This document shows positions 1-57,373 of a stretch of 57,373 nt of DNA, piece by piece. Positions within the stretch are counted from its first letter, which is position 1. Each line of letters starts with the position of its first letter. The notes beneath the pieces were generated by a model, which saw only the letters and a program-made list of their open reading frames with translations, was not told the DNA's origin and did no database searches. The stretch is from Tardiphaga robiniae. Its GTDB lineage: Bacteria; Pseudomonadota; Alphaproteobacteria; Rhizobiales; Xanthobacteraceae. Location of the stretch: positions 1 through 57,373 of the forward strand of contig NZ_LVYV01000013.1 of NCBI RefSeq assembly GCF_001618955.1, given 5' to 3'. The translations under genes were made by a program, and so were the position numbers.

Positions 1-147
1 ACTGTTCGATCAGACAAAACAGGCGAGATGCCCATGCCGGGTTACGGCCGATCGGGCCTGGAATCTAACGGGCTATCTCCGCCTGCCGTCACTATGCGCG
101 TGACAGATCGACAGATACAGGAATCTCGATGTGTTCATCACTTCGGG

Positions 148-199
148 ATTCCGGGTCTGAACTCCAGCCGGCTTCGCCGTCCTCCGTTCATCCCGGAAT
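148..199. repeat. Short inverted repeat downstream of the FolC-like gene
   Basis: The arms ATTCCGGG (148-155) and CCCGGAAT (192-199) are perfect 8-mers with a 36-nt spacer. They lie just past the minus-strand stop at 221. This resembles the palindromic intergenic repeats found in Bradyrhizobiaceae and could act as a weak terminator, but no U-run follows. Bases 1-220 otherwise hold no gene that I can support. Confidence 0.3.
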
Positions 200-220
200 G
201 ACGAGTGAGGAAACGCAGCC

Positions 221-1540
221 TCAAAAAAACACCAGATCCTGCGCCTTGCCGCCGCGCAGCACCGTCGCGTATTCGATCGCGGCAAACAGTCCACCCGCCA
301 CATAGATCTTGCGCGGCACGGCGCGCGCCAGTTGCTGGCTGAGGCGCACCGCGTCTTCCATGGCATTGGCCACATGAATGCGCGCCGCCGGATGAGCCTT
401 GCGCGCCGCGGCGCCGACCACGCGCGCATCTGCGCCCTTGTGATAGGCACGGGTACAGACGATCGTATCGAAATTGGGCGCGAGGTGTTTGGCGATATCG
501 TCGACATTCTTGTCGCCGGACACGCCGAGCACGAGCAACCAATTGTCATCGCCATGGATGGCGCGAAGGCTCTTCAGGGCCTGTGCCACGCCATCAGGCG
601 TATGGCCGACATCGATGACGGTGAGGGGATCGCGCTGAACGATCTCGAGCCGTCCCGGCCACTTCGTATCGCGCAGGCCGGTCCGAACAGCATGATCGAT
701 GGCACTGGTGGTCGCATCCGGATGCATGCGCTGCATCCAGAGAATGAACAGTGCAGCCGCTATGGCGGCGTTGTTGAGCTGGAATTCGCCGGCCAGCATG
801 AGTTCGAGCGCGCGCAGATCGAATGCGCCCAGCCGGCAGTTGAAGGCCTGCGCCTTGGCCGAGGCAAAGACGTTGCTGATCGTGATCTCGGCGCCGACAT
901 GCAGGCCGGTGACGTTGCGGTTGCGATTGTACTCGGCGAGATTGCTGCGCATGGGCAGGCAGTTCTCGCCATAGACGACCGTGCCGCCCGAGATGCACGC
1001 ATCGCTCTTGTCACAAGCGATCAGCTCCAGCGAGTTGCCGAGCAAGTTAACGTGTTCGAGATCGACCGAGGTGACGCAGGTGATGTCGGCGCCCACCAGC
1101 CGCACCGGATCGTAGCGTCCGCCGATGCCCGCCTCGAACACGGCGAATTCGCATTCGGTCTCCTGGAAATACAGACAGGCCAGCGCGAATTGTGCTTCGA
1201 AGGCGCCAAAGACCTCATCCAGCGTGTGCTGCTTGAGATCGGCGATGGCGGTAGCGACTCGCAGCACCAGCGCTTCGAGCAACTCGTCATCGACCGGGAC
1301 GCCGTCGATCTGGAAGCGCTCGTTGAAGCGGTAGAGATGCGGCGAGGTGAACAGCCCGGTCCGCAGGCCGAAGGCGCGTCCGATGCTGGCGCAGAATGCC
1401 GCCGTGCTGCCTTTGCCGTTCGAGCCGGTAACGACCACGGAATGTTTGCGCAGCCTGATACGATCGATGGACAGCGCATCGAGCAGCTGGGACAGCCGCG
1501 CGAGGCAGAGGCCATCGCCATATTTGGGCAGGTTAAACAT
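221..1540 (-). CDS. FolC/Mur-ligase family protein
   Basis: This 439-aa protein has the folylpolyglutamate synthase/Mur ligase fold. Visible marks are the P-loop VVTGSNGKGSTAA near the N terminus, the FolC-like SPHLYRFNERF, and FEAGIGGRYDPVR followed by TSVDLEHVNLLG, matching the Mg/ATP region of FolC. Mur-type enzymes activate a carboxylate as acyl phosphate and couple it to an amine. I start at ATG 1540 (MFNLPKYG), which overlaps the 3' end of the upstream ATP-grasp gene by 8 bp and so implies translational coupling. A longer frame to 1636 lies wholly inside that gene. The ordinary FolC would normally sit near accD/trp genes. The pairing with an ATP-grasp ligase suggests a dedicated ligase rather than housekeeping folate metabolism. 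Substrate unknown. Confidence 0.8.
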   Translation of the reverse strand: MFNLPKYGDGLCLARLSQLLDALSIDRIRLRKHSVVVTGSNGKGSTAAFCASIGRAFGLRTGLFTSPHLYRFNERFQIDGVPVDDELLEALVLRVATAIADLKQHTLDEVFGAFEAQFALACLYFQETECEFAVFEAGIGGRYDPVRLVGADITCVTSVDLEHVNLLGNSLELIACDKSDACISGGTVVYGENCLPMRSNLAEYNRNRNVTGLHVGAEITISNVFASAKAQAFNCRLGAFDLRALELMLAGEFQLNNAAIAAALFILWMQRMHPDATTSAIDHAVRTGLRDTKWPGRLEIVQRDPLTVIDVGHTPDGVAQALKSLRAIHGDDNWLLVLGVSGDKNVDDIAKHLAPNFDTIVCTRAYHKGADARVVGAAARKAHPAARIHVANAMEDAVRLSQQLARAVPRKIYVAGGLFAAIEYATVLRGGKAQDLVFF

Positions 1541-2540
1541 CGAGCAGGCCGATCGCCGTGAATGTATGCCGCCAGATGCGCAGGATAAGATCCTCGCGGC
1601 CGCTATCTTCGAGAAAGCGGATCGAGGGATTGGCATTGACCTCGATCACGCGCAAGGCCGCAGCATCTCCGTCGATATCCGTAAACAGGTCGACCGCGCC
1701 AGCGCGCAGGCCGAGCGCCTTGGCGGCCTGCAGCGCCATCGCAAAGGCAACAGTTTCGTTGCCCGGCGCCGCAAAGCTCATGCTGCCGCCTGCGCTGCGA
1801 TTCATCCGGCCGGGAATCGCACGTCGCTCGCCATATGGCAGCACGCGATCGAGCGTGGTGTCATCGAGACCTGTGGTGGCCGACGAAATCCCGTGGCGGT
1901 CCAGCGCGGACGTCTCCGCGGCGATCAATTGCCTGAGCGTTGACTTGCCGGTGCCCGTCACAAAGGGCGCCGTCTTCTGTGCGCAATACACGACCTCGTC
2001 GTCGAGGATGAACACGCGATATTCCTGGCCGGTATAGATGCGCTGCATCAGGATCGCGTCGTAATACTGCGCAACCTGCCTGAGATAGGCCATCAGCGCA
2101 TCGCCGCCTGCGACAATCTCCGCAAAGTCGCCGCGCGATCCCATGAGCGGTTTGATGAAGGCCCGGTCGCCGAGTTCGGCGAAATGCCAGACGGCGTCGG
2201 CATGTTCGTGGCCGGGCGGGCGATGGGCGCGATAGCGCTCGTGCAGGAAGAAGTATTTCCCGCCCAGGGTCGGGACGCCGGCGCGCTCCATCAGCACGTT
2301 GGCGAAATACTTGTCGTTCGCCAGCGTCGCAGCCGTGGCGTTGTTCTGCGGAAAGAACGAGCCGCGTCCGGCGCCGAAGGATGCGCTCCTGCCATTGCGG
2401 CCGACAGTGAAGATCAGACCCGTTCCGCCATCGATGTCGGCGAAATCCAGCCCGAACTGGCGGCAAGCGTATTCGGCATAGATCGACTGGTCGGGATAAA
2501 ATGGGGGCCTTCCGGCCCGGATGTCGCGAAGGGATGTCAT
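1533..2540 (-). CDS. ATP-grasp domain ligase (RimK/CphA-like)
   Basis: This protein of about 335 aa has the ATP-grasp pattern. DKYFANVLMERAGVPTLGG matches the DK..T..LL..AGVP segment of cyanophycin synthetase, D-Ala-D-Ala ligase and RimK relatives. FIKPLMGSRGD is the ATP-binding strand/loop, and VIEVNANPSIRF near the C terminus carries the Mg-binding E and N. Such enzymes make amide bonds through acyl phosphates. Its 3' end overlaps the FolC/Mur-type gene by 8 bp, so the two are probably co-translated. In cyanophycin synthetase CphA the same two catalytic modules sit in one polypeptide in the same order. The start is uncertain: ATG 2540 is chosen over an in-frame TTG at 2558, and neither has a strong ribosome-binding site. 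Confidence 0.75.
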   Translation of the reverse strand: MTSLRDIRAGRPPFYPDQSIYAEYACRQFGLDFADIDGGTGLIFTVGRNGRSASFGAGRGSFFPQNNATAATLANDKYFANVLMERAGVPTLGGKYFFLHERYRAHRPPGHEHADAVWHFAELGDRAFIKPLMGSRGDFAEIVAGGDALMAYLRQVAQYYDAILMQRIYTGQEYRVFILDDEVVYCAQKTAPFVTGTGKSTLRQLIAAETSALDRHGISSATTGLDDTTLDRVLPYGERRAIPGRMNRSAGGSMSFAAPGNETVAFAMALQAAKALGLRAGAVDLFTDIDGDAAALRVIEVNANPSIRFLEDSGREDLILRIWRHTFTAIGLLDV

Positions 2541-2914
2541 CAAGGACCAGGCCGACAATTGAACGAAAAGCCGCCTGCGACGACTTTAACGGGGTGGCCG
2601 GAAACTACCGGATCGGGATCGGGCGATCCAGCCGGATACCATTAACGGTGTCCGGCAAGAAATTGAACGAAACCTCCCATATCGGGTAATTTAATGTCGC
2701 GGCCAGATGGGCTGTTGCTGCATGGGTAACCTGCTTTGGAAATTAATCGACCGCCTCCCTCAGTCCGCAATTGCACTTCATGGCTACTTTGACTAATTGT
2801 CATTCGCAGCTGCGAGAACCAAAATTAGCCAATAGCCGCAATGGTTTCTCGGCATCATGACGCGGCAAACAATGGACTTGTTCTAAAAAAGCCCGCACTG
2901 GAAAATCAAATCTC
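2541..2914. other. Intergenic region upstream of fpr and the ATP-grasp gene
   Basis: This 374-bp stretch separates two divergent genes and is visibly AT-richer than the flanking coding sequence, as expected for promoters. It holds two copies of the 12-mer AATTGAACGAAA (2557-2568 and 2661-2672). I see no convincing small gene or RNA gene. Confidence 0.5.
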
Positions 2915-3688
2915 ATGAGCGCCTTTCACAGAGAGAAAGTTCTTTCTGTCCAGCATTGGACCGATACACTTTTCAGCTTCAAAGCCACCCGCGACACCTC
3001 ATTCCGGTTCCAGAACGGCCAGTTCGCCATGATCGGCCTGGAAGTCGATGGCAAGCCGCTGCTGCGCGCCTATTCGATGGCCAGCGCGAACCACGAGGAA
3101 GAGCTGGAATTCTTCAGCATCAAGGTGCCGGATGGCCCGCTGACCTCGCGCCTGCAGAAGATCAAGGAAGGCGACACCATCTTGGTTGGCCGCAAGGCCG
3201 TCGGCACGCTGATCACCGACAATCTTTTGCCCGGCAAGCGCCTGCTGATGCTCTCCACCGGCACCGGCCTCGCGCCGTTCGCCAGCCTGATCAAGGACCC
3301 GGACGTCTATGAGCGCTACGAGCATGTGGTGCTCGTGCATGGCTGCCGTCAGGTTTCCGAACTCGCTTATGGCGAGCGCCTGGTCGCCAAGCTGGCCGAG
3401 GACGAGCTGTTCGGCGAGCTGATGAAGGACAAGTTCACCTATTACCCGACGGTCACGCGCGAGCCGTTCCGCAACCGCGGCCGGATCACGGACCTGATCG
3501 CATCGTCGCAGCTGTTCAACGATATCGGCCAGGGCCCGCTGTCGATCGAGACCGACCGCATCATGCTGTGCGGCAGCCCCCACATGCTCGAAGACCTCAA
3601 GGTCATGTTCGAAGAGCGCGATTTCATCGAGGGCAGCGGCTCGAAGCCGGGCCACTTCGTGATCGAGAAGGCGTTCGTCGAGCGCTAA
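2915..3688 (+). CDS. fpr: Ferredoxin-NADP+ reductase
   Basis: This 257-aa flavoprotein transfers electrons between NADP(H) and ferredoxin or flavodoxin in the cytoplasm. The FAD motif RAYSMAS, the NADP-binding STGTGLAPF, and CGSPHM near the C terminus are all present in family order. The C terminus FVIEKAFVER is the extension typical of the bacterial single-domain FNR subgroup in Alphaproteobacteria, where it stacks on FAD. The ATG at 2915 gives the usual family length. In this group fpr is commonly a stand-alone gene linked to oxidative-stress and iron metabolism. A strong terminator follows. Confidence 0.93.
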   Translation: MSAFHREKVLSVQHWTDTLFSFKATRDTSFRFQNGQFAMIGLEVDGKPLLRAYSMASANHEEELEFFSIKVPDGPLTSRLQKIKEGDTILVGRKAVGTLITDNLLPGKRLLMLSTGTGLAPFASLIKDPDVYERYEHVVLVHGCRQVSELAYGERLVAKLAEDELFGELMKDKFTYYPTVTREPFRNRGRITDLIASSQLFNDIGQGPLSIETDRIMLCGSPHMLEDLKVMFEERDFIEGSGSKPGHFVIEKAFVER

Positions 3689-3722
3689 GGCAGCCCGACA
3701 CCATCAAAATTCACTGCACTGC

Positions 3723-3748
3723 AAAACCCGCGCTCCGGCGCGGGTTTT
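3723..3748 (+). terminator. Rho-independent terminator after fpr
   Basis: A perfect 10-bp stem, AAAACCCGCG (3723-3732) with CGCGGGTTTT (3739-3748), closes a 6-nt loop. The descending arm ends in four T residues. It lies 35 bp after the fpr stop. Confidence 0.85.
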
Positions 3749-3900
3749 GTCGTCTGGGGCCCTCGCTTTTTGCAACAATTCGTTGAGCGTAGCGCGCTAG
3801 ATTGAGCACTCTGGTGCAATGCTCTCCGGCAACGCGTTTGTGATGTTTGCGTCATCGGGTCTGTGTAACGCTAGCGCCATTCATGTCAGGCAGGATCTAT

Positions 3901-5541
3901 ATGGAAACGTTGATGCTCCCCCTTTCGCCGCGCTTCATCGTTTTGACGATCTGCGGCGTTGCCACCTTGCTGCTGGTCGGCATCGGCATTCACGATCCCA
4001 AGGTCATCCCTCTCGTTGTCATCCCGGTCATCGTCTTCGGCGGCCTGACCGTGCTTGGCATTCACGACGTGCTGCAGAAGGACCATGCGGTTCTGCGCAA
4101 CTATCCGATCTCGGCGCATATCCGCTTCCTGCTCGAAGAAATCCGTCCGGAGATGCGGCAGTATTTCTTCGAGAGCGAAAAGGATGGCATGCCGTTCAGC
4201 CGCGACACGCGTGCGGTGGTCTACCAGCGCGCGAAGATGGTGCTCGACAAGCGTCCCTTCGGTACCCAGAAGAACGTCTACGAAGAGGGCTACGAGTGGA
4301 TGCATCATTCGGTCGCGCCGCGGCCGCATGCGGTTGAGCAATTCCGCATCACCATCGGCGGCCCGGATTGCCTCAAGCCGTATTCGGCCTCGGTACTGAA
4401 CATCTCGGCCATGAGCTTTGGTGCACTCAGCCCCAATGCGATCCGGGCGCTAAATGCCGGCGCCAAGCGTGGCAACTTCGCCCATGACACAGGCGAGGGT
4501 GGCGTCAGCCCGTATCACCAGGAAATGGACGGCGACCTGATCTGGGAGATCGGCTCCGGCTATTTTGGTTGCCGCACACACGATGGCAACTTCGATCCCG
4601 ACGCCTTCGCGAAGCTTGCCGTCAACGATCAGATCAAGATGGTCGAGCTCAAGATCAGCCAGGGCGCAAAGCCCGGCCACGGCGGCGTGTTGCCTGCGGC
4701 GAAAGTGTCGGAAGAAATCTCGCGCATTCGCGGGGTCGCCATGGGCGAGGACTGCATTTCGCCGGCCTATCACAAGGCGTTTTCAACGCCGATCGAGATG
4801 ATCGAGTTCATCGACAAGATGCGTCGGCTGTCCGGCGGCAAGCCCGCCGGCTTCAAGCTGTGCATCGGCCATCCCTGGGAATTCCTCGCGATCTGCAAGG
4901 CGATGCTGCAGACCGGCATCTATCCAGATTTCATCGTGATCGATGGCAATGAAGGCGGCACGGGCGCGGCGCCGCTGGAATTCATGGACCATCTGGGCAT
5001 GCCGATGCGCGAGGGCGTCAACTTCGTGCACAATGCGCTGATCGGCATCGGCGCGCGTGACCGCATCAAGATTGGCGCCTCCGGCAAGATCGCGACAGCC
5101 TTCGATATCGCCCGCGTCATGGCGCTGGGCGCCGACTGGTGCAATTCGGCGCGCGGCTTCATGTTCGCACTGGGCTGCATCCAGTCACTGAGCTGCCACA
5201 CCGATCGTTGCCCGACCGGTGTCACGACGCAGGATCCCACGCGCAATCGCGCGCTCGCCGTGCCACAGAAGACCGATCGCGTTTACAACTATCACGAGGC
5301 GACGTTGCATGCGCTGGCTGAGCTGATTGCAGCAGCCGGGCTCGATCATCCGCAGGATATTCGCCCGATCCATTTCTCGCATCGCGCCTCCAGTACCGAC
5401 GTCCTGTCCTTCACGCGGATGTATCCGGCGCTGCGCCACAACGAGTTGGTCGATGGCACTGGCGACAAGCGCTTTCGCGATGCATGGGAGATGGCGCAAG
5501 CGGGTTCGTTCCTGCCAGCGGCTCTGGAACGTTCGGCCTAG
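3901..5541 (+). CDS. Membrane-anchored FMN-binding glutamate synthase family protein
   Basis: This 546-aa protein contains only the FMN/Fe-S domain of the glutamate synthase large subunit. Two hydrophobic helices occupy roughly residues 8-28 and 34-54, so it is probably membrane-anchored. The core has SAMSFGALS, GEGGVSPYH, the flavin-barrel segment DGNEGGTGAAP, and the cluster GCIQSLSCHTDRCPTGV, whose three cysteines match the 3Fe-4S ligands of GltB. There is no class II glutamine amidotransferase domain and no adjacent gltD, so it cannot by itself be a conventional GOGAT. The start at ATG 3901 follows an AGGA box; an in-frame ATG at 3847 would only add residues before the first helix. The physiological substrate is not known. 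Confidence 0.85.
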   Translation: METLMLPLSPRFIVLTICGVATLLLVGIGIHDPKVIPLVVIPVIVFGGLTVLGIHDVLQKDHAVLRNYPISAHIRFLLEEIRPEMRQYFFESEKDGMPFSRDTRAVVYQRAKMVLDKRPFGTQKNVYEEGYEWMHHSVAPRPHAVEQFRITIGGPDCLKPYSASVLNISAMSFGALSPNAIRALNAGAKRGNFAHDTGEGGVSPYHQEMDGDLIWEIGSGYFGCRTHDGNFDPDAFAKLAVNDQIKMVELKISQGAKPGHGGVLPAAKVSEEISRIRGVAMGEDCISPAYHKAFSTPIEMIEFIDKMRRLSGGKPAGFKLCIGHPWEFLAICKAMLQTGIYPDFIVIDGNEGGTGAAPLEFMDHLGMPMREGVNFVHNALIGIGARDRIKIGASGKIATAFDIARVMALGADWCNSARGFMFALGCIQSLSCHTDRCPTGVTTQDPTRNRALAVPQKTDRVYNYHEATLHALAELIAAAGLDHPQDIRPIHFSHRASSTDVLSFTRMYPALRHNELVDGTGDKRFRDAWEMAQAGSFLPAALERSA

Positions 5542-5546
5542 ATATC

Positions 5547-5623
5547 GTAGCCCGGATGAGCGCAGCGATATCCGGGACCGTGCGTGTGGCGATCCCGGAT
5601 ATCGCTGCGCTCATCCGGGCTAC
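5547..5623. repeat. 31-bp-arm inverted repeat (REP-like, possible bidirectional terminator)
   Basis: Arms 5547-5577 and 5593-5623 are exact reverse complements over 31 nt, with a 15-nt spacer. The unit begins GTAGCCCGGATGAGCGCAGC. It sits six bases after the glutamate-synthase-like stop and 21 bp from the end of the convergent porin gene. The position fits a dual terminator. The sequence resembles dispersed palindromic repeats seen in Bradyrhizobiaceae genomes. Confidence 0.85.
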
Positions 5624-5643
5624 AAACGGCGCAGGATGTGTTG

Positions 5644-7629
5644 TCAGAACTCGCCGTGCAATCGGCCTGAGAAGATCGAGACCGGCCCGCGATCCTTGTT
5701 GTAGGCAGGGTTCACAATCAGCTGGTAGTCGGCCGTGAGGGTGAAGTTCTTGTCGATGGCATAGGCGTAATAGGTTTCGAGAATGCGCTCGGTGCCGTAA
5801 TTCAGCCGTCCGTCGCCGATCAGCAATCCGTTGCCGCCGGCGGCGAGGAAGTCGCGATGCGCAGCGGACAGGCCGTTGATCGCGCCGCCCAGGCCGATCG
5901 TGTCATTGGCGCGGCCCCAATGGCTACCCTTGATCGATACGCCAGCAGAGACGCTGCGGTCGATATCGGTGAAGGACAGGATCTCGTTCTGGCCATCGTT
6001 CCAGCTGACGCGCCCGAAGATGCCAACGTCAGTGGCAACCTGCTGCTCACCGTTGACGTAGAAGCCGTATTTGTCGCTGGCGCGGCGGATCGAGGACATC
6101 ACGTCGTTGATATCCAGCGTGGGATCATTGGCCTCGATCGCTAGGGCGCCGCGATAGCTGCCGGTATTGCCGCGATTGATGAAGGCACCGACGCGCAGCT
6201 TGCCGGGCTGGTCGAAGATCTGGTGACGCTCCTCGAATTCGACGACCGCGCCGCCAGTCTTGAACGTCAGGACGTCGTTGTTAGGCTGCGCCGGCACTTG
6301 AAACAGGCCGGCTCGGATCGCCCAGTCCTTGCGATTCAGTTCAACGATGGCGCCGCGGGTGAAGCCCGGCAGATCGGCTGGAAAGTCGTAAGCGGCCGAT
6401 GACCACATCGCCCAGTTCATGAAATCGGCGCGCGGATCCTTGGCGTAGGAATTGCCATCGAAGAAATCACCCACCGCGAACCGCCCGACCGTGAGCGTAA
6501 TGCGGTCGATGTCTCGCTTGCCCACGAGCTGATTGGCTGCGTCCGGGACGTCTTCCTGCTCGCCGCCGAGGCCAAGCGTCTGGCGGAAGTAATAGCGCTG
6601 CATGCGAAAGCGCGGAAACGGCGCGCCCCCCTTTTGCGCCTCGCCATTGGGGAAGCCAGCGAGGCCGAGTGTGGAGTTGAGGCCGAAGCCCTGCGCCAGC
6701 TCGGGATTGAGATAGAGCTCACCGCCCTGCCACAGTCGCCAGCCGAGGAACGCCGTCGTCGTAAAGGTCTCGCGCCCTTGGCCGCCGCCGGGAAGGCTGT
6801 TGGTGCCTTCATAGGGCGAGCGAATCCGCGGATAGGCGGATGCGATGAAGGTGGTCTGGGCGTGGACATTCCAGTCTGTCGATTCCGGCAGCAGAGTCTT
6901 GCCGGCGATGGGTGCTGACGGCGACCATGGCGGCGTGTCCCACAGCCGATAATTCAAGCCGACTTTGACGGTGTGAATATTCGGATCAACGCTCACATTC
7001 GGCAGCCCGGCATTGCCGAGGTCATAGGTCTGCCGCATCAAATCGAGATAGGCGTATTCGGCCTTCGCAGTCCAGTTGCCGCCAACGGCAAATTCGACGC
7101 CCGCGCCGGCGGTCCAGCCGAAATGATCGCGGGTTGTCGATGACAAGAGATCGCCGTCGGCATCATTGAGATTGAGCTTGGTGCGTCCCCACGCCACGCC
7201 ACCGGTGACGTAAGGCATCAACGCGCCGAACGCGTAGCCGATGCGACCGCGCGCGGTCGCAAAATAATCGAAGGTGGTGTGGAACGGCACAGGCGTCAGC
7301 CGCGCGGGGTCCACCGCGCTGATGAATGTGGCGTCGGCCTCGATGCCCAAAACGACATTGTTGTTGAACTGTCTGTTGTAGCCGACCTGGTAGCCGCCGA
7401 TCAGGCCGGTCGGCGAAGGCGGCAGGAGAACGCCCTGCGCTGGCAGCGCGTTGGTGCCGGGACCAAAGGTGCCGCCGCCATAGCCGATGTGACCACCGAG
7501 ATAAAACCCGGTCCAGTCGTAAACCAGGCGGGGCGCTTTCAGCGCCATGCCGGGCGAGATATCGGCTGCGATCGCAGAGCCATCGAACGCCAGTGCGCCC
7601 AGCGCAAAACCGGCCAAAACGCGCTTCAC
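5644..7629 (-). CDS. Double-barrel porin: Omp25/RopB-like domain fused to OprB-like carbohydrate porin
   Basis: The 661-aa product has a signal peptide of about 22 residues (cleavage near AIA-ADIS). Residues 36-230 form a small outer-membrane beta-barrel of the Omp25/RopB/OmpA-like type: WTGFYLGGHIGYG at its start, GIEADA, and a terminal strand ending NYRLW. A proline-rich linker follows, and residues 245-661 resemble OprB carbohydrate-selective porins, ending in the aromatic terminus GRLHGEF typical of barrels recognised by the BAM machinery. Each half looks like a complete barrel. Translation begins at GTG 7629. The gene appears monocistronic and converges on the 31-bp inverted repeat. Sugar uptake is inferred from the OprB half only. 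Confidence 0.8.
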   Translation of the reverse strand: MKRVLAGFALGALAFDGSAIAADISPGMALKAPRLVYDWTGFYLGGHIGYGGGTFGPGTNALPAQGVLLPPSPTGLIGGYQVGYNRQFNNNVVLGIEADATFISAVDPARLTPVPFHTTFDYFATARGRIGYAFGALMPYVTGGVAWGRTKLNLNDADGDLLSSTTRDHFGWTAGAGVEFAVGGNWTAKAEYAYLDLMRQTYDLGNAGLPNVSVDPNIHTVKVGLNYRLWDTPPWSPSAPIAGKTLLPESTDWNVHAQTTFIASAYPRIRSPYEGTNSLPGGGQGRETFTTTAFLGWRLWQGGELYLNPELAQGFGLNSTLGLAGFPNGEAQKGGAPFPRFRMQRYYFRQTLGLGGEQEDVPDAANQLVGKRDIDRITLTVGRFAVGDFFDGNSYAKDPRADFMNWAMWSSAAYDFPADLPGFTRGAIVELNRKDWAIRAGLFQVPAQPNNDVLTFKTGGAVVEFEERHQIFDQPGKLRVGAFINRGNTGSYRGALAIEANDPTLDINDVMSSIRRASDKYGFYVNGEQQVATDVGIFGRVSWNDGQNEILSFTDIDRSVSAGVSIKGSHWGRANDTIGLGGAINGLSAAHRDFLAAGGNGLLIGDGRLNYGTERILETYYAYAIDKNFTLTADYQLIVNPAYNKDRGPVSIFSGRLHGEF

Positions 7630-7812
7630 GACAATGCTCGCGGTCGGTCGGGGTACTTCATGCGGCCGTCATTTCTCGCTTTAGGTCCTTGCCGATCACG
7701 CAACGAACCGTTTGATATTCCATAAAAATAGCCGATTCGACCATGCCTGCAGGGTGTCGAAGACACCTTTGAGACAAGCCGAGCCAAATGGGCAACCACC
7801 ATTCGTTAATCA

Positions 7813-7835
7813 CTATTGCGACTAATTCGCAATAG
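7813..7835. promoter_or_regulatory. Fur-family-like palindromic operator candidate
   Basis: CTATTGCGA (7813-7821) and TCGCAATAG (7827-7835) form perfect 9-bp arms around CTAAT. The central TGCGACT-A-ATTCGCA has the 7-1-7 layout of Fur-type boxes. It lies about 180 bp upstream of the porin start on one side and 20 bp upstream of a GGAGG-ATG on the other. Assignment to a regulator is inference from shape only. Confidence 0.4.
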
Positions 7836-7941
7836 CAAGAGGTGACTGGAGGGCATGTTTCAAGTGGCAGCTGATCATGACGATTGGATAACGGTGGCTG
7901 GCCGACGCGCCTCAGGCAGGCGGCTCAGCGATCGCAAAAGA

Positions 7942-7973
7942 AGACCCGCTCGGGGGGACAACCGAGCGGGTCT
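7942..7973 (-). terminator. Terminator of the 86-aa exported protein gene
   Basis: AGACCCGCTCGG (7942-7953) and CCGAGCGGGTCT (7962-7973) form a perfect 12-bp stem with an 8-nt loop. Read on the minus strand the stem is followed by a T-rich tail, placing it as the terminator of the gene that ends at 8038. Confidence 0.8.
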
Positions 7974-8037
7974 GGTGCGACACGGGGTGGATGAGGCGCC
8001 CGTGTCGGACGCAAATCCACTTCAGTCGATCAAGGGA

Positions 8038-8298
8038 TTAGTAGTTGCAGGTCCGGACGCGGCCGACATAGTTGCCGTAGCCGTCATACTGGCGGACCCA
8101 GCCGCAGCGATATCCGTAGCCGTAGTAGCCGTTGTTGGCGGCAATGGCGCTACCGACGACGGCAGCGCCGACAACACCGGCAGCGATGCCGAAGCCGATG
8201 CCCGGGCCCTTGGCCTGAGCCTGCTGGGACGATGCCATGGTGCCGGCAGCCGTGAGAGCAACGAGAGCGAAAGCAGCAATCTTGGACTTGATCGACAT
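8038..8298 (-). CDS. Small exported Gly/Tyr-rich protein
   Basis: The 86-aa product starts with a clear Sec signal peptide (MSIKSKIAAFALVALTAAG, cleavage after AQA). A hydrophobic, glycine- and alanine-rich stretch follows, then a Tyr/Gly repeat (NNGYYGYGYRCG) and a C-terminal part with two cysteines. The start ATG 8298 is preceded by GGAG. Proteins of this build are common and uncharacterised in Bradyrhizobiaceae. The two cysteines could form a disulfide. It is monocistronic with its own terminator. No function can be assigned. Confidence 0.75.
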   Translation of the reverse strand: MSIKSKIAAFALVALTAAGTMASSQQAQAKGPGIGFGIAAGVVGAAVVGSAIAANNGYYGYGYRCGWVRQYDGYGNYVGRVRTCNY

Positions 8299-8469
8299 GG
8301 GATAACTCCATCCTGTTGAAGTGCAGCCATCGTGGCCTGCATGCCAATCAGTCGGAGCCCAAACGGATCAGGTTCGAGACCCGGTCGAACTATTTGGTTT
8401 CAGGATTGTGTCGTCATCCGCGCGGAATATGTCGTCGCGCGAATCGCGCAATCCGCGGTTAACCACACC

Positions 8470-9291
8470 TCACACGCCGGCATCCGGTTCGCGATCAAAC
8501 GCTGTCACGTCGAAGCGATGCATGTCCGCGAGTAATTCGCAGAACGCTTTTGCGCCGTGTGCCAGCAGTTTCTCACCCTTGTCGGCTGATGCTTGCGTGG
8601 CGTCGCCGATCGCGCCGCTGGGATGGAGGTCTTCGGCCTGCCACGCGAATGGCGCGGGTCGACTCGCCGACAGCCAGCGATAGGTCTTCTCCATCGCGAT
8701 CGCTGACGACGCGAAGTTTGCGATCTTGTCGTTGCGCACGTGCTGCGGATAGCGCGCCAGCATGATCGATGTTTCCACGGCGCCGCCATGAATCCCGTGA
8801 CGCAATTCTTCGTCGGTGAACAGGCCATCCGGCGCGCCGAACCGATTCCATCCGCTGGTGGCGACCAGCATGCCGTATTCGGCGCGCAAGTCCTGCGCCG
8901 CGAGCGTCATCGCTGCGCTGTTGCCGCCGTGACTGGTCACGATCACGAGTTTCTGAACACCAGCGCGCGCGACGCTTTCGCCGATCGCGGTCCAGGTCTG
9001 CAATGCGATCTCGGTCGGCAGGGTCAACGTACCGGGGAAGGCGAGGTGCTCGGTTGAAATGCCTACAGGTTGAAGCGGCAGAAACGTCGCCGGAATATCG
9101 GCAGGCAGCAGGCGTTGGACCTCTGCAAGATAAGCCTCCGCAATCATGACGTCAGTGCCGAGGGGCAGATGTGGTCCGTGCTGCTCGGTCGCGGCGAGCG
9201 GCAGCACTGCAATCCAGGAGGCCGGATCGCTCTGGGCGATGTCGGGCCAGTGAATGGCAGTCCAGTCGCGGGGCGGCATGTTGGCAGTCAT
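8470..9291 (-). CDS. Creatininase-family amidohydrolase
   Basis: This 273-aa protein matches the creatinine amidohydrolase/MftE/ArfB family. It has LPLAATEQHGPHLPLGTD with the metal-binding Glu, His and Asp, then TSHGGNSAA, and HGGAVETS with the catalytic Glu. Members hydrolyse cyclic or linear amides using two divalent metal ions. It is transcribed away from an ABC importer that starts 88 bp beyond, so the pair probably shares a regulatory region and possibly a pathway in which the imported N-containing compound is hydrolysed. ATG 9291 is used; a TTG directly before it is less likely. The true substrate may not be creatinine, since the family is functionally diverse. Confidence 0.85.
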   Translation of the reverse strand: MTANMPPRDWTAIHWPDIAQSDPASWIAVLPLAATEQHGPHLPLGTDVMIAEAYLAEVQRLLPADIPATFLPLQPVGISTEHLAFPGTLTLPTEIALQTWTAIGESVARAGVQKLVIVTSHGGNSAAMTLAAQDLRAEYGMLVATSGWNRFGAPDGLFTDEELRHGIHGGAVETSIMLARYPQHVRNDKIANFASSAIAMEKTYRWLSASRPAPFAWQAEDLHPSGAIGDATQASADKGEKLLAHGAKAFCELLADMHRFDVTAFDREPDAGV

Positions 9292-9379
9292 CAAGGTGCG
9301 TTTCTTTGGTCAATTTTGCAGGGTAGTCTGGCAGCAGATTGCTTCCTATCATGGGCCATAACGGTCGACGGAGTCCAAT

Positions 9380-10402
9380 ATGAGCCCGATATCCCTGCTG
9401 CGCGCGTTAACCATTGGCGCACTGGCCGTGATGGCCGCGCGGTCGCCCGCTACAGCGGAAACCAGGCTCGACAAGGTCAGTTTCGGAACGAACTGGGTGG
9501 CCGAGGCCGAACACGGCGGCTTCTTCCAGGCGGTTGCGGACGGCACCTACAAGAATTACGGCCTCGACGTCACCATCGTGCCGGGCGGCCCGAATGTGAA
9601 CAACCGCATCCTGTTGATTTCGGGCAAGCTCGACTTCTTCATGAGCGCGAACACGCTGCAATCCTTCGATGCCGTCGCCAATAATGTGCCGGTGGTCGCT
9701 GTTGCCGCGATCTTCCAGAAGGACCCGCAGGTCTTCCTGGCGCATCCGAATCCCAAGGTGACCAAGCTCGAAGATCTCAAGCCGATGACGCTGCTGATAT
9801 CGAAGGAAGGCGTCGCCGGCTATTTCCAATGGATGCGATCCGAGCTTGGCTTCAGCGCGTCCAAGGTCAAGCCTTACACCTATAATGCGCAGCCTTTCAT
9901 CGTCGACAAGAATAGCGCGATGCAGGGCTATGTCACATCCGAGCCGTTCGTCGTCGAGAAGCAGGCCAATTTCAAGCCAACCGTGATGCTGCTCGCGGAT
10001 TACGGTTTCGATGGCTATTCGACATTGATCGAAACGCGCCGCGAATGGGTCGACAAGAAGCCGGACCTTGTCCAGCGTTTCGTCGATGCCTCGATGATTG
10101 GCTGGTACAATTATCTCTATGGCGACAACAAAGCCGCCAATGAGATCATCAAGAAACTCAACCCGGAAATGACCGATGACCTGCTGGCCTATTCCATCGC
10201 CAAGATGAAGGAATACGGCATCGTCGACTCAGGTGACACGCTGAAAGACGGTATCGGCGCAATGAGCGAAGCGCGTGTTGCCAGCTTCTTCGACAAGATG
10301 TCACGCGCAGGCGTGGTCAAGCGCGACATCGACTATCGCAAGGCCTATACGCTGCAATTCATCAACAAGGGTGTCGGTCTCGATCTCCGGCCGAAGAAGT
10401 AG
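9380..10402 (+). CDS. ABC transporter substrate-binding protein, NMT1/SsuA-like
   Basis: This 340-aa periplasmic protein has a signal peptide ending near PATA-ETRL. The NMT1/ThiY-type fold is visible in VSFGTNWVAEAEHGGFFQA close to the mature N terminus and ISGKLDFFMSAN about 60 residues later. This family binds aromatic or heterocyclic nitrogen compounds, sulfonates or pyrimidine precursors. ATG 9380 has GGAG seven bases upstream. It leads an operon with the ATPase (8-bp gap), the permease and a dehydrogenase. The ligand cannot be read from sequence; the HMP, riboflavin and aromatic sulfonate families are all possible. Confidence 0.85.
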   Translation: MSPISLLRALTIGALAVMAARSPATAETRLDKVSFGTNWVAEAEHGGFFQAVADGTYKNYGLDVTIVPGGPNVNNRILLISGKLDFFMSANTLQSFDAVANNVPVVAVAAIFQKDPQVFLAHPNPKVTKLEDLKPMTLLISKEGVAGYFQWMRSELGFSASKVKPYTYNAQPFIVDKNSAMQGYVTSEPFVVEKQANFKPTVMLLADYGFDGYSTLIETRREWVDKKPDLVQRFVDASMIGWYNYLYGDNKAANEIIKKLNPEMTDDLLAYSIAKMKEYGIVDSGDTLKDGIGAMSEARVASFFDKMSRAGVVKRDIDYRKAYTLQFINKGVGLDLRPKK

Positions 10403-10410
10403 CCCGGCAG

Positions 10411-11217
10411 ATGGTCGAACCTGCCTTGTCGTCGAGCGATACCCCCACCGCCGTGCGCCTGCGCGGTGTCACGAAGGTCTATGACAACGGCACCGTGGCG
10501 TTAGGACCTCTTGATCTCGATATCCGCAAGGGCGAGTTCGTCTCGCTGTTGGGCTCGTCCGGCTGCGGCAAATCTACTGCATTACGTCTGATCGCCGGCC
10601 TGATCGCGCCGTCAGCGGGCACTTTAGATGTCGCTGCGCAGAGCAGCGGTCACGCCATCGGTTTCGTGTTCCAGGAGCCGACGCTGATGCCGTGGAGCAC
10701 AATCCGGGAGAATGTACGGCTGCCCTTGAAGCTGGCGCATATGCCGGATGCTCAATCGAGCGCGCGCGTGAACGAGGTGCTGGCACAGGTCGGTCTCACG
10801 GAATTTGCTGGAGCCTATCCGCGCGAATTATCGGGTGGCATGAAGATGCGGGCGTCGCTGGCCCGCGCGCTGGTGACCGAGCCGGATATCCTGCTGATGG
10901 ACGAGCCGTTTGCGGCGCTCGACGAGATCACGCGCTTCCGGCTCAACAACGACTTGCTGGCGTTATGGCGCGAACTCGGCAAGACGGTCATCTTCGTCAC
11001 CCATTCGGTGTTCGAGTCGGTTTATCTGTCGCAGCGCGTTGTGGTGATGACCTCGCGGCCAGGTCGCGTCAGCGCCGAATGCCGTATCGTATCTGCTGAA
11101 CCGCGCGACGACGCGTTTCGCACCTCGATGGCCTATGCCGGCTATTGCCGCGATGTCTCGCAAGCACTGATCGCGGCCAGTGACGAGATGGCCAATGCCG
11201 CAAAGGCGCGGGCATGA
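10411..11217 (+). CDS. ABC transporter ATPase, SsuB/TauB type
   Basis: The 268-aa cytoplasmic ATPase has Walker A GSSGCGKST, Q-loop VFQEPTLMPW, signature LSGGMKMRASLARAL, Walker B ILLMDEPFAALDE and the H-loop FVTHS. The Q-loop PTLMPW is typical of the nitrate/sulfonate/taurine subfamily. The signature has MKM in place of the more common MQ(Q/R). Its ATGA stop overlaps the start of the permease by 4 bp, which argues for coupled translation and a single importer complex. Confidence 0.92.
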   Translation: MVEPALSSSDTPTAVRLRGVTKVYDNGTVALGPLDLDIRKGEFVSLLGSSGCGKSTALRLIAGLIAPSAGTLDVAAQSSGHAIGFVFQEPTLMPWSTIRENVRLPLKLAHMPDAQSSARVNEVLAQVGLTEFAGAYPRELSGGMKMRASLARALVTEPDILLMDEPFAALDEITRFRLNNDLLALWRELGKTVIFVTHSVFESVYLSQRVVVMTSRPGRVSAECRIVSAEPRDDAFRTSMAYAGYCRDVSQALIAASDEMANAAKARA

Positions 11218-12050
11218 AAGGTCTGGAGCCACTGCCCGCAGTCGATCGCGGTTCGGTCGTGCCGGGCAGCGATATGCAATGGCAGCGCATCGTCTGGCCG
11301 GTGGTCGTGTTCGTCGCTGGAATCGTTTTGTGGGATCTTGTCGTCCGGATCGGCGAAATCCCGCCCTATCTGTTGCCCGGTCCCGTGCTCGTCTTTCAGA
11401 CACTGATCGCCGACTGGTCGGTCCTGTCTGAATCGCTCGGCGTGACATTGCTGACAGCGCTGGAGGGCTTCATCGCCGCGGCCGTCGGCGGCATCGCGCT
11501 GGCGCTGTTGTTCAACCAGTCCAAATGGCTGGAATATTCCCTGCTGCCCTATGCTATCGTGCTGCAGGTGACGCCCGTCATCGCCATCGCGCCGCTGATG
11601 CTGATCTATCTGCCGCAGCAGACTGCCGTCGTCGTCTGCGCCTGGATCGTGGCGTTCTTCCCGGTGCTGGCCAATACGACGCTGGGCCTCAATTCGGTGG
11701 ATCGCAATCTGGCCGGGTTGTTCCAGCTCTATCGCGCATCGCGTTGGCAGGCGCTGCGCTATCTGAAGCTTCCGGCGGCACTGCCGTTCATACTTGGCGG
11801 ATTGCGCATTGCCGGCGGATTGTCGCTGATCGGCGCGGTGGCGGCGGAAATCGCCGCAGGTGCGGCGGGCGCAGGTTCAGGCCTCGCCTACCGCATTTCG
11901 GAATCCAGCTATCGCCTCAATATTCCCCGAATGTTCGCCGCGTTATTGTTGCTGTCCGTTGCGGGGATTGTGATTTATATGCTGCTCGCGCTGGTATCCC
12001 ACGGGTTGTTGCGGCGCTGGCATGAGAGTGCACTGCGAAAGGAAAAATAA
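11214..12050 (+). CDS. ABC transporter permease, SsuC/TauC type
   Basis: The 278-aa inner-membrane protein has about six hydrophobic segments. The binding-protein-dependent permease EAA region lies around RASRWQALRYLKLPAALPFILGG, where the ATPase docks. It overlaps the ATPase stop by 4 bp (ATGA) and shares one base with the next start (TAATG at 12048-12052). Together with its neighbours it forms a complete single-permease importer, presumably homodimeric. Confidence 0.9.
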   Translation: MKGLEPLPAVDRGSVVPGSDMQWQRIVWPVVVFVAGIVLWDLVVRIGEIPPYLLPGPVLVFQTLIADWSVLSESLGVTLLTALEGFIAAAVGGIALALLFNQSKWLEYSLLPYAIVLQVTPVIAIAPLMLIYLPQQTAVVVCAWIVAFFPVLANTTLGLNSVDRNLAGLFQLYRASRWQALRYLKLPAALPFILGGLRIAGGLSLIGAVAAEIAAGAAGAGSGLAYRISESSYRLNIPRMFAALLLLSVAGIVIYMLLALVSHGLLRRWHESALRKEK

Positions 12051-13033
12051 TGGGGACGGGAATATCTTCGGACAAAATCGACCTGCTGATCTATGGACCG
12101 ACGAAGCCGCTGATCAATAATGGTTTCTCGGATCAGTTCGTATTGCATAAGTATGAAACCCAGCACGATCTCGAACGGTTGCCGGCGGGTGTCGCCGAGA
12201 AAATCCGTGGCATCGCCGTGACCGGCCTGGTGCCGACCAATAGCGCGGTGCTGGCGAAATATCCTAAGGTCGAGATCATCTCCAGCTTCGGCGTCGGCTA
12301 CGATCACATCGACGCTAAATATGCCGCCGAAAATGATATCCTCGTCACCAACACGCCGGACGTGCTGACCGAGGAAGTTGCGGATACGGCGCTCGGCCTG
12401 TTTATCGCCACTGCCCGCGAATTCATCAAGGCGGACAAATATGTCCGTTCGGGCCTGTGGCTGACACAGCCTTATCCGCTCACAGTCGGCTCGCTGCGCG
12501 ACCGCAAGGTCGGCATGGTCGGCATGGGCCGCATCGGTCAAGCGATTGCGCGCCGTCTCGACGCCTCGCTGGTGCCGGTGGTCTATCACTCGCGCAACCC
12601 CGCTGCCGGCGTCTCGCACAAACACTATCCTAACCTGATCGAGATGGCGAAGGCGGTGGATACGCTGATCGTCATTACGCCGGGCGGACCGTCGACGGCC
12701 AACCTGGTCAATGCGGAAGTCATGCAGGCGCTCGGTCCGCGTGGCATCATCATCAATATCGCGCGTGGCTCGGTGATCGACGAGCCGGCGCTGATTGCGG
12801 CGCTCAAGTCGGGCACCATTCTGGCCGCGGGCCTCGATGTGTTCGCACAGGAGCCGAAGGTGCCGGACGAGCTGAAGTCCATGCAGAACGTCGTGCTGCT
12901 GCCGCATGTCGGCTCGGCGTCGGTGGTGACGCGCAACGCGATGGATCAGCTGGTGGTCGACAACCTCAAGCTCTGGTTCGCCGGCAAGGCGCCGACGACG
13001 CCGATTGCGGAAACACCGATAAAGGGACGCTGA
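12050..13033 (+). CDS. D-isomer 2-hydroxyacid dehydrogenase (GhrB/GyaR-like)
   Basis: The 327-aa enzyme has a Rossmann motif VGMGRIGQAIARR and the catalytic triad of the D-2-hydroxyacid dehydrogenase family: Arg in NIARGSVID, Glu in FAQEP and His in LLPHVGSAS. It interconverts 2-oxoacids such as glyoxylate or hydroxypyruvate with D-hydroxyacids, using NAD(P)H. Its ATG overlaps the permease stop by one base, so it is made with the importer. This suggests that a breakdown product of the imported compound is a 2-oxo or 2-hydroxy acid. The exact substrate is not resolved. Confidence 0.88.
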   Translation: MGTGISSDKIDLLIYGPTKPLINNGFSDQFVLHKYETQHDLERLPAGVAEKIRGIAVTGLVPTNSAVLAKYPKVEIISSFGVGYDHIDAKYAAENDILVTNTPDVLTEEVADTALGLFIATAREFIKADKYVRSGLWLTQPYPLTVGSLRDRKVGMVGMGRIGQAIARRLDASLVPVVYHSRNPAAGVSHKHYPNLIEMAKAVDTLIVITPGGPSTANLVNAEVMQALGPRGIIINIARGSVIDEPALIAALKSGTILAAGLDVFAQEPKVPDELKSMQNVVLLPHVGSASVVTRNAMDQLVVDNLKLWFAGKAPTTPIAETPIKGR

Positions 13034-13035
13034 TC

Positions 13036-13740
13036 GTGAGACTCGCGTCGGGGCGTCGTCGATATTTTGCGCTGGCAGTTGCCGGTGCGATGCTCGTCGG
13101 CGCGCCGGCGCGAGCTCAGGATGCTGCCACCCTTCGGAAAAACATGATCGGGCAGTGGGAGCTCTCCACCACCGAACGCAGCAAGACCTGTGTGGTGACG
13201 CTGAAGAATGACACGTCACCACAGGGGCTGAAGCTCGAACTCGAACCGGATTGCGCGAAGGCGCTGCCCTTCACCAAGGATATCACAGCCTGGAACATCA
13301 AGGGGCTCGATATCGTCCGGCTGCAGAATCCGACGGGCGAAGCGGTGATCGATTTCACCGAAGTCGAGAGCGGCATCTTTGAAGGCATTCGTACCGGCGA
13401 GGGCGTCTATATCCTGCAGAACCTGGCGGCCGCCCGCTCGCTGACCAAGTCGATGGACCAGATGATTGGCGACTGGTCGATGGTGCGCGGCAGCGGCCGC
13501 ATGGTCTGCGGTCTGACGCTGACCAATACCGAGACGACCCAGGATAATTTCGCCGTGTTCCTGAAGCCGCGCTGCGACCCCCTGGTGGCGAATTTCAATC
13601 CCAAGCAGTGGCGCCTCGAACGCGGCGAATTGCTGATGATGTCGGCCTCAGGCGAGATCTGGCATTTTGAAGCCGACGACAACGCGCAGTGGCGCCGTGT
13701 GCCGGATAGTGCTGACCCACTCATCCTGCTGCGGCAGTAA
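13036..13740 (+). CDS. Exported protein with two AprI/Inh-type protease inhibitor domains
   Basis: The 234-aa product starts at GTG 13036, two bases after the dehydrogenase stop. It has a signal peptide ending near ARAQDA. Two homologous beta-barrel modules follow. The first begins MIGQWELSTTERSKTCVVTL (about residue 36) and the second MIGDWSMVRGSGRMVCGLTL (about residue 141). Each has the W-to-C pattern and the later LxPxCD pair of the Inh/AprI/Omp19 family, whose known members inhibit serralysin-type metalloproteases or, in Brucella, host proteases. Tandem duplication is unusual. No protease gene is nearby. It may simply ride in the ABC operon. Confidence 0.7.
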   Translation: MRLASGRRRYFALAVAGAMLVGAPARAQDAATLRKNMIGQWELSTTERSKTCVVTLKNDTSPQGLKLELEPDCAKALPFTKDITAWNIKGLDIVRLQNPTGEAVIDFTEVESGIFEGIRTGEGVYILQNLAAARSLTKSMDQMIGDWSMVRGSGRMVCGLTLTNTETTQDNFAVFLKPRCDPLVANFNPKQWRLERGELLMMSASGEIWHFEADDNAQWRRVPDSADPLILLRQ

Positions 13741-14005
13741 ATTGGTCGCTCCGATAAAAGACGGCGTAGCTACCGCGGCTGGGGCAATTTCCGCGCGTGG
13801 ATATTGTCAGCGGATCGCTGCCGGCCAGGCGTAAGACTGTTCTTCCCGAAACTCGGTGGAGCGACGGTAGAAGACTATTCTGATATTGCACTGCGTGATC
13901 GGGCTGTCCGCCAAATTCGCCGAGTTCGAAATCTCAGTCGGGTTCGAACCTATTTTCGTTGTGAGTTACCAAGATGGAATGGTTCAAATCCGATTGGAGG
14001 GTGAG

Positions 14006-14701
14006 ATGAAATTTTTCGCCTTGGCTTTTTCGTGCCTTTTATTCTTCTCAATGCCTGCCAACGCAAATGACGCAGACACCTTTAATGCAATGGCCGCATT
14101 GGCGAACAAGGGAGACGCAGAAGCGCAATATCATGTGGGCATGATGTACAATAATGGCATCGGCACACAACAGGATCGTACGCAGGCCTTTGAGTGGTTT
14201 CAAAAATCAGCTGCGTCGAACGACCCGTTGGGAGCCTATAAGCTTGGTTGTTACTATGACGGGCAAGGCGCAGGCATCGTGGAGTCAGACTCGGATCAAG
14301 CTTTAAAGTATAAGCTTGTTTCTGCCGAAGCAGGCTACGCGCTTGCGCAGCACGATGTCGCCAATCTGTATGACAAGCGGGGAAATTCAGAAGAAGCGCT
14401 CAAGTGGTGGAAGAGGGCGGGCGATCAGGGATATCCCGGTGCTCTCTTTGGTTTATCCCGTTTGTATTCTGCCGGAAAAGGAGCGCCAAAGGATCTATCT
14501 TTGTCGTATGCGTATTTCAAACTCTCGAAGCTGGCGCCCGCGAAAAATGTGAATGAGATGGCTGCACTGTTGTCCGAACACGAACTCAAGAACGCAGAAA
14601 AACTGGTGTCCGAATGGAAGCCGCGGACAACTGCTTTAACACTCAAGGCAAAGAGCGGTATTCGAGCAGCAGAAGAATACGTCAAAGCCTTCAAAAACTA
14701 A
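14006..14701 (+). CDS. Exported Sel1-repeat (TPR-like) protein
   Basis: This 231-aa protein begins at ATG 14006 after a GGAGG box, with signal peptide MKFFALAFSCLLFFSMPANA. At least three Sel1-like helical repeats follow: AEAQYHVGMMYNNGIGTQQD, then DPLGAYKLGCYYDGQGAG, then YPGALFGLSRLYSAGKGAPK. Sel1 repeats mediate protein-protein contacts in the periplasm or at the envelope. Codon choice is clearly AT-richer (many AAA, TTT, CAA) than in the flanking genes, hinting at more recent acquisition. It converges on radC with a 15-bp gap. The partner is unknown. Confidence 0.8.
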   Translation: MKFFALAFSCLLFFSMPANANDADTFNAMAALANKGDAEAQYHVGMMYNNGIGTQQDRTQAFEWFQKSAASNDPLGAYKLGCYYDGQGAGIVESDSDQALKYKLVSAEAGYALAQHDVANLYDKRGNSEEALKWWKRAGDQGYPGALFGLSRLYSAGKGAPKDLSLSYAYFKLSKLAPAKNVNEMAALLSEHELKNAEKLVSEWKPRTTALTLKAKSGIRAAEEYVKAFKN

Positions 14702-14716
14702 GCGTTCTGATTTGCC

Positions 14717-15436
14717 TTAGATCAGCTTCAGCCCCTTCAAACTCGAATGGCCGTGTTTACCGACGATGATGTGATCATGCACCGCGATGCCGAGCGGGGC
14801 GGCAACATCGATCACGGCCTTGGTCATCTGTACATCGGCCTGCGAAGGTGTCGGATCGCCGGACGGGTGATTGTGCACCATGATGATGGCCGTCGCGGAT
14901 AGTTCGAGGGCACGCTTCACCACCTCGCGCGGATAGACCGGTGTGTGATCGACAGTGCCGACCTGTTGCACCTCGTCCGAGATCAACTGGTTGCGCTTGT
15001 CGAGGAACAGGATGCGGAACTGCTCCTTGTCGGCGAAGGCCATGGCCGTGCGGCAATAGTCGATCACTGTGGCCCATGACGACAATGCGGTGCGCTGTTT
15101 CAATTGCCCCTTGGCGACGCGGCTGGTGGCAGCGGCGATCAGCTTGATCTCGGTGATGGCGGCTTCACCGAGCCCGCCGACTTCGCGCAGTCGGGTGTCC
15201 GGGGCATGCACGGTTTCGGCAAAGGAGCCGAACTTGGTGATCAGCGATTTTGCCAGCGGCTTCACATCCCGACGCGGCAACGCACGGAACAGCACCATTT
15301 CCAGCAATTCGTAGTCGCTCAGCGCATCGGCGCCGACACTGCGAAAGCGCTCCCGCAGTCGCTCCCGATGGCCATGATAATGCGGCGCTTCGGCAAGACC
15401 CGGCGGCGCAGTCGGATCGATGGGGCTGACGGGCAT
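14717..15436 (-). CDS. radC: RadC family JAB-domain protein
   Basis: The 239-aa protein has an N-terminal helix-hairpin-helix-like region ([20 protein letters not shown], then [10 protein letters not shown]) and a C-terminal JAB/MPN metalloprotease-like domain with the zinc motif [15 protein letters not shown]. The family was named for a radiation-sensitivity allele that was later reassigned, so a direct DNA-repair role is doubtful. ATG 15436 is taken as start; a TTG at 15445 is possible. It follows map by about 100 bp on the same strand. Confidence 0.92.
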
Positions 15437-15533
15437 GTGGCGCAAACGCTCGCATGGACATTATCCGCGAGCATGCCGTGCCCGGCTGCATTTGCAACCA
15501 GAAAGTGTTCGTTGCCGTGTGACGATTTGAAGT

Positions 15534-16361
15534 TTAAGCGGCGGGCGTCGGTGGCTGTTCGTTATGCCGCTTGGATAGTGTGAAAATCTCAACGCCAGTC
15601 GCCGTCACGCCGACGGTGTGCTCGAACTGTGCCGATAGCGAGCGGTCGCGGGTCACGGCGGTCCAGCCGTCGGACAGAACCTTCACATGCGGCTTGCCGA
15701 GATTGATCATCGGCTCGATGGTGAAGAACATGCCAGGGCGCAAGGTCACGCCTTCGCCGGGGCGGCCGACATGGATGATGTTCGGCTCATCATGGAACAT
15801 GCGGCCGAGGCCATGGCCGCAGAAGTCGCGCACCACGCTCATCTGCTGCGGTTCGACGAAACTCTGGATCGCATGGCCGATGTCGCCGGTGGTATTACCA
15901 GGCTTGACCACGGCGATGCCGCGCATCAGCGATTCATAGGTGACCTCGACCAGTCGCTCCGCCTTGCGGGCGAGTTCGCCGACGCCATACATACGGCTGG
16001 AATCGCCATACCAGCCCTCGACGATGAAGGTGACGTCGACATTGACGATGTCGCCTTCCTTCAGCGCGCGGTCGCCGGGCATACCGTGGCAGACCACGTG
16101 ATTGATCGACGTGCAGGTCGAATAGCGATAGCCGCGATACATCAGCGTGGCCGGAAAGGCGCCATGGCTGAAGGCGAATTCCCGCACGAAGTCGTCGATC
16201 GCCGAAGTCAGCACACCTGGCTTTACCAGATCGGTCAGCTCGTCCAGGCACAACGACACCAGCGCGCCGGCCTTGCGCATGCCGGCAAAAGCGGCGGGAC
16301 CATGTAGCTTGATCTGGCCGGTTTTGCGCTGGGAGGTTTCGGAGGCTTCGACGTAGCTCAT
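15534..16361 (-). CDS. map: Type I methionine aminopeptidase
   Basis: The 275-aa enzyme removes N-terminal methionine from nascent proteins. Family motifs are STCTSINHVVCHGMPGDR, the metal-binding Asp in VNVDVTF and GDSSRMY, the His in CGHGLGRMFHDEPNI, and the Glu residues in FTIEPMIN and SAQFEHTVGV. The N-terminal extension of about 25 residues is short, as in bacterial type Ia/Ib enzymes. ATG 16361 fits the family length. It lies in the chain mscS-sfsA-map-radC, the usual conserved neighbourhood in Bradyrhizobiaceae. Confidence 0.95.
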   Translation of the reverse strand: MSYVEASETSQRKTGQIKLHGPAAFAGMRKAGALVSLCLDELTDLVKPGVLTSAIDDFVREFAFSHGAFPATLMYRGYRYSTCTSINHVVCHGMPGDRALKEGDIVNVDVTFIVEGWYGDSSRMYGVGELARKAERLVEVTYESLMRGIAVVKPGNTTGDIGHAIQSFVEPQQMSVVRDFCGHGLGRMFHDEPNIIHVGRPGEGVTLRPGMFFTIEPMINLGKPHVKVLSDGWTAVTRDRSLSAQFEHTVGVTATGVEIFTLSKRHNEQPPTPAA

Positions 16362-16492
16362 CAGGTGATCTTGCCAGGCAGGATGCGACGGGAATGTGCG
16401 ATTTGAGGCCCCAATTTAATGGCTGGGGCGGTCAGCGCAAGCCAAAGCAGCCCCTCCAGGACCTCATCGCTCGGTCCCCACGCCAGCCATAT

Positions 16493-17206
16493 TCATGGCT
16501 GAATCGGCACTCGGCCGGCCAGAACGATGCTGCCGTGGTCGATCCGGCAGGTATAGGCGATGGCTTCGACGCCTGCGGCGCAGGCCTTGTCGAAGGCGCG
16601 GCCATAGGCCGGGTCGATATCCCGCGCCAGCGCGAAAGCTGTCGAGGAGCCGATCTGGACCACGAACAGCATCACGGCCCGGGCGCTTGCGGCGACCATG
16701 GCGGCCAATTCGTCGAGATGGCGGGCGCCACGCGCGGTGACTGAATCCGGGAACTCGGCCAATCCCGGCTGGCGCATCATGTGGACGTTCTTGACCTCGA
16801 CATAGCAGGGCGGCCGTGACGGGTGTTCCAGCAGGAAATCCACCCGCGATGCCGCACCATATTTCACCTCGCGGCGGATGGTGTCGTAGCCGGCGAGTTC
16901 GGGGATCGCGTTGGCGGCCAGCGCCTCGGCGACGATGGCATTGGGGTGCATTGTATTGACGCCGACCAGTTCCGGGCCATTGCCGAAATCGGCTTCGATC
17001 AGCTCCCATGAAAAAGGCAGCTTGCGGGTCTTGCTCGGCGACTTCGACAGCCAGACCCGCGCGCCCGGCGCCTGCAGGCCGAGCATCGCGCCGGGATTGG
17101 CGACATGGGCGGTGATCATGCTGCCATCGGCGAGCTCGACATCGGCAAGGAAGCGCTTGTAGCGCCGCAGCAGCGTCGCTGGAACCAGATCGGCCTGTAG
17201 CTTCAT
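16493..17206 (-). CDS. sfsA: SfsA family protein
   Basis: This 237-aa protein matches Sfs[21 protein letters not shown] at the N terminus, [12 protein letters not shown], then [20 protein letters not shown] with the nuclease-like E-x-K, and [16 protein letters not shown]. SfsA has an OB-fold plus a PD-(D/E)xK nuclease-like domain. Its original name comes from sugar fermentation stimulation in E. coli and the biochemical role is unsettled. It starts five bases after the upstream mscS stop, so the two are co-transcribed. Confidence 0.93.
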
Positions 17207-17211
17207 CGGAA

Positions 17212-18534
17212 CTATTCCGGACCGGATGCGACTTCGACGATCGTTTCGACCGGCAGTGCACCGCCACGGATCTTCAGCTCGCGGACCGGATAGGGCACGC
17301 GGATGCCCTCACGCTTGAAGGCATCCCACAGTCCCAGCATCACCTCGCTCTTCACGGCATCCATGCCATCGGGCGAGTCGATCCAGAAGGTCAGTGAGAA
17401 TTTCATGCCGGCTTCGGCGAATTCAGTGAGGATGCAGTTCGGCGTCTTGGCCGTATTGGCCCGTGGCGATGCCGTTGCGACGTCGATAGCCAGCTTGCAG
17501 ACGACGCGCGGATCCGCATCGTAATTGGCGCTGAAATTGACCTTCACCAGCGTGTCCTTGTCCGTATAGGTCCAGTTCACCACCTTCTGGGTAATGAGGT
17601 CCTCGTTGGGGATCAGGAACTCGCGGCCGTCGCCCGCGGCGACGGAGATGTAGCGCGTATTCATCGCGCTGATGCGGCCGGAGCTGTCACCGATGGTGAC
17701 GAGGTCGCCGGGCTTCACCGATTTGTCCGCCAGCAGGATTACGCCGCTGATGAAATTGGCGACGATTTTCTGCAGGCCGAAACCGATACCGACACCGACT
17801 GCGCCGGAGAACACTGCGAGCGCCGAGAGGTTGATGCCGACCGCACCCATGACGAGAGCGACGGCGAACACCATCAAGAGCAGGCGCACGAGCTTGATCA
17901 GCAGGACCTGGATCGAGGGTGTGAGGTCATGGGACTGCCTGATCCGGCCTTCCAGAAAATTGCTGGCAACGTTCGACAGCCACAGCGCCACCGCGAGCAA
18001 GACGCCGAGCTTGATCAGCAGCAGCGGCGTCAGCCGGAGGCCGCCGAGATCAATCCCGTTCGCATCCAGCATGGTGATGGTCGGCTGCAACTGGCCGACG
18101 ATGCTGAGGGCCGCCACGAGCCAGGCCGAGATCGATACCAGCCGGACCAGGAATTCGTTACGGATCACGCTGGTGACAAGCCGGATCACCAGCCAGGCGA
18201 GTGCAAGCTTTGCAGCCACCGACAGCAAATAGCTGCGGCTCGGCCATGTCACGCTCAGCATGATCACGCGGTCGAGGGTCATCAGGATCGCAAAGGCCGC
18301 GGTGGCTGCGCTGCCGACGAGAATGCGCATGAACATGCGCAGTGGCGCCGGCCAGCCCATCGCCAGCGAGGTGATATCGACCCGCGAGCGGATTGCGGCC
18401 CCGATGGCGAAGGCAATGCCACCACCGGCCATCATCAGTCCGAGCTGCAGATAGAACCACGGCGAGGTTACCTCGGCGCCGAACGATCGTGCGGTTGCCA
18501 GCACGAATTCGTGGGTGTCGGTCAGGTCAAGCAT
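17212..18534 (-). CDS. Mechanosensitive ion channel of the MscS family
   Basis: The 440-aa inner-membrane protein has about six hydrophobic helices, more than MscS itself. The pore-lining helix and beta domain follow ([20 protein letters not shown], then [15 protein letters not shown]). The last part, [20 protein letters not shown], is the usual C-terminal cytoplasmic domain. Such channels open under membrane tension to release osmolytes. It heads a minus-strand series with sfsA. A 239-bp divergent gap separates it from the antiporter gene. Confidence 0.9.
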
Positions 18535-18773
18535 CGCGCGGCTCTCGTTGTCGTGAATGTATCGTGTGGTGTGGAATTATCGCTGGACGGTGCATTTGAT
18601 TCGGATGGGCAGAGATTCACACAAGCACCACGTTGGCGCCATCGAGCGGAGCTTCCGCCTTGAGCAATTCCCGAGAAATATACCTGCAAATAGGTATCAC
18701 GCAGAAAACGTTTGGCGTCTCGGGATGACGACGATAAGCATGGATTTACAAGTATTTCCGGCCTCGGAGCCTC

Positions 18774-20570
18774 ATGGCGTCACTTGATTCCGTCAGCATT
18801 GCCATCCTTCTCGGCGCAGTTCTGGTCATGGCCGGCATCCTGTCCAGCCTGCTTGCGCTTCGCTTCGGCGCGCCCTTGCTGCTGTTCTTCCTGTTTATCG
18901 GCATGGTGGCCGGCGAAGCGGGCCCCGGCGGACTGCGGTTTGACGATGTCCATACAACCTACGTGGTCGGCTCGGTTGCACTCGCGCTGATCCTGTTCGA
19001 CGGTGGCTTGAAGACACGATTTCAGGCCATTCGCGCGGTGCTGGCCCCGTCGATGGTGCTGGCCACGATTGGCGTGTTGTTGACGGCGTTGATCACGGCG
19101 CCGGTCGCCAAATATGCCCTCGACCTGAACTGGACCCAGGCGCTGCTGACCGGCGCGGTGGTGGCTTCCACCGACGCGGCGGCTGTTTTTCTGCTGGTCC
19201 ACGCGCAAGGCCTGCGCCTCAGGCCGAGGGTTGGCGCGACGCTTGAAGTTGAGTCTGGAACGAACGATCCGTTCGCGGTCTTTCTGACCCTGACGCTGGT
19301 CAAGCTTCTGTCGCTGGGGGACGCCTCCGCCGGTCATGTGGCAATGGAGTTTATTCAGGAAGCCGTGCTGGGCACCCTGATCGGCGTCGTCGGTGGCCGA
19401 CTGGTTGTCCTGGCCATGAATCGCGTGGCGCTGCCGCAGGGGCTGCATGCGCCCTTCGTCTGCACCGCGGCTTTGGTGATCTTCGGGCTGGCTCAGATCG
19501 CTCACGCCTCGGGCTTTCTGGCGGTCTATCTTGCCGGCATCATCATCGGCAATCGTCCGACGCGGGCGCACAATTCCGTGGTGACGTTCCTCGACGCTGC
19601 GACGTGGCTGGCGCAGATCGTGATGTTCGTCATGCTCGGTCTTCTGGTGTCGCCGGAGCGGCTGGTGGGCAGCATCATTCCGGCGGTCGGTGTTGCCCTG
19701 GTTCTGATGTTCGTGGCGCGCCCGGTCGCGGTCTTCCTGTGTTTGCAGCCCTTCCGCTTCAACTGGCGCGAAAAGATGTTCGTTTCGTGGGTCGGCCTGC
19801 GCGGTGCCGTCGCAATCTTCCTCGCCTCGATTCCGATGCTGGTCGGTCTGCCCAAGGCGTCGCTGTATTTCGACGTTGCTTTCGTGGTCGTGATCATCTC
19901 GCTGTTGTTTCAGGGATGGACGCTGGCTTTTGCCGCCCGGAAGCTGCATGTCGCTCTGCCGCGCACCGACAGGGGGCCGCGCCGTATCGAACTCGATCTG
20001 CCAGGTCAGCTCGAACAGCAACTGGTCGGCTATGCCGTGCGCCCGAAGAGCCTCTACCTGAAACGCAACCTCATTCCGTCGTGGTCGAAGCCGACGCTGG
20101 TCATTCGCGATGAGCGCATCCTGACGCCGGCGGAGGCCGAGCCTGTTACGGCTGGCGATTACATCTATCTGCTGGCGCCGCCGGAAAAGGCCGAGGCGCT
20201 GGATCGCTTCTTTGTCGACATGCCGCCGAGTACAGCGCCGGATCCGCATCTGCTCGGCGACTTCATGGTGTCGGGTGAAATCACTCTCGGCGACCTCGCG
20301 GCGATTTACGGTATCGCTGTCGATCCAGCCCAGGCATCGCTGACGCTGGCCGATTATTTCGACATCCACCTCGATCATGCACCGACTGTTGGTGCCGCCT
20401 TGCCGATCGACAGCATCGATCTCGTCGCGCGCAGCCTCGGCGGCGGGCGTGTCAATGTGGTTGGTCTGCGTTTGCCCGAAGATGAAGATCCCGCGCCGCC
20501 GAAGCTGACACGCAGGCAAGCCCTCAAGGGGAAACTGAAGCGAGGCTGGACCACGCTGTCCGGCGCCTGA
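18774..20570 (+). CDS. nhaP2: CPA1 potassium/proton antiporter with TrkA-C and CorC-like domains
   Basis: The 598-aa protein has about 12 transmembrane helices with the CPA1 signatures GVVASTDAAAV-like (AVVASTDAAAVF) and LEVESGTNDPFAV, whose acidic residues carry ions. A cytoplasmic TrkA-C domain (about 390-470) and a CorC/HlyC-type domain (about 485-560) follow, the arrangement of NhaP2/CvrA. It would exchange K+ (or Na+) for H+ and support pH and volume control, which fits its divergent MscS neighbour. ATG 18774 is preceded by GGAG. The gene converges on modC with a 5-bp gap. Confidence 0.9.
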   Translation: MASLDSVSIAILLGAVLVMAGILSSLLALRFGAPLLLFFLFIGMVAGEAGPGGLRFDDVHTTYVVGSVALALILFDGGLKTRFQAIRAVLAPSMVLATIGVLLTALITAPVAKYALDLNWTQALLTGAVVASTDAAAVFLLVHAQGLRLRPRVGATLEVESGTNDPFAVFLTLTLVKLLSLGDASAGHVAMEFIQEAVLGTLIGVVGGRLVVLAMNRVALPQGLHAPFVCTAALVIFGLAQIAHASGFLAVYLAGIIIGNRPTRAHNSVVTFLDAATWLAQIVMFVMLGLLVSPERLVGSIIPAVGVALVLMFVARPVAVFLCLQPFRFNWREKMFVSWVGLRGAVAIFLASIPMLVGLPKASLYFDVAFVVVIISLLFQGWTLAFAARKLHVALPRTDRGPRRIELDLPGQLEQQLVGYAVRPKSLYLKRNLIPSWSKPTLVIRDERILTPAEAEPVTAGDYIYLLAPPEKAEALDRFFVDMPPSTAPDPHLLGDFMVSGEITLGDLAAIYGIAVDPAQASLTLADYFDIHLDHAPTVGAALPIDSIDLVARSLGGGRVNVVGLRLPEDEDPAPPKLTRRQALKGKLKRGWTTLSGA

Positions 20571-20575
20571 TTAGC

Positions 20576-21256
20576 TCAGGCTGCCGGGATGATACGCGGG
20601 AGGATCTCGGTGCCACCGAAGGCCGCGACACGGCCACGCTTCAGCATCACGACCTGCGTCGCCAGTTGCCGCATTTCGTCGGCATCGTGACTGACGAAGA
20701 CCATCGGCACATCGCCTGCATCGCGCAGCCGCTTGAGGTAGGGCAGGATCTCCGCCTTCCGCTCCTCGTCGAGCGCCCCCATCGGTTCGTCGAGCAGCAG
20801 CAGCCGCGGTTGCGATAGCAGCGCACGTCCCAGCGCTACGCGCTGGCGTTCACCGCCCGAGAGGCCGCCGGGACGACGATCGAGCAGATGTCCGATATCA
20901 AGCATCTCCGTAATGCGCGTTTCCTCAGCGGGATCGCGTGTCAGGCGGTTCATTCGGCGACCGTAATCGAGATTCTGCGCGACGCTCAGATGCGGAAACA
21001 GTCGCGCGTCCTGAAACACGTAGCCGATGCGGCGACGATGCGGCGGGACGTGGATGCGCGCGCTGCCGTCATAGAGCACGTCACTATCCACAGCGATGAT
21101 GCCGCGATCCGGCTGCACAAGACCCGCGATCATGCTGACCAGCGAGGTCTTGCCCGCACCTGAGGAGCCGAACAGGCCGGTGACGCGGCCTTCGCTGGTG
21201 AAGGCGACGTCGACTGAAAATTCACCGAGTTGTTTGAACACATCCACGCGCAACAC
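20576..21256 (-). CDS. modC: Molybdate ABC transporter ATPase lacking the TOBE domain
   Basis: This protein of about 226 aa has Walker A FGSSGAGKTS, Q-loop YVFQDARLFPHL, signature LSGGERQRVALGRALL and Walker B LLLLDEPMGALDE, with the LFPHLSV segment typical of ModC. It ends shortly after the H-loop at GGTEILPRIIPAA and has no C-terminal TOBE/Mop regulatory domain (usual ModC is about 350 aa). I favour GTG 21256, two bases after the modB stop and preceded by GGAAAC. An ATG at 21301 inside modB would add 15 residues. A stand-alone Mop gene in the same cluster may supply the missing domain. Confidence 0.88.
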   Translation of the reverse strand: MLRVDVFKQLGEFSVDVAFTSEGRVTGLFGSSGAGKTSLVSMIAGLVQPDRGIIAVDSDVLYDGSARIHVPPHRRRIGYVFQDARLFPHLSVAQNLDYGRRMNRLTRDPAEETRITEMLDIGHLLDRRPGGLSGGERQRVALGRALLSQPRLLLLDEPMGALDEERKAEILPYLKRLRDAGDVPMVFVSHDADEMRQLATQVVMLKRGRVAAFGGTEILPRIIPAA

Positions 21257-21258
21257 GA

Positions 21259-21954
21259 TCAGTTTCCGTGCAGCCGTTGCGTCGCGCGGCGCGCGAACCA
21301 TTCCGAAGCGATAAGCGCCAGTACGGCGATGCCGATGGAGATCATCACCAGACGTGAGGCTGCCGCGTCACCGTCGGGCGTCTGGATCAACGAGTAGATT
21401 GCGGAGGAAATCGTCTGGGTCTCGCCGGGAATGTTTGAGACGAAAGTAATGGTGGCGCCGAATTCGCCGATGGCCTTGGCGAAGCCGAGCACCATGCCGG
21501 CCAGGACGCCGGGCAGCGCCAGCGGCAAGGTCACGGTCGCAAACACCTTCCAGGGCGATGCGCCGAGCGTGCTCGACGCCTGTTCGAGCCGCCGGTCAAC
21601 CGCTTCAATCGAGAGCCGGATCGGCCGCACCAGTAGAGGGAACGACATCACGCCGCATGCGAGCGCGGCACCCGTCCAGCGAAAGGCGAAGACGATGCCG
21701 AGATGTTCGGCGAGCCAGGCGCCGAGAAGGCCGCGTTTGCCGAGCAGCAGCAGCAGCAGATAGCCCGTGACGACGGGCGGCAGCACCAGCGGCAGATAGA
21801 TTATGGCGTCGATGATCGGCTTACCCCAGAAGTCACGCCGCGCGAGCAGCCAGGCGACGCCGATTCCAATCGGCGTCGAGATCAATGTCGCGATCACGGC
21901 GACCCTGACTGAAAGCAGGATCGCCGTCCATTCTTCAGGGGAGATGTCGGACAC
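21259..21954 (-). CDS. modB: Molybdate ABC transporter permease
   Basis: The 231-aa inner-membrane protein has five or six helices and the ModB/CysT permease loop around SSTLGASPWKVFATVTLPLA, with LPLVLPPVVTGYLLL early. It starts at GTG 21954, three bases after the modA stop, and its stop lies two bases before the preferred modC start, so modABC is tightly coupled. It forms the membrane pore for molybdate delivered by ModA. Confidence 0.93.
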   Translation of the reverse strand: MSDISPEEWTAILLSVRVAVIATLISTPIGIGVAWLLARRDFWGKPIIDAIIYLPLVLPPVVTGYLLLLLLGKRGLLGAWLAEHLGIVFAFRWTGAALACGVMSFPLLVRPIRLSIEAVDRRLEQASSTLGASPWKVFATVTLPLALPGVLAGMVLGFAKAIGEFGATITFVSNIPGETQTISSAIYSLIQTPDGDAAASRLVMISIGIAVLALIASEWFARRATQRLHGN

Positions 21955-21957
21955 GTG

Positions 21958-22743
21958 TCAGGACGTCGGCTTGACCAGGAACGTGAAGCCGTACTTCTCG
22001 AGAACCGTCTTTGCGGCCGATGACCTCAGGAAGGCCAGATAGTCGGCAGCTTCGGTTTTCGCGGTGGTGGTCGCCGCGACCGGATAGATGATCGCCGGGT
22101 GCGAGTCCGATGGGAAGGTGCCGATGACCTTCACGCCCGGATCGATCTTGGCATCGGTCGCATAGACGATGCCAAGCGGAGCTTCACCGCGCGACACCAG
22201 CGTCAGCGCAGCGCGTACGCTCTCGGCCATGGCGAATTTCGACTCGGCAGCGGTCCAGCTGCCGAGCTTCTCAAGCGCGGCCTTTGCGTATTTGCCGACC
22301 GGGACCGACTTCACATCGCCGGTGGCGATCTTGCCGTCGCCGGCGAGCTTGGCGAGATCGAAGCCTTGACCGATGGTGACGTTGTCGAGCTTGGCGTCCT
22401 TGGCGGCGATCAGCACGATGCTGTTGCCGAGCAGGTCGGTGCGCGTCGCCGTGTTGATGTTCTTTTTGCCGATGGCGTAGTCCATCCAGTCGGTGTCGGC
22501 CGAGACAAAAATGTCGGCCGGCGCGCCTTGTTCGATCTGCTTGGCGAGCGCCGAGCTTGCAGCATAGCTGGCGGTGATCTTCACGCCGGTCTTGGCAGTG
22601 TAGGCGGCATCGAGCTCGTCGAGGGCGTTCTTCATCGACGCTGCGGCGAACACGGTGAGGGCTTTGTCCTGCGCATGGGCAGGCGTGAAGGTCGATCCGA
22701 GCAGGATCGAGAACGCAGCGAAAAGTCCGGCAAAACGGTTCAT
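21958..22743 (-). CDS. modA: Molybdate-binding periplasmic protein
   Basis: The 261-aa precursor has a signal peptide ending at AHAQDKAL. The ModA fold is shown by LTVFAAASMKNALDEL, SYAASSALAKQIEQGAPADI and VSADTDWMDYA, which contain the oxyanion-binding Ser and Ala positions. The start ATG 22743 has GGAG seven bases upstream; the open frame extends further but the extra part lacks signal features. It binds molybdate (or tungstate) for ModBC and supplies molybdoenzymes, including nitrogenase where one exists. Confidence 0.94.
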   Translation of the reverse strand: MNRFAGLFAAFSILLGSTFTPAHAQDKALTVFAAASMKNALDELDAAYTAKTGVKITASYAASSALAKQIEQGAPADIFVSADTDWMDYAIGKKNINTATRTDLLGNSIVLIAAKDAKLDNVTIGQGFDLAKLAGDGKIATGDVKSVPVGKYAKAALEKLGSWTAAESKFAMAESVRAALTLVSRGEAPLGIVYATDAKIDPGVKVIGTFPSDSHPAIIYPVAATTTAKTEAADYLAFLRSSAAKTVLEKYGFTFLVKPTS

Positions 22744-22935
22744 GTGGCGCTCCATGCGTGAGCGCAGCGCAAAGTGCGCGCAACTCAGGCGTTGGTTGGG
22801 TGGGACATGCGACAGGCGGAAGCGCCGTTCCGGCAATCCCGAGGACTTACGGTCCGCAGGGATATCGCTAGGGAATAATATCAGGCTGGCCAAGGGGGTA
22901 AAGGCCCTTGGGCGCGGAGGCCTCTAAGGCTGCCG

Positions 22936-23433
22936 TCACTCGGACGGCAGCACGGCCAAGCTGATGGTGTTTTCAGTCACGCCGCTGACCTGGATCACGA
23001 ACGGACCTGCCGCGAGGTCGTACTTCATGGTCTTGCGGATGCCGGCGCAGTCGGTCGCGCCGCTGAATTCCATCGGTTTCAGGATCTCACCATCCTGCAC
23101 CAGGTCAACCCAGCCGTAGCTCGACAGGCTGACGGTGTAGGTGCCGGCCTTGGGCGCCTTCTGGAAGCGCGTAAAGCCTGCAAATGTGCCGTCTTTCGGC
23201 TTTCGCTCTGGCGATGTCGGCAGCTTCGCCTCAGCGGGTGTCTTCAGATCGAGGGTCGCTGCAGCGGGAATTGCGAGGTCGGCGCCAGAGGCAATCTTGA
23301 GGCGATCTTGCGCTGTCAGTGCGGCGCGCTCCTTGTCGATCGGCCATTTGAACTTGTCACAGCCGCTGGGCTCGGCCGCCCATGCGGGCGCCGAACCAAG
23401 CAGCGTGAGCGCGACAATCAGACGCGCAACCAT
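22936..23433 (-). CDS. Exported protein of unknown function in the molybdate cluster
   Basis: The 165-aa product begins at ATG 23433, two bases after the mop stop (TGATCATG), so it is co-translated with mop. It has a signal peptide ending in AWA-AEPS. The mature part has one cysteine near its N terminus (GCDKFKWPIDKER) and one in a later SGATDCAGIRKT segment, and looks beta-rich with a YTVSLSSYGWVDLVQDG stretch. I do not recognise the family. Position between mop and modA suggests a role in metal or oxyanion handling at the periplasm, but this is context only. Confidence 0.75.
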   Translation of the reverse strand: MVARLIVALTLLGSAPAWAAEPSGCDKFKWPIDKERAALTAQDRLKIASGADLAIPAAATLDLKTPAEAKLPTSPERKPKDGTFAGFTRFQKAPKAGTYTVSLSSYGWVDLVQDGEILKPMEFSGATDCAGIRKTMKYDLAAGPFVIQVSGVTENTISLAVLPSE

Positions 23434-23435
23434 GA

Positions 23436-23645
23436 TCAATCCACCGCGATCATGACGTCGGAGGCCTTCACCACGACGATGCATTTGCCGCCGGCCTTGA
23501 GCGCCAGATCGTCTACGGCTTCGTTGGTGATCGACGACGTCACGATCTGGCCGCCGCCGATGTCGACGCGGACATGGGAGGTGGTCGCGCCCTTCGTGAC
23601 TTCGAGGACAGTACCCTTGATCTGGTTGCGTGCACTGATGCGCAT
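23436..23645 (-). CDS. mop: Molybdenum-pterin/molybdate-binding protein (Mop, single TOBE domain)
   Basis: The 69-aa protein is one TOBE/Mop module: SARNQIKGTVLEVTKGATTS at the start and the matching KASDVMIAVD at the end, the molbindin signature. Molbindins assemble into hexamers that bind molybdate and may buffer it. It is the first gene of a chain leading to an exported unknown and, after a 192-bp gap, modABC. Because ModC here lacks its own TOBE domain, Mop may act as storage or as a separate regulatory partner. Confidence 0.92.
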   Translation of the reverse strand: MRISARNQIKGTVLEVTKGATTSHVRVDIGGGQIVTSSITNEAVDDLALKAGGKCIVVVKASDVMIAVD

Positions 23646-23795
23646 GTTGGATCTCGTCGATTGGGCCGGGCAGCTGACAGCCGCGGCTGATATGGGAGGA
23701 GTTCGGGAGATGCTCCCGTGTCGATCGTCGGCTTACGGCACAACGATGGCGTGTTCTAACCCGGTTTCACGACAATGCGATAGCCAGTCGGCCGA

Positions 23796-24731
23796 TCACG
23801 GTGCCGTCAGAACCTGCCGGCACGCAGCCGGCATTTCTGCGAGCGTCATCGGAGGCTTCGGCTTGGGCGGAATCGGCGGCGGCTTCGGGTGCAGCACGGC
23901 ATCGCTGAACCAGTAAGCGAGATCGCCGGCGCTGCAGCCTTCGGACTCAACCGGCGGCGGCTGGGCTTCGCATTCGGTGCTGCCCACCGGGCATTTGATG
24001 CGGACGTGGAAGTGATAGTCGTGGCCGTACATCGGCCGCACCTTCGACAGCCAGCTCCGGTCGCCCTTGGCCTCGCGGCACAGCGCCTTCTTGATGGCGG
24101 CGTTGACGAAGATGCGTTCTACGCTGGGCTCCAGCGCCGCGGCGCGGATCACCGGCAGATGGGTCGGCGTCCAGGTGGTCGGATCGATGTCGAGCCGGTC
24201 GTGCCGCACCATCATCACCGCTGACATCTCCTCACGCTCGTTGCGCGAGAGTTGGCGGTTCGGCATCGGCGTCAGCCAGATATCGGCATCAAGCCCGACC
24301 TGATGGCTGGCATGGCCTGTGATCATCGGCCCGCCGCGGGGCTGAGACATGTCGCCGACCAGGATGCCTGGCCAGCCCGCATTCTTGCTGGCCTTGACCG
24401 ATAGCCGCTCCAGCAGCTCGACCAGTTGCGGATGCGCCCAGTTGCGATTGCGCGATAGCCGCATCACCTGCCAGGTCGGCCCGTTGATCGGCAGCGCTTC
24501 GGCGCCTGCGATGCAGCCCTTGGCGTAGAAGCCGACCACGCGCACCGACGATTTCGTCGGCAGCACCTTGCGGCCAAACAGTTCCTTGGCGCCGATGGCC
24601 GGGTCGTTCGGATTGGCCAGCGGCGGCAGCGGTTTCAGATCGACGCTGCCTTTGGTTTGCGCCAACGCCAGCGACGTTGAAGCGATGACGGCCGGCAGGG
24701 ATATGAGGCTGAGAATCAGGCGAAGGCTCAT
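23796..24731 (-). CDS. mepA: Penicillin-insensitive murein endopeptidase
   Basis: The 311-aa LAS-family metallopeptidase has a signal peptide (MSLRLILSLISLPAVIAS, cleavage near LALA). The zinc ligands appear in GHASHQVGLDADIW (His and Asp) and in YGHDYHFHVRI. Cysteines in KCPVGSTEC and EGCSAGD likely form disulfides. A proline-rich C-terminal segment (KPPPIPPKPKPP) precedes the end. MepA cleaves D-Ala-meso-DAP cross-links in peptidoglycan in the periplasm. ATG 24731 is chosen because the signal peptide starts there. It is divergent from the GGDEF-EAL gene. Confidence 0.92.
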   Translation of the reverse strand: MSLRLILSLISLPAVIASTSLALAQTKGSVDLKPLPPLANPNDPAIGAKELFGRKVLPTKSSVRVVGFYAKGCIAGAEALPINGPTWQVMRLSRNRNWAHPQLVELLERLSVKASKNAGWPGILVGDMSQPRGGPMITGHASHQVGLDADIWLTPMPNRQLSRNEREEMSAVMMVRHDRLDIDPTTWTPTHLPVIRAAALEPSVERIFVNAAIKKALCREAKGDRSWLSKVRPMYGHDYHFHVRIKCPVGSTECEAQPPPVESEGCSAGDLAYWFSDAVLHPKPPPIPPKPKPPMTLAEMPAACRQVLTAP

Positions 24732-25109
24732 GCTGCGACTATAGCTGAAGCTGTCGACGAGGTGAGTGACCTGCGGTACGCATGATTTTAACGTGCGGGT
24801 AACCACGTCTGACGCTGGCGCTTTTTTTTGCGTCTGGGTTTGCCGGTCCTCCCGTTGCCACCGGCTCAGTCGTTTTATCAGCGTTTCGAGCCGCTTGCGT
24901 CTCTCACTTGGCGGGGATGATCGCGCGTGACCCGCTGATATCTAGAGATGGGCAATCATACGCCGACAGCTTTTGCCTGTTGTGAAGGCACTGGATGTGT
25001 ACAGGCACGCAGTGCAGACGGTAATCGTTGCTGCCGAACGGGCATTGATACCGTTTTTTCAGACACTTCTTGCACAGATTGTCATACGCGCGTTGCGAGT
25101 GGATCATTG
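24732..25109. other. Divergent intergenic region between mepA and the EAL protein gene
   Basis: This 378-bp gap should hold both promoters. It contains a T-tract (8 T near 24825) and is less GC-rich than its flanks. Frames on both strands here are cysteine-rich, but I cannot support either as a gene. Confidence 0.4.
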
Positions 25110-27344
25110 ATGCCGAAGTTCCGGCCCGAAGCGAAAAAGAAAGTGAAAGCCGGACTAGCGTCTCGGATCACCCGGCCGAGCCGGGCGATTGCGGCTGCTC
25201 CGAAATTGGCGCCAAAGAAGGGTCTCGTCAGCGGTCCCATCCGCGAGATCGTGCGACAGCGTGCCCAAGCCGAGGCGGCGATCGCGGAAGCCCGCAAATC
25301 CCATGAGCGTCTGCGTGAGGCGATCGACATCCTGCCGCAAGGCATCGTGTTTCTCGATTCCGACGGGCGCTACATCCTCTGGAACAAAAAGTACGCGGAA
25401 ATCTACAATCGCAGCTCGGATCAGTTCGTGCCGGGTGCGCGTCTGCAGGACACGATTCGCGTCGGTGTCGAGCGCGGCGATTATCCTGAAGCCATCGGGC
25501 GCGAGGACGAATGGATATCGGAGCGCGTCGCCAAGCTGTTCCATCCCGGCGAGCGCCACGAGCAGGTTCTGGCCGATGGCCGCGTTATCCTGATCGAAGA
25601 GCGGCTCACTGAAGATGGCGGCGTCGTCGGTCTGCGTGTCGACATCACCGAGCTGAAGCAGCGCGAGGCGTCGTTCCGCCTGCTGTTCGAGAGCAATCCG
25701 GTGCCGATGATCGTCTGTGCGCTTGATGACGAACGCATCCTCAGCGTCAACGACGCTGCAATCGAACATTACGGTTACACGCGTCCGGAATTCGAGAAGC
25801 TCACCATCCGCCAGTTGCAGGCCTTCGACGCCGCCCCGCCCTGGGTCGGCGATCATGCCAATGACGAGCAGGCCGCACGGACCTGGAAACACGTCAAGGC
25901 CGACGGCTCGCTGATCGATCTGGCGATCTATTCGCGGCACCTTGTTTACAACGAGGAGCCAGCCGTGATGCTGGCGCTGATGGATATCACGGAGCGCAAG
26001 CGTGCCGAGATGCGGCTGGCTTTCATGTCGCATCATGATGGTCTCACCGGCCTGCCGAATCGCAACCTGCTGCGTCAGCGTCTCGACGAGGTCCTCGCAC
26101 ATACGCGGCGCACCGGCGAGAAGGTTGCGGTGCTGTTTCTCGGCCTCGACAACTTCAAGGGCGTCAACGATACGCTCGGCCACGGTATCGGCGACAAGCT
26201 GCTGCGCGGCGTGGCGCGGCGGTTGCGGTCGTCGTTGCGCGAGGAAGACGCACTGGCGCGACTGAACTCCGACGAATTCGCCATCATCCAGACCGGCATC
26301 AACCGTCCCGAGGATGTCGTGTTGCTGGCGCGCCGGCTGCTCGACGCGGTCGGTGAGACCTATCTGCTCGACGGTCATTCGGTGGTCATCGGCGCCAGCA
26401 TCGGCATCGCGATGGCGCCGAGCGACGGCGACGAATCCGAGCGGTTGCTCAAGAACGCCGATATGGCACTGTCGCGGGCCAAGAACGACTCGCGCGGCAC
26501 CTTCAGCTTCTTCGAGTCCGGCATGGATGCCCGCGCGCAGGCGCGCCGCAAGATCGAAATCGATCTGCGCTCCGCCATTCAGGACGATCAGCTCCGGCCA
26601 TTCTACCAGCCGCTGATCGATCTCAAGACCGGCCGCATCACCGGCTGCGAGGCGCTGGTGCGCTGGCCGCATGCGGAGCGCGGCATGATTTCGCCGGCGG
26701 ATTTCATCCCCGTTGCGGAAGACACCGGCCTGATTAATGCGCTCGGCACGCAGATCCTGCGCCGCGCCTGCAACGAGGCTGCGCGCTGGCCCGATGAAGT
26801 GCGCGTCGCAGTCAATCTGTCGCCGCTGCAGTTCCGCGTTGGCAATCTGCTCTCGGTGGTGATGGATGCGCTGAAGCATTCCGGATTGCCGCCACGGCGG
26901 CTTGAACTGGAGATCACCGAGACGCTGCTACTGGAAAAGAGCAATCAGGTGCTGGCGACCCTGCACGCGCTGCGCGCACTCGGCGTGCGCATATCGATGG
27001 ACGATTTTGGCACCGGCTATTCGTCGCTGAGCTATCTCAGGAGCTTTCCGTTCGACAAGATCAAGATCGATCAGTCCTTCGTGCGCGATCTCGGCTCCAA
27101 TCGCGATGCGCAGGCGATCGTGCGTTCGATCATCAGCCTCGGCATGGGCCTCGGTGTCACCATCACCGCCGAAGGCGTCGAGACCGAATCCGAACTCGCC
27201 TGCCTGCGCAGCGAAGGCTGCCATGAAGGGCAGGGCTTCCTGTTCAGCCGCGCGCGACCGAACGAGGAGATCATCGAGCTGCTGCGCGCTCAGGCGATTG
27301 CTGCGCCGGACGCGGAACTGTCCGTCCGCGCGCAGGTCGCATAA
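25110..27344 (+). CDS. PAS-PAS-GGDEF-EAL protein, GGDEF degenerate
   Basis: The 744-aa product has a basic N terminus and a short coiled segment (about residues 46-70), then PAS domains at about 70-185 and 186-300, GGDEF at 305-470 and EAL at 483-735. The cyclase motif reads NSDEF (386-390), with both glycines replaced, so diguanylate cyclase activity is unlikely. The phosphodiesterase half keeps EAL at 514-516, EITET, DDFGTGYSS and AEGVE, and should hydrolyse c-di-GMP. No transmembrane helix is seen, so signals are probably sensed in the cytoplasm by the PAS domains. ATG 25110 is preferred; an upstream ATG at 24948 would add an atypical cysteine-rich leader. Confidence 0.9.
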   Translation: MPKFRPEAKKKVKAGLASRITRPSRAIAAAPKLAPKKGLVSGPIREIVRQRAQAEAAIAEARKSHERLREAIDILPQGIVFLDSDGRYILWNKKYAEIYNRSSDQFVPGARLQDTIRVGVERGDYPEAIGREDEWISERVAKLFHPGERHEQVLADGRVILIEERLTEDGGVVGLRVDITELKQREASFRLLFESNPVPMIVCALDDERILSVNDAAIEHYGYTRPEFEKLTIRQLQAFDAAPPWVGDHANDEQAARTWKHVKADGSLIDLAIYSRHLVYNEEPAVMLALMDITERKRAEMRLAFMSHHDGLTGLPNRNLLRQRLDEVLAHTRRTGEKVAVLFLGLDNFKGVNDTLGHGIGDKLLRGVARRLRSSLREEDALARLNSDEFAIIQTGINRPEDVVLLARRLLDAVGETYLLDGHSVVIGASIGIAMAPSDGDESERLLKNADMALSRAKNDSRGTFSFFESGMDARAQARRKIEIDLRSAIQDDQLRPFYQPLIDLKTGRITGCEALVRWPHAERGMISPADFIPVAEDTGLINALGTQILRRACNEAARWPDEVRVAVNLSPLQFRVGNLLSVVMDALKHSGLPPRRLELEITETLLLEKSNQVLATLHALRALGVRISMDDFGTGYSSLSYLRSFPFDKIKIDQSFVRDLGSNRDAQAIVRSIISLGMGLGVTITAEGVETESELACLRSEGCHEGQGFLFSRARPNEEIIELLRAQAIAAPDAELSVRAQVA

Positions 27345-27398
27345 GGCACGCGCCGATCTCCGCTTCGGCGAGGGCGCGGACGACCCTTCATCCCGTTT

Positions 27399-27585
27399 CC
27401 CATTGCGAGAATGGAGCGCCGGGAGGCGCCAGGGGCTTGCGAGACCCCTTGAGGCTGGCCTTGCGAGGGCCGGCCCGCACGTCAGCACCGGCGGGATTGC
27501 GAGTCCCGCAGGGAAGACGCACGCGTTACGACATCGGTGGGGGTGCGAAGCCCGCCGAGCGAACGCTGCGCCTCCCGGCGCTCCA
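27399..27585. repeat. Multi-branched hairpin element with recurrent TTGCGAG loops (possible structured RNA)
   Basis: An outer stem of 18 bp pairs 27412-27429 with 27568-27585 (TGGAGCGCCGGGAGGCGC and its exact complement). Inside lie four hairpins. The stem 27431-27435/27445-27449 has a C-TTGCGAG-A loop. The stem 27453-27460/27468-27475 has loop TTGCGAG. The stem 27491-27496/27504-27509 has loop TTGCGAG. The stem 27535-27541/27551-27557 has loop GGTGCGAAG. A fifth, CCATT-GCGAG-AATGG, sits just outside at 27400-27414. Equal loops on different stems imply a conserved element, either an RNA or a palindromic repeat family. Strand is undetermined. Confidence 0.6.
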
Positions 27586-27656
27586 CCAGCAGCTGCCCGG
27601 ATGACCGGGTCACCGCTGCAGTCTGATCGATGCTGTGTGTCATGAGCACGCAGCAA

Positions 27657-27700
27657 CCGATCAGGCTTCAGCGACAATACACCGATCTAGGATTAAAGTC
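27657..27700 (+). repeat. 44-bp direct repeat, copy A
   Basis: It matches 33400-33443 at 41 of 44 positions in the same orientation; the shared core includes CAATACACCGATCTAGGA. Similarity stops at both ends of the 44-mer. The two copies bracket the LysR/ABC/M20/ureohydrolase module. Confidence 0.85.
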
Positions 27701-27826
27701 AATTATGCCAAGGGGCCCTGCAGCAGAGCGATCCAAGTCGCCGGCCTTTAGGCCACGCGAATGCCCCTTCGCGGCGTAAAGCGGACCTTAATCCGCAGCC
27801 GGCGTGAAAGGTGGCTGTAGTCTCAT

Positions 27827-28735
27827 TCAGGATTGGGCAACGTGTGGCGCCGTGTAGTCATCGAGCAGTTTCGCGAACTGTTTGGCAAGCACGCTGAGTT
27901 CACCGAGATTAGGCTTCAGCAGGCCCACTTCGTAGAAAACTGACGGCGAAAAGGGCCGGATGACCAGCGCGCTGGTATCGCCGATCCGTCTCAGCGTGTC
28001 GGAAATGCTGAGGGCATCCACCAGGCAGATGCCGGCACCCGCGATGACGAGATTGAGTGCAATGGCAAAGAACTCGCATTCGATGGCGGGGTGAAACGGC
28101 GTATTGCTGGCCTCGAAGGCGCGCGAAATTGCCGCGTAAGACGTTCGGCTCCCCGAGGTAATGATGAGGTCGCTCCCCTCGAGCAGGTCGGGGGTGAGTG
28201 TTTCATGGGCAGTCAGTGCGTGGGTCGCGGGCAACACACATTGCAACGCGAAGCGGTAGCGCTTCAGCACCGTGTTCGTCCGGTCGAACGGCGGTTCGGC
28301 AATGCCGACGTCGAAGGCCCGCGATGACACCAGACTGCGGACATTGTCCGAGCTGCGGGTGAGCAATCTGATTTTGGTGTCGGGGCGGTCCCGTCGGAAG
28401 CGGCTGATGATTTCCGGGAGCCAGACGATGCCGGGGCCAGGGCTGCTCGCGACCGTCAGGACGCCGCGCTGGCCGGCGGAGATGCCCGCAGCCGCATCCT
28501 CCAATTCGGCAAATCCTGCAAGGGCATGAAGGGCTTCTTGGTGCAGCAGTTGGGCTTCGACTGTTGGCACGATGTGTCGGCTTTCGCGCCGAAACAGCAC
28601 GAAGCCGACATTCTGCTCCAGGCGCTTAAGCGCTGCGCTGACGGCCGGCTGCGAGACGCCGAGCGTGCGCGCGGCCTCGGTGACTGACCGATGCTGCATG
28701 ACCGCGTTGAAAATCTCGATAAGCCTCAAATCCAT
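27827..28735 (-). CDS. LysR family transcriptional regulator
   Basis: The 302-aa protein has an N-terminal winged helix-turn-helix ([25 protein letters not shown], about residues 16-40) and a C-terminal periplasmic-binding-like effector domain (about 90-290). It is divergent from the amino-acid ABC importer with a 130-bp AT-rich gap, the standard layout for a LysR regulator that controls its neighbour in response to the imported ligand or a product. The effector is likely an amino acid or guanidino compound, by context only. Confidence 0.92.
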
Positions 28736-28865
28736 AATCTTTACCTATACATTATTTGCTGAAATTGACGGTAAAAATAACGATAAAGGCGTCGCGGCGC
28801 GTAAAATTCCTATTTGGCATCAGATTTGCTTATGTATTGGCGTCATTGTTTGGAGTGCCGCCGAC

Positions 28866-29648
28866 ATGAATGAAATCAGTTCGCCAATTGCAGGGGCCGA
28901 GCCGTTGCTGGTTGCCGAGGCGGTAGTGAAGCAATTCGGTGCCAACACCGTCTTGCGCGGCGTGGACCTGGCCTTGGGCTCGGGAGAATCGACCTGCATC
29001 ATCGGGCCCAGCGGCTCGGGCAAGACGACGCTGTTGCGCTGCATGGCATTGCTGGAGGCTCCTTCCGACGGACGCATCCTGATGGATGGCATGACGGTGG
29101 CGCAAGCGGAGCCGTCATCCAGCGTGCGCGCCTCCGCCAAGAAGGTGCGGCCTGAAATCGGGATGGTGTTCCAGCAGTTCAATCTGTGGCCGCATATGAC
29201 GGTGCTGCAGAACATCATCGAGGCGCCGATGCGGGTGCGCGGCCTTGGCCGTGACGAGGCCATCGCCATCGCGGAAGCTCTACTGGAAAAAGTCGGCCTG
29301 GCAGCGAAGCGCGATAGCTATCCGGCCCGGTTGTCCGGTGGACAGCAACAGCGCGTCGCGATCGCCCGGGCGCTGGCCATGCAGCCCAAGATTCTACTGT
29401 TCGATGAGCCGACCTCCGCGCTCGATCCGGAACTGCGCCGCGAAGTGCTGCAGGTGATGCGCACGCTGGCGCTCGAAGGCATGACGATGCTGGTCGTCAC
29501 GCATGAAATGGGCTTTGCGCGCCGTGTCGCTAGCCGTGTCGTCTTCATGGACGAAGGCGTCATCGTCGAGCAGGGAAATCCATCGCTTTTCTTCGAGAAC
29601 CCGACCACTGAACGAGCCAGGCGTTTCCTGACGCATTTTGAGGATTGA
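28866..29648 (+). CDS. Polar amino acid ABC transporter ATPase (GlnQ/HisP type)
   Basis: The 260-aa ATPase has Walker [11 protein letters not shown]-loop [18 protein letters not shown] (hallmark of the polar amino acid subfamily), signature [15 protein letters not shown] and Walker [19 protein letters not shown] 28866 gives the usual length; the frame is open further upstream but that part covers the regulator promoter. Its stop overlaps the start of the binding-protein gene (TGATG). Confidence 0.93.
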
Positions 29649-30451
29649 TGACCATGAAAAAGCTTCTGACACTTGTCGCTGCATTGGCTGTCACGTCGTT
29701 GACGGCCTATCAGGCCGGCGCCCAGCAACTGCAGTCGCATCTCTACGAGATCACCAAGAGCGGCAAGCTCAGGGTCTGCATCTGGCCGAATTACTATGCG
29801 ATCTCGCTGCGCAATCCCGATACCGGCAAGCTCGAAGGCATCGATATCGACCTGTCGGAAGAACTCGCCAAGGATCTCGGCGCCAAGCTTGAATATGTCG
29901 AGACCTCGTTCAGTACCTTCATCGCCGATCTGCAGGCCAACAAATGCGACCTCGGCATGTTCGGCGTCGGCGCGACAATGAAACGCGCCCAGGCCGTCGC
30001 CTTCACCCAGCCCTATCTGATCAGCGGCGTTTATGTCGTGGCCTACAAGGACGGCAAGGTGAAGACCTGGGCCGATCTCGACAAGCCCGGCGTCAATATC
30101 GCGGTGCCGCTCGGCAGCTATATCGAGCCGTTCATGCGCGGCTATCTGAAGAACGCCAAGCTGGTCGCCATCGCGCCGCCGAACACCACGCAGGCCGAGT
30201 TGATGGCGCATCGCGTCGATGCCATCGCCACCGATTACCCGGCCTCCACGAAGATGAATGCCCAGTTCGACTGGTCGATGACCCTGGCGCCGCCGGAGCC
30301 GCTGTCTGTCACGCCCTATGCCTATGTGATGAACCAGGGCGACCAGATCTGGCTGAACTACATGAATCTGTTCGTCCAGAACATCAAGCTCGATGGACGG
30401 CTGAAGGCCGCCGCCGAGAAGAACAAGCTCGGCCCGATCGTCGCGCCATAA
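29648..30451 (+). CDS. Amino-acid-type ABC substrate-binding protein
   Basis: The 267-aa precursor has a signal peptide ending near AGAQQ. The mature part shows the SBP_bac_3 fold (SGKLRVCIWPNYYAIS, LEGIDIDLSEELAKDLG, FTQPYLISGVYVV). The usual ligand-carboxylate Arg region is changed, so ligand type is uncertain. ATG 29648 shares one base with the ATPase stop and has GAGG five bases upstream; a second ATG at 29654 is possible. It works with the adjacent permease and ATPase. Confidence 0.9.
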   Translation: MTMKKLLTLVAALAVTSLTAYQAGAQQLQSHLYEITKSGKLRVCIWPNYYAISLRNPDTGKLEGIDIDLSEELAKDLGAKLEYVETSFSTFIADLQANKCDLGMFGVGATMKRAQAVAFTQPYLISGVYVVAYKDGKVKTWADLDKPGVNIAVPLGSYIEPFMRGYLKNAKLVAIAPPNTTQAELMAHRVDAIATDYPASTKMNAQFDWSMTLAPPEPLSVTPYAYVMNQGDQIWLNYMNLFVQNIKLDGRLKAAAEKNKLGPIVAP

Positions 30452-30460
30452 GGCCATCCA

Positions 30461-31126
30461 ATGCAGAGCTACAGCTTTCGCTGGGACGTCATCCCGAGGA
30501 ATTTTGGTTTTCTCGCCGACGGCATCGAGATGACCCTTTTCCTGTCGGTTGTCACGCTGATTGTGGCAACCGTGCTCGGGCTGGTGATCGCACTCATGCA
30601 GATGTCGCGGTTTCGCATTGCGCGGATCGCGGCTCTGACCGTGGGTGAGATCATCCGCAACACACCCATCCTGGTGCAATTGCTCTGGGTCTATTACGTG
30701 CTGCCGATCGTGTTCAACATCCAGATCGACGCGTTGTCTGCGTCGATCCTCGGCCTTTCGCTGTATTCTGCAGTGTTCATCTCCGAGGTCTTCCGGGCCG
30801 GTATCGCGACCGTTCCTGTCGGCCATCGCGAGGCTGCGCAGGTTCTCGGTCTCACGCCGCTGCAAAGCTTCGTGCGAATCGTCGGGCCACAGGCCATTCG
30901 CAGCGTGCTGCCGCCGCTGGCGGCAAACTTCGTGCAGCTCATCAAGTATTCCTCGCTGGCTTCCGTGATCTCGGTCAGTGAAGTGACGCGGCGCGGCATG
31001 GAGCTGTCGTCATCGACCTTCCGTCCGCTGGAGATCTTCACCTTCATCGGGCTGATCTATTTCGTGATCTGCTGGCCGCTGACCCATTCGATCCGCATCT
31101 GGGAGGCGCGCCTTGCCAAACGTTGA
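30461..31126 (+). CDS. Amino acid ABC transporter permease (HisM/GlnP type)
   Basis: The 221-aa membrane protein has about five helices and the family motif GEIIRNTPILVQLLWVYY plus the EAA loop HREAAQVLGLTPLQSFVRIV. Only one permease gene is present, so the importer probably uses a homodimer. Its last codons overlap the M20 peptidase start by 14 bp. Confidence 0.92.
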   Translation: MQSYSFRWDVIPRNFGFLADGIEMTLFLSVVTLIVATVLGLVIALMQMSRFRIARIAALTVGEIIRNTPILVQLLWVYYVLPIVFNIQIDALSASILGLSLYSAVFISEVFRAGIATVPVGHREAAQVLGLTPLQSFVRIVGPQAIRSVLPPLAANFVQLIKYSSLASVISVSEVTRRGMELSSSTFRPLEIFTFIGLIYFVICWPLTHSIRIWEARLAKR

Positions 31127-32372
31127 TACGGCGCGCCAGGAAGTGGCGCGCGACCGGGTCGATCAGGTGATTGATCTGGCGCTGCCGCTGATTGCCACGC
31201 CGTCGCCGAATCCCGATGGCGATACGCGCGCGGTCGCAGCGCTCGCCGCCGACCTCATCAAGGCGCATGTGCCCGGCGTGGAGATCGAACTCCATCCCGG
31301 CTCGGCCGACATCGTCAATGTGGTCGCCCGCATCCGCGGCGCCGGTCCCGGCCGGCGTATCGTGTTCAACGGCCATCTCGACACCTATCCGGTCGGCACG
31401 CCGGCGCAGTGGTCGGTCAATCCGGCCGGCGAGGCGCGGGACGGCCGCCTCTATGGCCGCGGCGCCGCCGATATGAAAGGAGGCATCGCCGCATCCATCG
31501 CCGCCATGGCGGCACTCGCCGAGCAGCGTGCGCACTGGAACGGCGAAGCCGTGCTGACGCTGGCCGGCGACGAAGAGTCCATGGGTTCGCTCGGGACCAA
31601 GCTGCTGCTCGATCAGGTCCCGCACGCAACAGGCGACGCAACGATCATCGGCGACGCCGGATCGCCGATGGTGGCGCGCTTCGGCGAGAAGGGCTTCATC
31701 TGGATCGAGATATCAGTCGAGGGCAAGGCGGCGCACGGCGCACATGTGCATCTCGGAGCGAATGCGCTGGATCGCTTGCGCGTCGCGCTGGATCGGGTCA
31801 GCGCGCTGCGTGACCTGCCGGTTAACATGCCCGATCAGGTCCGTTACGCGATCACCGGTGCGAAGGCGATCTCGGAGCCGCTATGTGGCGCCGGTGAAGC
31901 CGACGTGCTGTCGGCGGTGACCGTCAATATCGGCATCGTGTCGGGTGGTACGTCGCCCAACCTGGTGCCGTCCACCGCGCATGCGGCGATCGATATTCGC
32001 CTGCCGGTAGGCGTCACGGCCGAGGCCGTTCTCGCCAGGCTGAGACACGGGCTCGATCTCCCCGGCGTCACCTGGCGCGTCTTGCGCTGCTTCGAGCCGA
32101 ACTACACCAGCCCCGACGACGAGCTCATTCGTCGCTGCGCGGTAGCCGCGCGCGATGTCATGGGAACAGCGCCCGCGGTGAACATGCGCGTCGGTGGCTC
32201 GGATTCGCGCTGGTTCCGGATGGCGGGCATCCCCACGGTGGTCTATGGCCCGACGCCCTACAATATGGGCGCGCCCGACGAATATGCCGAGATATCCGAA
32301 CTGGGCATCGTCTCGCGCGTTCACGCGCTGACGGCCTTTGATTTTCTCACGAAACAAGCGAGCAGCAGATGA
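31113..32372 (+). CDS. M20 family metallopeptidase (ArgE/DapE-like)
   Basis: The 419-aa enzyme starts at TTG 31113, inside the permease gene and six bases after GGGAGG, so it is translationally coupled. Zinc motifs are NGHLDTYPVG, the bridging Asp in YGRGAADMKGG, and GDEESMGS with the general-base Glu. A dimerisation domain follows (about 190-300), and near the C terminus RVGGSDSRWFR. M20 enzymes deacylate N-acyl amino acids or cleave short peptides and carbamates. With the importer and the ureohydrolase homologue downstream, it probably processes an imported conjugated amino or guanidino acid. Specificity is inferred from context only. Confidence 0.88.
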   Translation: MPNVDTARQEVARDRVDQVIDLALPLIATPSPNPDGDTRAVAALAADLIKAHVPGVEIELHPGSADIVNVVARIRGAGPGRRIVFNGHLDTYPVGTPAQWSVNPAGEARDGRLYGRGAADMKGGIAASIAAMAALAEQRAHWNGEAVLTLAGDEESMGSLGTKLLLDQVPHATGDATIIGDAGSPMVARFGEKGFIWIEISVEGKAAHGAHVHLGANALDRLRVALDRVSALRDLPVNMPDQVRYAITGAKAISEPLCGAGEADVLSAVTVNIGIVSGGTSPNLVPSTAHAAIDIRLPVGVTAEAVLARLRHGLDLPGVTWRVLRCFEPNYTSPDDELIRRCAVAARDVMGTAPAVNMRVGGSDSRWFRMAGIPTVVYGPTPYNMGAPDEYAEISELGIVSRVHALTAFDFLTKQASSR

Positions 32373-33304
32373 GTGACGCGGCACAGTTCGTCGGTCCGGA
32401 GACTTTCATGGGCTTGCCCGCGGGCCTGCCGCAGCCAGGATGCCGCGCGGCGATTCTTGGCGTGCCGTTCGATTGCGGCACGCATCCGTTCCGGGTCGGT
32501 GCGCGGCAGGGGCCACTGGAAGTGCGCCGCGAGTCGCGGCTCATTCGCCGCTATCATCCTTCGCTCGCCGATGTCGACGTGTTGTCGCTGCTCGGCGCGG
32601 TCGATGCCGGCGACGTCGCGCTGGTGCCCGGTCGCATCGACGACGCGTTCGTGCGGATCGAGGCGGCTGCCGCGCGCATTGTCAAGACCGGCGCGGTACC
32701 CATCGGCATCGGCGGCGATGGCTCGGTCTCGCTGCCGCTGATGCGGGCCGCAGCGCGAAAGCACAAGGGTCTGGTCGCGCTGCATATCGACAGCCATACC
32801 GACGCCTATCCCTATACGCCGGACGATCGCTACAACGCAGCGACACAGTTCACCAATGCGGCGCAGGAAGGCCTGGTGGATGCCTCGTCGTCCTGGCACA
32901 TCGGCGTTCGCGGCTTCACCTATTGCTCGGGCGTGCTGGAACACACGCGCGGGCTCGGCTTTCGCGTCATCACCATCGAGGACCTGTTGCGACGCGGCTT
33001 CGCGCAGACTGTTGCGGAATTCAGCGACACGGTCGCCGGCCGGCCAGTCTATCTGTGCTGGGACATGGACGTGTTCGATCCCTCCGTAGCCCCGGGCGTC
33101 TGCACGCCGGCGTGGGGCGGTCTCACGGCCCGCGAAGGAATCGAACTGTTGCGCAGCCTGTCAGGCCTGAACATTGTCGCGATGGACTTCAACACGGTCA
33201 GTCCGCCACAGGACGTCAACGGGATGGCCGCGCAACTGTGCTCCCATATGATCATGGAAGCGCTCGTACTGCTGGCGGCCAATCTGGGGCTCTTGCCCGA
33301 TTGA
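32369..33304 (+). CDS. Ureohydrolase (agmatinase/arginase) family protein with altered metal site
   Basis: The 311-aa protein overlaps the M20 stop by 4 bp. It keeps the family frame: GVPFDCG, FRVGARQGP, DSHTD (141-145) and WDMDVFDPSVAPG (231-243) with Asp232 and Asp234. The first metal motif, normally GGDHS, reads GGDGS (115-119), so the usual His ligand is Gly118. The usual EVSPP-type segment reads NTVSPP, and the substrate-loop His is absent (NAATQF). The active site is therefore remodelled: it may bind one metal, use another substrate, or be inactive. Neighbouring importer and peptidase argue for a catabolic role on a guanidino or amide compound. Confidence 0.85.
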   Translation: MSDAAQFVGPETFMGLPAGLPQPGCRAAILGVPFDCGTHPFRVGARQGPLEVRRESRLIRRYHPSLADVDVLSLLGAVDAGDVALVPGRIDDAFVRIEAAAARIVKTGAVPIGIGGDGSVSLPLMRAAARKHKGLVALHIDSHTDAYPYTPDDRYNAATQFTNAAQEGLVDASSSWHIGVRGFTYCSGVLEHTRGLGFRVITIEDLLRRGFAQTVAEFSDTVAGRPVYLCWDMDVFDPSVAPGVCTPAWGGLTAREGIELLRSLSGLNIVAMDFNTVSPPQDVNGMAAQLCSHMIMEALVLLAANLGLLPD

Positions 33305-33399
33305 AACTTCGCCCCCCACAAGCTGCTATCGCCCAGGAAGGCGAACGATCCATGGCCGCCGTGGCACTAGGGCGCCCGAAAGCCGGGCCGCTGCTGCCA

Positions 33400-33443
33400 C
33401 CGAACAGGCTTCAGCGGCAATACACCGATCTAGGACTAAAGTC
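33400..33443 (+). repeat. 44-bp direct repeat, copy B
   Basis: Copy B of the repeat at 27657-27700, same orientation, differing at three positions. Its 3' end contains the small dyad GACTAAAGTC, which is imperfect in copy A. It sits in the gap between the convergent ureohydrolase and Bug-type binding-protein genes. Confidence 0.85.
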
Positions 33444-33481
33444 TGAGCATGGCCCGGATCGTCCCGTATGCGGAAGATTCC

Positions 33482-34480
33482 CTAGTTGGAAATCTTCGCT
33501 TTCGAGCGCTTCACGATGTTTTCCATCCGCGCAGAATCCTTGGCGATAACCGCTCCGAACTGATCGGGCTTGTCCGCAATCACCGTCAAACCAAGGCCTT
33601 CCAGGCGAGCCGAAACAGTTGAATCTCGTAACGCCTCCACGATCGATGTGTTGAGCTTCTCGATCACGTCCTTGGGGGTCGCCGATGGAGCGACAAAACC
33701 GTACCAGTTGCCTGCGAGGAGATCGGGATAGCCTGCCTGCGGTGACGTCGGCACATTGGGCAACTGCTTGCTTGCTTCAGGCGCGGTCACGACGATGGGC
33801 CTTAATGCTCCACTTTGCACCTGCTGGACCGTATTCGACAGGTTGTCGCACATCATGGACACCTGACCGCCGATGACATCCTGAAGTGCCGGAGCTGCGC
33901 CTTGATACGGGATGTGGACGGCATCGACGCCTTCGAGCACCTTCAGCGTCTCGCCGCACAGATGGCTCGTGCTGCCGATGCCGGCTGACGCAAATGTCAG
34001 CTTGCCCGGCTCGGCCTTGGCCAGCGCTACCAGTTCTTTCAGCGAGTTTGCCTTGACCGATGGATTGACGACCAGGATGTTCGGCGTCGAAGCACCATTG
34101 GTGATCGGCGCGAAATCCTTTTCGGGATTATAGGCGGGCTTTTCATAGATCCATTGATTGATGGCCATCATGCCGGTCGTCGCGAGCAGAATCGTATAGC
34201 CATCCGCCGGCGAAGCGGCGACGCGAGCCGCCCCGATCGAGCCGTTGGCGCCGCCACGGTTCTCGATGATCACGGTGACGCCGAGCGACTTCGACATCAG
34301 CGGAGCCACCAGTCGTGGAATCGCGTCCGCCGTGCTTCCAGCCGGATAAGGGACCACGATTGTGATCATTTTTTCCGGAAAGCCGGCCGCTGCCGCGCCG
34401 GGCACGCCCAAGGCGACAGGTGCTACCAGCGCCGCCAAAAGAAACGTCGTCCACTTCATCCGTAAATCCTTGCTTGGCAT
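33482..34480 (-). CDS. Bug-type tripartite tricarboxylate (TctC) binding protein
   Basis: The 332-aa precursor has a signal peptide ending at GAAAAG. It shows the Bug family hallmarks FPEKMITIVVPYPAGSTADA, VIIENRGGANGSIG and PADGYTILLATTG. These periplasmic proteins bind carboxylates or aromatic acids for TctA/TctB transporters, but no tctA or tctB is present, so it is an orphan that may serve a distant membrane complex or sensing. ATG 34480 follows AGGAG by seven bases. It is the last gene of the cupin-monooxygenase set. Confidence 0.92.
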   Translation of the reverse strand: MPSKDLRMKWTTFLLAALVAPVALGVPGAAAAGFPEKMITIVVPYPAGSTADAIPRLVAPLMSKSLGVTVIIENRGGANGSIGAARVAASPADGYTILLATTGMMAINQWIYEKPAYNPEKDFAPITNGASTPNILVVNPSVKANSLKELVALAKAEPGKLTFASAGIGSTSHLCGETLKVLEGVDAVHIPYQGAAPALQDVIGGQVSMMCDNLSNTVQQVQSGALRPIVVTAPEASKQLPNVPTSPQAGYPDLLAGNWYGFVAPSATPKDVIEKLNTSIVEALRDSTVSARLEGLGLTVIADKPDQFGAVIAKDSARMENIVKRSKAKISN

Positions 34481-34613
34481 TCTGAAACTCCTGCATGACA
34501 TCTTGGGAACCATGGTGTTGGCTCCTCCAGGCTTACTGGCGCTTCCACTGCCGCGGTTCTTATCCAGCCGAGTGACCGGTTGCCGTCGACATCGTCTCAG
34601 AGAGAGTTGCTGA

Positions 34614-35837
34614 TCACCCCGGGTGGTGCTCAGCGACATGCAACGCACCGGCCCGCTCGAGCGAGTCGAGCATCGCGATCCGGCGCAAAAGCTGTCGTCC
34701 CTTTTCCGAATCGGCGGCTGCTGCGCGAATGTCGTCGCGGAAACGCGCGCGATCGGCTTCGTCTTTCGCTTCGAGGTTTTTCTTGTTGCGGATGGTGTCG
34801 CCCTGAATGGCCTGCATCGTGACCGTGCGGCGCTGCAGGTCGTAATCGGCGAGAATGCTTTCATCGGCCGTACCGTTGATGACCGGACCCAGCTTCGCCG
34901 TCAGGTTCAATGCATCATGAATGCCGCCATTCATGCCCATGCCGCCGAGCGGATTGTTGATATGGGCGGCGTCACCGGCCAGAAACGTGCGGCCTTTCTG
35001 GAAATTCGCGGCGACGCGCTGGTGCACACGATAGAGCGTCGTGTGGAGGATGGGGGCGTCCAGTTCTGCGGGAACGATCCGCCGGATCGACGCCGTCACA
35101 TAGGCTTCGGACAGTGCTTCCTCATCTGATGTTTCCGCGGCCACCGGCATCATTACGCGCCATGCGCCGAGGATACGCAGAAGGAAGTACCAGCGTTCGG
35201 GATCGGCGACATAGCTGACCGACGAGACGCCCGGCCGAAGCGCGGTGAAATCGACCGGTGTCGTCATCACCAGGAAGCGCTCGGGCCAAGTGAAGCCCTC
35301 GAATTCCATGTCCTGGCTGCGGCGAACGATGCTGTTCGCGCCATCGGCGCCGATCAGCCACGCGCATTCATGCGTCGTGTCGTGGCCATTGGCCGTGACC
35401 ACCACCTTGACGGTATCGCTGGTCTGTTCGACCGATTTGACCTCGCTGCCGAACGCGATCGAGAACAATGGATTGCCCGACAGGGCGTCGAGAATGATGC
35501 GCGTGAGCTTGAACTGTTCGGCCTGCAGGCGGAACGGGTGCCGCACCAGATCGGAGATCGCCGCGAAATCGAATGTGCCGAGCACACCGTCCTCGGACGA
35601 GCTGTACTGGACCGTCGGTGCCTTCAGTCCCTGTGCAATCAGCGTGTTGGCGAAACCGAGATCGTCGAGCATGTCCAATGTGGGCGGATGGAACGTCGAT
35701 GCGCGCGACTCGCTGCTCAGCGCGTCGTTCTTCTCGAGCACCAGAACTGGAATGTTCTGTCGCACCAGATCTGCGGCAGCCACCATGCCGACCGGCCCCG
35801 CACCAGCGATGATGACGGGAAGCTTCGCATTACTCAT
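34614..35837 (-). CDS. FAD-dependent aromatic monooxygenase (PheA/TfdB/UbiH type)
   Basis: The 407-aa protein has the N-terminal Rossmann motif GAGPVGMVAAADLVRQ, a middle segment WLIGADGANSIVRR with the DG motif, and FLAGDAAHINNPLGGMGMN with the GD motif that contacts FAD. These define class A flavoprotein hydroxylases, which use NAD(P)H and O2 to hydroxylate phenolic or other aromatic rings. It lacks the thioredoxin-like C-terminal domain found in larger members. It is flanked by a cupin gene and a Bug-type binding protein under a divergent LysR gene, suggesting an aromatic catabolic unit. Confidence 0.9.
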   Translation of the reverse strand: MSNAKLPVIIAGAGPVGMVAAADLVRQNIPVLVLEKNDALSSESRASTFHPPTLDMLDDLGFANTLIAQGLKAPTVQYSSSEDGVLGTFDFAAISDLVRHPFRLQAEQFKLTRIILDALSGNPLFSIAFGSEVKSVEQTSDTVKVVVTANGHDTTHECAWLIGADGANSIVRRSQDMEFEGFTWPERFLVMTTPVDFTALRPGVSSVSYVADPERWYFLLRILGAWRVMMPVAAETSDEEALSEAYVTASIRRIVPAELDAPILHTTLYRVHQRVAANFQKGRTFLAGDAAHINNPLGGMGMNGGIHDALNLTAKLGPVINGTADESILADYDLQRRTVTMQAIQGDTIRNKKNLEAKDEADRARFRDDIRAAAADSEKGRQLLRRIAMLDSLERAGALHVAEHHPG

Positions 35838-35926
35838 TCTATCAAGACCTCTTGCGGGATTTCAGGGAGCATTGGCTCCGATCGGCAGCCGCTCGAAAGA
35901 GGCTGCCGTCATCGTCTCTGTGGCTC

Positions 35927-36313
35927 TCAGGCGGGATCGTAGTAGTGCATTTCGAGAAGCAGGCAGCCGCCCTCGGATTTGAACGGACCATGCCACGCGC
36001 CTGGCGGTCTGACGGCGTAGGTGTAGCCGGCGAACGGCGTGCCGCCTTGCCCGTTCTCGTCGTTGCCAACGATCAGGTCGCCGGAGACGAGAAAGACTTC
36101 TTCCCAGTGGTCGTGAACGATCTGCTGTGTGGTGAAGAGACCCGGAGGGAACTTCAGCAATCGCGTCCGGCTGCCGCGTTTGTTCGCGGTATCGAGCGAT
36201 CCGGACAGAATTTTCTCCAGCGCGCCCGACGCGGGATCGTAGCCCTCGGGCAATTGCCAGCCGCTCTCCATGTCGAGCGTGTGGAATTCGTCATGCAATT
36301 TGTTGACGGCCAC
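35927..36313 (-). CDS. Cupin domain protein
   Basis: The 128-aa protein is one cupin barrel with the metal motif pieces HDHWEEVFLVSGDLIVG and RPPGAWHGPFKSEGG. It could act as a dioxygenase, an isomerase or a ligand-binding subunit. I start at GTG 36313, preceded by GGAG at eight bases; an upstream ATG would add a basic, non-cupin leader. It is the first gene after the LysR-divergent promoter region and lies 89 bp before the monooxygenase. Confidence 0.85.
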   Translation of the reverse strand: MAVNKLHDEFHTLDMESGWQLPEGYDPASGALEKILSGSLDTANKRGSRTRLLKFPPGLFTTQQIVHDHWEEVFLVSGDLIVGNDENGQGGTPFAGYTYAVRPPGAWHGPFKSEGGCLLLEMHYYDPA

Positions 36314-36514
36314 TGATGTGCTCCTTGAAGTTGATGACCGAAGCACCTGTGCGGGGCACCGCGCTGCAGTCTGCATGTCTTGAGACCGTTGCCGGGGCGC
36401 GACCCAAAGGTCGCTATCCACCATGACTTTTGTCATCCGCCGGCAGATTGTTGCCTTGTGCTTAGGCGTGCAAACAATTTAATCTGCGGACATCTTGCGT
36501 TTTTGGAATGAACT

Positions 36515-37477
36515 ATGCGCCGCAGAATACCGAGCCTCGGCGCGCTGATGGCGTTCAGCGCGGCTGCCAAGCACCTCAGCGTCACGCGCGCCGCCAGCGA
36601 ACTCGCGCTGACCGAAAGCGCGGTGTCGCGACAGATTACGCAGCTGGAGACGCAGCTCGGCGTGAAACTGTTTCATCGGATCAAGAAACGCATCACGTTG
36701 ACGCGAGCAGGCGCGGCCTACAGTACCCGCGTGGCACAGACGATCGAGCGGATCGAGCGCGATGCGCTCGAGATCATGGGTTACGAGGCCGACGGCATGG
36801 TTCTGGACGTTGCGGCGCTGCCCACCGTCGGCGCCCAATGGCTCATTCCGCGCCTGCCGGATTTCTATGCGCGTCATCCCGGCGTCGCCATCAATGTGAG
36901 TGCGCGCAACACGCGCTTCTTCTTCAGCGAGACCGCGCTCGATGGTGCCCTCTACTTCGGCCAGCCGGACTGGCCCGGCACGCAGGCAGACCATCTGTTC
37001 GACGAAGTTCTTCTGCCGGTCGGATCGCCGACGCTGATCGGCAGGCGCGGCGAATTGCCGCCGAGCGAGGTCGCCGAGCTGCGGCTTCTGCATCTGGTCA
37101 CACGCCCCGATGCATGGCGTCGCTGGTTCGATGCTGCGGAGCTTGGTGGCACGAATGTGATCCGCGGGCCGCGCTTCGATATCCAGTCCACTTTGATAAG
37201 CGCGGCAAGCTCCGGTCTTGGCGTCGCCCTGCTTCCCGAATTCCTGATCTCCGATCAACTCAGGTCGGGCAAATTGAAGGTGTTGTCGAGCCTGACGCTG
37301 AAAAGCGTCGGCTCGTACTATTTCGCCTGTCCGGAGGAGAAAGCCGGGAATCCTCTGTTACAGGCATTCCGTGCATGGTTGCTGTCGCAAGCAAAAGCGT
37401 CAGCGCAGCCGGGTTCTTCGCCAGGAGCTTTGCCAAAAGAGACAGGTCGTCCCGCGGACCGACGTAGCGATCATTGA
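36515..37477 (+). CDS. LysR family regulator (GcvA-like)
   Basis: The 320-aa protein has an N-terminal winged helix (HLSVTRAASELALTESAVSRQITQ) and a substrate-binding-like C-terminal domain with GLGVALLPEFL, typical of the GcvA group. It is divergent from the cupin-monooxygenase-Bug set with a 201-bp gap that should contain its operators, so it is the likely activator of that set. The C-terminal tail of about 25 residues is low in complexity. Confidence 0.92.
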   Translation: MRRRIPSLGALMAFSAAAKHLSVTRAASELALTESAVSRQITQLETQLGVKLFHRIKKRITLTRAGAAYSTRVAQTIERIERDALEIMGYEADGMVLDVAALPTVGAQWLIPRLPDFYARHPGVAINVSARNTRFFFSETALDGALYFGQPDWPGTQADHLFDEVLLPVGSPTLIGRRGELPPSEVAELRLLHLVTRPDAWRRWFDAAELGGTNVIRGPRFDIQSTLISAASSGLGVALLPEFLISDQLRSGKLKVLSSLTLKSVGSYYFACPEEKAGNPLLQAFRAWLLSQAKASAQPGSSPGALPKETGRPADRRSDH

Positions 37478-37516
37478 GAGCCCAGTAACAAGGCCTCCGA
37501 TCTGAACCGGCGACGT

Positions 37517-38056
37517 CTACGGGCAGCACGCGTTCTTGGACGATACCGGCGCGCAGCATGCACTGGTTTTGTTCTGCGCCTCCAGCCAGCGGTCGCGTGG
37601 CTTGCAACTCGCCGGACGTGGGGCAAGCGCCACCGTGAGATTGTCACCCTCCAAGCGCAGTGTATCCGCGCAGTGTAGTTGCATCGGCGCGACGCCATCG
37701 CTCACTTCGAAGGTCAGCCGCGCATTGGCATCGAGGGCGACATGGTCGGAGACTTTTCGGATGATGGCCGCGAACTTTCCGGCGGTCATATGGGTCCGGT
37801 CGCCTTCGACGATGTCCCACAACTGCACGAAGATCTCCGCCCACGCTTCGGGATTGCCGCCGCAATCAAGCGCGGAAAAGGCGCCCGCCTTGACTTCGGT
37901 GACGTGATAGCCCGGCCGAATGCTGTGACCGCCATAGGCGAACACCAAAGGCAATGCCGGTGCCGCGTCGCAGGCGGCGAGGAGTGCCCCGATGCTGATG
38001 TCGTCGGTGGTGATCTGTGGCGAAGGCGGAATTTCCGGCTTGGCAAGGTCCAGCAT
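37517..38056 (-). CDS. DUF6428-like protein of the arsenic locus
   Basis: The 179-aa cytoplasmic protein begins at ATG 38056 after GGAG. The body (LPLVFAYGGHSIRPGYHVTE; HMTAGKFAAIIRKV) matches a family often found beside arsR/arsC in Rhizobiales. The C terminus is cysteine-rich: SACCAPVSSKNACCP holds two CC pairs and could bind arsenite or a metal. It is divergent from arsR with only 42 bp between the starts, so both are probably repressed from one operator. The biochemical role is unknown. Confidence 0.75.
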   Translation of the reverse strand: MLDLAKPEIPPSPQITTDDISIGALLAACDAAPALPLVFAYGGHSIRPGYHVTEVKAGAFSALDCGGNPEAWAEIFVQLWDIVEGDRTHMTAGKFAAIIRKVSDHVALDANARLTFEVSDGVAPMQLHCADTLRLEGDNLTVALAPRPASCKPRDRWLEAQNKTSACCAPVSSKNACCP

Positions 38057-38098
38057 CGATGTTACTCCATGATTTGATACTTTTAGGATTATTGAAAT
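38057..38098. promoter_or_regulatory. Shared ars promoter/operator region
   Basis: These 42 bp between divergent starts are strongly AT-rich. An imperfect dyad, ATTTGAT (38072-38078) with ATTGAAAT (38091-38098), could be the ArsR operator. AGGA at 38085-38088 is the arsR ribosome-binding site. Confidence 0.4.
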
Positions 38099-38452
38099 AT
38101 GGAAGAACGTCAAGCCCTGTCAGCTTTCGCAGCGCTGTCCCAGGAGACACGGCTTCGCATCGTGCGGCTGCTCGTGCAGGCCGGTCCCGCCGGGATGCCG
38201 GCCGGCGCCGTCGCGGAGGCTGCAGGCGTGTCGGCCTCGAATGTGTCCTTCCATCTGAAGGAATTGACCCAAGCCGGCCTTGCCAGCGCGAAGCGGGAGG
38301 CCCGTTCGATCGTCTACACGGCCGATTACGACGCGCTGTCGGGCCTCATCCAGTTCCTGATGCGGGATTGCTGCGCGGGCCATCCGGACATCTGTATGCC
38401 GGCCACGGCGTCCGCATGCACGTCGGATGGCAAGGAGCTGTCACGTGCCTGA
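38099..38452 (+). CDS. arsR: ArsR family arsenite-responsive repressor
   Basis: The 117-aa winged-helix protein has VSASNVSFHLKELTQAGLA as recognition helix region. The usual CxC of the alpha3 helix is absent. Instead Cys91, Cys92, Cys99 and Cys107 cluster after the last helix (RDCCAGHPDIC). This matches the C-terminal-cysteine type of ArsR, as known from Acidithiobacillus ferrooxidans, where three such cysteines bind As(III). It would repress the divergent gene and arsC-acr3-MFS until arsenite binds. Confidence 0.9.
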   Translation: MEERQALSAFAALSQETRLRIVRLLVQAGPAGMPAGAVAEAAGVSASNVSFHLKELTQAGLASAKREARSIVYTADYDALSGLIQFLMRDCCAGHPDICMPATASACTSDGKELSRA

Positions 38453-38897
38453 TAGCGTCGACGTCATCATCTATCACAACCCGGATTGCGGCACCTCGCG
38501 CAACACGCTGGCGATGATCCGCAATGCCGGCATCGAGCCGCATATCATCGAGTATCTGAAGACACCGCCGTCGCGGGGCATGCTGGTTCAATTGCTCGCG
38601 CGCGCCGGCATGTCGGTGCGCGAGGTCCTGCGTGAGAAGGGAACGCCCTATGCCGAGCTGGGCCTCTCCGACACCAGCCTGACCGACGCGCAGTTGCTCG
38701 ACGCCATTGAAGCCCATCCGGTTCTGATGAACCGCCCGATCGTGGTCTCGGCGCTGGGCGTAAGACTCTGCCGGCCATCCGAAGCGGTCCTGGATATCAT
38801 ACCCACTCCGCAGCTTGGAGCGTTCTCGAAAGAGGATGGCGACCGGGTCGTGGATGCGAGCGGCCAGCGGATCGCAGGACAACGTCATGACCAGTGA
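38445..38897 (+). CDS. arsC: Arsenate reductase, glutaredoxin-coupled type
   Basis: The 150-aa protein has the active-site motif HNPDCGTSRN near the N terminus, the family mark of glutaredoxin-dependent ArsC, and a later VLMNRPIVV segment. It reduces As(V) to As(III) for export by the downstream Acr3. I prefer GTG 38445, which follows AGGAG by eight bases and overlaps the arsR end by 8 bp; ATG 38427 is an alternative. Confidence 0.93.
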   Translation: MPDSVDVIIYHNPDCGTSRNTLAMIRNAGIEPHIIEYLKTPPSRGMLVQLLARAGMSVREVLREKGTPYAELGLSDTSLTDAQLLDAIEAHPVLMNRPIVVSALGVRLCRPSEAVLDIIPTPQLGAFSKEDGDRVVDASGQRIAGQRHDQ

Positions 38898-39960
38898 GGC
38901 CATCGGCAGGCCGGTTTCTGCTCCGGTCATGGGTTTGTTCGAACGCTATCTCACGATCTGGGTCGGTCTCTGCATTGTCGTCGGCATTCTGCTGGGCCGA
39001 TGGATGCCGGCCGCTTTCCATGCGCTCGGCGCGGCGGAGATTGCACAGGTCAATCTGCCGGTGGCTGTTCTCGTCTGGCTGATGATCATTCCCATGCTGC
39101 TCAAGGTGGACCTCGGAGCGCTCGGTCACGTTGGCGCACACTGGCGCGGCATTGCCGCGACCGTCGGAATCAACTGGCTGGTGAAGCCGTTCTCGATGGC
39201 GCTGCTCGCCTGGCTGTTCATCGGCCATCTGTTCAGGCCGTATCTGCCCGCGGACCAGATCGATAGCTATACGGCCGGTCTGATTCTGCTTGCCGCTGCG
39301 CCCTGCACGGCCATGGTCTTCGTCTGGTCGAATCTGGTGGACGGCGAGCCGAACTTCACGCTTGGACAGGTCGCGCTCAACGACACCATCATGGTGGTCG
39401 CCTTCGCTCCGATCGTCGGCCTTCTGCTCGGACTATCATCCATCATCGTGCCTTGGGGCACGTTGCTGTTGTCCGTCCTGCTCTACATCATCGTGCCCGT
39501 GGCAATCGCGCAGCTCTGGCGGCGCGCATTGCTGGCGAGGGGAGGCGAGGCGGCGCTATCGCAAGCGCTGTCGCTGCTCGGTCCAGTATCACTCGTCGCG
39601 CTCCTGCTGACCCTGGTGCTGTTGTTCGGCCTGCAGGGCGAGCAGATTACACGGCAGCCGATGGTCATTGCGCTGCTTGCCGTCCCGATCCTGATCCAGG
39701 TCTATTTCAATGCCGGTCTCGCCTACTGGCTCAACCGGCGCCTCGGTGTCGCCTGGTGCGTGGCCGGTCCTTCCGCGCTTATTGGTGCATCGAACTTCTT
39801 CGAGCTGGCAGTCGCCGCGGCCATCGCGCTGTTCGGCTTTCAATCGGGCGCCGCACTGGCAACGGTCGTCGGCGTTCTGATCGAGGTGCCGGTGATGCTC
39901 TCCGTGGTTCACATCGTGAAGGCGACGCGGGACTGGTACGAGCGGGGAGCTGTGAACTGA
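38887..39960 (+). CDS. acr3: Arsenite efflux permease of the ACR3 family
   Basis: The 357-aa membrane protein has about ten helices. ACR3 marks are the helix with APCTAMVFVWSNL (family-conserved Cys), LNDTIMVVAFAPIV, and SALIGASNFFELAVA. It exports arsenite using the proton motive force. ATG 38887 overlaps the arsC stop by 11 bp, so expression is coupled. It forms the core of arsenic resistance here. Confidence 0.95.
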   Translation: MTSEAIGRPVSAPVMGLFERYLTIWVGLCIVVGILLGRWMPAAFHALGAAEIAQVNLPVAVLVWLMIIPMLLKVDLGALGHVGAHWRGIAATVGINWLVKPFSMALLAWLFIGHLFRPYLPADQIDSYTAGLILLAAAPCTAMVFVWSNLVDGEPNFTLGQVALNDTIMVVAFAPIVGLLLGLSSIIVPWGTLLLSVLLYIIVPVAIAQLWRRALLARGGEAALSQALSLLGPVSLVALLLTLVLLFGLQGEQITRQPMVIALLAVPILIQVYFNAGLAYWLNRRLGVAWCVAGPSALIGASNFFELAVAAAIALFGFQSGAALATVVGVLIEVPVMLSVVHIVKATRDWYERGAVN

Positions 39961-39961
39961 G

Positions 39962-41137
39962 GTGGCAGTCGTTCGTTGGCAAGTCGTATCCGCGCTCGGT
40001 ACGACGCAGACACTGGCATGGGCTTCCAGCTACTATGTTCCGGCCGTATTCGCGGATCCCATTTGCGAAGACCTGCATCTGTCCAGGACGTGGTTCTTCG
40101 CCATGTTCTCCGTGGCGCTGCTGGTGTCGGGTTTGCTCGGCCCGCTCGCCGGCCGCATGATCGACCGCAGCGGTGGCCGGGACGTGCTTGTCGCCACCAA
40201 TCTGATGTTTGCGGCGGGGCTGGCCTTGCTTGCGGTTGCAACGGGGCCGATCACGCTGGCCCTGGCCTGGCTGGTCATCGGCGCCGGCATGGGTTTCGGC
40301 CTGTATGAGGCTGCGTTTGCGACGGTTGCGGGATTGTGGGGACGACAGGCCCGAAGTGCGATCACCGGCATCACCCTGTTCGCCGGTTTTGCGAGCACCA
40401 TCGGCTGGCCGCTCAGTGCCGCGATGATCGATGCCTTCGGCTGGCGCGGCGCCTGCTTCGCATGGGCCGCGTTGCACATCGTCATCGGTCTGCCGCTCAA
40501 CCGCTTTCTCGTTCCGAAGGCGCCGCCGCATGCGCATCTGGATGAGCCTGCCGTCCCCACATCAGGCATTCCATGGGCGATGATCGTTCTGGCGGGCGTC
40601 TTCGGTGCGACCTGGTTTGTCACCACCGCCTTTGCCGCGCACATGCCGCGCCTGCTGGAAGCGCTCGGGGCCACCCCGGCGCAGGCCGTGCTCGCCGGGG
40701 CTTTGATGGGGCCTGCGCAAGTCGCAGCCCGGATCGGGGAATTCGGTCTGCTACGACATGCGTCGGCCATGATATCCGCACGCCTGGCCGCGGGCCTGCA
40801 TCCCGTCGGCGCCGGATTGCTGATCCTGTTCGGAGCGCCCGTCGCGCTTCCATTCGCTCTTCTGCACGGTGCCGGCAATGGCCTGTTCACGATCGCGCGC
40901 GGAACGCTTCCGCTGGCTATGTTTGGCGCCGTCGGATACGGCATGCGAACCGGCTGGCTGGCCGCGCCGGCGCGCATCCTGCAGGGTGCAGCGCCGCTGC
41001 TGTTCGGCCTTGTGCTGGATCACGGTGGCCCGCGCGTCGCGCTGGCGATCACAGGCGGGCTGACGTCGCTCGCGTTCCTGGCGCTGTTTTGGTTAAGGAC
41101 GCCGGCGGCGAAGCCGGCAACGAGTGCCATCGTCTGA
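39962..41137 (+). CDS. MFS transporter of the ars operon (ArsK-like candidate)
   Basis: The 391-aa protein has 12 predicted helices and the loop 2-3 motif GPLAGRMIDRSGGRDVL typical of MFS. GTG 39962 lies one base after the acr3 stop, so it belongs to the ars operon. MFS members in such operons include ArsJ (with a GAPDH partner, absent here) and ArsK, a broad exporter of trivalent metalloids in Agrobacterium. ArsK-like function is possible but cannot be shown by reading the sequence. Confidence 0.85.
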   Translation: MAVVRWQVVSALGTTQTLAWASSYYVPAVFADPICEDLHLSRTWFFAMFSVALLVSGLLGPLAGRMIDRSGGRDVLVATNLMFAAGLALLAVATGPITLALAWLVIGAGMGFGLYEAAFATVAGLWGRQARSAITGITLFAGFASTIGWPLSAAMIDAFGWRGACFAWAALHIVIGLPLNRFLVPKAPPHAHLDEPAVPTSGIPWAMIVLAGVFGATWFVTTAFAAHMPRLLEALGATPAQAVLAGALMGPAQVAARIGEFGLLRHASAMISARLAAGLHPVGAGLLILFGAPVALPFALLHGAGNGLFTIARGTLPLAMFGAVGYGMRTGWLAAPARILQGAAPLLFGLVLDHGGPRVALAITGGLTSLAFLALFWLRTPAAKPATSAIV

Positions 41138-41225
41138 ATGCGATGAAAACTAACGTGTCGCCCAGCCAGGCGTGCAATTGCGCGCCAGGCCGGGTGACGG
41201 CCGTTGTTGCTGATGCGAAAGACCC

Positions 41226-42446
41226 TCAGTCCTTCTTCACATACTGGCAGCCGCCGTCCTTCATCGGTCGGAACACCTGATCGCCGGGGACCTCCGCGAG
41301 GACCTTGTAGTAATCCCACGGCGCCTTGGATTCTTCCGGCTTCTTGACCTCGAGCAGGAACATGCTGTGCACCATGCGGCCGTCCTCGCGGAGATAGCCG
41401 TTATCGGTGAAGGCGTCGCGCACCGGCATCTCGCGCATCTTCGCCAGCACCGGCTTGGTGGCGCGGGTACCTGCGGCCTGCACGGATTTGAGATAATGCA
41501 GCGTCGCGCTGTAGGTCGCGGCCTGGTTCATGGTCGGCATGCGCTTCATCTTGTCGAAGAACTTCTTGCCGAAGGCGCGGGTGCGATCGTTGAGATCCCA
41601 GTAATAGGCCTCGGTGATGATCAGCCCCTGCGCCATCTTCAGGCCGAGCGAGTGGATGTCGGAGATGAACATCACGATGCCCGCGAGCTTCTGGCCGCCG
41701 GCGACGATTCCGAATTCCGACGCCTGCTTGATGGTGTTGATGGTATCGCCGCCGCCATTGGCCATGCCGATGATCTTGGCCTTGGACGATTGCGCCTGTA
41801 GCAGGAAGGACGAGAAGTCCGCCGTGTTGAGCGGATGCTTGGAGCTGCCGACCACCTTGCCGCCCGCGGCGCGCACCACGTCGCCGGTGTCACGTTCGAT
41901 GGAATGGCCGAACAGATAGTCCGCTGTGATGAAGTACCAGGAGTCGCCGCCCTGCTTGACGATGGCGCTGCCGACCGTGTGAGCGTTGCCATAGGTGTCG
42001 TAGGTCCAGTGCGCGGTATAGGGCGAGCACGACTTGCCGGTGATGTCCGACGACGCGGCGTCGGTGACGATCATGATCTTCTCGAACTGCTTCGACATCT
42101 CCATGCCGGCCAGCGCAGTGGCCGATGTCGGCATGTCGATGATCATGTCGACATTCTCGGCCTCATACCATTTGCGCGAGATAGTGGCGGCGACGTCGGC
42201 CTTGTTCAGCGCATCTGCGGTGACCAGTTCGATCGGCTTGTCGAACATCTTGCCGCCGAATTCCTCGATGGCGATCTTCGCTGCCTCGACATTGCCCTGG
42301 CCGCCGATATCGGCATAGACCGAGGCGAAGTCGGCGAGCACGCCGATCTTGAGCGGAAGCGTATTGGCCTGCTGGGCCAGTGCGGAAGCGCCGAAAAGCA
42401 GCGAAACAGCAAACGTCGTAGCCGCAACCGTGCGGTGCGCGATCAT
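41226..42446 (-). CDS. Branched-chain-amino-acid-type ABC substrate-binding protein (orphan)
   Basis: The 406-aa precursor has a signal peptide ending ALAQQ. The mature protein shows the LivK/Peripla_BP_6 pattern: IGVLADFASVYADIGGQG, AAKIAIEEFGG and DMIIDMPTSATALAGMEM. GAGG precedes ATG 42446. No livHMGF genes are adjacent, so it must work with a transport complex encoded elsewhere, or as a sensor. Ligands of related bradyrhizobial proteins include amino acids and aromatic acids. Confidence 0.92.
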   Translation of the reverse strand: MIAHRTVAATTFAVSLLFGASALAQQANTLPLKIGVLADFASVYADIGGQGNVEAAKIAIEEFGGKMFDKPIELVTADALNKADVAATISRKWYEAENVDMIIDMPTSATALAGMEMSKQFEKIMIVTDAASSDITGKSCSPYTAHWTYDTYGNAHTVGSAIVKQGGDSWYFITADYLFGHSIERDTGDVVRAAGGKVVGSSKHPLNTADFSSFLLQAQSSKAKIIGMANGGGDTINTIKQASEFGIVAGGQKLAGIVMFISDIHSLGLKMAQGLIITEAYYWDLNDRTRAFGKKFFDKMKRMPTMNQAATYSATLHYLKSVQAAGTRATKPVLAKMREMPVRDAFTDNGYLREDGRMVHSMFLLEVKKPEESKAPWDYYKVLAEVPGDQVFRPMKDGGCQYVKKD

Positions 42447-42650
42447 TCAATCCTCCCCAAATTTCATACGCGCCGTTTTCGGCGTCGTAGCGGCAGCATG
42501 AGGGGCGAAGGGCGGGGAGGCAAGAGCGGTGGTGAGGGATGTTTGGTCGCAGAAATCTGCTGCGTTGCGCCGGACGGAAAATTGGATTGGCGGAATCCGT
42601 TCATTCGTGGTGCTATTCGTTCCCCGGGCGACAGCCAGCCGTCGCCGCGC

Positions 42651-43130
42651 TCATCCAGCCTGAGATGATCTCGTTGAAGGCCTGCGCTTGCGGAGATGAT
42701 AGGTCAGCGCCAGTCCAACGCAGTGACTCAGGGCTTGCTCCGGCACGGGATCATCGACGTGCAGCAAGATGCTGCGGTTGCCTTCGAAGCTCAGCTCCGT
42801 TGGATACAATTCACGAAAGGTCGCAACCAGATTGGTCTGGCAGTGAAAGAACAGCGCGTACTGCGCTGTGGCCCCCATGCGATCAAGCCGGATGGTGCTG
42901 CCGCTTTTCGTCTCGCTTGTCAGATAGCTGGGCTGATTCCACTTGAGGGTCTCCTGCAGCGGACCGACGCCCTCGATGCCCGCGGCGGTCCCGAAGATCA
43001 GTTGCCGGAGGGCCATGAGCCGCGCCTTGACGGGCGGCGGGTAACGGTCGAATGCCGCTTTGACGGCCGGATCGGAAAAACCGGAGGAGTGTTGCTGGGC
43101 CGCTTTGCTCAACTTCCGCATCGCTGCCAC
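42651..43130 (-). CDS. DUF1801 domain protein
   Basis: The 159-aa protein matches the DUF1801/YdhG-like fold: FDRYPPPVKARLMALRQLI at the start, LKWNQPSYLT, and the FHCQTNLVATF stretch. Related proteins include an iron-chaperone-like group, but function in bacteria is unclear. GTG 43130 is taken as start because AGGAGGGG lies eight bases upstream; an ATG three codons later is the alternative. It ends with a basic tail. Confidence 0.82.
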   Translation of the reverse strand: MAAMRKLSKAAQQHSSGFSDPAVKAAFDRYPPPVKARLMALRQLIFGTAAGIEGVGPLQETLKWNQPSYLTSETKSGSTIRLDRMGATAQYALFFHCQTNLVATFRELYPTELSFEGNRSILLHVDDPVPEQALSHCVGLALTYHLRKRRPSTRSSQAG

Positions 43131-43168
43131 GTGGTGCCCCTCCTGTCAGAGCCGCAAGCGATATGCCC

Positions 43169-44974
43169 TCAGCTATCCACCTTCAGCGCCGCGATAAAAG
43201 CTTCCTGCGGGATGTCGACCTTGCCGAACTGCCGCATCTTCTTCTTGCCTTCCTTCTGCTTCTCCAGAAGTTTGCGCTTGCGGCTGATATCGCCGCCATA
43301 GCACTTCGCGGTGACGTCCTTGCGCAGCGCGCGGACAGTTTCGCGGGCAATCACCTTGCCGCCGATCGCCGCCTGGATCGGAATGACGAACATGTGCGGC
43401 GGGATTAGTTCCTTCATCTTCTCGACCATGGCGCGGCCACGGCCTTCGGCGCGGGTGCGATGGACCAGCATCGACAGCGCATCGACCGGCTCGGCATTGA
43501 CCAGGATCTGCATCTTGACGAGATCGGCGGCCTTATAGTCGGTCAGATGATAGTCGAACGAGGCGTAGCCCTTCGAGATCGACTTCAGGCGATCGTAGAA
43601 ATCGAACACCACTTCGTTGAGCGGCAGCTCGTATTTCACCATCGCGCGCGCGCCGACATAGGTCAGCTCTTTCTGATTGCCGCGGCGTTCCTGGCAGAGC
43701 TTCAGCACGCTGCCGAGATACTCGTCGGGTGTCAGGATCGTGGCTTCGATCCACGGCTCTTGGATTTCGGCGATCTTCACCACATCCGGCATGTCGATCG
43801 GATTATGAATCTCGATCTCCTCGCCGTCGGTGAGGTGCATCTTGTAGATCACGCTTGGCGCGGTCGCGATCAGGTTGAGGTCGAATTCGCGGCTCAGACG
43901 TTCCTGGATGATTTCCAGATGCAGCAAGCCGAGGAAGCCGCAACGGAAGCCGAAGCCGAGTGCAGCCGAGGTTTCCATTTCGAACGAGAAGCTCGCGTCG
44001 TTCAGCCGCAGCTTGCCCATGGCGGCGCGCAGCGTTTCGAAGTCGTCGGCATCAACCGGGAACAACCCGCAGAACACCACCGGCACTGCGGGCTTGAAGC
44101 CCGGCAGCATCTCGGTGACCGGCTTGCGGTCGTCGGTGATGGTGTCGCCGACGCGGGTGTCCGCGACTTCCTTGATGGCGGCCGTAATGAAGCCGATCTC
44201 GCCGGGGCCGAGTTCATCGACATTGACCATCTTCGGCGTGAAGTATCCGACGCGCTCGACATCATAGGCGGCATTGGTGCCCATCATGCGGACGCGCTGG
44301 CCCTTCTTCATGACGCCGTCGACGACGCGGATGAGGACGACGACGCCGAGATAGACGTCGTACCAGCTGTCGACCAGCAGCGCCTTCAGCGTGGCGTCGC
44401 GGTCGCCTTTCGGCGGGGGCAGCCGGTGCACGATGGCTTCCAGCACGTCGGGCACGCCAAGACCTGTTTTCGCCGAGATCATGACCGCTTCGGATGCGTC
44501 GATGCCGATCACGTCCTCGATCTGCTTCTTGACCTGATCGGGTTCGGCGGCGGGCAGATCGATCTTGTTGAGGATCGGCACGATTTCGAGATTGGCGTCG
44601 AGCGCGTGATAGACATTGGCGAGCGTCTGGGCTTCCACGCCCTGCGAGGCGTCGACCACCAGCAGCGCGCCTTCGCATGCCGCCAGCGAGCGCGAGACCT
44701 CATAGGCGAAGTCGACGTGGCCGGGCGTGTCCATCAGGTTGAAGATGTAATCCTTGCCGTCCTTGGCCTTGTAATGCAGGCGAACGGTCTGCGCCTTGAT
44801 GGTGATGCCGCGCTCGCGCTCGATATCCATGGAATCAAGCACCTGCTCCTTCATCTCGCGCGCCTGCAACCCGCCGGTGATCTGGATCAGGCGGTCGGCC
44901 AGTGTCGATTTGCCGTGGTCGATATGGGCAACGATGGAGAAGTTGCGGATGTTCGAAATCGGGGAGGTTGTCAT
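43169..44974 (-). CDS. lepA: Elongation factor 4 (ribosomal back-translocase)
   Basis: The 601-aa GTPase has G1 [10 protein letters not shown]3 DTPGHVDF, G4 NKID, elongation-factor beta-barrel domains, and the LepA-specific C-terminal domain ending near [15 protein letters not shown]. It acts on stalled or mistranslocated ribosomes, mainly under ionic or cold stress. Length and order match the family exactly. No Shine-Dalgarno box is visible before ATG 44974. Confidence 0.97.
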
Positions 44975-45100
44975 GCGCGCGGGATAGCATTCAGGCCCTG
45001 ATGCAGCAACCTTAATGCGGGTTTTCGCCCGGATTCCGGCCCTGTTTCCGTCACGGCATCCTGATTTTACTCCGGCCCGAAACGCGCTAGGCAGGGCCCC

Positions 45101-46732
45101 ATGAGTACAATCGCTTCCTCCGCCCCTGCCAAGCGCCGGGGTATTCTCTCAATCGGTCGCCGCGGCGCCGCCCGGCTCGTCGCCTGGGCCTGTGATCCGC
45201 ATTTGAGCACCGTCCTGGTGGTAGGGTTCACGATCGCCCATGTGGTGCTGTGGACCGCCATCCTGACGCAGGTGAAGGCCGCGCAGGACATCCATTTCGA
45301 CGTCTCCGAGGGCTATGCCTGGGGGCAGAAGTTCCTGTGGGGCTATGGCAAGCATCCGCCGCTGTCGGGCTGGATCTCAGGCGTCTGGTTTAAATTTTTT
45401 CCGCCGGTGGACTGGGCGACCTATCTGCTCGCCATGGTCGTCGTTGGCATCGGCATGATCCTTTGTTGGGCGATCGCGTTGCGCGTGGTCGATCGGCGCC
45501 GCGCCTTTTTCGTGCTGCTGATGGTCGCGATCTATCCGATCTTCAATTTCAAGGGCTTCAAATACAATCCGGACCTGCTGCAGCTGGTGACTTTGCCGCT
45601 GGTGGTGCTGGCCTATTTGCACGCATTCGAGAAGCGTTCGATCCGCTCGGGCTTCCTGCTTGGCCTCGCCGCTGCGCTGGCGCTGATGACCAAATACTGG
45701 GTGGTGACGATGATCGGCGCCATCGGTCTGGCCGCGCTGATCCATCCGCAGCGGATGCTGTTCCTGCGCTCGCCGGCCCCGTGGATTGCCATCGCGACGA
45801 TGGTGGCGGCGATGATTCCGCATCTCGACTGGGTGCGGCAGGTGGAATACGCGCCGTTTCGTTACGCCGGCGATACCTACAAGATCTCGTCGCGCTGGGA
45901 GAGCCTGCAATTGGCGTGGGGCTATGTCGGCCACAACGTCGCGCTGCTGCTGTTGCCGCTGGGTCTGGCCGCTGCGGTGCTGGCCTGGGGCCCACGCTGG
46001 TGGGCGTCGGTGGCGCGCGATCCCCGCGCATTCGTCAAGCGGCCGTGGTCACTGACGACCAATCCCGGTGTCCGCAGGGATCAGGCCCTGAATATCTGGC
46101 TGATCCAGGCCATCGTCGCCATCGGCCCGCCGATCGGTGCGTTGTTGTTCGACGTCTACATCAAGACCGATTGGGGTATCTCGCTGTTCTTCCTGGTGCC
46201 GCTGGCGGTCATTGCGATCCCGGCGCTGAAGATGCCGCGGGTCGCGCTGGTACGGCTCGCCGCGATCTGGCTGGTACTGTCGCTGGTCACGCTCGCCGCG
46301 GCACCGCAGATCGCTATTGCGTCACTGCCGCGCGATGCCAATGGCAATTTCGCCCATATCTCCTATTCGCAGCTTGCGCGTGAGCTCACCGAGGTCTGGC
46401 ACAAGCGCTTCCACACGCGCTGGAGCGAGGTCGTGGGCTTCGTCGATGTCGCCGAGCAGATGACGTTCTACAGTCCGGATCATCCGCTGCCGCTGACGCC
46501 CTATGAACCATGGCCGTCAGGTGTGACGTCGATGGAGGAAGCGAAGCGCAACGGCTTCATCGGAATCTGCCTGGTCGGTGACTGGAAATTCGACCGCTGC
46601 GAAGCGTGGATGAAGGACAATCTGCCGAATGCCGAACGCATCGTGATGTCGACGCGACGCTTCTTCAAGGGCAATATCGGCACGACCACGCGGTGGAATG
46701 TCTATGTGATGGCGCCTGGCGCGATGAAATAG
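45101..46732 (+). CDS. Membrane glycosyltransferase of the GT39/ArnT-like type
   Basis: The 543-aa inner-membrane protein has about ten helices. An acidic first periplasmic loop ([21 protein letters not shown]) resembles the catalytic loop of dolichyl-phosphate-mannose-type (PMT_2) glycosyltransferases. The C-terminal about 120 residues are soluble ([14 protein letters not shown]-type residues in DRCEAW). Members move sugars from lipid carriers to envelope lipids or glycans. Donor and acceptor cannot be told. It is divergent from lepA and converges on the HPr gene. Confidence 0.8.
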
Positions 46733-46765
46733 CCGTTCGCTGACGAAGCAGCTTTCGGCGAACCG

Positions 46766-47068
46766 CTACTCTTCACCGAACTTGTTGGTCACGAGCTCGG
46801 TGATCGCATCCAGCGCCGCTTGTGCCTCGACGCCTTTGGCAGTGACCATGATGCTGGTCCCGGGGCCGGCGGACAGCATCATCAGGCCCATGATGGATGT
46901 GCCGCCAACGGTCTCGCCGTTGCGTGTCACCGTGACGTCGGCATTGAAGCGTTCGACCATCTGCACGAATTTGGCAGAGGCGCGCGCATGAAGGCCACGC
47001 TTGTTGGTAATCGGAATCTCGCGGGAGACGCCGCTGGACACCGTCGTATCGTCTGGGCTGCCGCTCAT
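46766..47068 (-). CDS. ptsH: HPr family phosphocarrier protein
   Basis: The 100-aa protein has the phosphorylatable His27 in NKRGLHARASAKF and Ser58 in GGTSIMGLMML, the target of HprK. The N-terminal extension of about 12 residues makes it a little longer than usual HPr. Its start overlaps the EIIA stop by 4 bp. In Alphaproteobacteria this HPr belongs to an incomplete PTS that regulates rather than transports. Confidence 0.95.
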   Translation of the reverse strand: MSGSPDDTTVSSGVSREIPITNKRGLHARASAKFVQMVERFNADVTVTRNGETVGGTSIMGLMMLSAGPGTSIMVTAKGVEAQAALDAITELVTNKFGEE

Positions 47069-47466
47069 TTGCCGGCGAGAACGCGGCTGGCGATGGTGAC
47101 GTATTTGCGGCCGGCTTCCTGTGCCATGGCGATCGCATCGGGCAGCGTGCGCTCTTCGCGCACCTTTGCGAGCTTCACCAGCATGGGCAGATTGATACCG
47201 GCGAGAACCTCGACCTTCGGCCGGCTCATGCAGGAGATCGCCAGATTCGATGGCGTGCCGCCGAACATATCAGTGAGGATGGCAACGCCATCGCCACTGT
47301 CGACGCGATTCACCGCTTCGATAATGTCGCTTCGACACAAATCGGAATCGTCTTCGGCGCCGATCGTCACGGCTTCAATTTGTTTTTGCGGACCCATTAC
47401 GTGCTCAAGCGCCGCCTTAAACTCGTCGGCAAGGCGCCCATGGGTCACAAGTACTAGACCAATCAT
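47065..47466 (-). CDS. PTS EIIA component of the mannose family
   Basis: The 133-aa protein starts MIGLVLVTHGRLADEF, where His9 is the predicted phosphorylation site, and contains the FGGTPSNLA loop typical of EIIA-Man. No EIIB, EIIC or EIID is nearby, so it is a regulatory terminal acceptor, as in other alphaproteobacterial PTS sets. ATG 47466 is chosen because the fold begins there. It lies between hprK and the HPr gene. Confidence 0.93.
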   Translation of the reverse strand: MIGLVLVTHGRLADEFKAALEHVMGPQKQIEAVTIGAEDDSDLCRSDIIEAVNRVDSGDGVAILTDMFGGTPSNLAISCMSRPKVEVLAGINLPMLVKLAKVREERTLPDAIAMAQEAGRKYVTIASRVLAGK

Positions 47467-47597
47467 CGGAAACTCCTCGTGGGTGCTTTTGGTGCACCGC
47501 ACGAAAGGGCCACTTTGACCATCCAGAGCCCCTATGCAAGAGGGCTCTTCGCGAATCTCCCTTAAATTGCACGGATGCGGCGGGAAGTAGCGCGGGT

Positions 47598-48122
47598 CTA
47601 TTCGGTGGCGATAGTGGGACTAATATGGTTACCAATTCCCTTCGAGCAATCGTCCAAAGGTCGCACTGCGGCTAAACCATCGATTGTCGTAAGTACAGCT
47701 ACGACCAATGGTAGTGGTGAAAAGCCCGCACTCACCGGGATTCGGGGCAATTCGACGCCCTCCAGTGTGGTTTTGAGCGCTTCCGGCTCTGGCAGGCGCG
47801 CGGCGTCGGTGGCGTCGAGATCGACCACCAGCCCGACAATGGCACCGGTGGCGCAGTCCAGTCGCCGGATTCCGAGCCCCCTGATCTCAAGCAGCCCGAC
47901 CAGTTCGGGCGCCGGCCGTACCCACAGTTTTCCGTCCCTGACATCCAGATGCACCCGGTCGTCGCCGACCAGCATGGCCTCCGGAACCTGCCCACTCTGA
48001 CCGGCGAGGATCAGGTCGAATACCAGCCGCGATTTTCCGGAGCCGGACGGCCCCCTGATCAGGACGGCGCGGTCATCGACCAGTACGGCGGAGGCATGGA
48101 TGCTTTTGCCATCCGCGCTCAT
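47598..48122 (-). CDS. hprK: HPr kinase/phosphorylase, short alphaproteobacterial form
   Basis: The 174-aa protein is the catalytic domain only: P-loop GPSGSGKS (24-31), the VGDDRVHLD strand, and LEIRGLGIRRLD, the HprK signature region. The N-terminal domain of Gram-positive HprK is missing, as is usual in Alphaproteobacteria. It phosphorylates and dephosphorylates the serine of HPr. Its ATG overlaps the chvG stop by 4 bp, which couples its expression to the two-component system. Confidence 0.95.
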   Translation of the reverse strand: MSADGKSIHASAVLVDDRAVLIRGPSGSGKSRLVFDLILAGQSGQVPEAMLVGDDRVHLDVRDGKLWVRPAPELVGLLEIRGLGIRRLDCATGAIVGLVVDLDATDAARLPEPEALKTTLEGVELPRIPVSAGFSPLPLVVAVLTTIDGLAAVRPLDDCSKGIGNHISPTIATE

Positions 48123-49978
48123 GTGGCCGGTAACCGTACCACGAAGCGTGCACCCAGCACCGGGATCTCGCCGTCGGCGTTGGCCGGTCCGATGCGGTTC
48201 TCTGCCCAGATCGTACCGCTATGGGCCTCGACGATCTGCTTGGAGATCGACAGGCCGAGGCCAGAATTCTGGCCAAAGCCCTGATGCGGGCGGTCGGTGT
48301 AAAAGCGCTCGAAGATCCGTTCGAGTGCATCCAGTCCGATGCCGGGGCCGTCGTCATCGACGACGATCTCGATCTTGCCTTTCAGGCGACGGCAGACGAT
48401 CCGCACCTTGCCGCCCGGCGTCGAGAATGACTGAGCATTGGTGACGAGATTAGTGATGACCTGACCGAGGCGGGAGTCGTGGCCGGGCACCGAAAACGCG
48501 TCGGTGGCAGCGCCTTCGAAGCGGACTTCAACGCCGACGTCATGACCGAGCTTGGTTTCGTTGGCGACCGAGGTCAGCGTAGTCAGCAACCGTCGGACAT
48601 CGACGGGCGCCGTGTCGTTGCGCTGCAGCTCGGCGTCGAGACGGCTGGCGTCGGAAATATCCGAGATCAATCGGTCAAGCCGCCGCACGTCGTGCTCGAT
48701 GACGGCGAGCAGACGGCCGCGGCTGTTATCGTTCTTCGCCAGCGGCAGTGTTTCCACGGCGGAGCGCAGCGATGTCAGCGGATTTTTCAGCTCGTGCGAG
48801 ACATCGGCCGCGAACATCTCGATCGCCTCGATGCGATTATAGAGTGCATCGGTCATGTCGCGCAGCGCGCCGGAGAGATGGCCGATCTCGTCGCGGCGGC
48901 GCGTAAAATCCGGGATCTCGACACGGGTGCGGATACGGCGGCGAACACGCTCCGCGCTGTCGGCCAGCCGTCGCACCGGACCTGCGATGGTCGATGCCAG
49001 CAGCAGTGACAGCACGATCATCACCACGGCCGCGACGGCAAAGACTTTCAGAATTGCCAGACGTTCGGCAGTCACCATCTGGTCGATGTCGTCGCCCTGG
49101 GTCGACAGCATCAGCGAACCATGCACGGCGCGGAAGCGCTGCACGGGTACGGCGACCGAAACGATGACTTCGCCCCGTTCGTTGATGCGCACCATGCTGC
49201 TCTTCAGGCCGTCGAGCGACTGCTGCACTTCCTGATAGCCGTTGCCGTTTTCCGGACCGAGTTCGCGATAGAGCGGAAGGTCGCCGCGATTGAGCCAGGT
49301 TCGGACCGCGATCATCGTGCGTTCGGCAAAGCCAGGCTTTTCGGTGGTCGGCGGCGGCAGTTCGAAGCGCAACACATCACCGCGGCCATAAAGGCTGCGG
49401 CTGTCGAGGATGAGCACGCCGTCGCGGTCGTAAATGCGTGCGCGCGTCTTGGTCGGCGAAATCAGCCGCCGCAGCACCGGCGCAACGCGTTCGGGATTGA
49501 TCGGGAAATCGAGGCCGGAGAGTTCGTCCGGCACGCCATAGGTTTCGCCGGGCTTGAGATCGAGCAAACGGTCGGGGTCGATCGTGATCGTATTGGTTTC
49601 GACGGTGGCCGAAGCGGCAATGGCGCTTGCGATGATTTCGGCCTGCACCAGCAGGCTCTGCGCGCGGGCGTCGATCAGGCCGGCGCGAAATTGCGAGAGG
49701 TAGAGAATGCTGGCGACGAGGGCGCAGAGGCCAGCGAGGTTGAGCGAAACGATGCGACGCGTCAGGCTCGAGAAAGTCAGCGCAACGAAGAACTGCCGGG
49801 CGCGGCGCAGCCAGTCGAGCGGGCGCTGCCAGCCGCGACGGGTGCGATCGGCATCGCCGCCTGCCGCATGCGGCGACGTGCCGTCGGCGTCCAGGCTTTC
49901 ATCAGGCTGCGTACGATCCAGCAATGCCAAAACTGCCCGGTTGTTGTCGATATCTGCGATGCGCCATGCCGTGCTCAT
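48119..49978 (-). CDS. chvG: ChvG/ExoS sensor histidine kinase
   Basis: The 619-aa membrane kinase has a long cytoplasmic N terminus (about 75 residues), a first helix near residue 80, a periplasmic sensor of about 200 residues, a second helix near 305, a HAMP linker, HisKA with FAADVSHELKNPLTSL (phosphorylated His), then N-box LVTNAQSF, DDGPGIGLDAL and GQNSGLGLS. In Agrobacterium and Sinorhizobium the homologous ChvG/ExoS senses acid or envelope conditions through ExoR. It lies 81 bp after chvI. Confidence 0.95.
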   Translation of the reverse strand: MSTAWRIADIDNNRAVLALLDRTQPDESLDADGTSPHAAGGDADRTRRGWQRPLDWLRRARQFFVALTFSSLTRRIVSLNLAGLCALVASILYLSQFRAGLIDARAQSLLVQAEIIASAIAASATVETNTITIDPDRLLDLKPGETYGVPDELSGLDFPINPERVAPVLRRLISPTKTRARIYDRDGVLILDSRSLYGRGDVLRFELPPPTTEKPGFAERTMIAVRTWLNRGDLPLYRELGPENGNGYQEVQQSLDGLKSSMVRINERGEVIVSVAVPVQRFRAVHGSLMLSTQGDDIDQMVTAERLAILKVFAVAAVVMIVLSLLLASTIAGPVRRLADSAERVRRRIRTRVEIPDFTRRRDEIGHLSGALRDMTDALYNRIEAIEMFAADVSHELKNPLTSLRSAVETLPLAKNDNSRGRLLAVIEHDVRRLDRLISDISDASRLDAELQRNDTAPVDVRRLLTTLTSVANETKLGHDVGVEVRFEGAATDAFSVPGHDSRLGQVITNLVTNAQSFSTPGGKVRIVCRRLKGKIEIVVDDDGPGIGLDALERIFERFYTDRPHQGFGQNSGLGLSISKQIVEAHSGTIWAENRIGPANADGEIPVLGARFVVRLPAT

Positions 49979-50059
49979 TGTTGCGTGGGCGGATGCGCAT
50001 TCTAGCGCAGCACGGCTGAGCCGTCAGGCCCCAACCGTGCCGCGGGAACCCTCTACAGA

Positions 50060-50761
50060 TCAGGTTTCCTTGAAGCGATAACCGACGCCATACAGCGTCT
50101 CGATCATCTCGAAGTCGTCGTCGACGACCTTGAACTTCTTGCGCAGTCGCTTGATGTGGCTGTCGATGGTGCGATCGTCGACATAGACCTGATCGTCATA
50201 GGCGGCATCCATCAGCGCGTTGCGGCTCTTCACCACACCGGGGCGCGTCGCCAGCGCCTGCAGGATCAGGAACTCAGTGACGGTCAACGTGACCGGCTCG
50301 TTCTTCCAGGTGCAGGTGTGACGTTCCGGATCCATCCGCAGCAAACCGCGATCGAGCGCCTTGGCGTCGGTCTCCTTCGGAGCGGCAGTCGGGTCCTTCG
50401 GCGCGGCGCGGCGCAGCACGGCCTTGACGCGCTCGACCAGCAGACGCTGCGAAAACGGTTTGCGGATGAAATCGTCGGCGCCCATTTTCAGGCCGAACAG
50501 CTCGTCGATCTCCTCGTCCTTCGACGTCAGGAAGATCACGGGCAGATCGGACTTCTGGCGCAGACGGCGCAGTGTCTCCATGCCGTCCATGCGGGGCATC
50601 TTGATATCGAGGATTGCGAGGTCCGGCTGGCTCGTGCGGAAGCCATCGAGTGCGGAAGCACCATCCGTATAGGTCATGATGCGGTAGCCCTCGGCTTCCA
50701 GCGCGATCGATACGGATGTGAGAATGTTACGGTCGTCGTCGACCAGTGCGATAGTTGGCAT
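50060..50761 (-). CDS. chvI: ChvI response regulator (OmpR family)
   Basis: The 233-aa protein has a receiver domain with the acidic pair VDDD, phospho-acceptor Asp in LAILDIKMP, Thr in FLTSKDEE and Lys in FIRKPFSQ. A winged-helix domain follows ([15 protein letters not shown]). It is phosphorylated by ChvG and controls envelope, exopolysaccharide and acid-response genes in related rhizobia. It is the first gene of the chvI-chvG-hprK-EIIA-HPr series. Confidence 0.96.
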
Positions 50762-50992
50762 GAGCCTGCTTTCCGAAGCGGGATGGGCTATCCGGCAGAA
50801 TTCAACAATCCGCCGTATGAGGTGGCCTTAAGAACACAGTCAACAAACAAGTCCTGCAACGAGCAATGCAAGCTGGGCTGAAGTGTGGCCGAGTTCCCTG
50901 AACGCTTGAATGACGCGTGGGTTCCATAGATGTATAGACCTCCCGCCAAAGAAGAAGAAGCTACTTTTTGCAATGAAATACGGGATTTAACG

Positions 50993-51730
50993 ATGCAGCC
51001 GACCCCTGATTTCGACCCCTCGCGCGTCATCCGGTCGCTGTTGCGGCGTAGTCGGCAGGGGGCGCTGGCCACCCTGGCCGTCGGTTCCGGAGATCCTTAT
51101 TGTGCGCTGGCCAATATCGCCAGCCACCCGGACGGGTCGCCGATTCTCCTGATTTCCCGGCTGGCGCTCCATACCCGCAATATCCTGGCGGATGCCCGCG
51201 TCTCGCTGATGCTGGACGAGCGGGCTCCGGGTGACCCCCTGGAGGGCTCGCGCATCATGCTCGGGGGTATCGCGCAGGAGGCCAGCGACTGCGAAAAATC
51301 GCTGCTGCGCCGGCGCTATCTGAGTGCCCATCCATCCGCGCAAGTCTTTGTAGACTTTAAGGATTTCTCGTTCTTCAGGGTCGTGCCGAAAAGCGCCCAT
51401 CTGGTGGCTGGCTTTGGCCGCATTAACGACCTGAAGCCGGAGCAATTCCTGACCGATCTCACTGATGCCGAAGGGATGCTGGAGGCAGAGGAGGGCGCTG
51501 TTGCTCATATGAACGCCGACCATCTCGATGCGCTCAATCTCTATGCAACGAAGCTTCTGCGCGTGGAGGCGGGCGACTGGCGCTGCACCGGATGCGACCC
51601 GGATGGCATGGACCTGCAGAACGGCGCGACGGTGCTCCGGCTGGACTTTCCGCGGCGGATTGTCACTCCGGGTGCATTGCGGCAAGTCCTGAAGGAACTC
51701 GCAGAGCAGGCCCGCGCTTTGAATAATTGA
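50993..51730 (+). CDS. HugZ-like pyridoxamine-5'-phosphate-oxidase-related protein
   Basis: The 245-aa protein has an N-terminal split-barrel FMN-binding-type domain (RQGALATLAVGSGDPYCALA, then HTRNILADARVSLML) and a C-terminal DUF2470 domain with EEGAVAHMNADHLDALNLYA. This architecture is shared with HugZ-type heme oxygenases. Heme-degrading activity is possible, though many homologues are untested. ATG 50993 is used; the frame is open to 50930, but that leader does not look like part of the fold. Confidence 0.85.
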   Translation: MQPTPDFDPSRVIRSLLRRSRQGALATLAVGSGDPYCALANIASHPDGSPILLISRLALHTRNILADARVSLMLDERAPGDPLEGSRIMLGGIAQEASDCEKSLLRRRYLSAHPSAQVFVDFKDFSFFRVVPKSAHLVAGFGRINDLKPEQFLTDLTDAEGMLEAEEGAVAHMNADHLDALNLYATKLLRVEAGDWRCTGCDPDGMDLQNGATVLRLDFPRRIVTPGALRQVLKELAEQARALNN

Positions 51731-51913
51731 GCGGTATCAAGTGCCGTGCTGGAATAAACCAAATATATGGACGGCAGCTTGGCATTTCACATCTTCGTCA
51801 CTATTAGATCGCCGGGTTACGGCCTCGGTGGTTATAATGACGGCTACCGCTGCTGACGTGCGATTGAAGACAGTTGCACAGGTCGGATATGCGGACTCAA
51901 GGAGGAATATTCC

Positions 51914-53527
51914 GTGCAAGAGACGGGCGTACGCAACGGTGCCTATGGCGCCGACAAATTCGGACTGAAAAATCTCAAAGCGGTGAACTGGAATCTCGGC
52001 GCGCCGCAGCTTTACGAGTATTCGCTGCGCAATGGCGAAGCCGAATTGTCGTCCGATGGCGCGCTCTGCGCTGACACGGGTGAGTTCACCGGCCGCAGCC
52101 CGAAGGACAAGTTCACCGTCAAGGATGCTTCCACCGAACAGATGTGGTGGGCTGGCAATCAGTCGATCACGCCGGAGCAGTTCGAAGCGCTCTATATCGA
52201 TTTCAAGAAGCACGCCGAAGGCATGACCCTGTTCGCGCAGGACCTTTGCGGCGGCGCCGATCCGAGTTTCCAGATCAAGACCCGCGTGTTCACCGAACTC
52301 GCATGGCACTCCCTGTTCATCCGCACGCTGCTGATCCGCCCGGAAGCATCGGCGTTGAAGGACTTCGTGCCTGAACTCACCATCATCGACCTGCCGAGCT
52401 TCAAGGCCGATCCCAAACGTCACGGCTGCCGCTCCGAGAACGTCGTGGCCATCGATTTCGCCCGCAAGATCGTCCTGATCGGCGGGTCTTATTACGCCGG
52501 CGAGATGAAGAAGTCGGTCTTCACCACGCTGAACTACTATCTGCCTGCCAAGGGCGTGTTGCCGATGCACTGCTCGGCCAATGTCGGCCCCGACGGCGAC
52601 AGTGCGATCTTCTTCGGCCTGTCCGGCACCGGCAAGACCACGCTCTCGGCCGATCCGAAGCGCACGCTGATCGGCGACGACGAGCATGGCTGGGGCAAGG
52701 ACGGTATCTTCAATTTCGAAGGCGGCTGCTACGCCAAGACCATCAAGCTTTCCGAGGAAGCCGAGCCCGCGATCTATGCGGCATCGAAGCGCTTCGGTGC
52801 GGTGCTGGAAAACGTCGTGCTCGACGCCAATACCCGCCTGCCGGATTTCGACGATGGTTCGAAGACCGAGAACACCCGCTCGGCCTATCCGCTCGACTTC
52901 ATCCCGAACGCTTCGCGCACCGGCCGCGCGCCGCAGCCGAAGAACGTCGTGATGCTCGCCGCCGACGCGTTCGGCGTACTGCCGCCGATCGCCAAGCTGA
53001 CCCCGGCGCAGGCGATGTATCACTTCCTGTCCGGCTACACCGCTAAGGTCGCCGGCACCGAGCGCGGCCTCGGCAATGATCCCGAGCCGGAATTCTCGAC
53101 CTGCTTCGGCTCGCCGTTCCTGCCGCTCGATCCGTCGGTTTACGGCAACATGCTGCGCGACCTGATCGCCAAGCACAATGTCGACTGCTGGCTGGTCAAT
53201 ACCGGCTGGACCGGTGGCAAGTATGGGGTCGGTTCGCGCATGCCGATCAAGGTGACCCGCGCGCTGCTGACCGCCGCGCTGAACGGCTCGCTCCGCAATG
53301 TGGAATTCCGCACCGACAAGTATTTCGGTTTCGCAGTCCCGACCGCGCTGGATGGCGTGCCGTCGGAAATCCTCAATCCGGTGAACACCTGGAAGGACAA
53401 GGCCGAGTTCGATGCCACCGCGCGCAAGCTGGTTGGCATGTTCCAGAAGAACTTCGCCAAGTTCGAAGCGCAGGTCGACGCGGATGTCCGCGCCGCGGCG
53501 CCGGATGTGAAGCTGGCAGCTGAGTAA
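51914..53527 (+). CDS. pckA: ATP-dependent phosphoenolpyruvate carboxykinase
   Basis: The 537-aa enzyme converts oxaloacetate to PEP in gluconeogenesis. Motifs include the kinase-1a P-loop GLSGTGKTT, the metal-binding LIGDDEHGW, and the [10 protein letters not shown] substrate segment near residue 50. GTG 51914 has GGAGG eight bases upstream. A strong terminator follows. Its position next to chvG/chvI and the PTS genes is conserved in rhizobia and links PEP supply to the regulatory node. Confidence 0.97.
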
Positions 53528-53551
53528 TTCGCTGCTTCAAGATTGAATGCG

Positions 53552-53577
53552 AAAGGGCGGCCGTAAGGCCGCCCTTT
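53552..53577 (+). terminator. Rho-independent terminator after pckA
   Basis: AAAGGGCGGCC (53552-53562) pairs exactly with GGCCGCCCTTT (53567-53577) around a GTAA tetraloop. Two further T residues extend the T-run past the stem. Confidence 0.9.
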
Positions 53578-53722
53578 TTGTTTGGTCACCGCGCTCTGTT
53601 GTCATCGGCCCGCCTGACCGGGGCGATCCAGCACACACGAATGTCAGTGGCATGCCACACAGGCTTCTGCATGGATGCAGCGTCGATCCAGCGGTGAATA
53701 TCGCCTCTCGCTCGAATACTGG

Positions 53723-53745
53723 GTCGCCCGGTCAAGCCGGGCGAC
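53723..53745. repeat. REP-like hairpin
   Basis: GTCGCCCGG (53723-53731) and CCGGGCGAC (53737-53745) are perfect 9-bp arms around TCAAG. It is a common palindromic repeat type in Bradyrhizobiaceae. Confidence 0.6.
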
Positions 53746-53787
53746 GACACATAGTGAACTGAGAGCCCACTTCAGGAAGGCCCACCT

Positions 53788-54225
53788 ATGAAGAACATGA
53801 TGCTCACCTGGCCATTCTGGGCGCTGCTGTCCGCGGCCTTTGCGGCGCTCACGGCGATCTTCGCCAAGGTCGGCATCGAGAACGTCAATTCCGATTTTGC
53901 CACTTTCATCCGCACCATCGTTATCCTGCTGGCCGCGGGCATGATGGTCTATGTCACCGGCAACTGGCAGTCGCCGTCCAATGTATCAGCGAAGACGTGG
54001 GTGTTTCTGGTGCTGTCTGGTTTCGCGACCGGAGCATCGTGGATCTGCTATTTCCGTGCGCTCAAGCTTGGCAATGCCGCGCAGGTGGCGCCGATCGACA
54101 AGCTCAGTGTGGTGTTCGTGGCGGTGTTTGCCGTGTTGTTTCTCGGCGAGAAATTGTCGCTGCCGAACTGGCTCGGCGTCATCCTGATCGCTTGCGGCGC
54201 GGTGCTCGTCGCGTATCGCGCGTGA
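53788..54225 (+). CDS. Half-size EamA-family membrane protein
   Basis: The 145-aa protein has five predicted helices, half the usual ten-helix DMT transporter, and one EamA repeat (AFAALTAIFAKVGIENVNSD at the start, FRALKLGNAAQVAPIDKLSVV in the middle). Such proteins probably work as dimers and export small metabolites; the substrate is unknown. The ATG at 53788 is used; ATG 53797 is an alternative. It is convergent with glgP. Confidence 0.85.
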   Translation: MKNMMLTWPFWALLSAAFAALTAIFAKVGIENVNSDFATFIRTIVILLAAGMMVYVTGNWQSPSNVSAKTWVFLVLSGFATGASWICYFRALKLGNAAQVAPIDKLSVVFVAVFAVLFLGEKLSLPNWLGVILIACGAVLVAYRA

Positions 54226-54242
54226 GCGCCGCCGCGCTCACG
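54221..54242. terminator. Hairpin overlapping two convergent stop codons
   Basis: CGTGAGCGC (54221-54229) pairs with GCGCTCACG (54234-54242). The TGA of the EamA gene and the TGA of glgP lie inside the opposite arms. It may serve as a shared terminator, though the T-run is weak. Confidence 0.45.
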
Positions 54243-56769
54243 TCGCCTTTCGCGCCTGCAGACTCGTTGTGCTCGGCAGATCGCCCGCAACCGGCACGCC
54301 CCAGATATCGTCGGCATATTCGCGGATAGTACGGTCCGACGAGAACCATCCCATCCGGGCGGTGTTGAGAATCGCGGCGCGGCTCCAGGCTGAGCCGGCC
54401 CTCCACCGCGTGTCGATGCCGCGTTGGGCTTCGTAATAGGAGTCGAAGTCGGCCGAGACCACATAGTGATCGAGGTGGCGCAGCGCGTGGCCGACCGACG
54501 CGTAACGGCCGGGATCATCCGGCGAGAACGCGCCGGTCTCGATAGCCTGGATCGCGCGGCCGAGATTGGGCGACTTGTTGATCACGTCGGAGGCATCCAG
54601 GCCCTTGGCGCGACGCTCAACCACTTCGGCAGCGGTCATACCGAAGATCGCGATGTTCTCCGGGCCGACATTGTCGCGGATTTCGATATTGGCGCCGTCC
54701 AGCGTGCCGATGGTCAGCGCGCCGTTCAGCGAGAGCTTCATGTTGCCGGTGCCGGAGGCTTCCATGCCTGCGGTCGAGATCTGCTCGGAGAGATCAGCCG
54801 CGGGAATGATGACTTCCGCGAGGCTGACATTGTAGTCCGGCAGGAATGCGACCTTCAGCTTGCTGCCGATGGTGGTGTCGTTGTTGACGGTCTCGGCGAC
54901 GTCATTGATCAGGCGAATAATCAGCTTGGCATAGCGATAGCTCGCTGCCGCCTTGCCGGCGAAAATCTTGACGCGCGGCACCCAGTCCTTGCCCGGCTCG
55001 TCCTTGATCGCCTGATACAGCGCGACTGTTTCAACGAGGTTGAGCAGCTGTCGCTTGTATTCGTGGATGCGCTTGATCTGCACGTCGAACAGCGCCGACG
55101 GATCGGCCTGTACGCCGAGCTTCTCTCCGATCACGCGGGCCAATGCGAGCTTGTTGTGATGTTTGACCTTGCGGAATTCCTGCTGGAACGCGGCGTCGCC
55201 GGCAAAGGCCTCGAGCTTGATGAGGCGCGTGGGATCGTCGAGCACGGCTTCGCCGCAGGTGGCGCGCAACAGGTCGGTGAGCTTCGGATTGGCTAGCATC
55301 AGCCAGCGGCGGAAAGTAATGCCGTTGGTCTTGTTGGTGATGCGACCGGGATAGAGCTGGTTGAGATCGTGGAACACGGTCTCTTTCATCAGCTCCGAAT
55401 GCATCGCCGAGACGCCGTTGATGCGGTGCGAGCCGATGAAAGCGAGATTGCCCATGCGGACGCGGCGGCCTGACGTCTCGTCGATGATCGAGACCGAGGC
55501 GCGATAGGCGGTGTCGCCGGGGCGCGTCGCATCAGCGCGGTCGAGATGCGCTTCATTGATGCGGTAGATGATTTCGAGATGCCGTGGCAGCAGACGCTGG
55601 AACAGTTCGACCGGCCAGGTCTCCAGTGCTTCGGGCAGCAGCGTGTGGTTGGTGTAGGACAAGGTCGCGTTGGTGATCTGCCACGCGGCATCCCAGCGCA
55701 TATTGTGCTGATCGACCAGGATGCGCATCAGCTCGGCGATGGCCAGGCTCGGATGCGTGTCGTTCATCTGCACTGCGGCCTTGTTGGCGAGGCCACGCAG
55801 ATTGCCGTCGGAATGGAGGTGACGCTTCACCAGATCCTGCAGCGACGCCGAGACGAAGAAGTATTCCTGCCGCAAACGCAATTCGCGGCCGGCAGCACTC
55901 TCATCGTTCGGATAGAGGAATTTGCAGATGGCTTCGGCGCGCGCCTGCTCGGCGCTGGCGCTGACATAGTCGCCGGTGTTGAAGACGTCGAGCCGCAGCG
56001 GATCCGGCGCGCGCGCCGACCACAGCCGCAGCGCATTCACATGCTGGCCGCGCCAGCCGACGATGGGGGTGTCATAGGCAACAGCCTCCACGGTCTCGCC
56101 GGGATGCCAGATCACCTGCTTGCGGCCCTTGCCGTCATCGACGGTCTCGATGCTGCCGCCGAAATAGACGTTATACGTGACTTCCCGCCGCGGTAGTTCC
56201 CACGGATTGCCAAAGCCGAGCCACTCGTCGGGATATTCCTGCTGCACGCCGTGCGAGATGACCTGACGGAACAGGCCGAAGTCGTAGCGGATGCCATAGC
56301 CGAAAGCGGGAATGCCGAGCGTTGCCATGCTCTCCATGAAGCAGGCAGCGAGGCGGCCGAGGCCGCCATTGCCGAGCGCGGCATCCGGCTCGCATTTGCG
56401 GAGTTCGTCGAGGCCAACACCAAGATCGCCGAGCGCGGCTTCGAACAGCGGCAGCAGGCCCATATTGTTCAGCGCGTCGGTGAACAGGCGGCCGATCAGG
56501 AATTCCAGCGAGAGGTAATAGACCCGCTTGCGGCCGGCATCATAGCTCTCCTTGTCCGAGGTCAGCCAGCGATGCACCATGCGGTCGCGCAGCGTCAGGG
56601 CGGCAGCCTTGTACCAGTCGTGCTTGGTGGCGAAGGCGGCTTCCTTGCCGATTGCCAGCCGCAGCTTGACGAGAATGGCGCTCTTGATGTCGGCAAGCGC
56701 CAGTTCATCGACAGGCGTGTTCTCCGGCTGGAATTTCGCTGGGACTGATTGATCTGACAAACCGGCCAT
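54238..56769 (-). CDS. glgP: Glycogen/maltodextrin phosphorylase
   Basis: The 843-aa PLP enzyme releases glucose-1-phosphate from alpha-1,4-glucans. Motifs are GNGGLGRLAACFMESMATL, then the PLP-lysine segment EASGTGNMKLSLNGALTIG and DGANIEI. The length fits bacterial GlgP. No glgA, glgB, glgC or glgX lies in the window on either side. ATG 56769 is used; a GTG at 56784 would add five residues and neither has a clear ribosome-binding site. Confidence 0.96.
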   Translation of the reverse strand: MAGLSDQSVPAKFQPENTPVDELALADIKSAILVKLRLAIGKEAAFATKHDWYKAAALTLRDRMVHRWLTSDKESYDAGRKRVYYLSLEFLIGRLFTDALNNMGLLPLFEAALGDLGVGLDELRKCEPDAALGNGGLGRLAACFMESMATLGIPAFGYGIRYDFGLFRQVISHGVQQEYPDEWLGFGNPWELPRREVTYNVYFGGSIETVDDGKGRKQVIWHPGETVEAVAYDTPIVGWRGQHVNALRLWSARAPDPLRLDVFNTGDYVSASAEQARAEAICKFLYPNDESAAGRELRLRQEYFFVSASLQDLVKRHLHSDGNLRGLANKAAVQMNDTHPSLAIAELMRILVDQHNMRWDAAWQITNATLSYTNHTLLPEALETWPVELFQRLLPRHLEIIYRINEAHLDRADATRPGDTAYRASVSIIDETSGRRVRMGNLAFIGSHRINGVSAMHSELMKETVFHDLNQLYPGRITNKTNGITFRRWLMLANPKLTDLLRATCGEAVLDDPTRLIKLEAFAGDAAFQQEFRKVKHHNKLALARVIGEKLGVQADPSALFDVQIKRIHEYKRQLLNLVETVALYQAIKDEPGKDWVPRVKIFAGKAAASYRYAKLIIRLINDVAETVNNDTTIGSKLKVAFLPDYNVSLAEVIIPAADLSEQISTAGMEASGTGNMKLSLNGALTIGTLDGANIEIRDNVGPENIAIFGMTAAEVVERRAKGLDASDVINKSPNLGRAIQAIETGAFSPDDPGRYASVGHALRHLDHYVVSADFDSYYEAQRGIDTRWRAGSAWSRAAILNTARMGWFSSDRTIREYADDIWGVPVAGDLPSTTSLQARKAT

Positions 56770-56882
56770 CCTGAGCTGTGTCACTGACCAAAATCATACG
56801 CGCATTTGACTGCTGCCGGAACCCGTAGAGGTGGCGAGGTTTTGCAATGGAACTGCCCGGGAATTGGGCAAAATTTGTTGTC

Positions 56883-56902
56883 GTCCCGGCGGACGCCGGG
56901 AC
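56883..56902. repeat. REP-like hairpin
   Basis: GTCCCGGC (56883-56890) and GCCGGGAC (56895-56902) are exact 8-bp arms around GGAC. It lies in the gap between glgP and the GIY-YIG gene. Confidence 0.6.
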
Positions 56903-56977
56903 CCATACCCACTGTTGTCAAAGTATCGCGGACAAGTCGCTCCAATCTAAATTATTCCGTTCGATTAATTCGGTCTT

Positions 56978-57211
56978 CTACTCCCGCTTCCAGTTTTTGA
57001 GCTGCTTTTCACGGGCGATTGCTTCAACGATCGAGCTGAATTCCTCGACATGGACGAGCCGCATGACCTTGTATCTCTTTACGAATTCAGACCCGCGGCC
57101 GCAGCGGTGCAATTCGAGTCGGGTACGGATGTCATTGGTGACGCCGATATAGAGCGTGCCGTGGTGGCCGCTGGCGAGGATGTAGACGAAATACGTGCGG
57201 GATTGACGCAT
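56978..57211 (-). CDS. GIY-YIG domain protein (UPF0213-like)
   Basis: The 77-aa protein is one GIY-YIG module: YFVYILASGHHGTLYIGVTND contains the diagnostic tyrosines and glycine, and a conserved Arg follows in RTRLELHRCG. The C terminus EAIAREKQLKNWKR keeps the family Glu and the aromatic tail. Such short proteins are nuclease-like with unclear targets. ATG 57211 follows a G-rich box. Confidence 0.88.
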   Translation of the reverse strand: MRQSRTYFVYILASGHHGTLYIGVTNDIRTRLELHRCGRGSEFVKRYKVMRLVHVEEFSSIVEAIAREKQLKNWKRE

Positions 57212-57249
57212 GGCTGCCCCCCGAACACTGACACGGTGTTTACGGGTCC

Positions 57250-57373
57250 GCTGAGTTCTCAAACGAAGTGCAACACCAGACTAGGGTGTTGCGATGGACC
57301 GAACCTACGCCCAGCTGTCGCTGGATGACCGCTACAGGATTGCCCAGCTTTACGCCGAAGGGCGCTCGATCCG
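57250..57373 (+). mobile_element. Left end of an IS30-type insertion sequence (cut by window edge)
   Basis: The region before the transposase start carries GCAACACC (57270-57277) and GGTGTTGC (57285-57292), an 8-bp dyad ending right before ATG 57293. This looks like the terminal part of an IS. The exact left end cannot be set without the right inverted repeat. Confidence 0.5.
57293..57373 (+). CDS. IS30-family transposase, N-terminal fragment
   Basis: Only 27 codons are visible. MDRTYAQLSLDDRYRIAQL and the following AEGRSI match the N-terminal helix-turn-helix of IS30-type transposases (typical pattern YxQLSLEER.RIxxL...G.SI). The frame runs off the right edge of the window, so integrity cannot be judged. 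Confidence 0.7.

Follow-up and report, generated by a model that had tools for sequence, protein, structure and literature searches.

Architecture of the element

The window, as the whole analysed stretch of 57,373 nt from Tardiphaga robiniae contig NZ_LVYV01000013.1 is called here, contains an element situated between a GGDEF/EAL gene and a LysR gene. At its centre lies an inverted repeat with arms of 18 nt (27412–27429 and 27568–27585) that are 100% complementary, together with the sequence TTGCGAG at 27403, 27437, 27461 and 27497 and GTGCGAA at 27543–27549. The initial annotation had reported this perfect 18-bp closing stem, TTGCGAG loops in three inner hairpins, GTGCGAA in a fourth and GCGAG in a fifth hairpin outside the stem, all of which were located. 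The count of TTGCGAG in the window is not unusual (11 observed versus 13.6 expected); the unusual feature is its placement in hairpin loops. As first drawn, the element had real hairpins and loops, but its extent was too short and the coding strand was missed; what it captured is the central part of a longer RNA gene, which is predicted to span approximately 27346–27667 with a promoter reaching to 27702. The features of the locus are as follows.

24948–27344, plus strand: gene read as GGDEF/EAL from its protein, flanking the element and convergent with it
27346–27667, minus strand: predicted noncoding RNA of approximately 322 nt, both ends inferred
27359–27387, minus strand: possible H-type pseudoknot, AGGGU/GCCCU and UCCGC/GCGGA (geometry in the window copy)
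27398–27410, minus strand: small hairpin 3′ of the closing stem, loop CUCGC, the fifth hairpin mentioned above (fold)
27411–27429, minus strand: closing stem, 3′ arm (complementarity, alignment, covariation)
27431–27449, minus strand: hairpin H4, loop CUCGCAA at 27437–27443 (fold, loop table, covariation)
27452–27476, minus strand: hairpin H3, loop CUCGCAA at 27461–27467 (fold, loop table, covariation)
27477–27522, minus strand: hairpin H2, loop CUCGCAA at 27497–27503 (fold, loop table, covariation)
27523–27566, minus strand: hairpin H1, loop CUUCGCACC at 27542–27550 (fold, loop table, covariation)
27568–27586, minus strand: closing stem, 5′ arm, GUGGAGCGCCGGGAGGCGC (complementarity, alignment, covariation)
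27587–27618, minus strand: second 5′ hairpin, tip CCCGG-UCAU-CCGGG (fold only)
27623–27666, minus strand: 5′ hairpin, tip with self-complementary UCAUGA at 27640–27645, proposed kissing loop (comparison and fold)
27674–27702, minus strand: sigma70-like promoter, −35 TTGACT (27697–27702), 17-nt spacer, −10 TATTGT (27674–27679) (motif scan and relatives)
27827–28735, minus strand: LysR gene, the other flank of the element

Along the minus strand, the parts follow one another as promoter, UCAUGA hairpin, second hairpin, closing stem, four loop hairpins, closing stem, small hairpin and possible pseudoknot. The predicted 3′ end of the RNA (27346), which abuts the stop codon of the convergent GGDEF/EAL gene, was set by a weak match to model R2, with the 3′ domain of the window copy scoring 13 bits. 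The unknotted fold of the full predicted RNA pairs 27359–27387 differently from the pseudoknot. Elsewhere in the window, a second copy of the promoter and the first ~20 nt of the RNA occurs at 33393–33446 on the minus strand, with CAATACACCGATCTAGGAYTAAAG at 33418–33441; the rest of the element is not evident there, and this may be the remnant of a truncated copy.

Folding, strand and coding potential

Positions 27380–27630 fold at z = −5.0 on both strands, with 0 of 200 dinucleotide shuffles as stable, and the full predicted 322-nt RNA at z = −5.95 (0 of 100 shuffles as stable). That the plus strand folds equally well favours an alternative in which the RNA is made from that strand and displays UUGCGAG loops. 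The strand asymmetry of G-U versus A-C, at first 66 versus 14, was lost (7 versus 8) when pairs predicted on both strands were used, and G-U pairs therefore fail to separate the strands. The promoter-like sequence, however, lies on the minus strand of the window, where one sigma70-like promoter was found versus a mean of 0.1 in shuffles, and the block TTGACT..A.TCC is present at the same place in six relatives within the genus. For the wider family, 86 distinct copies were oriented without using the promoter. At least 9 of 12 promoter matches were present upstream in 28 of these, whereas the opposite strand reached this level in 2 of 86 and shuffles did so in 22 of 430; the same comparison for TTGAC gave 58 versus 13. 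At the window locus the core model, itself built on the minus strand, scored 156 bits on the minus strand versus 33 on the plus. Judged from these comparisons the sense strand is most probably the minus strand, and a plus-strand RNA is very improbable.

No intrinsic terminator was found at 27200–27900. Reading frames from a shared ATG were compared in six sequences including the window; only those of the window and G003 are alike. The frame is shifted in the others, so the stretch is not coding and a protein-coding gene was ruled out.

Covariation of the core, closing stem and pseudoknot

The initial annotation had proposed a selected RNA structure with conserved loops and named covariation as a check, and the proposal is supported by both homology and covariation. 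A sequence-only alignment (A4) took 25 of 31 prepared cores, leaving out 6, and changes on both sides were found in 18 of 52 pairs. The covariation score was 0.267; shuffled controls gave 0.136 (0 of 500) and slid ones no more than 0.101. Controls were lower on every measure, with the structure having been predicted from the same alignment that was used for the test.

The closing stem appeared invariant among copies found by its own sequence, an effect attributed to the bias of searching with that sequence. Paired arms were present in 88 of the 119 stretches from this arm-sequence search, and no paired second arm was present in 24 of the 80 stretches listed out of those 119. Loci were also chosen via matches to the 3′ domain; 20 stretches were fetched, of which L316 was too short and 19 were analysed. 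A closing stem of at least 12 bp lay just upstream in 12 of the 19 versus 4 of 95 shuffles, with several different sequences among the 12 and pairing kept. Six of the 19 were without an arm of at least 9 bp, one of the six being cut by a contig end.

The pseudoknot was evaluated in relatives, using an alignment (A6) of 33 of 45 prepared 3′ domains that does not include the window copy; the 12 left out include all of the Afipia/Tardiphaga type. The pseudoknot was supported on four of five measures, with 92.1% of cells paired versus 75.6% and a score of 0.412 versus 0.140 (0 of 500), on a structure read from the tested sequences themselves. Pairs changed on both sides were not above shuffles (5 versus 4.5). 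A geometric pseudoknot finder, run after 7 loci had been dropped (5 duplicates and 2 of doubtful orientation), gave a score of at least 20 in 93% of 72 copies and in 55% of 360 shuffles. Because this background is high in GC-rich shuffles, the alignment test was relied on.

A very long perfect stem might also belong to a palindromic DNA element, such as a cruciform, nucleoid or protein site, that has no functional RNA. Duplex DNA would likewise keep complementarity, which is consistent with the outcome of the G-U test. The conserved loops, the pseudoknot, the placement of the promoter and the fixed order of domains nevertheless fit RNA, and a purely DNA-level role is highly unlikely. Comparison of the copies, as far as such a comparison carries, demonstrates structure, covariation, mostly constant loops and a promoter-strand bias for an RNA family. 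That the structured RNA gene is real is very probable.

A repeated loop motif within changing stems

In the window copy the minus-strand loops comprise CUUCGCACC followed by CUCGCAA three times. Within the folds of 76 distinct cores, CUCGCAA was found 105 times, GAUCGCAA 26 times and CCUCGCAAA 22 times, on stems that differ. The sequence UCGCA is thus mostly kept in the loops while the stems change. Certain lineages carry UACGUCAYU, GUAA or CGAU in place of the YUCGCAA loops, and in a distant copy of G016 the stems are replaced and only the last two of the four loops keep the motif. These replacements, together with the loops of G016, fit poorly with one fixed partner everywhere. That the YUCGCAA loops serve as decoy sites for a putative partner is a tentative proposal, which we hold to be possible rather than probable. 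The complement of the loop, UUGCGA, is absent from one 16S rRNA gene of this genome.

A match to the chrB-a RNA motif at 27427–27463 on the plus strand scored 16.5 bits against a threshold of 43.9 and is probably due to chance. The chrB-a consensus hairpin likewise has a loop containing UUGCGA, a curious likeness.

Palindromic loops in the 5′ hairpin

To the 5′ side of the closing stem, many copies carry a hairpin around a 6-nt palindrome. In the last 130 nt before the closing stem, and with 5 duplicates dropped, such a hairpin with a stem of at least 5 was found in 36 of 77 copies, compared with a mean of 5.25 and a maximum of 11 over 40 rounds of shuffling; at a stem of at least 4 the count was 45 of 77. 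A first version of this test was uninformative (13 of 84 versus 9 of 87), and a count of 71 of 82 made without a control was set aside. Eleven different palindromes were seen, namely UCAUGA, CUCGAG, CGAUCG, UCUAGA, CUUAAG, AUGCAU and five others, and paralogues within one MAG (JAKFYI01) carry different ones. The window copy, with UCAUGA, fails the automatic test owing to a mismatch near the hairpin loop; its relatives G012 and G013 pass.

A cryo-EM study of OLE RNA took switching between palindromes to support a kissing-loop contact between molecules (PMC12286853, in the text available). The pattern seen here supports homodimerization via the 5′ loop, albeit at the level of sequence. Self-pairing through the palindromic loop may be regarded as evenly balanced, an estimate lowered from slightly better than even because the hairpin of the window copy did not pass the automatic test.

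Distribution and copy number

A genome-wide copy count, suggested in the initial annotation, returned one full-length DNA match, the window copy itself, which therefore looks single. The core model gave two matches in this genome, with that of the window being the one among the matches listed; such counts include both strands of strong loci. Within the genus sample, a DNA match was present in 9 of 18 genomes including this one, two of the nine having short matches only, and the other 9 were without a DNA match. Around the two neighbouring genes, no convincing core match was present at 13 of 19 loci from 12 genomes, at least 2 of which carry the RNA elsewhere, and within the genus the window copy does not occupy a conserved position. 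The patchy presence and the loci without a convincing core match indicate that the RNA is dispensable. In the copy of G007 the 5′ arm is lost.

When the GTDB family was searched at the DNA level, 143 of 391 genomes and 32 of 47 genera had matches at E ≤0.01, many of them weak. With the core model, matches were obtained in 3 of 397 genomes at the level of the order and 1 of 289 at that of the class, all in the same GTDB family; as these searches scored 6–9 candidates per genome, absence outside the family is weakly indicated. The 3′-domain model matched 17 of 41 genomes and 16 of 40 genera, with up to 21 matches per genome and 18 in this one, and had no match in the single genome of genus g25, which we take to be Bradyrhizobium. 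In another search a 3′-domain model gave 4–37 matches in 15 distinct genomes, two having been counted twice (G204 = G1056 and G196 = G1057). E-values of models R1 and R2 are rough. Records with family members are also titled Pseudolabrys, Rhodoplanes and others. The arm pattern had no exact match in viral contigs, and the window stretch had no plasmid match.

The copies examined in this genome (15 fetched, L235–L249) belong to a relative of 530 nt (e.g. L238:312–839) that has a promoter of its own and a different closing stem. Copies spanning most of this relative were counted from a match listing in which flank and split matches add to the totals; they number 28 for G015, a complete genome, 4 (partly) for G001 and 2 for G006. 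Among the 15 copies, 11 have a flank in common with one of 21 G015 copies, the criterion being at least 90% identity across 260 nt or more on one side or both, which indicates that these sites are old. Several copies of the 530-nt relative lie at contig ends and may have broken the assembly.

This distribution brings in the main rival explanation, that of a selfish dispersed RNA repeat whose structure serves its own amplification, for example by mobilization in trans, and brings the cell no benefit. The widely varying copy number of both the 3′-domain matches and the 530-nt relative is in keeping with such a repeat, as are the unconserved position of the window copy, the want of a shared neighbour gene (see below) and the G007 copy without its 5′ arm. 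Set against it are the old sites of the 530-nt relative, the promoters that are kept, the LexA-type boxes kept in one MAG and an unsystematic look in which no terminal repeats or mobility gene were noticed. A selfish repeat is the less favoured reading, unlikely although deserving of serious weight. Of the possibilities raised in the initial annotation, a complex palindromic repeat holds in part for the wider family, since relatives with the 3′ domain are dispersed in many copies; the window copy looks single. The relatives whose structure was examined mostly keep the promoter and paired stems.

Neighbouring genes, LexA-type boxes and boxA-like tails

No neighbour gene is shared among copies, the commonest Pfam family being present in 3 of 83 chosen neighbours. 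LexA-type boxes, defined as GTTC-N7-GTTC or GAAC-N7-GAAC within 220 nt upstream, were found in 9 of 11 copies of one Xanthobacteraceae MAG (JAIESI01; L069, L079, L081, L094, L126, L136, L150, L168 and L170) versus 3 of 74 other copies; by eye, none is present in the window promoter. GTTC-N7-GTTC is the LexA motif of alpha-proteobacteria according to the available text of PMC3323433. The boxes suggest, from their sequence and placement, SOS-controlled noncoding RNAs in that MAG.

Some family members end in GGCTGTTTGACA..TTGAATC tails that are very like the rRNA leaders of this genome (GGGCTGTTTGACAAG; L306 and L307), in which we take the GGGCTGTTTGACAAG stretch to be boxA. The resemblance favours a cis-acting leader or antitermination element, in which the structured RNA and an rrn-like boxA would modify RNA polymerase for downstream transcription; boxA with Nus factors has been proposed to prevent Rho termination (PMC4807359, in the text available). 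However, only 11 of 83 copies have TGTTTGA in the 160 nt downstream, and genes downstream of the copies are in both orientations, with the next gene in the window being convergent. A leader of this kind is improbable for the family, and for the window copy an rrn-type leader identified by boxA was rejected, TGTTTGA being absent.

A proposed self-pairing scaffold or decoy

The best explanation for the element is a stand-alone, trans-acting structured noncoding RNA that serves as a self-pairing multivalent scaffold or decoy, although taken as a whole we place this a little below an even chance. The RNA would be transcribed on the minus strand from its own sigma70-type promoter and would fold into a highly stable platform, with a ring of hairpins closed by a long stem and a pseudoknot capping the 3′ side. 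Two RNA molecules would be joined by base pairing between the self-complementary loops of their 5′ hairpins. Each molecule would offer its YUCGCAA loops several times to one partner, probably an RNA-binding protein, and would sequester that partner in the manner of a multivalent scaffold or decoy. Of these steps, expression, the partner and its sequestration are those that we infer. A plus-strand reading, a coding frame, a DNA palindrome, a boxA leader, Rfam families and an omega RNA are all ranked lower.

The window RNA apparently belongs to an undescribed superfamily of structured RNAs in the GTDB family to which Tardiphaga and Afipia are assigned. A more far-reaching and rather doubtful extension is that this superfamily consists of promoter-driven, self-dimerizing RNAs, amplified in some soil bacteria to dozens of loci and in at least one lineage brought under LexA control, with paralogues whose different palindromes form separate homodimers and whose identical loop arrays address a common partner.

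Only a small number of large, structured bacterial RNAs of unassigned function are known, and any further example that shows clear covariation offers a means of testing ideas on RNA structure and self-assembly. The present family combines compactness with a wealth of natural variants, including paralogues in one MAG with different palindromic loops, such that homodimer specificity, the binding of loops to a partner and SOS control become direct laboratory questions.

Comparison with known systems

A scan of the window with Rfam 15 at gathering thresholds gave Rhizobiales-2 as the only match, located outside the element. This Rhizobiales-2 RNA (RF01723) lies at 7943–8040 on the minus strand, with 60.3 bits. 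A permissive scan of the element gave five matches far below threshold, and scans of 14 relative loci gave none at threshold. Within the literature searched, a limited set judged by titles and the starts of abstracts, such an RNA is not described.

Dispersed palindromic or multi-copy transcribed elements are found in related bacteria as Br-REP1, Br-REP2 and the BjsR sRNAs of Bradyrhizobium (PMC5082802, in the text available). This source, the closest account in that literature, reports palindromic repeats and sRNAs that are apparently other than the present element; the printed Br-REP consensus sequences were not seen in the element by eye. The HEARO/omega RNAs of IscB-TnpB elements are likewise structured RNAs dispersed in genomes. 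The element and its relatives, however, have no HEARO match in the Rfam scans, and this candidate was rejected; in the set of 83 neighbours, the 25 most frequent of 76 families include neither a nuclease nor a transposase.

Sponge RNAs of the CsrB/RsmZ type carry repeated GGA loops by which they bind and titrate a protein. The element resembles them in having several hairpins with one repeated loop motif and no coding frame. It differs in that its loop is YUCGCAA and not GGA, in its long closing stem and pseudoknot and in the lack of an intrinsic terminator noted above, and a sponge acting by repeated GGA loops was rejected from the loop table.

OLE, GOLLD and ROOL offer a further comparison. 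The element has no homology to their Rfam models, and the window RNA is, at ~320 nt, a molecule with repeated YUCGCAA loops whose relatives are multi-copy within a genome. Homo-oligomers are an experimental hallmark of those RNAs; for the present family a sequence signature of self-pairing was seen. The likeness lies in a multi-helix RNA and in loops that switch between palindromes, as in L9.3 of OLE (PMC12286853, in the text available).
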